From positions 1 through 43,702 of the forward strand of contig CACIPW010000006.1 of assembly GCA_902588635.1 (NCBI GenBank): a stretch of DNA of 43,702 nucleotides. The letters are read 5' to 3'. The position numbers and the translations under genes are program-made. Of the stretch, positions 1-43,702 are shown in pieces (the first letter of the stretch is position 1; the number at the start of each line of letters is the position of its first letter). The DNA is from an uncultured Pelagibacteraceae bacterium (GTDB lineage: Bacteria > Pseudomonadota > Alphaproteobacteria > Pelagibacterales > Pelagibacteraceae). Below the pieces are notes generated by a model that was not told the origin of the DNA, made no database searches, and worked only from the letters and a program-made list of their open reading frames with translations.

Positions 1-262
1 AATGAGTAAATGCTCTTGCTAATTTAAATATTTTAATTGGTTTAAGTCTTTGAATTTCTGAAGTAATTTTATTAAATCTATTTTTATTATTTTTATTTTT
101 AATGTTTGCTTTTGACAGCAATCTTATTCTCTCTACTAAATTAAAAAAACTTTCTCCCTCCTGTTTTTTTATCACTCTCCCTAAAATATTTCCTAAGTAT
201 CTAACATCGTCCCTTAAAGATTTTGTAGGTATTCTTTCGTAATAGAGATCTCTTTTTAGCAT
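1..262 (-). CDS. ppc: Phosphoenolpyruvate carboxylase, N-terminal fragment (continues off left edge)
   Basis: Own reverse-strand translation from ATG at 262: MLKRDLYYERIPTKSLRDDVRYLGNILGRVIKKQEGESFFNLVERIRLLSK...KIFKLARAFTH, matching the PEPC N-terminal pattern (LRDDVRxLGxxLGxVxxxQEGxxxFxLVExIR...ARAF). Not in the supplied ORF track because it is open at the edge. Confidence 0.85.
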   Translation of the reverse strand, partial: MLKRDLYYERIPTKSLRDDVRYLGNILGRVIKKQEGESFFNLVERIRLLSKANIKNKNNKNRFNKITSEIQRLKPIKIFKLARAFTH

Positions 263-288
263 TTGGTATAAACTATTTGCTTTATATT

Positions 289-1179
289 TTAAGTTTTACT
301 ATTTAAAGCTGACTTTACAGTTTCTCCCATAACTGATGGGTTTTTTGAAATAGTAACTCCACATTCCTTTAAGAGTTCAACTTTTTCGACTGCGCTTTCT
401 CCATAAGCGGAAACTATTGCTCCTGCATGCCCCATGACTCTTCCTTTTGGTGCTGTCAATCCTGCTATGTAAGCTATAATTGGTTTTTTCATGTTTTCTT
501 TTGCAAATTTTCCTGCTGCTACTTCTTGTGGCCCACCTATTTCACCAATCATCAAAACTGCTTCCGTTTCCTTATCTTCTTCAAATTTTTCTAAAATATC
601 TTTAAAAGAACTTCCGTTAATGGGATCACCTCCAATTCCTACGCTTGTTGAAACACCGATGTTTAAGTTTTTTAATTGTTGAGCAGCTTCATATCCAAGG
701 GTACCTGATCTTCCTATAATTCCTACTTTTCCTTCTTTGTATATATGTCCTGGCATAATGCCTAACATTGCTTTTCCAGGACTAATAACTCCTGCGCAAT
801 TTGGACCTACTAGAGTCATTTTTTCTTTTCTAGAATATCTTCTCATGTATCGTTTAATTTTAATCATGTCGTGCGAAGGTATTCCATCAACTATCGCAAC
901 GCACGTCTTAATACCAGCATCAGCTGCTTCCATTGCTGAGTCTGCAGCAAAAGCTGGTGGAACAAATAAAATTGAAGCTGTTGCACCAGTGTTTTTTACT
1001 GCTTCTTTAACAGTGTTAAACACTGGAAGGTTAAGATGTTTCAATCCACCTTTTCCAGGAGTAACTCCTCCAACTACATTTGACCCGTACTTTATCATTT
1101 CTTCAGCGTGGAAAGATCCCATTTTTCCAGTAAAACCTTGAACGATAATTTTGGTTTTTTTATCTATTAAAACTGACAT
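289..1179 (-). CDS. mtkB: Succinyl-CoA/malate-CoA ligase alpha subunit; probably malate thiokinase given its mcl/ppc neighbours
   Basis: SucD-family motifs (IIVQGFTGKMGSFHAEEMIKYG, VGPNCAGVISPGK, GRSGTLGYEAAQQL, GHAGAIVS). Malate specificity is inferred from context only. Confidence 0.75.
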   Translation of the reverse strand: MSVLIDKKTKIIVQGFTGKMGSFHAEEMIKYGSNVVGGVTPGKGGLKHLNLPVFNTVKEAVKNTGATASILFVPPAFAADSAMEAADAGIKTCVAIVDGIPSHDMIKIKRYMRRYSRKEKMTLVGPNCAGVISPGKAMLGIMPGHIYKEGKVGIIGRSGTLGYEAAQQLKNLNIGVSTSVGIGGDPINGSSFKDILEKFEEDKETEAVLMIGEIGGPQEVAAGKFAKENMKKPIIAYIAGLTAPKGRVMGHAGAIVSAYGESAVEKVELLKECGVTISKNPSVMGETVKSALNSKT

Positions 1180-1181
1180 GT

Positions 1182-2345
1182 TTATTTTCCTAAAGCTTTA
1201 ACTGCTTTGTTTGCAGCATCTTCTAAAGTATTAGCTTCTATATAATTTATTTTACTTTCTTTTAAAATTTTATTTCCTTTTTCTACGTTTGTTCCTGCTA
1301 ATCTAATCACTAAAGGAACTTTGATTTCTATTTTTTCCAATGCTTGCACTATACCCTCAGCAACCCAGTCACATCTGTTAATTCCTGCAAAAATATTAAC
1401 TAGTATAACCTTAACTTTTTCATCCATAGATATTAATTTAAAAGCTTTAACTATTTTTTCTGGAGTTGCTCCACCACCAACGTCCAAAAAATTTGCTGGT
1501 TCGCCTCCAGCCAACTTAATCATGTCCATAGATGCCATGGCTAGACCCGCACCATTAATTATATTTCCTATATTTCCTTCTAAACTTACATAATTAAGGC
1601 CTCTATCTGATGCATAAACTTCATTGGCATTTTCTTGAGTTTTATCTCTTAATTCCGAAACTTGATTTCTTCTAAATAAAGCATTGTTATCAAAACTCAT
1701 TTTGCAATCTAAAGCTAATATTTGATCTTGATTTGAAATAACCAATGGGTTCACTTCTACCATGGTTGCATCTAATTCGCTAAATGCTCTATAACATCCA
1801 ATAATTGTATCTGCCATTCTTGCTATTAACTTTGGTTCAATTTTTAACCCAAAAGCTATTTCTCTTGCTTGAAATTTTTGCATTCCAACAGCAACTTCAA
1901 TTTTAGATCTAATTATAGTTTCTGGTTTCTTCTTGGAAATTTCTTCAACACTCATTCCACCTTCAGTAGATGCCACTACCATTATGCTTTCTGAACTACG
2001 ATCAAATACTAGTCCTAAATATAATTCTTTTTTAATTTCTGTTGCTTCTTCTATATAGACTCTATTTGTAATTTTTCCTTCTGGACCTGTTTGATTTGTA
2101 ACCAGCTTTTTACCAAGAAGTTTGTCGGCTGCTTGAGCAACTTCTAGTACGCTATTACAAATAATTATACCGCCTGCTTTTCCTCGTGCTCCAGAATGAA
2201 CTTGTGCTTTAACAACCCATTTTGATCCTCCAAGTTCTCTTGCTTTATTTTCTGCATTCTCAGGACTGTAAACAATTCCTCCTCTTGGAATTGTAACTCC
2301 AAATCCTGAAAGTATTTTTTTTGCCTGATACTCGTGTATATCCAT
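1182..2345 (-). CDS. mtkA: Succinyl-CoA/malate-CoA ligase beta subunit; probably malate thiokinase
   Basis: SucC-family: MDIHEYQAKKILSGFGV, VVKAQVHSGARGKAGG, EVNPLVIS, FLDVGGGATPEK, NIFAGINRCDWVAEGI. Confidence 0.75.
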   Translation of the reverse strand: MDIHEYQAKKILSGFGVTIPRGGIVYSPENAENKARELGGSKWVVKAQVHSGARGKAGGIIICNSVLEVAQAADKLLGKKLVTNQTGPEGKITNRVYIEEATEIKKELYLGLVFDRSSESIMVVASTEGGMSVEEISKKKPETIIRSKIEVAVGMQKFQAREIAFGLKIEPKLIARMADTIIGCYRAFSELDATMVEVNPLVISNQDQILALDCKMSFDNNALFRRNQVSELRDKTQENANEVYASDRGLNYVSLEGNIGNIINGAGLAMASMDMIKLAGGEPANFLDVGGGATPEKIVKAFKLISMDEKVKVILVNIFAGINRCDWVAEGIVQALEKIEIKVPLVIRLAGTNVEKGNKILKESKINYIEANTLEDAANKAVKALGK

Positions 2346-2346
2346 T

Positions 2347-3285
2347 TTATTTACCTTGAATAAGTTTATCTATATTTACAATATTTTCTGCCATACGTGC
2401 TGATGCAGCATCAATCATTCTTCCATCTAGTTGTGCGGCACCTTTTCCTTCTTTTGCAGCCTTATCTAATTCTTCAATAATTCTTTTTGCTTTTTTTACT
2501 TCAGATTCTGGAGGAGAAAAAACTTTATTTGCTAGATCAATTTGTGATGGGTGTATTGCCCACTTACCTTCAATTCCAATTGCAGCTGCTCTTTTAGCTG
2601 ACGCTATATACGCATCAGGATCATTAAAATCTCCGAATGGTCCATCAATTGCTCTTAGCCCATACGCTCTACAAGTCATAACAAGTTGGGATAATCCATG
2701 ATGCCATTGATCACCTGGATAATCTGGATTTAATCCTCCTATCACAACAGTTCTAGCTCTTAAACTTGCAGCATAATCTGCTACACCAAAGTGAAGAGCT
2801 TCTAATCTGTCGCTAGACTTTGCAATTTCTTTTATATTTGACATTCCTAAAGCTGTTTCAATTAAACATTCAATTCCTATTTTATTTTTAATTTTTTTAT
2901 TAGTTTCAATTTGGGTTAATAAACAGTCGACCATATAAACATCACTAGCAGTGCCTGCTTTAGGCAATAATATTGTGTCTAACTTATCACCTGTTTCTTC
3001 TACGATCTCTACTAAGTCACGATACATGTAGTGAGTATCTAAGCTATTAATTCTTACAGAAATAGTTTTTCCTTTTTCACTCCAATTAATTTCTTTAAGT
3101 GCTTTAATAACATTCTGACGTGCGGGAATTTTGTCGTTTGGAGAAACAGCGTCTTCAAGATCTAAAAAAATATAATCAGCATTCGAATTTAAAGCTTTTT
3201 CGAACATTTTAGGTGATGATCCTGGTACAGCTAATTCACTTCTCTGCAACCTGGGCTTTGCTGGTTTGTAATATTTGTGGCTCAT
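2347..3285 (-). CDS. mcl: HpcH/HpaI aldolase / CitE family, likely L-malyl-CoA (beta-methylmalyl-CoA) lyase
   Basis: RSELAVPGSSPKMFEKALNSNADYIFLDLEDAVSPNDK, GIECLIETALGMSNIKEIA, HFGVADYAASL, KWAIHPSQI; gene order mcl-mtkA-mtkB-ppc. Confidence 0.82.
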   Translation of the reverse strand: MSHKYYKPAKPRLQRSELAVPGSSPKMFEKALNSNADYIFLDLEDAVSPNDKIPARQNVIKALKEINWSEKGKTISVRINSLDTHYMYRDLVEIVEETGDKLDTILLPKAGTASDVYMVDCLLTQIETNKKIKNKIGIECLIETALGMSNIKEIAKSSDRLEALHFGVADYAASLRARTVVIGGLNPDYPGDQWHHGLSQLVMTCRAYGLRAIDGPFGDFNDPDAYIASAKRAAAIGIEGKWAIHPSQIDLANKVFSPPESEVKKAKRIIEELDKAAKEGKGAAQLDGRMIDAASARMAENIVNIDKLIQGK

Positions 3286-3438
3286 AAATATAGTATAATT
3301 TTTTATACCAGGGGAAAAATACTATAATTAAGGTATTGTTTTTATATATAATTTTTAGATATTTAAAAAAAACTTTAATAAGGTTTTTGCTTTTGTTACT
3401 GATTCACCATGAAATTTACAGGGGGGACATTCTAAGTC
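3286..3438. promoter_or_regulatory. Divergent intergenic/promoter region between mcl and the FAD oxidoreductase, with nested inverted repeats
   Basis: ATAGTAT (3290-3296)...ATACTAT (3319-3325); ATACC (3305-3309)...GGTAT (3332-3336); direct repeat TATAATT at 3294-3300 and 3323-3329; candidate -10 TATAAT at 3323-3328 (+) and TATAAA-like box on minus at about 3302-3307. Confidence 0.45.
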
Positions 3439-4782
3439 ATGACTTTTCCAACTAAAGCTAAATATGTGATTATAGGTGCTGGAATTCATGGTTTAAGCAC
3501 TGCATGGCACTTAGCAGAAAAAATTAAAAAAAATGGAAACGGATCCAATAACGATATTGTTGTTATTGACAAAGGTGGAATAGCTTCTGGAGCAAGTGGA
3601 ATAGCTTGTGGAGTTGTGAGAAATAATTATTTTCAACCTGCCATGAGAGAGCTTATGGCACATAGTGTAAAAATTTGGGAAAGTGATCCAAAAAAATTTA
3701 GCTATCATCCTGTTGGTTACATGCAAATTAGCCCTGAAAGCATGAGAAAAGATGTGACTACAATTTATGAACAACAAAAAGCAATTGGTTATGAATCTAC
3801 ATTTATTGAAGGAGAAAAAGATTCTGCAGAGTATATGAAAAACATGTTTGATGATTGGCAAGCTAAAGGTATTACCTCTGTATTACACGAAAAAAGAGGT
3901 GGTTACGCAAATAACTCTGCGGCAATTTACGGAATAGCTGATAAAGCTGAAGCTTTAGGAGTAAAAATTATTACAGGAACAGAAGTTACAGGGTTTAAAA
4001 GAGGAAGTAACAGTAAAGCAGTAACGAGTGTTGAAACATCAAAAGGCACTATTGATTGTGAACAAGTAGTAGTTGGTGCTGGACCATGGGTAAAAACTTT
4101 TTGGGACAAACTTGAACTACCAAACAAAATTTCAATTAAAGATGATAAAGGAAATATGCATGATAATTTACCAATGTGGAAGTATTGGTTTTTAACAGAA
4201 GGAGTTTTAGGAGTTGATCCAAATTTTCAAAAAACTAACGATGGTAAAATGCCTCCAGTAATTCATGTTGATAGCGATGCGCCTTTGTATTCAGATGTAG
4301 ACAAGTCTTTAATAACAGACAAAATGTGGGGAATATATTATAAGCCAGATTTTAATTTTAATGGAGTTCAAGGTGGAGCTGCTCCTTATGAATTAAGTAA
4401 GCCAGCAGGCGAAGTTAAAGTTGATCCTTATGGAATTGATTCACCTGAGTATCAAACAACAGATGAATTTGCGCACATGTGGTGTTCAGCATTAGCTCAT
4501 TGCCAAAAAAGATTTGAAGGAAAAATTAATGTTTATCATAAAGGTCCATCAGGCGGATTAGGATGTTTTACTCCAGATTCATTTCCAATCTTCGATCGTT
4601 TTTGTGAAAATGTTTATTTTATTGCAGACTCAAATCATGGATACAAAATGATTGGTGTTGGAGAGTTGGTTGCTGATGAAATACTAGGCAAGGAAAAAGA
4701 TTTGTTAAAACCATTTAGATTCAACCGATACGAGAAAGGTGAACTGCACCCTACTTCGAGCAGCCCTTTCCCTTGGAGTTAA
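3439..4782 (+). CDS. DAO-family FAD-dependent oxidoreductase (sarcosine oxidase beta / N-methylglutamate dehydrogenase-like, stand-alone)
   Basis: N-terminal dinucleotide-binding motif KYVIIGAGIHGLSTAWHLAE, SGASGIACGVVRNNYF, VVVGAGPW, C-terminal YFIADSNHGYKMIGVGELVADEI; SD-like GGGGGGA upstream. Confidence 0.75.
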   Translation: MTFPTKAKYVIIGAGIHGLSTAWHLAEKIKKNGNGSNNDIVVIDKGGIASGASGIACGVVRNNYFQPAMRELMAHSVKIWESDPKKFSYHPVGYMQISPESMRKDVTTIYEQQKAIGYESTFIEGEKDSAEYMKNMFDDWQAKGITSVLHEKRGGYANNSAAIYGIADKAEALGVKIITGTEVTGFKRGSNSKAVTSVETSKGTIDCEQVVVGAGPWVKTFWDKLELPNKISIKDDKGNMHDNLPMWKYWFLTEGVLGVDPNFQKTNDGKMPPVIHVDSDAPLYSDVDKSLITDKMWGIYYKPDFNFNGVQGGAAPYELSKPAGEVKVDPYGIDSPEYQTTDEFAHMWCSALAHCQKRFEGKINVYHKGPSGGLGCFTPDSFPIFDRFCENVYFIADSNHGYKMIGVGELVADEILGKEKDLLKPFRFNRYEKGELHPTSSSPFPWS

Positions 4783-4854
4783 ACTAACTATGGTGGACAC
4801 AAATTAAAATATCAGCTAACTTTTATTTTATAAAAAATTTCTTTAAGGGGGAAA

Positions 4855-6324
4855 ATGACTGATCTAGAAAAACATGTAAATCGAACAGGTAGAGATAAAC
4901 TAGTAAAAAAAGTTAGAGAAAAAATTAACGAATTAGGAATTACATACATTTATTACCAATTTATATCTGTAACAGGACGTGTTGTTGGTAAAGGAATTCC
5001 CGCAGACCATTGGGAAAGAACTGCAGAAAAAGGTTTTCAATTAGTTTATGGATCTACTGCCAACTTATTTGTAGACAGACACAAAAATTATATCGGTTAC
5101 GGCCCTGAAGCTATGGAACTTGTTGGTATACCTGACCCCGAAACTTTCTGTCAATTACCTTGGGACAAAAGGGTTGGAAGAGTTTTTGTTACATGTTTTA
5201 GGAATAGAGAAGAAAGACAAAATCCAGGTGGTCATTTAACTTCTGATTGCAGAGGTAACTTGAAAATTTTTATGGATGAATTTGAGAAAAAACATGGTCT
5301 AGAATTAAGAGTTGGAACAGAACCTGAAATGATGTGGTTGACAAAAAATCCTGACGGAACTCCTACTGGAGCAGGTTTTTCTAAACCATACTGTTATCAC
5401 ATTGATCAATTTGAATCATTGAGGCCTGTTTTCATGAAAGTAATTGAGTACGCTTCAGCCATGGGTTTAGATATGATCCAAGGTGACCATGAAGATGCAC
5501 CTGGACAATTAGAATTAAACTGGACATATGATAATGTTTTAAGAAACGCTGATAGACTTTCTACTTATAGACAAATTTGTGCTCAAGTAGCAAGAGAACA
5601 TAATTTAATAGCATGCTTTATGACAAAACCATTTATGGGTGTGTCTGCAAGTGGTTGCCATACAAACATGTCTTTATGGAAAGGCGGAAAGGTTGTAACA
5701 AACAAATTAGGTAATAAAAAATTACCTGGGGTAGAAGAAGTGTTTGGATATGTGCAGGGAGGCACAAATACTTTTATGCCTGATACTAAAGATATGCAGT
5801 TACCAGGTAAAATTGGTTTACAGTCCATTGCTGGAATAATGGAACATTTGCCTGCTTTAACTGCTTTAGGATCTTCAACAGTTAATTCTTACAGAAGACT
5901 TTGGGATCAAGGTTTCTGGGCTCCAGTTTATGCTGATTGGGGATATCAAAACAGAACTTGTGGCCTAAGAGTATCAGCTCCTGGAAGATTTGAGTATAGA
6001 TCAGTTGACTCTATGCATAATCCATATCTTTTAGGTGCAGCTTTATTAAAAGCGTGTGATCATGGTATTTCAGAAAAACTAACACCTTCTAAGCCTGAAT
6101 CTAGAAGCATGTATGAAGCTAAAAAAGCAGGTAAAGATGTTAAAAAACTTCCATTGAGTCTGGGAGAAGCTCTAGATAGATTATCTGAAGATGAAGTAAT
6201 TAAATCAGCAATGCCTGATGAAATGTATAAAGTTTTTCATTGGTATAAAAATGATGAATGGGAAAAATTCTTAGGTGCTACCACCCAATGGGATCTTGAT
6301 ACATACTTAGATTGTTTACCGTAG
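4855..6324 (+). CDS. Glutamine-synthetase-fold ligase, divergent (candidate gamma-glutamylamide synthetase)
   Basis: GS motifs GTEPEMMW, GDHEDAPGQLELNW, SASGCHTNMSLW, TVNSYRRLWDQGFWAPVYADWGYQNRT, PGRFEYRSVD. The GYEAP-type Glu is replaced by Trp (GFWAP). Confidence 0.8.
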   Translation: MTDLEKHVNRTGRDKLVKKVREKINELGITYIYYQFISVTGRVVGKGIPADHWERTAEKGFQLVYGSTANLFVDRHKNYIGYGPEAMELVGIPDPETFCQLPWDKRVGRVFVTCFRNREERQNPGGHLTSDCRGNLKIFMDEFEKKHGLELRVGTEPEMMWLTKNPDGTPTGAGFSKPYCYHIDQFESLRPVFMKVIEYASAMGLDMIQGDHEDAPGQLELNWTYDNVLRNADRLSTYRQICAQVAREHNLIACFMTKPFMGVSASGCHTNMSLWKGGKVVTNKLGNKKLPGVEEVFGYVQGGTNTFMPDTKDMQLPGKIGLQSIAGIMEHLPALTALGSSTVNSYRRLWDQGFWAPVYADWGYQNRTCGLRVSAPGRFEYRSVDSMHNPYLLGAALLKACDHGISEKLTPSKPESRSMYEAKKAGKDVKKLPLSLGEALDRLSEDEVIKSAMPDEMYKVFHWYKNDEWEKFLGATTQWDLDTYLDCLP

Positions 6325-6354
6325 TAATAATAGAAACAAAAAGGGAATAAATAT

Positions 6355-7296
6355 ATGTGTGGAATAGCAGGATTAATTCATAGAGGAAAATCTTCAAACG
6401 TAGGTGAAGAATTACAAAATATGCTTCAAGCCTTAAAGCATAGAGGACCTGACTCAACTGGATATGCCCTTTATGCCAATAACGATGGTCAAAACTTTAT
6501 ATTGAGATTTAAAGTGGGTGAAAACGTTGGAGAAGGTAGTACATCTGTAAATGAAGATGAAAGTGTTTATGACGAAAGAAAAAAAATTGTAGATAAAAAA
6601 CTTTCAGAATTAGGTGCTCCTATTATTAAGGAAGAAAAATTAACTCCCTATTCCTATAGATATGAAGTTCAATATGGCAAAGATCTAATGTGGTTTTCAC
6701 AAGCAATTGAAAGTATTGAAAATGTTGAGATACTTTCTATTGGAAAATCTCTTGAACTTATAAAAGATCTAGGTGACGCTACTGCTGTATCGGAAAGATA
6801 TGGATTAAATAAAGTGCAAGGAACTCATGGAATAGGTCATGCAAGAATGGCGACTGAGTCTGGTGTGGATATTAAGTCAGCACATCCTTTTTGGGGTTAT
6901 CCTTTTGCGGATGTTTCTGTGGTTCATAATGGCCAATTAACAAATTATTGGAACAATAGAAGAGCACTTGAAAATAAAGGAATGCGTTTTATGTCTGAAT
7001 GCGATTCAGAATTAATTGCAGTTTTCCTTGCTGAAAAAATGAGAAATGGAGCAACCTTAGAAGAAGGAATGAGAGAAAGTCTTACAGGACTTGATGGTGT
7101 TTTCACTTATTTTGTTGCAACAAAAGATTCTTTAGGAATGGCAAAAGATACAATGGCTGCAAAACCATTAGTATTATACGAGTCAGATGATTTAGTAGCT
7201 ATGGGATCAGAAGAAATTGCAATTAGATCTATCCTTCCGCAAGAAATAGATACTTATGATCCTTTTGATGGAGAGGTTAAAGTATGGCAAACCTAA
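6355..7296 (+). CDS. mgsA: Class II glutamine amidotransferase-like subunit of N-methylglutamate synthase (MgsA/GlxB-like)
   Basis: MCGIAGLIHRG N-terminal nucleophile Cys2, LKHRGPDSTGYALY, GIGHARMATES, VVHNGQLTNY; followed by mgsB and mgsC homologues. Confidence 0.8.
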   Translation: MCGIAGLIHRGKSSNVGEELQNMLQALKHRGPDSTGYALYANNDGQNFILRFKVGENVGEGSTSVNEDESVYDERKKIVDKKLSELGAPIIKEEKLTPYSYRYEVQYGKDLMWFSQAIESIENVEILSIGKSLELIKDLGDATAVSERYGLNKVQGTHGIGHARMATESGVDIKSAHPFWGYPFADVSVVHNGQLTNYWNNRRALENKGMRFMSECDSELIAVFLAEKMRNGATLEEGMRESLTGLDGVFTYFVATKDSLGMAKDTMAAKPLVLYESDDLVAMGSEEIAIRSILPQEIDTYDPFDGEVKVWQT

Positions 7297-8138
7297 AAAC
7301 AGCTGAGAAAAAAACAAAAGCCCAATCAATGGGAATGCATACTGAAGTTTTAACAGGAAAAACTCAACAAAAATTTTTTAACCCAGACGAAGCAGAAAAT
7401 TTCTTCTATTGGGGAACTCATGATGTTGATTTTAATAAAAGAACTGAATTAGATGTTAAAGATTTGGATTGCAAGCAAGCAAACGAGAAAATTGATATAC
7501 TTATGAGTGAAGGTTACGGAACAATTGTAATTAAAAATCCACAAGGAAAACACAGTTTAGGTGTTGGAATATTAAACAAACTTAATTTAATTTTTGAAGG
7601 AAGTTTAGGTTATTTTGGTGTTGGCGCAATAGATGGTCCAATAGTTACAGTTAAAGGTCGTGTGGGTTGGTCCTGTGCTGAAAATATGATGGCAGGAAAA
7701 GTTGTTATAGAAAAAAACGCTGGATCATGTTTCGGCGCAGCTATTAGAGGTGGCGATTTAATTTGCAAAGGAAGTGTAGGAGCAAGAACTGGAATTGACC
7801 AAAAAGGTGGCTCTATAATTGTTGGTGGAGACGCTGGTGCATTTACAGGTTTCATGATGCAAAGAGGAAGAATTGTTATTTTGGGAGATGTAGGAATTAA
7901 CCTTGGAGACTCCATGTATGATGGAACAATATATGTGGGTGGAAAAATTGGTTCATTTGGTAGTGACGCAGTGGAATCGCCTATAACTAAAAGTGATATA
8001 GATTGGTTGACTAGAAAACTTAAAGTAGCAGAAATTGGAAGCAATGTTGATTTATCAAAAATGACTAAGGTTGTTGCTGGTAAAAAACTTTGGAACTATG
8101 ACGCTCTAGAACCAACAGAGAGAAAAGGAGCTATATAA
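7284..8138 (+). CDS. mgsB: GXGXG-domain subunit of N-methylglutamate synthase (MgsB/GlxC-like)
   Basis: Glutamate-synthase alpha C-terminal-type beta-helix repeats (GYFGVGAIDGPIVTVKGRVGWSCAENM, GSCFGAAIRGGDLICKGSVGARTGIDQKGGSIIVGGDAG); overlaps mgsA end. Confidence 0.8.
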   Translation: MANLKTAEKKTKAQSMGMHTEVLTGKTQQKFFNPDEAENFFYWGTHDVDFNKRTELDVKDLDCKQANEKIDILMSEGYGTIVIKNPQGKHSLGVGILNKLNLIFEGSLGYFGVGAIDGPIVTVKGRVGWSCAENMMAGKVVIEKNAGSCFGAAIRGGDLICKGSVGARTGIDQKGGSIIVGGDAGAFTGFMMQRGRIVILGDVGINLGDSMYDGTIYVGGKIGSFGSDAVESPITKSDIDWLTRKLKVAEIGSNVDLSKMTKVVAGKKLWNYDALEPTERKGAI

Positions 8139-9508
8139 TGGCAAAAAAGAAAAATGGAAATGGTAAAAGCGAGTTTGCAAAAAGAAATAAAAGCTTACTA
8201 GGTTATAATTCTATTTTTACTCCAGAAGTAATTGACGATATTCACATTAAAGCCCAGTTAGGAAGATACAGAATGCGTGGAATGGCATTGATGAAAAAAA
8301 TTCCAACATTTGATGACTTGGTATTTTTACCAGGAACTTTAACAAGATTTGTAATTGAAGGTTATAGAGAAAAATGTGAAACAAAAACTGTGATAGGTCC
8401 AGGATGTGAAAATCCAATCGAACTAGATATTCCAGTTTATATAACAGGTATGAGTTTTGGTGCTCTTTCTTATGAAGCTAAAACTGCTCTAGCACGAGGT
8501 GCAACAATGGCTGGAAGTGCTACTTGTTCTGGTGAAGGTGGAATGATTCCTGATGAAAGAAGATATTCTGAAAAATGGTACTATCAATGTATTCAATCTA
8601 GATATGGATTTAATCCTCATCACGCTCAACTTGCTGACGCGATAGAAGTATTTATAGGACAAGGACAAAAAGTTGGAATGGGAGGACATTTGATGGGTCA
8701 AAAAGTTACTGATCAAGTAGCTGAAATGAGATCTTTACCTGCGGGAATTGACCAAAGATCACCTGCTAGACATCCGGACTGGCTAGGGCCAGATGATTTA
8801 TCTTTAAAAGTTAAAGAACTTAGAGAATTAACTAAAAACAAAATACCGATTCAATTAAAACTTGGAGCAGCTAAAGTTTATGATGATGTTCGTATGGCTG
8901 CGAAGTGTGAACCAGACTCTATTTTTTTAGATGGAATGGAAGGTTCAACTGGTGCAGGACCTCACATAGCTGCTGCAAATACTGGTATTCCAGGTATTGC
9001 TGGCATAAGAGAGGCCAGAAGAGCTTTGGACGATGTTGGTAAAACAGGAAAAGTAACATTAATTTATGCTGGTGGTGTTAGGGATGGTGCTGATATGGCG
9101 AAAGCTTTGGCGCTAGGTGCTGATGCAATAGCAATTGGAACAGGAGCATTAATGGCTTTGAACTGTAATAAAGAAATTCCAGAATCTAATTTCGAAAAAG
9201 AAATGGGAGTGCCTGCAGGTCATTGTTATCACTGTCATACTGGTCGTTGTCCAGTTGGTGTTGCAACTCAAGATCCAAAATTAAGAAAAAGATTAAATCC
9301 GGATGATGCTGCATTAAGAGTTTACAATTATTTACACTCAATGACTTTAGAAGCACAATTGTTAGCAAGAGCATGCGGTAAAACAAATATACATTCTTTA
9401 GAGCCAGAGGATATGGCAGCATTAACTATGGAAGCTTCTGCGTTAGCAAAAGTTCCTTTATCAGGTACAAATCATACTGTAGGAGTTGACGACTTTCATA
9501 AAATTTAG
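8138..9508 (+). CDS. mgsC: FMN/Fe-S glutamate synthase domain subunit of N-methylglutamate synthase (MgsC/GlxD-like)
   Basis: ITGMSFGALSYEAKTALARGATMAGSATCSGEGGM, IQLKLGAAKV, DGMEGSTGAGP, LALGADAIAIGTGAL, CYHCHTGRCPVGVATQDPKLRKRL; stop/start overlap TAATG with mgsB. Confidence 0.85.
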   Translation: MAKKKNGNGKSEFAKRNKSLLGYNSIFTPEVIDDIHIKAQLGRYRMRGMALMKKIPTFDDLVFLPGTLTRFVIEGYREKCETKTVIGPGCENPIELDIPVYITGMSFGALSYEAKTALARGATMAGSATCSGEGGMIPDERRYSEKWYYQCIQSRYGFNPHHAQLADAIEVFIGQGQKVGMGGHLMGQKVTDQVAEMRSLPAGIDQRSPARHPDWLGPDDLSLKVKELRELTKNKIPIQLKLGAAKVYDDVRMAAKCEPDSIFLDGMEGSTGAGPHIAAANTGIPGIAGIREARRALDDVGKTGKVTLIYAGGVRDGADMAKALALGADAIAIGTGALMALNCNKEIPESNFEKEMGVPAGHCYHCHTGRCPVGVATQDPKLRKRLNPDDAALRVYNYLHSMTLEAQLLARACGKTNIHSLEPEDMAALTMEASALAKVPLSGTNHTVGVDDFHKI

Positions 9509-9516
9509 GGATACTT

Positions 9517-9927
9517 ATGGCAAAAAAAAAGAAAAATAAAAAAAAAAGCATTAAAGAAGTTAAAGGTCAGCTAGGGAAAAAGAAAGAAACAGCTAGAGAA
9601 AAAATGATTGGTCAGACTATTGGTTATAGATACGACGTAAACTTATTGCCTGATTATAAAAAACTTACTCCATTTCTAAAAAAATATATTGAACATATGG
9701 GTTGGGATGATCTTAACTGGCTAGAAGATGTTCATATGGGTTATGAAGAAGACAGGCCAGCTGTATTTGACAGAAATGCTAATGGCTGGGTAACAATTCC
9801 TAAAAAAATTAAATTACCTGATAACCAACAAGATAGAGATATGATTGCAAGAGAACTGCTAGTTAAATTTCAAATGTCGCCAAACCATCCATTGGTTGAT
9901 CTTAAAAAAGCTTATTTAAAATTTTAA
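9517..9927 (+). CDS. Uncharacterised 136-aa protein, Lys-rich N-terminus, in mgs-amt operon
   Basis: ORF immediately after mgsC (8-nt gap); conserved-looking soluble core (MGWDDLNWLEDVHMGYEEDRPAVFDRNANGWV); no family recognised. Confidence 0.7.
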   Translation: MAKKKKNKKKSIKEVKGQLGKKKETAREKMIGQTIGYRYDVNLLPDYKKLTPFLKKYIEHMGWDDLNWLEDVHMGYEEDRPAVFDRNANGWVTIPKKIKLPDNQQDRDMIARELLVKFQMSPNHPLVDLKKAYLKF

Positions 9928-10082
9928 TTAAATTACTCGCCTCATAGTTGAATATAAATTTAGTAAGTTAAAATTTATGTTGGTTTTCCTGTACTTATAA
10001 TAAATATATCTAAAAAAAACGGTTGTTCTCCCTGTGGCTAAATCTATCATGAGCACATTAAAATAAATATGGGAGGAAGATT

Positions 10083-11483
10083 ATGACTGATCAATTAGGC
10101 GCCCTTACAACTATATTTACAGAATTTTACTACTGGATAACAGTGGTACTTATGTTTTTAATTCACGTAGGTTTCTGTATGTATGAGGTAGGCGCATCAC
10201 GTTATAAACACCACCAACATACTTTAATGAAAAACACAATGTTAATACCGCTAGTAACGGTAACTTGGTTTTTCTTTGGTTGGTGGATATACTGGGCATT
10301 TCCAACAGGACCAGGACTAGCACCTTCAATTATGAATGAAAGTGCCGCACTAATAACAGATGAATCAACATTTAGTGCTAAGTGGTATGTACCTAATAGC
10401 AACCTTATGGCTATTAATTTAGGAGATCATATCTCTGGAGTATTCTGGGCTGCTTTCTTACTATTCTCATGGACAGCTGCATCAATCGTTTCTGGTGCTG
10501 TAATTGAAAGAATTACAACATTTGCTTTTGGAATTTTAGCAATAGCAATTGGATCAGTATTCTGGACAATAGACGCTGCTTGGGGATGGCACTTTGATGG
10601 TTGGATGCTTAAATTATTAGGGTATCATGATGCTTATGCATCTGGAGTAATTCACGCAATTGCCGGAGGATTTGCTTTGGGTATTCTTATGGTTTTAGGA
10701 CCAAGAATAGGTAAATTTTCATCAAGTGGTGAACCAAGAAATATAGGACCAAGAAATCCTTGGCTAGTAACAGTTGGATTATTTTTAATTTATACTGGCT
10801 TCTGGGGATTCTATGCGGCATGTAATATACCGATATTTGATCTTGGACCTGAGTATGGAATGGAAGGCGTAACTTACTGGACAGCAACGAACATATATGT
10901 AACCCCTACTACACTTAGTGGTATTACAATGAACTTCTTGATGTCATTATCGGGTGGTTTATTAGCTGGATATGTGGTCGCTAAAGGTGATCCTTTTTGG
11001 ACATACTCAAGTGGACTAGCAGGTATCATCTGTGCTTCTGCAGGAAATGACTTATATCATCCAATTCAAGCAATGATCATTGGTGGAATTGGTGTTGTTA
11101 TTGCATACAATCTACATTACTGGGTTGAACGTACGTTCAAAATAGACGATGCAGTTGGAGCGGTAGCAGTACATGGTTATGCAGGATTTGCAGGACTTGT
11201 AATTTGCGGTTTTGTTCTAAATGGCTATCCATCATCTGGATACAGTGTTGGAGCTATGTGGGATGGAGCAACATACGCATCAATTAATCCATTAGGAATG
11301 TTTATTGGTGCATTAATTATGTTCTTTGTTCTTGGATTAATACCGGGCTGGATTATCGCTAAAGTACTTCATGGAATGGGTAAACTTAGAATTCCAAGAG
11401 AAGTAGAAATAGCAGGTCTAGACTATAACATGATGGAAGCTTCTAGAAATGATGAAAAAGCAGTTTCCTCATCAACTAGGTAA
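10083..11483 (+). CDS. amt: Divergent Amt/Mep/Rh-family ammonium (or methylammonium) transporter
   Basis: Hydrophobic about 11-TM protein; Amt landmarks DAYASGVIHAIAGG (cf. DFAGGTVVHxxAG) and AVHGYAG, retaining both pore His and the -8 Asp; SGAVIERI; SD GGGAGGA. Confidence 0.83.
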   Translation: MTDQLGALTTIFTEFYYWITVVLMFLIHVGFCMYEVGASRYKHHQHTLMKNTMLIPLVTVTWFFFGWWIYWAFPTGPGLAPSIMNESAALITDESTFSAKWYVPNSNLMAINLGDHISGVFWAAFLLFSWTAASIVSGAVIERITTFAFGILAIAIGSVFWTIDAAWGWHFDGWMLKLLGYHDAYASGVIHAIAGGFALGILMVLGPRIGKFSSSGEPRNIGPRNPWLVTVGLFLIYTGFWGFYAACNIPIFDLGPEYGMEGVTYWTATNIYVTPTTLSGITMNFLMSLSGGLLAGYVVAKGDPFWTYSSGLAGIICASAGNDLYHPIQAMIIGGIGVVIAYNLHYWVERTFKIDDAVGAVAVHGYAGFAGLVICGFVLNGYPSSGYSVGAMWDGATYASINPLGMFIGALIMFFVLGLIPGWIIAKVLHGMGKLRIPREVEIAGLDYNMMEASRNDEKAVSSSTR

Positions 11484-11494
11484 AGGAGATAAAT

Positions 11495-11719
11495 ATGGCT
11501 ACAGTAACAAACTGGATCGATCATCTCAGCGCTAAAGAAGTTGCCGGAGCAGTTTATCCGGGAGCTGGATCTATTGAGACTATGCTAGTGATAATTGGAG
11601 TGGTTCTATGGATAGGATGGCATGTAATAACTGCCATGTCTGAAGACGAAGAACTAACAAAATTAGCTAGAAAAAGACATAGTGCAAACGATCATAAAAG
11701 CAATATTACCGATTGGTAA
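11495..11719 (+). CDS. Small single-TM protein (74 aa) immediately downstream of amt
   Basis: ORF 11 nt after amt with AGGAG SD; TM ETMLVIIGVVLWIGWHVITAM; charged C-tail; followed by a strong terminator. Confidence 0.7.
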   Translation: MATVTNWIDHLSAKEVAGAVYPGAGSIETMLVIIGVVLWIGWHVITAMSEDEELTKLARKRHSANDHKSNITDW

Positions 11720-11733
11720 TTAATTAAATTAAT

Positions 11734-11765
11734 TTAAGGGCGTATTCTCTAAAATGCGCCCTTAA
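11734..11765 (+). terminator. Intrinsic terminator after the amt/74-aa operon
   Basis: TTAAGGGCGTATTCTCTAAAATGCGCCCTTAA: 9 perfect bp (extendable through one G-U to about 13), then GTTTT. Confidence 0.85.
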
Positions 11766-11786
11766 GTTTTAAAATCATAATATCAA

Positions 11787-11969
11787 ATGACTGATTTTAG
11801 AGATAGAAAACTTTCAGAAAACATAGAGGAAGATAAAAATAAAACTCCAAGTAAAATGGCTAGATTGGCTTGGCCTAAGGCTAAATACGGAGTAATTTTA
11901 GCTATAATTATAATTATAGTTGTGAATGCAATATTTTATTGGGAAACAATTATTTCATTTTTTAAATAA
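11787..11969 (+). CDS. Small single-TM protein (60 aa)
   Basis: ORF with TM YGVILAIIIIIVVNAIFYWETIISFF; 21 nt after the terminator stem. Confidence 0.5.
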   Translation: MTDFRDRKLSENIEEDKNKTPSKMARLAWPKAKYGVILAIIIIIVVNAIFYWETIISFFK

Positions 11970-11988
11970 AAATATGCTAGATTAATTT

Positions 11989-13314
11989 ATGGCAAAAAAT
12001 TTATCCTCTATAGCAAAATTAAAAAAAATTAAATATTTCCTAATTAGTTTTGTTGATTTGTTTGGTGTACTAAGATCAAAATTAGTACCTGCTCAAGCTA
12101 TCAGTGAAATGCAAAAAAATGGAGCTGGATTTGCGGGATTTGCTACATGGTTAGATATGACACCAGCTGACACAGACATGTTCGCTATTCCTGACCCTGA
12201 TAGCTTAATTCAACTACCTTGGAATAAAGAGGTTGGTTGGTTAGCTTCGGATTTATGGATGGGTGGTAAACCGGTAAAGGCATCTCCAAGAGTAATGTTA
12301 AAAAATCAAATAGAAAAGCTTTCAAAAAAAGATTTAGTTATGAAATCTGGTGTCGAATGTGAATATTTTTTAATTTCACCTGATGGCTCAAAAATTGCAG
12401 ACGAACGAGATACTCAATCTAAACCTTGTTATGACCAATCAGCATTAATGAGAAGATATGATTTAATAAAAGAAATATGTGATAGCATGATTGAACTTGG
12501 ATGGAATCCTTATCAAAATGATCACGAGGACGCTAACGGTCAATTTGAGATGAATTGGGATTATTCTGATTGCTTAACTACAGCAGACAGACATACTTTT
12601 TTTAAATTTATGGTTAAATCTTTAGCTGAAAAACATGGTTTAAGAGCTACTTTTATGCCTAAACCTTTTCAAAATTTAACTGGAAATGGATGTCATGCTC
12701 ATATTTCTTTATGGAAAGACAAACAAAACAAATTTTTAGAAACTGGTGATAGGTTAGGTTTAAGTAAAACTGCTTATAATTTTTTAGGTGGAATTATGAA
12801 ATTGGCTCAACCGCTTGCAGCATTTTTTAATCCAACGGTAAATAGTTATAGAAGAATAAATGCACCTCCAACTAAATCAGGAGCTTCTTGGTCTCCAAGT
12901 AGTATTTCGTATTCTGGAAATAATAGAACTCACATGATCAGAGTACCAGATCCAGGAAGATTTGAATTAAGGTTGATGGATGGATCATCAAACCCTTATC
13001 TACTTCAAGCAGGTGTAATTGCTGCTGGCTTGGATGGTCTTAACAATAGAACTGATCCAGGAGAACCTCTAACTTGTAATATGTATACAGATTATAAAAA
13101 CTATTCACATCTTAAAAAATTACCTGATGAAATTGAAGAATCAATTAAAGAACTTGAAGACAACAAAGAACTTAAGGAAGCTTTTGGAGAAGATGTAATA
13201 AATAGCTATATAAAATTAAAAAAAGAAGAACTTGATGAATTTAATAGACAAGAATCGTTTAATAAAAAAGATCCAATTACTGAATGGGAAAGAAAAAATA
13301 CCCTTGATTGTTAA
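11989..13314 (+). CDS. gmaS: GS-III-like / gamma-glutamylmethylamide synthetase-like ligase (second GS-fold paralogue)
   Basis: YFLISFVDLFGVLRSKLVPA, KSGVECEYFLISPDG, NDHEDANGQFEMNW, TGNGCHAHISLW, VNSYRRINAPPTKSGASWSPSSISYSGNNRTHMIRVPDPGRFELRLMDGSSNPYLLQA, typical of the GmaS/GlnT group. Confidence 0.8.
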   Translation: MAKNLSSIAKLKKIKYFLISFVDLFGVLRSKLVPAQAISEMQKNGAGFAGFATWLDMTPADTDMFAIPDPDSLIQLPWNKEVGWLASDLWMGGKPVKASPRVMLKNQIEKLSKKDLVMKSGVECEYFLISPDGSKIADERDTQSKPCYDQSALMRRYDLIKEICDSMIELGWNPYQNDHEDANGQFEMNWDYSDCLTTADRHTFFKFMVKSLAEKHGLRATFMPKPFQNLTGNGCHAHISLWKDKQNKFLETGDRLGLSKTAYNFLGGIMKLAQPLAAFFNPTVNSYRRINAPPTKSGASWSPSSISYSGNNRTHMIRVPDPGRFELRLMDGSSNPYLLQAGVIAAGLDGLNNRTDPGEPLTCNMYTDYKNYSHLKKLPDEIEESIKELEDNKELKEAFGEDVINSYIKLKKEELDEFNRQESFNKKDPITEWERKNTLDC

Positions 13315-13319
13315 TATAA

Positions 13320-14447
13320 ATGAAAACAATCAATCAAGATAATATTTGGTCAATTTCTTCATTTTTAGAGAATAAAAAATATAACTTTAGCAAAGAAAGT
13401 ATTTTACATGTACTTCCTGCGAAAGATATAGATGAAGCTTACAAAACAATTTCAAAATGGAATAATTATTCGCCAACTCCATTAATACATTTAAATAAAC
13501 TTACTGAAAAATTAAAATTTAACAAAATATTTTATAAAGATGAATCAAATAGGTTCAATTTAAAATCGTTTAAAGCTTTAGGTGGAGCTTATGCGGTAGA
13601 AAAAGTAACAAAAGGAAATAAAGATATGGTTGTTTCTACTGCTACAGCAGGGAATCATGGAAGATCAGTTGCATGGGGATCAAAAAAATTAGGACTAAAA
13701 TGTAAAATTTTTATCAGTGAATATGTAAGTGAGTTTAGAGCAAAAGTAATGCGAAGCTTTGGTGCAGATGTAATAAGAGTCAAAGGAAATTATGATAACT
13801 CCTTAAAAGAGTGTATTAAACAATCAAAACAAAATAATTGGCAAATCGTCCAGGACGTTGCATGGCATGATTATAAGTTGGTACCGAAATTAACTATGGC
13901 AGGATATTCTGTAATGATGAAAGAAATTTCGGAACAGATTAAAGATGAAAAAATTTCACACGTAATACTTCAAGCAGGGGTCGGTGGAATGGCAGCTGCA
14001 ATGGTAGCTGGTATAGCTAGATATTTGGATAATGTTCCTAAAATTATTGTAGTAGAGCCTGAAAGTGCCGCATGCGTTTTAGAAAGTATTAAAACTGGCA
14101 AAATAGAAAAAATTTCTATTAAAAAAGAAAGTTTAATGGGTGGAATGTCTTGTGATGAAGTGTCTTTAGTTCCTTGGGAAATATTAAAAAATTCTACAAG
14201 TCATTGTGTAACTGTTTCTGACAATTGTATTTCTAAAACTGTTAAATCTCTTGCAAATTGTGAATTTAGTGATGAAAAAATTGTTGGAGGAGAATGTTCA
14301 ACTCCAGGAATTATAAGTTTAGTTGGAATGAGCAAAGATACTAAGATTAAAAAAAAAATAAATCTTAATGAAAATTCGAATGTATTATTATTTGGTTGCG
14401 AAGGTGACGCAGATGAAGAGCTATACCAAAAATTATTAACCGCATAA
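13320..14447 (+). CDS. Diaminopropionate ammonia-lyase-like PLP fold-type II enzyme
   Basis: SPTPLIHLNKLTEKLKFNKIFYKDESNRFNLKSFKALGGAYAV, STATAGNHGRSVAWGSKKLGL, WQIVQDVAWHDYKLVPKLTMAGYSVMMKEI, QAGVGGMAAAM. Confidence 0.78.
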   Translation: MKTINQDNIWSISSFLENKKYNFSKESILHVLPAKDIDEAYKTISKWNNYSPTPLIHLNKLTEKLKFNKIFYKDESNRFNLKSFKALGGAYAVEKVTKGNKDMVVSTATAGNHGRSVAWGSKKLGLKCKIFISEYVSEFRAKVMRSFGADVIRVKGNYDNSLKECIKQSKQNNWQIVQDVAWHDYKLVPKLTMAGYSVMMKEISEQIKDEKISHVILQAGVGGMAAAMVAGIARYLDNVPKIIVVEPESAACVLESIKTGKIEKISIKKESLMGGMSCDEVSLVPWEILKNSTSHCVTVSDNCISKTVKSLANCEFSDEKIVGGECSTPGIISLVGMSKDTKIKKKINLNENSNVLLFGCEGDADEELYQKLLTA

Positions 14448-14449
14448 AA

Positions 14450-14911
14450 ATGCGAAAAATATATAAAAAAAAAACAGAAAATGTAGATTTTTATAAAATC
14501 TTTAAACCTGAACTTACACCTAAAAAAATGTTAGAATTAGGAGTGTTTGGTGGTGCATACTTTGGATCAAATACAAAAGAATATCCAAGATCCTGGTTCA
14601 AAAATGCAAAATTAAGCAAAAAATTTGATGTAAAGTTAAATAGATTTAAAATTAAAGCAGGTTTATCAAGAAAAGCTTGGCAAGATAAAGGCTGGATTTT
14701 TAAACAAGACCCACTTGGATGGTTTCAGTGGTACTGTAGATTTTCAAATGGAAGACGCAATCCAAAGATTGACCAAATTCAAATCAAAAGATGGAAGAAT
14801 TTTATTAGACATGTGAAAGCAATAAAAAAAAACTGCGAAGAAGGAGATATGAGTTGTAGAAGAAGACAGAGACAAGCTATACTTCAATGGGCCTATAATC
14901 CTTTTATTTAG
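14450..14911 (+). CDS. Uncharacterised 153-aa protein with GGAYFG...DPLGWFQWYCRFSNGRR signature
   Basis: ORF 2 nt after the DAPAL-like gene; strongly patterned aromatic/basic core. Confidence 0.7.
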   Translation: MRKIYKKKTENVDFYKIFKPELTPKKMLELGVFGGAYFGSNTKEYPRSWFKNAKLSKKFDVKLNRFKIKAGLSRKAWQDKGWIFKQDPLGWFQWYCRFSNGRRNPKIDQIQIKRWKNFIRHVKAIKKNCEEGDMSCRRRQRQAILQWAYNPFI

Positions 14912-15329
14912 TTTTAAAATCTATACCGTACTCAGATCTTGGTCCTTTACGAAGACCAAAAGGTCCTGAAAAAAATAATGTTATAGGTTTAGTTCCGGGT
15001 TTTAAATCAACTCTATGCAAATTATTAGCTGATCTAAAACCAACATAGCCTGGAGGTCTCCAGTATTTTCCACTTTTTAATGTTTCCCAATATCCATCTT
15101 TTAAGATTATGGTCATATATGGAAATGTATGGTTGTGAACTCCTTCTCCGTGATCATCTGCAAGAATTTCATGTACTAAAATATTAAATGGAAACCACTT
15201 GGGCCTATGTCTAAATAAAAGATAATATCTATTTATCCAAGGCTTCGCCTCGTTAAATTTTGAATGTGAAGGACCTCTGTCTAAAACTAATCTTTTTCTG
15301 CCCAATTTTTCCAAAAGATTTAAAAACAT
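14904..15329 (-). CDS. Cupin-fold-like protein, function unknown
   Basis: HEILADDHGEGVHNHTFPYMTIILKDGYWETL...FRSANNLHRVDLKPGTKPITLFFSGP, cupin-like His/Glu spacing; convergent 8-nt overlap with the preceding ORF. Confidence 0.6.
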   Translation of the reverse strand: MFLNLLEKLGRKRLVLDRGPSHSKFNEAKPWINRYYLLFRHRPKWFPFNILVHEILADDHGEGVHNHTFPYMTIILKDGYWETLKSGKYWRPPGYVGFRSANNLHRVDLKPGTKPITLFFSGPFGLRKGPRSEYGIDFKTK

Positions 15330-15331
15330 TT

Positions 15332-16639
15332 TTAATTAAGCTTTATAATAGAATTTTGTTCAATTATAAATAGACTTTGGTTTAACACAAATGGTCTTGA
15401 TATTTTTTTATTATCAATTTTAAGAATGGTGGTTGTACGTCCTGTTAAGATATCTATAATAAATAATCGTCCATTGTTAGTTGTTAAATAAACATTATTT
15501 GTCCCAACTATAAAACCTATTGGTACGATTTTTTTTCTTTTCTTTTTGCTATATTTTTGAAAAATATCAGTAGACCTAACGACGTTTCCATTTTTTTTAT
15601 TAACTATAACTAAAAAGCCCTCCATAGTAATTGTAAAAATTAGGTCACCAACTAAAGTTGGTCTTAAGCTAGAATTTATTTTTTGCTTCCAATTTAAGGA
15701 TCCATTTTTTATATCTAGGGAATAAAATTCATTTTTATTATTAGAAAGCAAAATTAAATTTTTAGAAGCAATTAAATCAGATGTGTTTAAAGAAAATGTA
15801 TCTTCATAAATTGCAGTCGATTGTGTTGGTGTTTGCCAGAGCATATTTCCAGTTTGAATATCAACAGCGCTTATATCTCCAAGTGAATTATTAAAAAATA
15901 TTTTGTCATCAACAATTAATAAAGACAATTTTTTTGTTGATTTTATAAATGATTTTTCTGTTTTAAATTGCCAAATTTCAGTACCATCTTCTATTGAATA
16001 ACATCTTAAAACATTATTAAGGTCTATTACAAAAAATCTATCTTTGTAAATTTTTACTTGAGAATTAAACGGAGATGAATTTTTTTTCATCCATATCAAA
16101 TCTCCAGAGTTAATATTTATTGCATAAAATTTTGCAATACTGTCAGCAACTATCAAGATTTCTTTATTATTAGCAAAAGATAGTAGAGGTTTTAATTTTT
16201 GGTCGGGTTTGTCGTAAAAATTTTGTTTCCAAATTAGTTTTGAAGAATTGTCAAATTTTAATATTGATCCTTTGTTATCAAAAAAAATTAAATTATCATT
16301 ATCAAATACAATTTCTGGCTCTATATAATTAAAATTATCTATTTTTGAAAATCTAAATCTTGAGCTTTTTTTTAAATTACCATCATAGTTGATTCTTCCA
16401 TTGTTATTGTCAAAATTATTAATAAAACTATTTTTTATAATCTTTCCAGAAAGTTTTATTTTCAAATTTGAATTTAATTCGTTTTCAAATATCTCATCCT
16501 TTTTAAATATTTCTGTTATTGTGGAATTATCTTCTACTTGTATTTTTTTTTCTTTTGTCCAAAACTTAGATTTACTATTTAGAGAGCAGTTTGCTGTTAA
16601 AAAAAAAATAATAAAAGCAAGTATAATTATTTTATTCAC
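15332..16639 (-). CDS. bamB: BamB-like PQQ-repeat outer-membrane assembly lipoprotein
   Basis: Repeated W-containing blades (GDLIWMKKN, GTEIWQFKTE, GNMLWQTPTQ, GSLNWKQKI); N-terminal hydrophobic segment ending ...LTANCSL (atypical lipobox); next to a YfgM-like TPR protein. Confidence 0.75.
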   Translation of the reverse strand: MNKIIILAFIIFFLTANCSLNSKSKFWTKEKKIQVEDNSTITEIFKKDEIFENELNSNLKIKLSGKIIKNSFINNFDNNNGRINYDGNLKKSSRFRFSKIDNFNYIEPEIVFDNDNLIFFDNKGSILKFDNSSKLIWKQNFYDKPDQKLKPLLSFANNKEILIVADSIAKFYAININSGDLIWMKKNSSPFNSQVKIYKDRFFVIDLNNVLRCYSIEDGTEIWQFKTEKSFIKSTKKLSLLIVDDKIFFNNSLGDISAVDIQTGNMLWQTPTQSTAIYEDTFSLNTSDLIASKNLILLSNNKNEFYSLDIKNGSLNWKQKINSSLRPTLVGDLIFTITMEGFLVIVNKKNGNVVRSTDIFQKYSKKKRKKIVPIGFIVGTNNVYLTTNNGRLFIIDILTGRTTTILKIDNKKISRPFVLNQSLFIIEQNSIIKLN

Positions 16640-17276
16640 TAAAATCTCTATTTAATCTTTTCTGTGATTCTTTTTTAATTGATAAATCACTTTTTTCTAA
16701 ACTCATGATTTTCTGAAAAAATTCTTTTGATTTTTGTTTTTCATTTTTAAAATAAAAATATTCTGCCATTAAATAAAGTGCATGTGATTTCCAAATACTT
16801 TCAGAATTTATTATTGGATTTAAAATTTTAATAAGATTATTTTCAGTTTCAAATTCTGAATTAAACAAAGCTTTTTTATAAATTACCAAATTTTTAATCT
16901 CTTTCTCTAAATTGGTATCATTTATTATTACATCAAAAAGTTCATTAATTTTATTGGTTTCGGTAACAATATCTTGATCTAATAAGAAATATAAAGATAA
17001 AGGAGAATAAGTTTTGTCTTTTTTTTTTATAATATTTATCAATTTTTCTTCGACGTTTTTTTTATTTCCTGAAAAATAATCTATCGTTGCTTGACTATAT
17101 TCGTCTGCAATTTTAATCTTATTCTTTTTTTGAAAGTCTTGATAAATAAAATATCCAAAAAAAATTAGTACAATAGTTGCAAATATTGTAATTAATTGAT
17201 TTTTAAATTTAATTAAAAAATCTTTAATTCTTTGGTTTTTACTATTTATTTCCGTTGCTGTTATATTTTCATCCAT
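16632..17276 (-). CDS. YfgM-like membrane-anchored TPR protein
   Basis: Single N-terminal TM (LITIFATIVLIFFGYFIYQDF), helical repeats, immediately upstream of bamB. Confidence 0.6.
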   Translation of the reverse strand: MDENITATEINSKNQRIKDFLIKFKNQLITIFATIVLIFFGYFIYQDFQKKNKIKIADEYSQATIDYFSGNKKNVEEKLINIIKKKDKTYSPLSLYFLLDQDIVTETNKINELFDVIINDTNLEKEIKNLVIYKKALFNSEFETENNLIKILNPIINSESIWKSHALYLMAEYFYFKNEKQKSKEFFQKIMSLEKSDLSIKKESQKRLNRDFSE

Positions 17277-17278
17277 AA

Positions 17279-19948
17279 TTAAATCATATTTCTCAAGACA
17301 TATTGAAGTATTCCACCATGTTTATAGTACTCCAATTCATTTTTTGTATCAATTCTGCATAATGCTTTAATTTTTTTAATATCTCCATTGGCATACTTTA
17401 TATGTAACTTAATTTCTTCAGATGGATTAATACCTTTCTCCAAGTTTATTACACTTATTAATTCTGAACCTTTTAAATTCAGTTTTTTTCTATCCATATT
17501 TTCAATAAATTGTAGTGGCAATATTCCCATTCCTATTAGATTTGATCTATGTATTCTTTCGAAACTTTCGGCTATTACAGCTTTAATACCAAGAAGTTTT
17601 GTACCTTTTGCTGCCCAATCTCTTGAAGAACCAGTTCCATATTCTTTGCCTCCAATAACTATCAAGTCTGTACCTCTTTTTTTATACTCTACAACCGCAT
17701 CATAAATCGGCATTACTTTTCCTTGAGGATAAAGTTTCGTAAATCCACCTTCCGTTTCTGGTGTCATTTCATTTCTAATTCTTATGTTTGCAAATGTTCC
17801 TCTCATCATAACTTCATGGTTTCCTCTTCTTGATCCATAAGAATTATAATCTTTTTGTAAAACTTGATGCTCCATAAAATACTCGCCTGTTGGACTTTCT
17901 TTTTGAATAGATCCTGCTGGAGATATGTGGTCGGTTGTAACCATGTCACCTAAGATCACCAATGGTCTTGCATCTTTTATTTCTTTAAATCCTTCTGGTT
18001 CTTCTGAAAGATCATCGAAAAAAGGTGGTTTTTTTACATAAGTTGATCCTTGATCCCAATTATAAATACTGCTTTTGTCAGTTTTAATTTTTTGCCATTG
18101 GATTGGTCCTTCTGAGACGTTTGAGTATCTTTTAACAAACATTTCGGCATTTAATGATTGTCTTAAAGTTTCTTCTATTTCTTTATTTGAAGGCCATATA
18201 TCTTTTAAATAAATTTCTTTACCATTTTTATCTTTTCCTAAATGGTCTTTGTATAAATCAATTTCCATATGTCCAGCTAGAGCATATGCAACAACAAGTG
18301 GTGGTGAAGCTAAATAGTTTGCTTTTATGTGTGGTGAGATACGACCTTCAAAATTTCTATTGCCAGATAAAACTGATACAGCATATATATTTTTCTTTTT
18401 AATTGCTTCAACAATATTGTTGGGTAGAGGGCCTGAGTTTCCAATACAAGTTGTGCATCCATATCCTACTAAATTAAACCCTAATTCATCTAAATACTTG
18501 TTTAGTCCAGATTTTTCCAAATAGTCAGTTACTACTTGCGATCCAGGTGCTAACGAAGTTTTTACCCAAGGTTTTGTTTTCAAACCAAGCTCTACTGCTT
18601 TTTTTGCTAACAGGCCTGCTCCAATTAAAACATTTGGGTTGGATGTATTTGTGCATGATGTTATTGCGGCAATTAATATGGAACCATCTTTAATTTCAAA
18701 ATCAGTTTCATCAACTTTTGAAATATTTTTTTTTTTTCTTCCTGAGTTATTTTCAAGTACTTTTTTAAACCCTGATGATGCTTCATTTAATAAAACTTTA
18801 TCTTGAGGTCTTTTTGGTCCAGAAATTGTTGGAACAACTGAAGACATGTCTAATGAAATAGTGTCACTAAATTGAATATCTTCGCTTACCCATAAGCCTT
18901 GTTCTTTTGCATATTTTTCTACAGTAATAACTGTATGTTCATCCCTTCCTGAAAATCTTAAATATTTTAAAGTTTCATCATCAATTGGAAAAAAACCACA
19001 TGTAGCACCATATTCAGGAGCCATATTTGCAATAGTTGCTCTATCTGCAAGAGTTAAGTTTTTTAACCCTTCTCCATAAAATTCAACAAATTTTCCAACA
19101 ACACCTTTATCTCTAAGCATTTTTACAACTGTTAAAACTAAATCTGTCGCAGTAGTTCCTTCTGGCATTTTGTTTTTAATCTCAAAACCAATTACCTCGG
19201 GTATTAACATTGAAATTGGTTGTCCTAACATTCCTGCTTCCGCTTCTATTCCACCAACCCCCCAACCAAGAACAGACAATCCATTTACCATTGTGGTGTG
19301 ACTATCTGTTCCTACTAGTGTGTCAGGAAACAAATAATTATCTTCCTTATATTTTTCAGACCATACTACCTTTGATAAATATTCTAAATTAACTTGGTGA
19401 CAAATTCCTGTTCCTGGTGGAACAATTCTAAAATTATTAAAAGCTTGTTGTCCCCACTTCAAAAAAGAATATCGTTCACCATTTCTTTTAAATTCTATAT
19501 CAACATTTTTTTCAAATGAATCTGGTTTTGCAGATTTATCTACTTGAACTGAATGATCTATAACTAAATCAACCGCAGAAAGTGGATTAATAGTATTTGG
19601 GTCTTTATTTTTTTTTTTAACTGCTTCTCGCATTGCTGCTAAGTCTGCAACAGCTGGTATTCCTGTATAATCTTGCAACAAAACTCTAGCAGGTCTGTAA
19701 GCTATTTCTGTATTTGATTTTTTTTCTTTTAACCAGTTTTTAATTGCCTCAATTTGATCTTTTGTAACAGTTAGATCATCTTCATATCGAAGTAAATTTT
19801 CCAAAAGAACTTTTAAAGACTTTGGTAGTTTTGAAACGCCAGTTAAGCCATTTTTTTCAGCTTCGTTTAAAGAATAATACTTGTATTCTTTGCCATTTAT
19901 ATTGGTGGATTTTAATGCTTTATAAGAATTTTTGATACCTGGTTTCAT
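17279..19948 (-). CDS. acnA: Aconitate hydratase
   Basis: 889 aa; VLLQDYTGIPAVADLAAMR, GTDSHTTMVNGLSVLGWGVGGIEAEAGMLGQP, ITSCTNTSNPNVL, GYGCTTCIGNSGPL, GGKEYGTGSSRDWAAKG. Confidence 0.97.
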   Translation of the reverse strand: MKPGIKNSYKALKSTNINGKEYKYYSLNEAEKNGLTGVSKLPKSLKVLLENLLRYEDDLTVTKDQIEAIKNWLKEKKSNTEIAYRPARVLLQDYTGIPAVADLAAMREAVKKKNKDPNTINPLSAVDLVIDHSVQVDKSAKPDSFEKNVDIEFKRNGERYSFLKWGQQAFNNFRIVPPGTGICHQVNLEYLSKVVWSEKYKEDNYLFPDTLVGTDSHTTMVNGLSVLGWGVGGIEAEAGMLGQPISMLIPEVIGFEIKNKMPEGTTATDLVLTVVKMLRDKGVVGKFVEFYGEGLKNLTLADRATIANMAPEYGATCGFFPIDDETLKYLRFSGRDEHTVITVEKYAKEQGLWVSEDIQFSDTISLDMSSVVPTISGPKRPQDKVLLNEASSGFKKVLENNSGRKKKNISKVDETDFEIKDGSILIAAITSCTNTSNPNVLIGAGLLAKKAVELGLKTKPWVKTSLAPGSQVVTDYLEKSGLNKYLDELGFNLVGYGCTTCIGNSGPLPNNIVEAIKKKNIYAVSVLSGNRNFEGRISPHIKANYLASPPLVVAYALAGHMEIDLYKDHLGKDKNGKEIYLKDIWPSNKEIEETLRQSLNAEMFVKRYSNVSEGPIQWQKIKTDKSSIYNWDQGSTYVKKPPFFDDLSEEPEGFKEIKDARPLVILGDMVTTDHISPAGSIQKESPTGEYFMEHQVLQKDYNSYGSRRGNHEVMMRGTFANIRIRNEMTPETEGGFTKLYPQGKVMPIYDAVVEYKKRGTDLIVIGGKEYGTGSSRDWAAKGTKLLGIKAVIAESFERIHRSNLIGMGILPLQFIENMDRKKLNLKGSELISVINLEKGINPSEEIKLHIKYANGDIKKIKALCRIDTKNELEYYKHGGILQYVLRNMI

Positions 19949-19992
19949 AAATTTACATCTTATAGATTATTTCGGCTAAATTATGAATCAAA

Positions 19993-20583
19993 TTATAGAT
20001 AAAATGTTGCTATGCAAGCTAATAAAAGAAATGACATAACATAATTAAATCTCTTAATAAATTTCTCATTTGTCGCGAATCTTCTTAAAAATTTACCTAC
20101 TAGTGTCCAAAAATTAATACTAATTATCGCAAATAAGAAGGCTACGCCAATTACCCAAAAAGAGTAAAACAAAAAATTTTGACCTTTCTCGACATAAGTT
20201 GAAATCATTATAACCGCTACAATAACAGATTTAGGATTAATAAATTGAAAGAAAAAAGTTTCTATAAATTTTACTGGATTTTTTTTTGAATTTTCTGAAC
20301 TGCTTTTTGAAAAAGAAATTTTGTAAGCTAAATAAAATAAAAAAAGTGATCCAGCATATTTTAAAACTTCTTGAATGATGGGATATTTTTGAAAAACATT
20401 TACCAAGCCAAAATTCATAATAACTACCAAACTTGTAAAACCAAAAATAACTCCAAGCATATGAGGAATTGTTTTTAAAATTCCAAAATTAAAGCCAGAG
20501 TAAGATGCCACAATGTTGTTTGGTCCAGGTGAGCAACTTGTAACGAACATAAAAAGGCATAAAGATATCAACTCTGGATGCAT
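19993..20583 (-). CDS. LysE/RhtB family amino-acid exporter
   Basis: SCSPGPNNIVASYSGFNFG, QFINPKSVIVA, multi-TM. Confidence 0.85.
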   Translation of the reverse strand: MHPELISLCLFMFVTSCSPGPNNIVASYSGFNFGILKTIPHMLGVIFGFTSLVVIMNFGLVNVFQKYPIIQEVLKYAGSLFLFYLAYKISFSKSSSENSKKNPVKFIETFFFQFINPKSVIVAVIMISTYVEKGQNFLFYSFWVIGVAFLFAIISINFWTLVGKFLRRFATNEKFIKRFNYVMSFLLLACIATFYL

Positions 20584-20587
20584 ATAA

Positions 20588-20929
20588 TTATGCTATTGGC
20601 AAACCATTTTCAGCTTTTTGAGATGGATGAACTAAAGTAACTCTACCTTCTTCGTCTATAGATCCAAGAATTAAAACTTGTGATTTAACACCAGCTATAT
20701 TTTTTTCGGAAAAATTACACACTCCTATAACCTGCTTTCCTAATAAATTTTCTTCATTATAATAATGGGTTATTTGTGCAGATGATTGCTTTGTCCCAAT
20801 TTCTTTGCCAAAGTCTACTTCAACAACTAAAGAAGGTTTTCTAGCTTTTTCATTTTTTTTCACAGATATTACAGTGCCAAGTCTTATATCTACTTTATCA
20901 AATACATCGTAGGTTATTTGTTCTTTCAT
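20588..20929 (-). CDS. csaA: CsaA-like tRNA-binding-domain protein
   Basis: VDIRLGTVISVKKNEKARKPSLVVEVDFGKEIGTKQSSAQITHYY, GVCNFSEKNIAGVKSQVLILG. Confidence 0.85.
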   Translation of the reverse strand: MKEQITYDVFDKVDIRLGTVISVKKNEKARKPSLVVEVDFGKEIGTKQSSAQITHYYNEENLLGKQVIGVCNFSEKNIAGVKSQVLILGSIDEEGRVTLVHPSQKAENGLPIA

Positions 20930-20956
20930 AAATTTAATATATAATTGATAAAAAAT

Positions 20957-22147
20957 ATGAGTACAGAAAATAATTTAGAATCTTTGTATGAAAATTCTAT
21001 TAAAATACTATCAAATTTAATAGCCTTTAAAACAATTTCAGGTGAGGATAATAGTTCATTAATTGATTACTGTGATAAAATATTAAAAGAACTGGGAGCA
21101 GAATCTTTTAGAACATACGACTATGAAAAAAAAAGAGTAAATCTATTTGCAACGATAAAATCAAAAAAATCAAATGGAAAAAGTCCAATAATTCTTTCGG
21201 GTCATACGGACGTTGTTCCGGTATCAAAAAGTTGGTCCACAGATCCTTTTAAAGCTACAATTAAAAACGATAAGCTTTATGGGAGAGGTTCATGTGATAT
21301 GAAAGGTTTCATTGCATGCACTTTAGCATATGCACCAATTTATTCTAAATCTAATTTAGATAGAGATATCCATTTCTCTTTTACATTTGACGAAGAGACT
21401 GCCTGTCAAGGAGCTCCAATTTTAATAGCGGAATTAAAAAAAAGAGGTATTAAAAAAGGTATTTGTATTGTTGGAGAGCCAACAAATATGAAAATAATTG
21501 ACGGTCATAAAGGGTGCTATGAATATACAACACACTTCGAAGGTTTAGCTGGCCACGGCTCAGCACCAGATAAAGGGGTGAATGCTGTTGAGTATGCTGT
21601 AAGATTTATTGACAAACTATTAAAACTCAGAAAAATTCTTAAAGAGAGAGCACCAAAAAATTCTGTTTTCAATCCTCCCTACACAACACTTCAAATTGGT
21701 GGAATTTCTGGCGGTATAGCTAGAAATGTAATTGCAGATAGATGTAGAGTTGATTGGGAACTTAGACCAGTTGTAAAAGAAGATGGAATTTTTGTAAATT
21801 CAGAAGTGGATAAATTTGTTAGTGAAGACCTGCTCCCAGAAATGAAAAAAACTTATCCAAAATCATCAATTAAAAAAGAAATTATAGGAGAAATAATAGG
21901 TTTTGATAGAGATGAAAAATCAGAAGCATGTGAATTAATTTCAAATATTACAGGTGACAACTCTCGTGAAGTTGTTTCGTTTGGTACAGAAGCAGGCTTG
22001 TTTCAAGAAATTGGAATAAGTACAGTTGTTTGTGGTCCTGGTTCTATTGAGCAGGCTCATAAAGTTGATGAATTTATAAAATTAGATGAGTTAAAAAAAT
22101 GCTTAAATCTTCTTGAGGGAATTAAAAAACAATTTAGCTTGGATTAA
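20957..22147 (+). CDS. argE: Acetylornithine deacetylase-like M20 peptidase
   Basis: LSGHTDVVPV, LYGRGSCDMKGFIAC, FTFDEETACQGA, GEPTNMKIIDGHKG, SFGTEAGLFQ. The track start (TTG 20945) is less likely than ATG 20957. Confidence 0.82.
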   Translation: MSTENNLESLYENSIKILSNLIAFKTISGEDNSSLIDYCDKILKELGAESFRTYDYEKKRVNLFATIKSKKSNGKSPIILSGHTDVVPVSKSWSTDPFKATIKNDKLYGRGSCDMKGFIACTLAYAPIYSKSNLDRDIHFSFTFDEETACQGAPILIAELKKRGIKKGICIVGEPTNMKIIDGHKGCYEYTTHFEGLAGHGSAPDKGVNAVEYAVRFIDKLLKLRKILKERAPKNSVFNPPYTTLQIGGISGGIARNVIADRCRVDWELRPVVKEDGIFVNSEVDKFVSEDLLPEMKKTYPKSSIKKEIIGEIIGFDRDEKSEACELISNITGDNSREVVSFGTEAGLFQEIGISTVVCGPGSIEQAHKVDEFIKLDELKKCLNLLEGIKKQFSLD

Positions 22148-23577
22148 TTCCAACCGCCAACTGTTTTAACTTCTAAAAACTCTATCAAGCCTTCTGTTCC
22201 AGCTTCTCGACCAATGCCGGAATGTTTATATCCACCAAAAGGTGAACTTACAGCTATACCAACTCCATTCACATCCACCATTCCAGATCTAAGTTTTCTT
22301 GCAACTCTTTTAACTTTTTCTTTGTCTTGTGTTTGAATATAATTTGTTAAACCATATGGAGTGTCGTTAGCTATTGAAATAGCTTCGTCTTCATTTTCAA
22401 AAGGAATTATAGATAATACAGGACCAAAAATTTCTGTTCTTGCAATCTCCATTTGATTATTAACATTAGCAAAAACTGTTGGTTTTACATAATAGCCTTT
22501 TTCTAAACCTTTGGGTTTGCCAGTTCCGCCTGCAATTAATTTTGCACCTTCATCTATTCCTTTTTGAATTAAAGTTTGAATTTTATTAAATTGTACTTCA
22601 GAAACTACCGGACCAATATGTTCACCGTCTTTTTCTGGCAAATCTACTTTGGTATTGTTTGCTAATTCTTTCACTTTTTCTACAGTTTCATTATAAATTG
22701 ATTTTTCAACAAGCATTCTTGTTGGGGCATTGCAGGATTGTCCTGAATTTCTAAAACATCTTAGAACACCTCTTGCTACCGCTTCTGAATCAGCATCTTT
22801 GAATATTATATTTGCACCTTTTCCACCTAATTCTAAACTTATTCTTTTAAAGTCTTTAGCAGCATTTTGTGAAATTAACGCGCCAGCTCTTGTTGATCCT
22901 GTAAAAGAAATCATATTAATATCTGGGTGACTAGTTAAAGCATCCCCAGTAACAGCACCGTCTCCATTTATAAGGTTAAAAACTCCAGTAGGGAATTTTA
23001 CCTCATCAATCATTTCTGCAAGTAACATTGATGACAAAGGTGCTATCTCAGATGGTTTTAAAACTACTGTACATCCTGATGCTAATGCGGGAATTACTTT
23101 TAAGTTAACCTGATTTATTGGCCAGTTCCAAGGTGTGATCAAAGCACATACTCCTTTTGGCTCATACAATAATTTTTGATTATTCTTTTCTTCTCCTAAA
23201 TCTTTTTCAAATTTAAAATCTTTTAATATATTTTTGAAAGATTTAATATGACTAGCTCCTGTTGCGGCCTGCATTTCTGTAGAAAATTTCATGGGAGCTC
23301 CCATTTCAAGAGAGATAAGTTTTGCCATTTCTGCCCATCGTTTTTTATAAACAGCATACAGTTTTTCTAATAATTCTAGTCTTTCTTCTTTTTTTGAAAA
23401 AGCCCAAGTTTCAAAAGCTTTCTTTGCAGCACTAACTGCCTTGTTTACATCTTTTTTCCCACCAAGAGATATCTCCGCGCATACTTCTTCATTTGACGGA
23501 TCAATAACTTTGTGATTTCTTGGCTCTATTGGAGAGACCCATTTTCCATCAATATAAAAATTTTTTTTATCTAACAT
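22144..23577 (-). CDS. NAD(P)-dependent aldehyde dehydrogenase
   Basis: ITPWNWPINQ, FTGSTRAGALI, LELGGKGANIIFKDAD, FRNSGQSCNAPTRMLV, EIFGPVLSIIPF. Confidence 0.92.
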   Translation of the reverse strand: MLDKKNFYIDGKWVSPIEPRNHKVIDPSNEEVCAEISLGGKKDVNKAVSAAKKAFETWAFSKKEERLELLEKLYAVYKKRWAEMAKLISLEMGAPMKFSTEMQAATGASHIKSFKNILKDFKFEKDLGEEKNNQKLLYEPKGVCALITPWNWPINQVNLKVIPALASGCTVVLKPSEIAPLSSMLLAEMIDEVKFPTGVFNLINGDGAVTGDALTSHPDINMISFTGSTRAGALISQNAAKDFKRISLELGGKGANIIFKDADSEAVARGVLRCFRNSGQSCNAPTRMLVEKSIYNETVEKVKELANNTKVDLPEKDGEHIGPVVSEVQFNKIQTLIQKGIDEGAKLIAGGTGKPKGLEKGYYVKPTVFANVNNQMEIARTEIFGPVLSIIPFENEDEAISIANDTPYGLTNYIQTQDKEKVKRVARKLRSGMVDVNGVGIAVSSPFGGYKHSGIGREAGTEGLIEFLEVKTVGGWN

Positions 23578-23591
23578 ATGGTAAATTTAGC

Positions 23592-24548
23592 TTAAAGTTT
23601 TTTATTTGCAAACAAATTTGTTAGTTCATAAATTATAGTTGCTGCAGCCAATGATGTAAGTTCTGCATGATCGTAGGCGGGAGCAACCTCAACAACATCT
23701 GCAGAAATTAAATTCATTCCTGAGAGTCCTCTTAGTACGTTTACTATTTCTCTTGTTGTCATACCTGCTATTTCAGGGGTGCCTGTTCCTGGGGCATGAG
23801 CAGGATCTAAAACGTCTATATCTATTGATAAATATAATGGATTGTTGCCTACTCTTTTTCTAATTCTTTCAACTATTTTATCAATTCCTTCTGTTTGAAA
23901 TTCATCACAATGAATAATTTTAAAACCAAAGCTTGCATCGTTTTTTAAATCGTCTCTACTATAAAGAGGCCCTCTTATACCAACGTGCATTGAAGCATCA
24001 TCTAAAAACAAATTTTCTTCTCTTGCTCTCCTAAAAGGTGTGCCATGAGTATATGGTGCTCCAAAGTATGTGTCCCAAGTGTCTAGATGAGCATCAAAAT
24101 GAACTAATGCTACCGGTCCCTTATTAATTTTGTTTATTGATCTAAGTAATGGAAAAGCGATTGTGTGATCTCCTCCCATGCTAATTATGCCTCCTACTTT
24201 TTCTAATAGTTCTGTTGCGCCTTTTTCGATTTGTTTAATCGCTTCATCAATATTAAATGGATTGCATGTTATATCTCCAGCATCAGCGACTTGTTGGGTT
24301 TTGAAAGGCTCGGCGTCGTAATTAGGATGATAGTTAGTTCTTAAATGTCTTGATGCTTGTCTAATACTTTGTGGTCCAAACCTAGCTCCAGGTCGATAGC
24401 TGGTTCCTGCATCAAATGGGATTCCTACAATTGCAACATCACAACTTTCAACATCTCTAAGCTCTGGTAGTCTTGCAAATGTATTGGGTCCTGCAAATCT
24501 TGGAACTTTTGTTCCCATAACAGGTTGGATTATTTTTTTATTTTTCAT
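23592..24548 (-). CDS. Agmatinase-family ureohydrolase (agmatinase or guanidinobutyrase-like)
   Basis: GIPFDAGTSYRPGARFGPQSIRQAS, GGDHTIAFPLLR, HFDAHLDTWD, SIDIDVLDPAHAPGTGTPE. Confidence 0.88.
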   Translation of the reverse strand: MKNKKIIQPVMGTKVPRFAGPNTFARLPELRDVESCDVAIVGIPFDAGTSYRPGARFGPQSIRQASRHLRTNYHPNYDAEPFKTQQVADAGDITCNPFNIDEAIKQIEKGATELLEKVGGIISMGGDHTIAFPLLRSINKINKGPVALVHFDAHLDTWDTYFGAPYTHGTPFRRAREENLFLDDASMHVGIRGPLYSRDDLKNDASFGFKIIHCDEFQTEGIDKIVERIRKRVGNNPLYLSIDIDVLDPAHAPGTGTPEIAGMTTREIVNVLRGLSGMNLISADVVEVAPAYDHAELTSLAAATIIYELTNLFANKKL

Positions 24549-24607
24549 ATATTTTTTATTTTTGCTTTGTAAATTAAAAAAACGAAAAAGTTATATATTT
24601 GTATCAT

Positions 24608-25711
24608 TTATAAAACATAGGGTTCGGGTCTCGCATTTTTTTGCAATACTCTTTCTACACCAAAACAACTTATATCTATAGAACGATAGGATCCAGTAGT
24701 AATTAATTCAGTTAACGCTCGTCCAATTCCTGGTGCCTGCATCAAACCTCTACCAGTAAAACCGGAAGCCAAATATACATTTTCATATTTTGGATGTTTG
24801 CCAACTACTGCATTATTGTCTAGCTTGTTACAATCGTAATAACCAGCCCAACCACCTGTTAACTTAAGTTCTTCAAATGCTGGAATTCTTTCAGCCAACG
24901 CCGGCCAAACCAATTCTTCAAAATCATTCCATGCGGGTTCCAAATCTTCAGCATCAAAAACAGAATTGGGAGATCCTGCTAAATATTCTTTTCCTTCAGG
25001 TCGCCAATAAACTCCTGTTGTTAAATCACCTATTAAAGGCATTTCAGGAATATGAGTAGGACATTTTACTCTAAACACCGTATGTTTTTGGGGAACAACT
25101 GGGATATCACTTAACAGTTCTTTGGTCCAACATCCAGCGGCTGAAATGATAGTTTTAGCTTTTATTTCGCTAATACTTTTCACATCACCTTTAATGAATT
25201 CCGCACCAAGTTCGGTTGCTTTACTTTTTAGCGCGCTATGAAATAAAAAAGGATCAATCCATCCTTCATTTTTATCATCTGTGTATGTAGCGGTTTCAAT
25301 ACCTTCGTTATTAATATATGGAAATATTTTTTTTAAATCAATGCCTTTAATATTTTTTGTTCCGGCATCACAAGCTCTATGATTTTCTAAAGCTCTATAT
25401 TGTTCTTCAGCATGGTCAGGCCCAAACATAAGTAGATAACCATTGGGAACCATACTAGCGGTAGGATTTGGGTTTTTTTCTGTTTTTAATAGATCTGGGA
25501 TTTGATAAATAAATTCTTTTGCAAATTTTCCTAACAAAATATTTTCTTTTTGATAAAATTGCCTTCTAAATCCACCAAGCGACAATGGAAAAGAAGCTTT
25601 TTTATATGTAGGATCTCTTTCTATAACTTTTACTTTCCTGCCTTCCTTTGACAAAAAATATGCAGTTGCAGCACCAATAATTCCACCACCAATAATAACA
25701 ACATCATCCAT
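24608..25711 (-). CDS. DAO-family FAD-dependent amino acid/sarcosine oxidase-like protein
   Basis: VVIIGGGIIGAATAYFLSKEGRKVKVIERD, LGGFRRQFYQKENI, LASGFTGRGLMQAPGIGRALTELI; start trimmed from 25765 to ATG at 25711 (no overlap with TspO). Confidence 0.83.
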   Translation of the reverse strand: MDDVVIIGGGIIGAATAYFLSKEGRKVKVIERDPTYKKASFPLSLGGFRRQFYQKENILLGKFAKEFIYQIPDLLKTEKNPNPTASMVPNGYLLMFGPDHAEEQYRALENHRACDAGTKNIKGIDLKKIFPYINNEGIETATYTDDKNEGWIDPFLFHSALKSKATELGAEFIKGDVKSISEIKAKTIISAAGCWTKELLSDIPVVPQKHTVFRVKCPTHIPEMPLIGDLTTGVYWRPEGKEYLAGSPNSVFDAEDLEPAWNDFEELVWPALAERIPAFEELKLTGGWAGYYDCNKLDNNAVVGKHPKYENVYLASGFTGRGLMQAPGIGRALTELITTGSYRSIDISCFGVERVLQKNARPEPYVL

Positions 25712-25713
25712 AA

Positions 25714-26202
25714 TTAATTTAAAACAAGTAAAGTTAAATTCAGAATTAAGGCATAACAACACCAAAGTAAATATGGAATCATTAAATAAAAACTCAAATT
25801 GCTTATATCTTTAAACTTAAATGTTAAATAAATAATAAAAAGAATAATTATAATTAAATTTATCAGCGCGACAGAAATATTATGGTAAACAAAAAAAACT
25901 ATACTCCAAGTTGTATTAAAAAATAAATGAATTAAATAAATATAAACTAATTTTGCATTTCTATTATTTTTATGCCATGCATTCCAAATAGCAATCGACA
26001 TAAAAAGATAAAGCGTAGTCCAAACAGGTGCAAAAACCCAGTCTGGTGGCGTAAGAAAAGATTTATTTAAAGATGAATACCATGGTTCTTTAAAAGATAT
26101 AGTTGCAAAGCCGCCTATAAACGACGCTAAATATGTTACAACAATAAAAAGAACAAAAGATACAAATTTATTTTTAAGCATAAAAGTATTATACATCAAC
26201 AT
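25714..26202 (-). CDS. tspO: TspO/MBR family membrane protein
   Basis: PWYSSLNKSFLTPPDWVFAPVWTTLYLFMSIAIWNAW, 5 TM. Confidence 0.88.
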   Translation of the reverse strand: MLMYNTFMLKNKFVSFVLFIVVTYLASFIGGFATISFKEPWYSSLNKSFLTPPDWVFAPVWTTLYLFMSIAIWNAWHKNNRNAKLVYIYLIHLFFNTTWSIVFFVYHNISVALINLIIIILFIIYLTFKFKDISNLSFYLMIPYLLWCCYALILNLTLLVLN

Positions 26203-26205
26203 ACT

Positions 26206-26964
26206 ATGAATAATAAAACAATTTGGATTACAGGAGCTAGCAGCGGTATCGGTAAAGCTTTAGCAATAAAATTTTCAAAAGAAGGTTGGAGTGTTGCAAT
26301 TTCTGCTAGAAGGGAAAAATTGTTAGATGAAATTGCTGAATCATATAACAATATTTACCCATTTCCACTAGATGTTACAGATAGTGAAAAATGTAAATTT
26401 ACATTTGAGAATATTAAAAAAAAAGTAGGCGATATAAATATTTCAGTTTTTTGCACTGGAATTCACGACCCAAAATCAGAAAAAAAATTAAATATTGAAA
26501 AAATAAGAAAAATAATGGAAGTAAATTTTTTTGGTACAGTCAACTCAATAAATTCTGTCTATGACTACTATAAAGAAAAAAAATCAGGACACATATCAAT
26601 AGTTTCGTCCGTTGCTGCTTATAGAGGCTTGCCTGCAGCAGGTGCTTATTGCGCATCAAAATCTGCTTTAAGCAGTTTTACAGAAAGTCTTTTTTTTGAT
26701 TTAAAAAGATTCAATGTAAGAGTTTCCTTAGTAAGTCCTGGTTTTATAAAAACTCCAATGACGGATCAAAATGATTTTCCAATGCCAATGATAAAATCCC
26801 CAGAATTTGCTGCTGAACAAATGTTTAAAGGTTTGACACAGAAAAAAGCTTTTGAAATTCATTTTCCTGTGGCTTTTACCTCTATGATGAAAGTGCTAAA
26901 AATTATTCCAAATGGGCTGTATTTTAAAGTTGTCGAAAAAGGAATGAAAAAAGTTATTGGCTAA
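26206..26964 (+). CDS. Short-chain dehydrogenase/reductase
   Basis: WITGASSGIGKALAIKFSKEG, SIVSSVAAYRGLPAAGAYCASKSAL, VSLVSPGFIKTPMT. Confidence 0.9.
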   Translation: MNNKTIWITGASSGIGKALAIKFSKEGWSVAISARREKLLDEIAESYNNIYPFPLDVTDSEKCKFTFENIKKKVGDINISVFCTGIHDPKSEKKLNIEKIRKIMEVNFFGTVNSINSVYDYYKEKKSGHISIVSSVAAYRGLPAAGAYCASKSALSSFTESLFFDLKRFNVRVSLVSPGFIKTPMTDQNDFPMPMIKSPEFAAEQMFKGLTQKKAFEIHFPVAFTSMMKVLKIIPNGLYFKVVEKGMKKVIG

Positions 26965-27827
26965 CCTTTGTTTATCTTGTATTGATGCAAAAATTGTAAC
27001 AAAACTGCAATTATTATAATCGTTCCTCCGAGTAAAACAATCTTTGGTGGCTGTTCGTTTATAAATAACCATGCCCACAAAGGTCCAAAAACAGCCTCTG
27101 TTAACATTATAATTCCTACCATTGCAGAAGGAGTTCTTTGTGCGCCAATTGTTATAAAAATAAAACCAAATCCAACCTGAAAAAAACCTGCAAGAAAACC
27201 TAAAAAAATATCGTGATAAGAGATGTTAATTTTTCCCGACATTAGATAACCAATTATTAAAGCAAATATGCCTGCTATAAATTGAGATGGAACCATGTCT
27301 ACATTCGGATATTTTCTTATAACAAGTATCAATACAGCAAAAGAAATCGGCATTATAAAAGCTACAACATTTCCAAGCATCTGACCTGGTGAGAGAGTAT
27401 TTCCAACCATTAAGATAATTCCTGATATAGCTAACACTATTGAAATTAATGTAATTTTTGAAATTTTTTCCTTTAGAAAAAAATATCCAAAAATTGCAAG
27501 AAAAATCGTTTGAGTTTGAATAATAAAATTAGCATTTGCAACAGTTGTATTATACATTGCAAACACATAGCCACAAAAACCCAAAGATAAAATAAAACCT
27601 CCAAAAAATCCTGGAATGCCAGAAATATAAAAAGATTTAAAAATATTTTTTTTATAAGTAGTAATTAAATATACAGAAACAACTAATAAAAAAAACACAG
27701 TGCGCCAAAATAGTATTTGCCACTCAGTTGCCCCTTCAAAGGATTTTACAATTAATCCTCCAAAACTCAAACTGAAGGCACCCAAAAGAATTAATAGAGG
27801 TCCAGGTATTTTTCTAATTAGTTGCAT
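26961..27827 (-). CDS. EamA/DMT-family transporter
   Basis: About 10 TM, FFLKEKISKITLISIVLAISGIILM, WLFINEQPPKIVLLGGTIII. Confidence 0.85.
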   Translation of the reverse strand: MQLIRKIPGPLLILLGAFSLSFGGLIVKSFEGATEWQILFWRTVFFLLVVSVYLITTYKKNIFKSFYISGIPGFFGGFILSLGFCGYVFAMYNTTVANANFIIQTQTIFLAIFGYFFLKEKISKITLISIVLAISGIILMVGNTLSPGQMLGNVVAFIMPISFAVLILVIRKYPNVDMVPSQFIAGIFALIIGYLMSGKINISYHDIFLGFLAGFFQVGFGFIFITIGAQRTPSAMVGIIMLTEAVFGPLWAWLFINEQPPKIVLLGGTIIIIAVLLQFLHQYKINKG

Positions 27828-28767
27828 TTAAATACTTATTTGTTTCAGATAAATAATCCTTAAATAAATTTTCAGCATCTGTAAGTGTTACTTCTTTAAA
27901 TTTAATTTTTCTACCTGGAGATAATTGTGCAACTCTATCTAAATCAGCTGATACAACAATTCCAATTTTAGGATATCCTCCAATGGTGCCATGATCAGAT
28001 AATAAAATAATTGGATTACCGTCTGCTGGAACTTGAATAACTCCTCTTATCAAGCCTTCAGATTTAATGTTGGAACTTTTTGTATTTTTCAAAATTGAAC
28101 CTTTAAGTCTCATTCCCATTCTATCAGTCAAATTGGTAATCAAATAATCTTCTTGAAAAAATTTATTTTGCGAATCATTGGAAAAATAATCAAAATTTGT
28201 TCCTTTTATAACTCTAATTAAATTGCTTGATGGATTTACATAATTTATTTTTTTTTCTTTGATTTTTAATTTTTCAGAATTTTTTACTAAAATTTTTTCA
28301 CCTGTAGAATATTTTTTTCCATTATTTGGCCCTATATTTGCCTTTGTATTAATTGAATAGCTATTCCAAAATTTTTCAAGCTTAAACCCGCCACTAACTG
28401 ATAAATAACCATATACCGATTTTTTTGTTGACAAAATATCTAACTGCTCATCACTTTCTAAAATATAATTTTGATAACATTTTCCTTCTTCTGATTTAGA
28501 GTTTTTTCTAATAATGTTAAAAGTAACATCTCCCGTAATAGCAAAATTAATAGTTCCATTTTTTAATTTCAAAAGTGGACCTTGATAAGCAAACTCAATC
28601 GTTGCTTCATCAGTTTTGTTTGAAACTAGTGCATTTGCTAACTTGTGGTTTCTTAAATCCATTGCTCCACTAATAGTAATTCCTATGTGATATAAATGTT
28701 CTCTACCGTAATCTTGCGTTGTAGTATTTATTCCAGGGCGTAATACTTCTAAATATACTTCACTCAT
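27814..28767 (-). CDS. pxpC: 5-oxoprolinase subunit C (KipA-like biotin-dependent carboxyltransferase-family)
   Basis: EVLRPGINTTTQDYGREHLYHIGITISGAMDLRNHKLANALV, GMRLKGS, ILLSDHGTIGGYPKIGIVVSADLDRVAQLSPG. Confidence 0.88.
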   Translation of the reverse strand: MSEVYLEVLRPGINTTTQDYGREHLYHIGITISGAMDLRNHKLANALVSNKTDEATIEFAYQGPLLKLKNGTINFAITGDVTFNIIRKNSKSEEGKCYQNYILESDEQLDILSTKKSVYGYLSVSGGFKLEKFWNSYSINTKANIGPNNGKKYSTGEKILVKNSEKLKIKEKKINYVNPSSNLIRVIKGTNFDYFSNDSQNKFFQEDYLITNLTDRMGMRLKGSILKNTKSSNIKSEGLIRGVIQVPADGNPIILLSDHGTIGGYPKIGIVVSADLDRVAQLSPGRKIKFKEVTLTDAENLFKDYLSETNKYLNATN

Positions 28768-29446
28768 TCCAATTTAAATATTCCTCATTTGTAATTTCAT
28801 AAAAAATTACTTTGTCCCCTGGCTTAATCAAAGCAGGATCATTTATATTATTTTTTTTAAATATTTTTTTTGGCGTACTACCTATGATGTTCCAACCACC
28901 AGGACTTTCAAAGGTATAAATATTAGCGAATTGTTCAGTAATTCCGACTGAACCTTCGGGAACTTTTACCCTAGGAGTTTCGAGTCTATCGCATCTAATA
29001 TTCTTATCCAAGTCCCCCAAGAAAGGCATACCAGCAATAAAACCTGTCATATAACAGAAATATTCTTTATATAAATATAATTTAAGTATCTCTTCTTTAG
29101 AAAGACTCAATTTTTCTGACAATCTTTTAAAATCTAATCCATATTTATCATCGCAGCATACAGGAATTTTAACTTTCTTAGATGTTTGTTTTTTACTATC
29201 TTCTATTTTTAAATTTTCTATTTTTTTTTTAATATTTGAAAAATTTGTAATACCTAAGTCAAAACTAATTATTAATTTATTATATGATGGCGTTAGATTG
29301 GTAATTCCTTCAATTTTTCTCTCTTTGATTACATCAGACAAACAATGATAGTATTTAATAACTTCAGAGTTAATTGCTTCATTAACTTCTTTGCCAAAAT
29401 CACAATAAATTGCTGCATCACCAAGATTAGATATATTTTTTATCAT
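28760..29446 (-). CDS. pxpB: 5-oxoprolinase subunit B (KipI-like)
   Basis: IPVCCDDKYGLDFKRLSEKLSLSKEEILKLYLYKEYFCYMTGFIAGMPFLGDLD, PRVKVPEGSVGI, ESPGGWNIIGSTP. Confidence 0.88.
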   Translation of the reverse strand: MIKNISNLGDAAIYCDFGKEVNEAINSEVIKYYHCLSDVIKERKIEGITNLTPSYNKLIISFDLGITNFSNIKKKIENLKIEDSKKQTSKKVKIPVCCDDKYGLDFKRLSEKLSLSKEEILKLYLYKEYFCYMTGFIAGMPFLGDLDKNIRCDRLETPRVKVPEGSVGITEQFANIYTFESPGGWNIIGSTPKKIFKKNNINDPALIKPGDKVIFYEITNEEYLNWNE

Positions 29447-29473
29447 GCCATGTTATACTCTAGACTTTGAGTT

Positions 29474-30247
29474 ATGGAAATTAATATCAATTGTGATTTG
29501 GGTGAAAAATCAAAATTTCATTCTACAGAGAATGATCCTGATTTATTAAATATTGTAAATTCTGCAAATATAGCATGCGGTTATCATGCTGGTGATGAAG
29601 CAACAATGAGTAAGGTTATAGATATATCAATAAAAAACGATGTTAGCATTGGAGCCCACCCTTCATTTAATGATCCAGATAATTTTGGTCGTAAAAGAAT
29701 GAATTTGAATTCAAGCGAAGTAAGAAAAATAATATTTGATCAGTACGAAATTTTACAAACAGTTGCATCTAAGTATAGTGAAAATGTTACTCATATAAAA
29801 CCTCATGGTGCCTTAAATAATATGGCCTGTGAAGATATTGACCTAGCAACAACGATTGCAAAGGCTATAAATGAAATTAGTAAAGATATGATTTATTTAG
29901 TTCCTACTGGATCGAAAATGGAAACAGCTGCAAAAAAATTAAATATGAAAATTGCATGCGAAATTTTTGCAGATAGAAATTACGAAGATGATGGCAACCT
30001 TGTATCTAGATCTAAGTCAAATGCTTTGATTACAGATCCCGAACAAGCAAAAATTCACGTTTTGCAAATGGTAAAAAGTCAATCTATAAATTGTCTCTCA
30101 GGTAAGCAGATACCTTGTAAAATAGATTCTGTTTGTATACACGGTGATAACAAAAGTTCTTTAGCGACAGCTAAATCAATTAAAGAAAATTTAATTAAAA
30201 ATAAACTTATCTTAAAGCCATTAAATAAAATGAAAAAATTTAGTTAA
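29474..30247 (+). CDS. pxpA: 5-oxoprolinase subunit A (LamB/YcsF family)
   Basis: INCDLGE, SANIACGYHAGDEATM, VSIGAHPSFNDPDNFGRKRM, VTHIKPHGALNNMAC, CIHGDNKSS. Confidence 0.9.
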   Translation: MEININCDLGEKSKFHSTENDPDLLNIVNSANIACGYHAGDEATMSKVIDISIKNDVSIGAHPSFNDPDNFGRKRMNLNSSEVRKIIFDQYEILQTVASKYSENVTHIKPHGALNNMACEDIDLATTIAKAINEISKDMIYLVPTGSKMETAAKKLNMKIACEIFADRNYEDDGNLVSRSKSNALITDPEQAKIHVLQMVKSQSINCLSGKQIPCKIDSVCIHGDNKSSLATAKSIKENLIKNKLILKPLNKMKKFS

Positions 30248-30255
30248 TATAAAAA

Positions 30256-31566
30256 TTAACTAATATTTTGAACCATTTGTTGTGGTAGCCATAAAGCAAT
30301 TTCAGGAAAAATAATAATTATTATTACTGCTAAAATCATTAATAAGAAAAGTGGAAACGCACTTTTGGCTATATAGCCCATATCTTTATTTGCCATTCCC
30401 TGTAACACAAACAAATTAAACCCAACAGGTGGAGTGATTTGGGCCATCTCAACTACTACTACTAAAAATATACCAAACCATATCATGTCAAAGCCAGCCT
30501 GTCTTATCATTGGTTCGATAATTGCCATTGTTAAAACAACTGCAGAAATTCCATCAAGAAACATTCCTAAAATTATATAAAAAACCATTAAAACAAAAAT
30601 TAATATGTAAGGTGATAAATCCATATTCTGTATCCAGATCGCTAAGTTTCTTGGCAAACCTGTAAATCCCATTGCAAGTGATAAAAAAGATGATCCTGCA
30701 AGAATAAAGGCAATCATACATGAAGTTTTAGTTGCTCCTAATAACGATTCTTTAAATGTTTTTAAATTTAAGCTTTTTTGAAAATAAGATAATATTAATG
30801 CTCCAACAACGCCTAGGGACGCAGCCTCTGTAGCGGTCGCTATTCCTGTATAAATCGACCCAATTACTCCTAAAATTAATATAATAACTGGAAGTAGTTG
30901 TTTTGATTTTTTTATTTTTTGAAAAAAAGAAAAGTTTTCAAACGACTTTGGCATAATTTTTTTGTTCAGTAATGACCAAAAAACAACGTATAACATAAAA
31001 ATAACTGCGATCATTATTCCAGGCAAAATTCCAGCTATAAACAACTTTGCAATAGACTCTTGTACTGTCACACCATAAATAATCAAAATTATAGAAGGAG
31101 GAATTAGCAAGCCCAAAGTTCCAGAGCCAGCTAAACTTCCAAGTAAAATTTTCTCAGGATATTTTCTTTTTCTTAATTCGGGGATCGACATTTTACCAAC
31201 AGTAGCAACCGTAGCCGCTGAAGAACCAGATATAGCTGCAAACAAAGCACAACCTACAACGTTAACATGTATTAATCCACCTGGGAGTTTTTGCATCCAA
31301 GGAGATAGACCTTCGAAAAGATTTTTCGAGAGTTTGGTCCTAAACAAAATTTCACCCATCCACACAAATAATGGTAAGGCTGTCAGCGTCCAAGATGAGG
31401 ATGTACCCCAAATAGTGGTTGCCATAGCGTCACCAACAGGTCTTGATGTAAACAACATCATTCCGATTGCTGAAACACTTATCATACTTATTGCAACCCA
31501 AACTCCTGTTCCTAAGAAAAACAATAAAATAGTTATAAAAAAAATTGTTAAAAATAATTCAGGCAT
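30256..31566 (-). CDS. dctM: TRAP transporter large permease
   Basis: LPLFVWMGEILFRTKLS, GGLIHVNVVGCALFAAISGSSAATVATVGKMSIPELRKRKYPEKILLGSLAGSGTLGLLIPPSIILIIYGVTVQESIAKLFIAGILPG. Confidence 0.93.
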   Translation of the reverse strand: MPELFLTIFFITILLFFLGTGVWVAISMISVSAIGMMLFTSRPVGDAMATTIWGTSSSWTLTALPLFVWMGEILFRTKLSKNLFEGLSPWMQKLPGGLIHVNVVGCALFAAISGSSAATVATVGKMSIPELRKRKYPEKILLGSLAGSGTLGLLIPPSIILIIYGVTVQESIAKLFIAGILPGIMIAVIFMLYVVFWSLLNKKIMPKSFENFSFFQKIKKSKQLLPVIILILGVIGSIYTGIATATEAASLGVVGALILSYFQKSLNLKTFKESLLGATKTSCMIAFILAGSSFLSLAMGFTGLPRNLAIWIQNMDLSPYILIFVLMVFYIILGMFLDGISAVVLTMAIIEPMIRQAGFDMIWFGIFLVVVVEMAQITPPVGFNLFVLQGMANKDMGYIAKSAFPLFLLMILAVIIIIIFPEIALWLPQQMVQNIS

Positions 31567-32050
31567 TTTTTTTACTAAATATTTTTAAAATTAATTGATG
31601 TACAACACATGTAAAAAAAATTGCAGATCCTAAAGATGCACTAATTTGAGGTATCCAAATTAAAATTTCATCCGCTCCTTCACTTCTTTCTTGAAAATTG
31701 TACGAGATAATTAACATTTTTGAAAAATAATATGCTAAATAGCCAGAAAAAATACCTGCAATACTCAAACACCAAATTTCTAAAAACTTTTTTTTGCTTC
31801 CGGCTATTTTTTCGAGAAATAGAGTTATCCTAATATGCCCTCCTTCAACAAAAGTATAAGATAAAGCAAAAAATGAAGCTGCAGCCATACAGTAACCAGA
31901 ATATTCTGCCAATCCTCTAATATAAAAATCAAATATTCTAGAAGCGATTCCTATTAAAATAAAAGTTGCTACCAATATTAAAAAAAAAGCAGCAACATAT
32001 CCTGAAAACCTATAAAGAATTTTTAAGTAATTATCTATTTTACAAAGCAT
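31559..32050 (-). CDS. dctQ: TRAP transporter small permease
   Basis: 4-TM small protein directly upstream of dctM and overlapping it; FVEGGHIRITLFLEKI. Confidence 0.88.
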   Translation of the reverse strand: MLCKIDNYLKILYRFSGYVAAFFLILVATFILIGIASRIFDFYIRGLAEYSGYCMAAASFFALSYTFVEGGHIRITLFLEKIAGSKKKFLEIWCLSIAGIFSGYLAYYFSKMLIISYNFQERSEGADEILIWIPQISASLGSAIFFTCVVHQLILKIFSKKNA

Positions 32051-32051
32051 A

Positions 32052-32081
32052 AAAAAGGCCGCTTGATTATACGGCCTTTTT
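32052..32081 (-). terminator. Hairpin + T-tract between dctP and dctQ
   Basis: Minus strand: AAAAAGGCCG-TATAATCAAG-CGGCCTTTTTT directly abutting the dctQ ATG (32050). Confidence 0.8.
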
Positions 32082-32098
32082 TTTTAATTTAAATAAAT

Positions 32099-33079
32099 TT
32101 AGTAGTTACCCTTAAAAGCTTTCAGAACACCAGTTCCACGAGCACCAGCTCTTTCAGCCCATTCTTTGGCCATAGTAGCTCCTACTTCTTCAAAATGTTT
32201 TTTTAGTGCTGTATTAACTTTTCCAACTTTCATACCTGCGTCAGCTAAAGCTTTTTTATCAGCAACATTACCTTTTTTTGAAAGGTCCCAACCTTTTCTC
32301 TCAGCAAGAGCAGCTTCTTTTCTAACTAAGTTTTGTGTAGCTTTATCTAATTTATTCCAGGCATCTTTATTTACAATCACCATATTTTTAGGAAACCAAG
32401 CAGCAATATCATAAAAATATCCTACACCGTTTTCCCAAATTTTTTTGTTTTTTCCTGTTGTAGGTGATGTAATCATACTTTCAACAGCACCTGTAGAAAA
32501 AGCTTGGCTAATTTCAGCTGCTTCTATTTTTGTTGGTGCCATTCCAGTAAGCTCAGCTATTCTTATAGTTGCAGAGTTGTATGCTCTAAATTTTAAACCT
32601 TTAAGATCTGCAACACTGTTAATTTCTTTTTTACTATACAAACCTTGAGCAGGCCACGGTACTGCATATAAAAATACAAGTCCTTTACTATCAAGACTTT
32701 TGACTATTTCAGGTCTTGAAGCTTTGTAAAGTCTCATAGCTGCTCCATAGTTTGTTGCTAAAAAAGGTTGAGAGTCAACTTCTAATAATGGATCTTCTTT
32801 TCCAAGAGCCGACATAAATCTTTCTCCAATTTGAGCTTGTCCAGTTCTAACTGCTCTAAAAATCTCTCCACCTTTATAAAGTGATCCACCGGGATGTGTT
32901 ACAATTGTTAATTTTCCACCACTTTTTTCAGTTACATTTTTCGCAAATTCCGTAGCATTTGCAGAATGAAAGTTTCCAGCACCATAAGCTAGTGCCATAT
33001 CCCATTTTTCTGCTAACGAAACGTTTGAAAATATAGTTAAAGAAGTGAAAATAGTTAAAAAATATTTAATTAGTCTCAT
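32099..33079 (-). CDS. dctP: TRAP transporter substrate-binding protein
   Basis: Signal peptide (MRLIKYFLTIFTSLTIFSNVSLA); GGSLYKGGEIFRAVRTGQAQIGE, LKGLKFRAYNSATIRIAELTGMAPTKIEAAEISQAFSTGAVES; upstream SD GGAGGAT. Confidence 0.92.
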   Translation of the reverse strand: MRLIKYFLTIFTSLTIFSNVSLAEKWDMALAYGAGNFHSANATEFAKNVTEKSGGKLTIVTHPGGSLYKGGEIFRAVRTGQAQIGERFMSALGKEDPLLEVDSQPFLATNYGAAMRLYKASRPEIVKSLDSKGLVFLYAVPWPAQGLYSKKEINSVADLKGLKFRAYNSATIRIAELTGMAPTKIEAAEISQAFSTGAVESMITSPTTGKNKKIWENGVGYFYDIAAWFPKNMVIVNKDAWNKLDKATQNLVRKEAALAERKGWDLSKKGNVADKKALADAGMKVGKVNTALKKHFEEVGATMAKEWAERAGARGTGVLKAFKGNY

Positions 33080-33191
33080 TTATCCTCCATTTTTATTTTT
33101 TGTATTTCATTATGTAAAAAATATTAAATCAATAAAAATAAATACTACTTTTAATTGAATTATTTTAAATTTTAATTATTATGAAGAAACT

Positions 33192-33803
33192 TTGATAGAA
33201 CAGTCCATAATTCTAGTCCAAATTATATTTATAGATATAATTTTAGCTGCAGATAATGCAATAATCATAGGCTTAATTGCAGCAAGCTTCGTACCAAAAA
33301 ATAGAAAACAAATTATTTTATGGGGTGTTGCAGGAGCCTTAGTTTTTAAAATAATTTTTGCTGTTTTTGCAACTTATTTATTTGAATTTTATTTTATAAA
33401 AATTCTCGGAGGATTATTGTTAATTTGGATTGTTAACGATCTTCGTAAAGATTTATTTGAAATCAAAAAAATCAAATCTCCTACTAAAAAATCGAAAGAG
33501 CCTTCGTATATTGAAAGTGTTTATAAAGTCTTGCTTGCAGATATAACTATAAGTTTTGACAATGTAATTGCTGTTGTTGGAGCTGCGAAAGATTATTTTG
33601 CTTTCATGATATTTGGTCTCGTTTTGTCAGTTGTATTAACTGGTGCTCTAGCTACATATTTAGCTAACTATATACAAAAACATTTATGGATTGCTTATAT
33701 AGGTTTAGGATTTATTTTAATCGTTGCAATTCAGCTAATAATAGGTGGTTTAGTTGATTTAGAAATCTTAGAGATAAATAAGAAATTTATCAAATATTTT
33801 TAA
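33192..33803 (+). CDS. TerC/YjbE-family integral membrane protein
   Basis: IFIDIILAADNAIIIGLIAASFV, LLADITISFDNVIAVVGAAKD; TTG start assumed. Confidence 0.82.
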   Translation: MIEQSIILVQIIFIDIILAADNAIIIGLIAASFVPKNRKQIILWGVAGALVFKIIFAVFATYLFEFYFIKILGGLLLIWIVNDLRKDLFEIKKIKSPTKKSKEPSYIESVYKVLLADITISFDNVIAVVGAAKDYFAFMIFGLVLSVVLTGALATYLANYIQKHLWIAYIGLGFILIVAIQLIIGGLVDLEILEINKKFIKYF

Positions 33804-34576
33804 TAAGAATATTTTTTTGAAGGATATTTTTTAGAAATTACTTCTTTTTTAAATTTTTTTATTCCTTGATTTATTAATTTTTTTAAATTAACAAATTTTT
33901 TTACAAATCTTATTTTAGTTTCGTTTAAACCTAAAAGGTCATCTGTTACTAAAACCTGTCCGTCACAATATTTTGAAGAACCAATTCCAATAGTTGGTAT
34001 TTTGATAGATTTAGTTATCAATCGTGCGGTATCTGACTGAACACATTCTAAAACTATCGAAAATGCACCTAGGTTTTGAAGTAATTTTGCATCATTAAGT
34101 AATTGTTTTTTTTCTCTTTCCATTTTTCCTTTATATTTAAATTTTCCTTTAACGCTTTGAGGCAAAACTCCTATATGACCCATCACAGCCACATTATTTC
34201 TAACTAAATGCTTTACAATTTTCTTAATTTTGGATCCACCTTCTAATTTTATAGCATCGCATTTTGTTTTTTTAATAACTTTAATTGCATTTTTAAGAGC
34301 ATCTTTTTTATTTTGATAGGTTTTGTAAGGCATATCTACCACCATTAAACTTTTTTTTATACCCATTCGAACACTTTTAGAGTGTTCTATAATATTATCT
34401 AAGGTTACTTTTCTAGTTGTATTATAATTATAAAGAACAGAGCCCAATGAGTCTCCTACTAAAGTTATATCAACATGCTTATCTACTTCAGTTGCAAAAT
34501 TTTTTGAATATGCAGTTAGGCAAATAATTTTTGTTTTATTTTTTTTTTTTATAATTTTTTTAATTTTATTTATCAT
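33800..34576 (-). CDS. panB: 3-methyl-2-oxobutanoate hydroxymethyltransferase
   Basis: CLTAYSKNFATEVDKHVDITLVGDSLGSVLYNYNTTRKVTLDNI, GHIGVLPQSV, IPTIGIGSSKYCDGQVLVTDDLLG. Confidence 0.93.
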   Translation of the reverse strand: MINKIKKIIKKKNKTKIICLTAYSKNFATEVDKHVDITLVGDSLGSVLYNYNTTRKVTLDNIIEHSKSVRMGIKKSLMVVDMPYKTYQNKKDALKNAIKVIKKTKCDAIKLEGGSKIKKIVKHLVRNNVAVMGHIGVLPQSVKGKFKYKGKMEREKKQLLNDAKLLQNLGAFSIVLECVQSDTARLITKSIKIPTIGIGSSKYCDGQVLVTDDLLGLNETKIRFVKKFVNLKKLINQGIKKFKKEVISKKYPSKKYSY

Positions 34577-36141
34577 TACTCTAATTCAATAGTGCTTGGT
34601 GGCTTCGAGGTTATATCATATACCACTCTATTTATACCTTTTATGTTGTTTATAATTTTATTTGAAATTTTTTGCATAAAATCTTTTTTAAAATTAAAGA
34701 AATCTGCTGTCATTCCATCTTCAGATGTTATGGCTCTCAAAAGACATATGTGTTCGTATGTTCTATTGTCTCCCATTACACCTACAGTTTTGACTGGCAG
34801 CAGAGCTGCGTATGCTTGCCAAATTTTTTTGTACAAATTATTTTTTTTCAATTCATTAATAAAGTAAAAATCAGCCTCTTTAAGTATATTGATTTTTTGA
34901 CTTGTAATTAATCCAGGAATTCTAATTGCTAAACCTGGTCCCGGAAATGGATGTCTAAATATAATATCTTTAGAAAGATTAAGTTCCAAACCAAGTTTTC
35001 GTACTTCGTCTTTAAATAAAAATTTTAATGGCTCTACTAGTTCTAATTTCATTTTTTTTGGTAAACCACCTACGTTATGATGTGATTTTATTTTAGAAGT
35101 TTGACTACCTGTAACTGATTTACTTTCTATCAAATCAGGATAAAGAGTTCCTTGTGCTAAAAACCTTACTTTTTTTATTTTATTTGCGTATCTTTCAAAA
35201 ATTTTAATAAATAAATTGCCTATAATTTTTCTCTTTTTCTCGGGATCAGAAATATTTTTTAGTTTTCTTATAAATTCATTTTCTGCATTAACATAAATTA
35301 AGTTAATCTTTAGTTTATTTTTAAAAGTATTTATTACTTGTTTTTCCTCATTTTTTCTTAACAAGCCAGTATTAACGAAAATACATGTAAGATTTTTACC
35401 TATAGCTTTGCTTAGCAATTGAGCAACTACACTGCTATCTACTCCACCAGATAATGCACATATTACTTTTTTTGTTCCAACTTGTTTTCTTACATCGTTA
35501 ATTAATTTAATTTTTTGATGCTTTGAAGACCAGTTTCTTTTTGCCTTACAAATCTTTATTACAAAGTTTTTTAATAAAATTTTACCTTTATTGGTATGTG
35601 TTACTTCGGGATGAAACTGAACCCCAAAAAAATTTTTTTTTTTATTTTCTATAATCGTGTACTTAGAATTTTTAGTTGATGCCACAACATTAAAGTTTTT
35701 TGGTAATTTTGAAACTTGATCTGCGTGACTCATCCAAACATTATTTGTTTGATTTTTGCTAAAAAATTTTTCGACTAATACACTTTTATTTTCTTTTTTA
35801 ACAATGGCAGAACCAAACTCTCTATATTTTGACTTTTTAACTTTGCCACCTAATACTTTACAAATTATTTGATGTCCAAAACATATTCCAAGAATAGGTA
35901 TATTTAAATTTAATATTTTCTTATTAAATTTAAATTTATTACTGTCATAAACATTAAGAGGGCCTCCTGATAAAATTATTCCTTTTATTTCTTTATTAAA
36001 TAATTTTATATTTTTTGCTTTTTTATGACTTATTATTTCAGAAAAAATTCCTATTTCTCTAATTCTTCTAGCAATTAACTGCGTGAACTGAGAACCAAAA
36101 TCAATAATTAAAATTTTATTTAAATTATTGCTAAGTATCAT
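34576..36141 (-). CDS. guaA: GMP synthase (glutamine-hydrolysing)
   Basis: [72 protein letters not shown]; start trimmed to the second Met (36141). Confidence 0.95.
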
Positions 36142-36568
36142 TTTTTGGTTCAATATTTTTTAATGTATTATCTATTTCTTTTGTTTTTTCACAAAGCTTC
36201 ACACATATAATAACAAATTTTTCTTTCAAATCTTGAACTTCTGAATAATTTGATTTTTTTAGTTTGATATTTATTAACATATACATTGCCTCTTCATTTG
36301 CGGGATCTAAAAGCAAAGTTGTATTCAAATTTTTTTCTTCCTCCTTTTCGTTTTCTTCTAAATTAAATATTTTTGCTAAATACAAATATGATTTTGCATC
36401 CTTGGGGTTAAAAACTATATTTTTTTGAAACAAAAATTTAGAAGCTTCTAATTCCTTTTTTTCAAAATTTTTTATTGCTTCATTATAATAATTTTCTTTA
36501 GCTGCGGAAAAACTAAAAAATACAAAATATAAAACAATGCTAAGTATAAATTTATTTTTAATTAACAT
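36131..36568 (-). CDS. Small secreted TPR-like protein, unknown function
   Basis: N-terminal signal-like segment; [34 protein letters not shown] repeat pattern; between guaB and guaA. Confidence 0.6.
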
Positions 36569-37650
36569 TAAAATTCACTATCTTTTTTTACTTCGTCAAT
36601 ATTATGTACCATGCTTTCATAAAATCCGGCTTTAGTAATTTTCACAAAATTAGGTTTTTTTCTTAATTTAATTATTGTTTTTGCCCCTAAGTAACCCATA
36701 GATGATCGTAAACCTCCAACAAGTTTAAAAATTACTTTATCAACACCTCCTTTAAATTTAATTAAACCTTCAACGCCTTCAGGTACATATTTAGATTTAT
36801 CTTTTTGTTTTTTTTGAAAATATCTATCTGCTGAACCTTTGTTCATTGCTCCAACGGATCCCATTCCTCTAAAATTTTTATATAATTTTCCTTTTTTTTT
36901 AATTAATTTTCCAGGTGACTCATTGGTACCAGCAAACAATGAGCCAATCATAACCGCATCAGCTCCTGCCGCCAGTGCTTTTGCTATATCTCCTGAAAAT
37001 TTAATTCCACCATCAGAAATTATTTTAACATTTTTATTTTTTACACCACTTTTTACATTCATTATTGCACTTAACTGTGGGACCCCAATCCCAGCTACTA
37101 GCCTTGTGGTGCATATAGAACCTGGTCCTATTCCTACTTTTATAATATCTACTCCTAATTTTAATAAAAATTTTGCCGCTTCTGGGGTTGCAATATTTCC
37201 TGCACAAATTGAAGTTTTATTATTTTTCTTTTTTTTTATTTTTTTAATTATTTCGGAAACTTTTTTAGTATGACCGTGCGCTGTATCAACTACAATCAAA
37301 TCTACTCCTTCTTTTAAAATTGCTTCTGCTCTTATAATTTCATCAATACCTGCACCAACGGCCGCACCTACAATTAAATTTTTTGATTTTACTTTTTTAA
37401 TTTCTTGGATTTGTTTTTTTATATTTAAATTTCTATGTATAACTCCAATTCCTCCTGCTCTAGCAATTGATATTGCCATTTTTGACTCTGTAACCGTGTC
37501 CATAGCTGAAGATAATAAGGGTATTTTTAAAGTTATATTTTTTGATAATTGTATTTTTGTATCAACTTGTAAAGGAAGAACCTCCGAATACTTTGGGGCT
37601 AAAGTAACATCATCGAATGTAAGTGCTTCTTTTATAGGACCCATAGTCAT
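36568..37650 (-). CDS. guaB: Inosine-5'-monophosphate dehydrogenase (compact, apparently lacking the CBS pair)
   Basis: LTFDDVTLAPKYSEVLP, PLLSSAMDTVTESKMAIS, KVGIGPGSICTTRLVAGIGVPQ, ISDGGIKFSGDIAKALAAGADAVMIGSLFAGT, FRGMGSVGAM; 360 aa. Confidence 0.92.
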   Translation of the reverse strand: MTMGPIKEALTFDDVTLAPKYSEVLPLQVDTKIQLSKNITLKIPLLSSAMDTVTESKMAISIARAGGIGVIHRNLNIKKQIQEIKKVKSKNLIVGAAVGAGIDEIIRAEAILKEGVDLIVVDTAHGHTKKVSEIIKKIKKKKNNKTSICAGNIATPEAAKFLLKLGVDIIKVGIGPGSICTTRLVAGIGVPQLSAIMNVKSGVKNKNVKIISDGGIKFSGDIAKALAAGADAVMIGSLFAGTNESPGKLIKKKGKLYKNFRGMGSVGAMNKGSADRYFQKKQKDKSKYVPEGVEGLIKFKGGVDKVIFKLVGGLRSSMGYLGAKTIIKLRKKPNFVKITKAGFYESMVHNIDEVKKDSEF

Positions 37651-37683
37651 GTATATACGATTCTTTAAAAATTTAAAGAGTGT

Positions 37684-38295
37684 CTACCTTAAAAATCTAC
37701 AAATTATAAAAGTTTCTTTTGAATTTTTTCTGCTAGCCGAGGGTTTAAAAACCTTCACATCTTTAAATGATTTTTTAGCATGTGCAACAATTTCATTAAA
37801 ACTAGATCCCATAAAAATTTTGGATACAAATTTACCATCTTGATTGAGCGTTTCTAAAGCAAAATTCATAGCGTCAAGACAAAGTTCACCAGTTACAATT
37901 GAATCTATATTTTTGTTACCAATAGTGTTTACAGCCATATCGGAAATTACTAGATCAATTTTTGAATTGAAATATTTTTTAATCTTTTCCTTATAATTTT
38001 CTTCAGTAAAATCTCCTATGATTTGATGGATATTTTTTATTTTTTCGAGTTTAATTAAATCTATTGATACAATTTTTTCACTTTTAATTTTATTAGATGC
38101 ATACTGAGACCAGCTTCCTGGGGCCGCACCAAGATCTACTAAAGAGTTTACTTGTTTGAATATTTTAAATTTTTCATCAATTTCTTTTAGCTTGTAAACT
38201 GCTCTAGATCTAAAACCTTCAATTTTAGATTTACGAACATAAATGTCTTTTTTTTGTCTATTAATCCAATTTTTTGAGATTTTATTTTTTTTCAA
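37684..38295 (-). CDS. rlmE: 23S rRNA (uridine) 2'-O-methyltransferase RlmE/FtsJ family
   Basis: RSRAVYKLKEIDEKFKIF, SLVDLGAAPGSWSQYA, DLVISDMAVNTIGNKNIDS. Confidence 0.92.
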   Translation of the reverse strand: MKKNKISKNWINRQKKDIYVRKSKIEGFRSRAVYKLKEIDEKFKIFKQVNSLVDLGAAPGSWSQYASNKIKSEKIVSIDLIKLEKIKNIHQIIGDFTEENYKEKIKKYFNSKIDLVISDMAVNTIGNKNIDSIVTGELCLDAMNFALETLNQDGKFVSKIFMGSSFNEIVAHAKKSFKDVKVFKPSASRKNSKETFIICRFLR

Positions 38296-39207
38296 TTAAT
38301 GACCAAATCTTAAACTTTTAGTTACAGATTTATTGTCTAAAGTTTTAATATATATTTTTACACTTTTATCTAATCTCATATCTTTATTATCTTCCCAGAG
38401 CCCTGCGGCTAGATGCATAATGCCAATTTTATAATTTGGCAAATAAGGCTCAACAAATGTATTACTTTGTTCATTAAATTTTGGTAACAAATTGCTTGCT
38501 ATCCAATTACAGTTTAGAGGTAAAAATTCAGTTTCAACATTATCTATATATACGCTCATGTTGATTGCCAAACCTTCTGAACCAAAAATTTTTCCTGAAT
38601 TTAAAGTTATATCTAAATTTTTTTGCCATATTTTCCAACAAGGTGAGTCTTTTTCAAGTGAAAAAACTCCAATATTAATATGAGGTGCAAATGCTAATTT
38701 TCTAGCTTTATCTAACCCAATTTTAGAACTTATAGCATGTTTAAAATTTTGAGACTTAATAATTGCTAACTTTCCAAAAAGCCAACTAGCTTTAGACATT
38801 ATTTTATAACCAGGGCCTAAAGTTTGTGTTATTCCGAGTTTTCCTTTTTCGCATGCTTGATAGTATAATTTAACCGAGCTCCAGTCATTTACCCAGGCAT
38901 CACAATCTATCCATAAATATTTTTCATAATTGGGAAAATAATTTGGTAGAAATGCTCTTGATACTTGGCTTTTTAACCATTCTTTTCCTCTTATTTTAAT
39001 TGGTGAAACCTTAATATCCCATTCTGCATTTTTTATTTCGTCAACTTTGGAAGATAGTATTTTTTTTTGGTTTTCATCTAGACCTGCATCTAAAATACAT
39101 ATTGCCGTAGATGAACTTTCGCTAAATTGTTTAATTGAGTCAATTAATTCATTTAACAAATCAAAATAATTAGAGTCTGCCAATGAAACAATTACATTTT
39201 TCTTCAT
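38296..39207 (-). CDS. GT8/GT-A-like glycosyltransferase-family protein
   Basis: RAFLPNYFPNYEKYLWIDCDAWV (DxD), INIGVFSLEKDSPCWKIW, GIMHLAAGLWED. Confidence 0.65.
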   Translation of the reverse strand: MKKNVIVSLADSNYFDLLNELIDSIKQFSESSSTAICILDAGLDENQKKILSSKVDEIKNAEWDIKVSPIKIRGKEWLKSQVSRAFLPNYFPNYEKYLWIDCDAWVNDWSSVKLYYQACEKGKLGITQTLGPGYKIMSKASWLFGKLAIIKSQNFKHAISSKIGLDKARKLAFAPHINIGVFSLEKDSPCWKIWQKNLDITLNSGKIFGSEGLAINMSVYIDNVETEFLPLNCNWIASNLLPKFNEQSNTFVEPYLPNYKIGIMHLAAGLWEDNKDMRLDKSVKIYIKTLDNKSVTKSLRFGH

Positions 39208-40008
39208 TTACAGAACATCTTCTGGTTCTTCATCATTTAAATTGTTATCATGTTTGAGAGTTTTTTTTATTTTATTATAGTGAAATAAACTTATTGGCAC
39301 TGTTAATAGATAAACTGTACTACCAACAATAAGGGCTTTAAATGGAAAAATTAAAAATATTCCAAATAAAAGAACTATTCCAAAAAGCAAAAAAATTGTA
39401 GAGCTTCTTGGCACCACAATTTTTTTCATAGAATATGTTGGAATTTTGCTTATTAATAATATTGAAACAACTATAAATATAATTGGAGTTATTATTTTAT
39501 AATTTAAATTAATAGTTTCAAATCCACTAACATCATAAATCAGCGGGCTTAAAACTAAAATTCCTCCTGCTGGTGATGGCATCCCTTCAAAAAAGTTATC
39601 TTTCCATGAAGGCTCTGATCCTGTGTTTACATTAAATCTAGCCAATCTTAGTGCTACGCAAACTACGTATATTAATGATATAAGCCAGCCTATTTTTCCT
39701 AATGAATTCATGGTCCAAAAATACATTATAAATGCTGGAGCAACACCAAAACTAATTACATCTGTTAAGGAGTCTAGTTCTTTTCCAACTTTTGAAGTTC
39801 CTCTAATTAGGCGTGCAATTCTACCATCCAAACCATCTATAATTGCCGCAAGCACAATTGCAATTATAGACAATTTATAATTTTGATTTAGTGCAAAATT
39901 TATTGAAGTTAAACCAATACACACTCCAATAAGTGTCAAGGTGTTAGGCAATATAACTCTGGCCCTGGTATCTGTTACTATCTTAAAATTCTTTTTTGGT
40001 TCATTCAT
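39208..40008 (-). CDS. pssA: CDP-diacylglycerol--serine O-phosphatidyltransferase
   Basis: DGLDGRIARLIRGTSKVGKELDSLTDVISFGVAPA (CDP-alcohol phosphatidyltransferase motif); next to psd. Confidence 0.93.
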   Translation of the reverse strand: MNEPKKNFKIVTDTRARVILPNTLTLIGVCIGLTSINFALNQNYKLSIIAIVLAAIIDGLDGRIARLIRGTSKVGKELDSLTDVISFGVAPAFIMYFWTMNSLGKIGWLISLIYVVCVALRLARFNVNTGSEPSWKDNFFEGMPSPAGGILVLSPLIYDVSGFETINLNYKIITPIIFIVVSILLISKIPTYSMKKIVVPRSSTIFLLFGIVLLFGIFLIFPFKALIVGSTVYLLTVPISLFHYNKIKKTLKHDNNLNDEEPEDVL

Positions 40009-40012
40009 CGTT

Positions 40013-40660
40013 TTATTTTTTTGCCAAAAGTGTTTCTCCAGCTATAGTTTTTTGATTAACTTTAACTAACGGATTGTAATTCTCAAAATAAATATCAACT
40101 CTACTACCAAATCTAATCATTCCTAGTCTGTCACCTTGGTTTAATTCATTGTTTTCTGATACCTCACAAACTATTCTTCTTGCTATAAGTCCTGCAATCT
40201 GAACAACAATTACATCTTCTTCGTTAGAATTTGAAATTTTATAATAATTTCTTTCGTTGTCTTCGCTTGCTTTGTCTAGAGAAGCATTTAAAAATTTTCC
40301 TGGCTTATATAAAATTTCAGTAATTTTTCCTGAACAAGGGGTTCTATTAACATGACAATCAAAAACATTCATAAAAATGCTAACCTTTTTAAATTTTTTA
40401 CTTTCAAGATTTAATTCTTTTGGACCATCTGAATCTTCTACTTGCAAAACTACTCCATCGGCTGGACTTACAAGATAATTATCATCATTAATAGAAATTC
40501 TATCTGGATCTCTAAAAAAATAGTAAACCCATATTGTTAAAACTAAACCTATTAGTCCCAAAAAACCACTTATTAAATACAATATTAGGGTTGCAAAACC
40601 GAATATAACCAAAAATTTGTACCCTTCGTTATGAATCTTTGTAAAAACTTTATCTATCAT
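40013..40660 (-). CDS. psd: Phosphatidylserine decarboxylase proenzyme
   Basis: FFRDPDR, LVSPADGVV, VFDCHVNRTPCSGKI, IRFGSRVDIY (GS self-cleavage site). Confidence 0.94.
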   Translation of the reverse strand: MIDKVFTKIHNEGYKFLVIFGFATLILYLISGFLGLIGLVLTIWVYYFFRDPDRISINDDNYLVSPADGVVLQVEDSDGPKELNLESKKFKKVSIFMNVFDCHVNRTPCSGKITEILYKPGKFLNASLDKASEDNERNYYKISNSNEEDVIVVQIAGLIARRIVCEVSENNELNQGDRLGMIRFGSRVDIYFENYNPLVKVNQKTIAGETLLAKK

Positions 40661-40735
40661 AATCCTTAATTTGATAATTTTTGTTTAATATGTATATAAA
40701 ATGCTTAAATTCAATTAGTAAGATAACATCTAAAT

Positions 40736-41950
40736 ATGAGCAAAATTAAGGTAAAAAACCCAATAGTTGAGCTAGATGGTGATGAAATGACCAGAGTGAT
40801 TTGGAATTTCATTAAAAATAAACTTATTCTTCCATATCTAAATTTGAAGATTGAATACTATGATCTCGGTATTAAAAGTAGAGACAACACATCTGACCAA
40901 ATAACTATAGATTGTGCAAAAGCAATCAAAAAAAATGGGGTTGGAATTAAATGTGCAACAATTACTCCTGATGAAAAGAGAGTTAAAGAATTCAATTTAA
41001 AAAAAATGTGGAGATCTCCAAACGGAACTATAAGAAATATTATTGGAGGAACAGTATTTAGAGAACCAATCATTTGTAAAAATATTCCAAAATTAGTTCC
41101 TTCGTGGACTGACCCTTTAATTATTGGACGACATGCATTTGGTGATCAGTATAGAGCTACAGATTTTAAAGTTCCTGGAAAAGGTAAATTGGAAATAAAG
41201 TGGACATCGGAAGATGGTAAAGATGAAAAAAAATATGAAGTATTTAATTTCCCTGGACCAGGTATTGCCTTGTCAATGTATAATCTAGATAGATCTATAG
41301 AAGACTTTGCACGTTCTTGCTTTAATTATGGATTGATAAAAAAATGGCCAGTTTATTTATCAACTAAAAATACAATATTAAAAATTTATGATGGTAGGTT
41401 TAAAGACATATTTCAACAAGTTTTTAAAAGTGAATTTAAATCAAAATTTGAAAAAAATAATATTACTTATGAACACAGATTAATTGATGACATGGTGGCA
41501 TGCGCAATGAAATGGAGTGGAAAATATATTTGGGCATGTAAAAATTATGATGGTGATGTTCAATCAGATACAGTTGCACAAGGTTATGGATCTTTAGGAT
41601 TAATGACAAGTGTATTGCTTGCACCAGATGGAAAAACAATGGAAACAGAAGCGGCTCATGGAACAGTTACAAGACATTTTAGAATGCATCTAGAGGGCAA
41701 AGAAACTTCTACAAATCCAATAGCATCAATTTTTGCCTGGACTAGAGGCTTGGCACACAGAGGGGAATTAGATGGAAATGATGATTTAATTAAATTTGCA
41801 AATACGCTAGAAAAAATTTGCATCGATTGTGTTGAAAGTGGATCAATGACAAAAGATTTGGCTATACTTATAGGTCCATCAACCAAGTATTTAAATACAA
41901 ATCAATTTCTAGATAAAATTGATGGCAGCCTAAAAAATAAATTAAATTAA
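40736..41950 (+). CDS. icd: NADP-dependent isocitrate dehydrogenase (eukaryote-like type)
   Basis: [90 protein letters not shown]. Confidence 0.95.
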
Positions 41951-43702
41951 AGATTTTAATTTAGTAAAAGCTTCTTCTATTTTATCTGGTAATGTTCCTC
42001 CGGCTTGTGCAAAATCAGGTCGGCCTCCACCTCCTTTGCCTCCTACTATTTCTGATCCTACTTTTGCAAATTTTACAGCGTCGTACTTTTTGGTAAGTTT
42101 GTCTGTAACTCCTACTGCCAGTCCAATTTTATCATCTTTAATAGCAAAAATAATTACTATTCCTTCTGTTATTTCTTTTTTACCAATATCAACTAATTTT
42201 CTTAAATCTTTAGAAGGAAGATCAATTATTTTTTGCAACCTTACTTTAAGGCCATTTACTTCTTCGTCTTTAATAATATTTTTTGATTTATCAGCCAAAA
42301 TATTTTTAACTGAAAGTTGTTCGAATTGTTTGTTTAAATCTTTTATTAAATCTTTTTGATTTTCATTATTTAAGTTTGGTTTTCCTCCAAGTTTTATAAT
42401 TCGTTCTGAGATATTTTTAATAATTTCTTCATTTTTCTGTAATGATAAATCAGATAGTTTTTCTTTTTTTGTTAAATATTCATCTAACTGTTTCTCTCTT
42501 AAAGCTTCTACCCTTCTAACTCCAGCAGCTATTGCTGATTGACTTACAATCTTAAACTTTCCGATATCTCCAGTATTTCTAACATGAGTTCCTCCACAAA
42601 GTTCTGTTGAAAAATACTTATCTTTCTCATCACCCATTGAAAGAACTCTTACCTCGTCGCCATATTTTTCTCCAAATAATGCTAAAGCCCCATTATCAAC
42701 AGCTTCCTTAGGTGTCATCAATCTTGTTTTTACGTCAGATTTGGTCTCAACCATTTTGTTTACAAAATTTTCTATTTTATTTATCTCATCATTTGAAATT
42801 GGTTTCATGTGACTAAAATCAAACCTTAATCTATCTGGAGCAACTAAAGATCCTTTTTGAGTTACATGTGTTCCTAAAACTCTTCTAAGAGATTCATGCA
42901 GAAGATGTGTTGCTGAATGGTATGCTCTAATATTTTCCCTCCTATTAATATCTATTTTCATTTCTATGCTGTCATTTAAATTAATAGAACCATTTTCAAC
43001 TTTTCCATAATGAGCAAATAAGTCTCCAAGTTTTTTTTGGACATCGTTTACTTTAAATTTAAATTCTCCAGAAACTATATGGCCGATGTCACCAACTTGA
43101 CCTCCCGACTCACCATAAAAAGGTGTTTGATTAACGATTACAATTGCTTCATCTCCTTTATTTAAACTTTTAACTTCTTTTTGGTCTTTAATTAATGAAA
43201 GAATTACTCCTTCAGCTTGGTTGGTTTCATAGCCTAAAAATTCAGTTGGTTCTATTTTGTCTTTTATTTCAAACCAAATTTCTTCAACGGAACTATCACC
43301 AGACCCTTTCCAGTTTTTTTTAGCAAGTTCTCTGCTTTCGTTCATTAACGATTTGAATTTTTTGTGATCTACTGAAAGAGATTTATTTTTTAAAATATCT
43401 TCGGTTAAATCTAAAGGAAAACCATAAGTATCATAAAGTTTAAAAGCAACTTGTCCAGGTAAAACTTTATCAACTTTGCTAATTTCATCATCCAAAATTT
43501 TAACACCTCTTTCAAGTAAAACTAAAAATTTTTCTTCTTCCGTTTTTAATGTTTCTCTTACAAGTGATTCTGCTCTTTTTAATTCTGGATAATTAGCAGA
43601 CATTTCGTTCATTAGAGTTTTAAAAATATTAAAAAATATTGGTTGTTTTGAACCTAACAAGTGAGAATGTCTCATACCTCTTCTCATAATCCTTCTTAAT
43701 AC
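41942..43702 (-). CDS. alaS: Alanyl-tRNA synthetase, C-terminal part (continues off right edge)
   Basis: Reading frame open to the edge ([17 protein letters not shown]); [69 protein letters not shown]. Confidence 0.96.

Follow-up and report, generated by a model that had tools for sequence, protein, structure and literature searches.

A candidate monooxygenase-independent dimethylamine route in SAR11, beside an accessory malate cassette

The window analysed here, an entire contig (G000:C6; 43,702 nucleotides) of a SAR11 genome assembly that is 61% complete, carries genes for what may be a route of dimethylamine (DMA) breakdown used by SAR11, the most numerous bacteria of the ocean, and by many other Alphaproteobacteria. 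Read from sequence, the genes FAD-GS489-mgsA'B'C'-p136 would degrade DMA independently of any monooxygenase, by ligation via gamma-glutamyl-dimethylamide and N,N-dimethylglutamate, a reading to which we assign a probability of roughly 0.45. Broadly, the right-hand block (3439-9927) may well be a sister pathway to the N-methylglutamate synthase route rather than N-methylglutamate synthase itself, with the left-hand genes forming an accessory malate cassette. In SAR11, the block is probably the missing step that links TMAO demethylase (Tdm) to gamma-glutamylmethylamide synthetase (GmaS); we infer substrate, intermediates and subunit roles from what is observed: the genes present, the separate clades, the conserved active site, the link to Tdm and the complementarity with Dmm.

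The dmmDABC genes have been reported missing in all SAR11, and this missing dimethylamine step is a stated gap on which a bottleneck claim is based, with DMA escaping to the air and forming aerosol (PMC5520151). The cultured strain HTCC1062 uses TMAO, and a DmmDABC isoenzyme has been suggested for it (PMC8918994). Should the block supply that step, the bottleneck has been overstated, the marker-gene surveys having counted dmm alone. The block genes exist in HTCC1062 (SAR11_1304-1309), which makes the proposal testable now.

Layout of the two operons

The two divergent operons described in an earlier note on this DNA are real: mcl, mtkA and mtkB run leftward, and the FAD gene, the ligases, the GltB-module genes and amt run rightward, from an intergenic gap confirmed in the sequence at 153 bp (Table 1). 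Its assignment to a SAR11-like host agrees with the named close relatives of Mcl, which fall in Pelagibacteraceae. The label ppc is right as to the identity of the gene and wrong as to a full gene, which the contig end cuts. Genes overlooked at that stage are p136, two small membrane proteins and a diaminopropionate-ammonia-lyase-like gene. The left-hand module has the TMAO demethylase gene on one side and the amine operon on the other. The reading of a SAR11 GcvT-like gene as a split TMAO demethylase was discarded, the locus having started within a full-length tdm.

Table 1 Features of the window, with the evidence for each assignment
Feature	Position	Strand	Evidence
ppc (PEP carboxylase), N-terminal 87 codons, truncated by contig end	1..262	-	PF00311 positions 1-70; 96-99% identity to Ppc start in G308, G341
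mtkB, malate-CoA ligase alpha subunit	289..1179	-	SucD-family equivalog; 68% to Aminobacter MtkB
mtkA, malate-CoA ligase beta subunit	1182..2345	-	NF010647 malate--CoA ligase, 628.6 bits vs cut-off 604
mcl, L-malyl-CoA lyase	2347..3285	-	385 bits to solved malyl-CoA lyase 5ugr (residues 4-304); 67% to Aminobacter Mcl
Divergent intergenic region, 153 bp	3286..3438	.	Other SAR11 (G330, G300, G207 compared) have tdm-p116 here, upstream of FAD
Single-chain FAD amine oxidoreductase, DAO / sarcosine oxidase beta-like	3439..4782	+	PF01266, TIGR01373, both below cut-off; SAR11_1304 by position
GS489, GmaS-like glutamate:amine ligase, own clade; SAR11_1305	4855..6324	+	RhGmaS catalytic/pocket residues; clade support 0.95
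mgsA', class II glutamine amidotransferase	6355..7296	+	PF13522/PF13537; 36% to canonical MgsA
mgsB', GXGXG domain	7284..8138	+	PF01493; 34% to canonical MgsB
mgsC', FMN glutamate-synthase domain	8138..9508	+	PF01645; 50% to canonical MgsC; separate clade
p136, conserved protein; SAR11_1309	9517..9927	+	Always follows mgsC'; 64-99% identity across class
amt, ammonium transporter family	10083..11483	+	TIGR00836, 176 bits, below cut-off
74-aa membrane microprotein, kept after amt in SAR11	11495..11719	+	
Terminator-like hairpin between two microproteins	11736..11763	.	Sequence
60-aa membrane microprotein; in other SAR11 precedes canonical mgsABC, missing here	11787..11969	+	
gmaS, canonical gamma-glutamylmethylamide synthetase	11989..13314	+	585 bits to 7cql; TIGR03105, 621.8 vs cut-off 469.6; all active-site residues
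PLP lyase, diaminopropionate ammonia-lyase family	13320..14447	+	NF006058, 392.9 bits vs cut-off 276

Ligases, synthase set and the proposed dimethylamine route

The first GS-fold ligase had been taken for GmaS, which is the wrong one of the two. Canonical GmaS is the second (11989-13314), by its match to solved GmaS and its position inside the GmaS clade; it has the catalytic D177, E186 and R312, W300 replaces the GS Glu flap, and Asp50 is absent. GS489 falls in a clade apart from GmaS and reaches 289.5 bits against TIGR03105, under the cut-off. Alignment to RhGmaS showed K30, Y147, Q175, D177, E186, N188, W300 and R312 retained in 15/15 GS489 homologues and the ammonium Asp50 lost in GS489, with Ala at G231 and Val at A48; the roles of the residues are taken from the GmaS literature, in which secondary amines are poor substrates of the known enzyme (PMC7948447). 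A role for GS489 in polyamine gamma-glutamylation was considered and dropped, the SAR11 polyamine paper being silent on that role (PMC8437039).

The genes labelled mgsABC in the earlier note (6355-9508) likewise proved to be a paralogous set, MgsC' and canonical MgsC being reciprocally monophyletic. Other SAR11 carry both sets, and the two stand side by side in G300, G330 and G030. Canonical mgsABC is absent from the window, where its expected place is between amt and gmaS, and canonical mgsC was not found in the window, G207, G297 or G342; given that all four carry gmaS, MgsA'B'C' may also serve monomethylamine. In almost every locus compared, the FAD gene is the first of the conserved block. 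For p136, profile searches returned no family match, and the predicted fold (pLDDT 44) is too weak for use.

In the dimethylamine route as we propose it, DMA would be supplied by TMAO demethylase, the gene for which is found immediately upstream in other SAR11, and GS489 would act as a gamma-glutamyl-dimethylamide synthetase, ligating DMA to the gamma-carboxyl of glutamate in an ATP-dependent reaction. MgsA'B'C' would then transfer the amine to 2-oxoglutarate to give N,N-dimethylglutamate, from which the FAD enzyme, a putative N,N-dimethylglutamate oxidase, would remove one methyl as a C1 unit; the resulting N-methylglutamate would pass to the ordinary N-methylglutamate enzymes, and monomethylamine would be processed by GmaS. 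In G194 the block and N-methylglutamate (NMG) dehydrogenase genes are neighbours, an arrangement that would suit an FAD enzyme working on the preceding step.

Across a sample of 289 alphaproteobacterial genomes, GS489 occurs in 18/23 Tdm-positive genomes as against 11/266 Tdm-negative ones (p=5e-17), and tdm adjoins the block in SAR11 and in two further families (f66 and f76), lying about 14 kb or less away in another (f38). The Dmm marker, the haem subunit PF11927, is present in all five Tdm-positive genomes without the block and in one of the 18 with it, where the match is weak (G030; p=2e-4); counted by family, the complementarity gives p=0.005. Among the five Dmm cases, the match in G259 is weak, and the marker of G252 belongs to a genuine dmmDABC-like cluster with tdm, gmaS and mgsABC nearby. 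This pattern bears on the reading that FAD-GS489-MgsA'B'C'-p136 is a monomethylamine isozyme pathway in which the FAD enzyme substitutes for the four-subunit N-methylglutamate dehydrogenase. Such a reading would suit both the retention of the whole GmaS amine pocket in GS489 and the finding of gmaS without canonical mgsC in a genome as complete as G207 (99%), but it accounts neither for the Dmm complementarity nor for the Tdm link, and offers no reason for G300, G330 and G030 to keep both sets adjacent; we regard it as doubtful.

A full Tdm match is missing in ten of the 29 GS489-positive genomes beyond the window's own; two of the ten are weak cases, one being 64% complete and the other having a 61%-identical ligase. 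Eight sampled block-positive genomes, all of them 80% complete or more, lack both Tdm and the Dmm marker and would be accommodated if the block handled another amine (such as ethylamine or a different small secondary amine) and the Tdm link reflected shared marine amine use. That explanation is unlikely in view of the direct adjacency of tdm and the block in three families and of a Dmm exclusion that is specific to dimethylamine.

The malate cassette and the serine cycle

The assignments to malate-CoA ligase and malyl-CoA lyase hold good (Table 1), and the ligase genes are not the sole sucCD of the genome, a counter-case raised in the earlier note, since a separate sucC, 48% identical to MtkA, lies at G000:C1:69049. 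The cassette neighbours the amine genes in other SAR11 as well, but its commoner position is an unrelated his-operon site. The two SAR11 sites are interleaved on the cassette tree, and mcl shows no association with MgsC' (13/19 vs 4/8, p=0.41). We do not count Ppc as a cassette member, because only the window, G308, G341 and L237, together with L187 (whose copy is divergent), have it next to the cassette, and elsewhere it is a separate gene; it was detected in 41/62 sampled congeners. In the relative L187, a glyoxylate-type aminotransferase (BhcA/SGA-type) lies beside mcl, together with Ppc, within the same island. Malate synthase is present in most mcl-positive genomes, which speaks against its replacement by Mcl/Mtk and means that the cell has to prevent a futile cycle. 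For the mcl operon, control by a riboswitch was rejected, the Rfam matches being tRNA only.

The cassette chemistry would lead from PEP and CO2 through oxaloacetate, malate and malyl-CoA to glyoxylate and acetyl-CoA, and glyoxylate could yield glycine and, with amine-derived methylene-folate, serine. Judged from gene content, the cassette more likely supplies glyoxylate for glycine and serine than closes a canonical serine cycle. Glycine/serine auxotrophy is documented in SAR11, and glyoxylate transaminase may relieve it (PMC12636525); the cassette could provide a group known for this auxotrophy with glyoxylate, and hence glycine, of internal origin.

The earlier note had proposed instead that the first ligase and MgsABC capture methylamine, that the methyl group passes to serine, and that Mtk, Mcl and Ppc close the serine cycle for net C1 assimilation. 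The recurring adjacency in SAR11, the interleaving of both sites and the L187 island lend this model some substance, and a complete version exists in Aminobacter, where plasmids with sga-mcl-mtkAB-hpr-gck adjoining mgsABC-gmaS-mgd show that such a linkage of serine cycle and amine genes occurs in a methylotroph. However, serine-glyoxylate aminotransferase (SGA) was found in 0/19 mcl-positive genomes by a query that matched G207 and G030, and glycerate 2-kinase in 0/28 genomes by a search without positive control, so that a canonical serine cycle in the carriers is unlikely. With the cassette at the his-operon site in most other mcl-positive SAR11, no mcl-MgsC' association and amine genes that are not canonical mgsABC, serine-cycle closure is unsupported; moreover, Sun et al. 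inferred HTCC1062 to be without net C1 assimilation (PMC3160333), although mcl is not shown in that strain. We consider the model very unlikely.

The same absences would be tolerated by a modified cycle that dispenses with SGA, hydroxypyruvate reductase and glycerate kinase, in which another transaminase would convert glyoxylate to glycine, glycine and a C1 unit would form serine, and serine would be deaminated to pyruvate and return via PEP, Ppc, malate, Mtk and Mcl. This enzyme set has been assembled in E. coli, using Mtk, Mcl, Agt together with serine dehydratase (PMC6162302), and the frequency of Ppc among congeners is favourable; the window does hold a PLP ammonia-lyase gene, but one of the diaminopropionate family, and this variant seems improbable.

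Comparison with known systems

By locus number, SAR11_1302-1316 of Ca. Pelagibacter ubique HTCC1062 has the same gene order as the window, the block 3439-9927 corresponding to SAR11_1304-1309. In HTCC1062, opuAC (1302), an aminomethyltransferase (1303), an oxidase (1304), glnT (1305) and a hypothetical gene (1309) are followed by amt (1310), glxBCD (1313-1315) and another glnT (1316) (PMC3160333, PMC2704228, PMC5069961); the literature we found assigns no function to 1305-1309. The window differs in lacking equivalents of 1313-1315 and in that the malate cassette occupies the place where 1303 should adjoin 1304. With the serine cycle of Aminobacter pAM01 (sga-mcl-mtkAB-hpr-gck), the window shares Mcl, MtkA and MtkB (63-68% identity) and the order of their genes, whereas the SAR11 carriers are without detected SGA or glycerate kinase, and in the window ppc follows mtkB.

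The block resembles the N-methylglutamate pathway (GmaS, MgsABC and MgdABCD; Methyloversatilis, Ruegeria and Aminobacter) in pairing a GmaS-type ligase that has the same catalytic residues with a three-gene GltB-like synthase and then a flavin amine oxidoreductase. It departs from that pathway in the separate clades of its ligase and MgsC', in the constant presence of p136 and in a single-chain FAD oxidase in place of the four-subunit dehydrogenase, MgdABCD being absent from the window. The proposed parallel with DmmDABC, the haem-dependent N-demethylase, is functional, namely the step after Tdm in which dimethylamine gives a monomethyl product. The two systems are not homologous: Dmm is an oxygenase that has a PF11927 haem subunit, whereas the block route would need ATP and glutamate, and in Tdm-positive genomes they replace each other.

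The malate cassette and the glyoxylate question

The window is the entire contig 6 of an 841-kb genome that is 61% complete, and by Mcl comparison its nearest named relatives are single-cell genomes and MAGs of Pelagibacteraceae. On its left side, mcl, mtkA, mtkB and ppc (first 87 codons only) all run toward the contig end. On the right side, 153 bp beyond mcl, lie genes for an FAD oxidoreductase, a GS-fold ligase of 489 residues (GS489), three GltB-type proteins (mgsA'B'C'), a 136-residue protein (p136) and amt; beyond amt come genes for a pair of small membrane proteins, the second GS-fold ligase and a PLP lyase.

Coordinates of the malate cassette and amine-island genes in the window
Feature	Positions	Strand	Observation
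mcl-mtkA-mtkB cassette	289-3285	leftward	
FAD oxidoreductase	3439-4782		identity to congener copies only 71-73%
GS489	4855-6324	+	
mgsA'B'C'	6355-9508	+	
p136	9517-9927	+	
Membrane microprotein, 74 aa	11495-11719		conserved after amt in SAR11
Membrane microprotein, 60 aa	11787-11969		conserved after amt in SAR11
Second GS-fold ligase (gmaS)	11989-13314	+	
PLP lyase, diaminopropionate-ammonia-lyase family	13320-14447		directly 3' of gmaS in SAR11 loci reaching that far

Mcl, MtkA and MtkB share 63-68% identity with their serine-cycle counterparts in Aminobacter, and the window's own genome carries a separate sucC. The mcl-mtkA-mtkB cassette is accessory: of 61 genomes from the genus, 19 carry it. 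Most other carriers hold it between hisE and a HIT gene; in the window, three further genomes (G308, G311, G341) and four loci of relatives (L187, L192, L196, L237), and probably in L191, it lies on the FAD side of the amine island, bordered at its other end by p116 (a small protein) or tdm (TMAO demethylase, Tdm) in every case where the contig is long enough to show it. In a tree of the cassette, sequences from both sites are intermixed, so the cassette entered or left the amine island more than once, reflecting either a recombination habit or use beside amine genes.

The earlier note had suggested that methyl carbon could be assimilated via serine, with this operon regenerating glyoxylate. 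A canonical serine cycle is unlikely: serine-glyoxylate aminotransferase (SGA) was not found in any of the 19 carriers, nor glycerate kinase among the 28 genomes searched. In L187, a BhcA/SGA-type (aspartate/serine-glyoxylate-type) aminotransferase gene separates mcl from FAD; this Pelagibacter locus (4429-11514), with aminotransferase, mcl-mtkA-mtkB and divergent ppc inside a TMAO island, is the fullest C1-assimilation-like set met in SAR11 in this analysis. An engineered cycle bypasses SGA, hydroxypyruvate reductase and glycerate kinase (PMC6162302). Because many SAR11 are glycine/serine auxotrophs and a glyoxylate transaminase has been proposed to relieve this offshore (PMC12636525), the role inferred here as the likeliest for the cassette is to supply glyoxylate for glycine. 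No paper on an mcl cassette in SAR11 was found in the open-access literature.

Two ligases and two synthase sets

The second ligase is GmaS: it scores 585 bits against the solved GmaS of Rhodovulum (RhGmaS), exceeds the TIGR03105 cut-off and falls inside the GmaS clade. GS489, about 30% identical to GmaS, forms its own clade (30/30 sequences, support 0.95). All the residues reported to serve catalysis or to line the amine pocket in RhGmaS (PMC7948447) are nevertheless present, with K30, Y147, Q175, D177, E179, E186, N188, W300 and R312 in 15/15 homologues. Since these residues are kept and the ammonium-binding Asp50 of glutamine synthetase is absent, GS489 is, judged from its sequence, an amine ligase outside GmaS proper rather than a glutamine synthetase. 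A Paracoccus plasmid has a relative of GS489 (53%) in a set of Puu-like genes, which points to a wider related family with other amine roles.

The synthase set is likewise paralogous. Compared with Aminobacter MgsC, the window's MgsC' shows 50% identity and the canonical MgsC of other SAR11 73-84%, and the two types are reciprocally monophyletic. Both sets occur within one island in G300, G330 and G030, the SAR11 genomes G300 and G330 sharing the order tdm, p116, FAD, GS489, mgsA'B'C', p136, amt, (two microproteins), mgsABC, gmaS, PLP lyase. Going by published locus numbers (PMC3160333, PMC2704228, PMC5069961), SAR11_1303 to 1316 of HTCC1062 is the counterpart, a match made on gene order and annotation. 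In the window and three other genomes (G207, G297, G342) canonical mgsABC is missing at the island site and gmaS is kept; among 27 sampled congeners, 17 have the mgsC paralogue and 6 the canonical gene. G292 has lost the GS489 block by deletion; the scar, in which two short pieces of GS489 survive (L087 9183-9366), lies beside intact canonical mgsABC-gmaS.

The remaining genes of the FAD-to-p136 block are 83-99% identical to congeners, well above the FAD gene, which lies outside the SAR11 FAD clade, adjoins the cassette insertion and looks like a replaced copy. Elsewhere in the island, the PLP lyase shows only 60-64% identity among congeners (neighbouring genes ~80%), a terminator-like hairpin separates the two microproteins, the first of which is duplicated in G311, and p116 (115-116 aa; L237 15724-16071, L086 1264-1614) follows tdm in SAR11 without any family match.

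A candidate route for dimethylamine

The order FAD-GS489-mgsA'B'C'-p136 is conserved in families across the class. Among 289 sampled genomes, many of them incomplete, the block occurs in 29, full Tdm in 23, and PF11927, a marker for dimethylamine monooxygenase (Dmm) but not proof of it, in 37. Eighteen of the 23 Tdm-positive genomes carry the block (p=5e-17); PF11927 is found in 5/5 of those without the block and, weakly, in 1/18 of those with it (p=2e-4), although genomes in these counts are not independent. Dropping two weak PF11927 matches leaves 18:0 versus 1:4 (p=6e-4), and a test by family, on 12 families, gives 9:0 versus 0:3 (p=0.005). The PF11927 gene of G252 is part of a dmmD-A-B-C cluster that has tdm, gmaS and mgsABC nearby. 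Genomes with the block often have tdm next to it, directly in SAR11 and two other families (f66, f76) and within about 14 kb in a third (f38).

Given the Tdm association, the complementarity with Dmm, the adjacency of tdm and the published lack of dmm genes in SAR11, we propose dimethylamine as the substrate of the block. The block would convert dimethylamine to gamma-glutamyl-dimethylamide and then to N,N-dimethylglutamate, both predicted intermediates, with the FAD enzyme predicted to carry out the first of two demethylations and MgdABCD the other; the position of the block beside N-methylglutamate dehydrogenase genes in G194 fits this sequence of steps. No paper giving SAR11_1304-1309 a dimethylamine role was found in the open-access literature. 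SAR11 is reported to lack dmmDABC (PMC5520151), yet HTCC1062 can grow with TMAO, and it has been suggested to use an isoenzyme (PMC8918994); this published gap is exactly the step proposed for the block.
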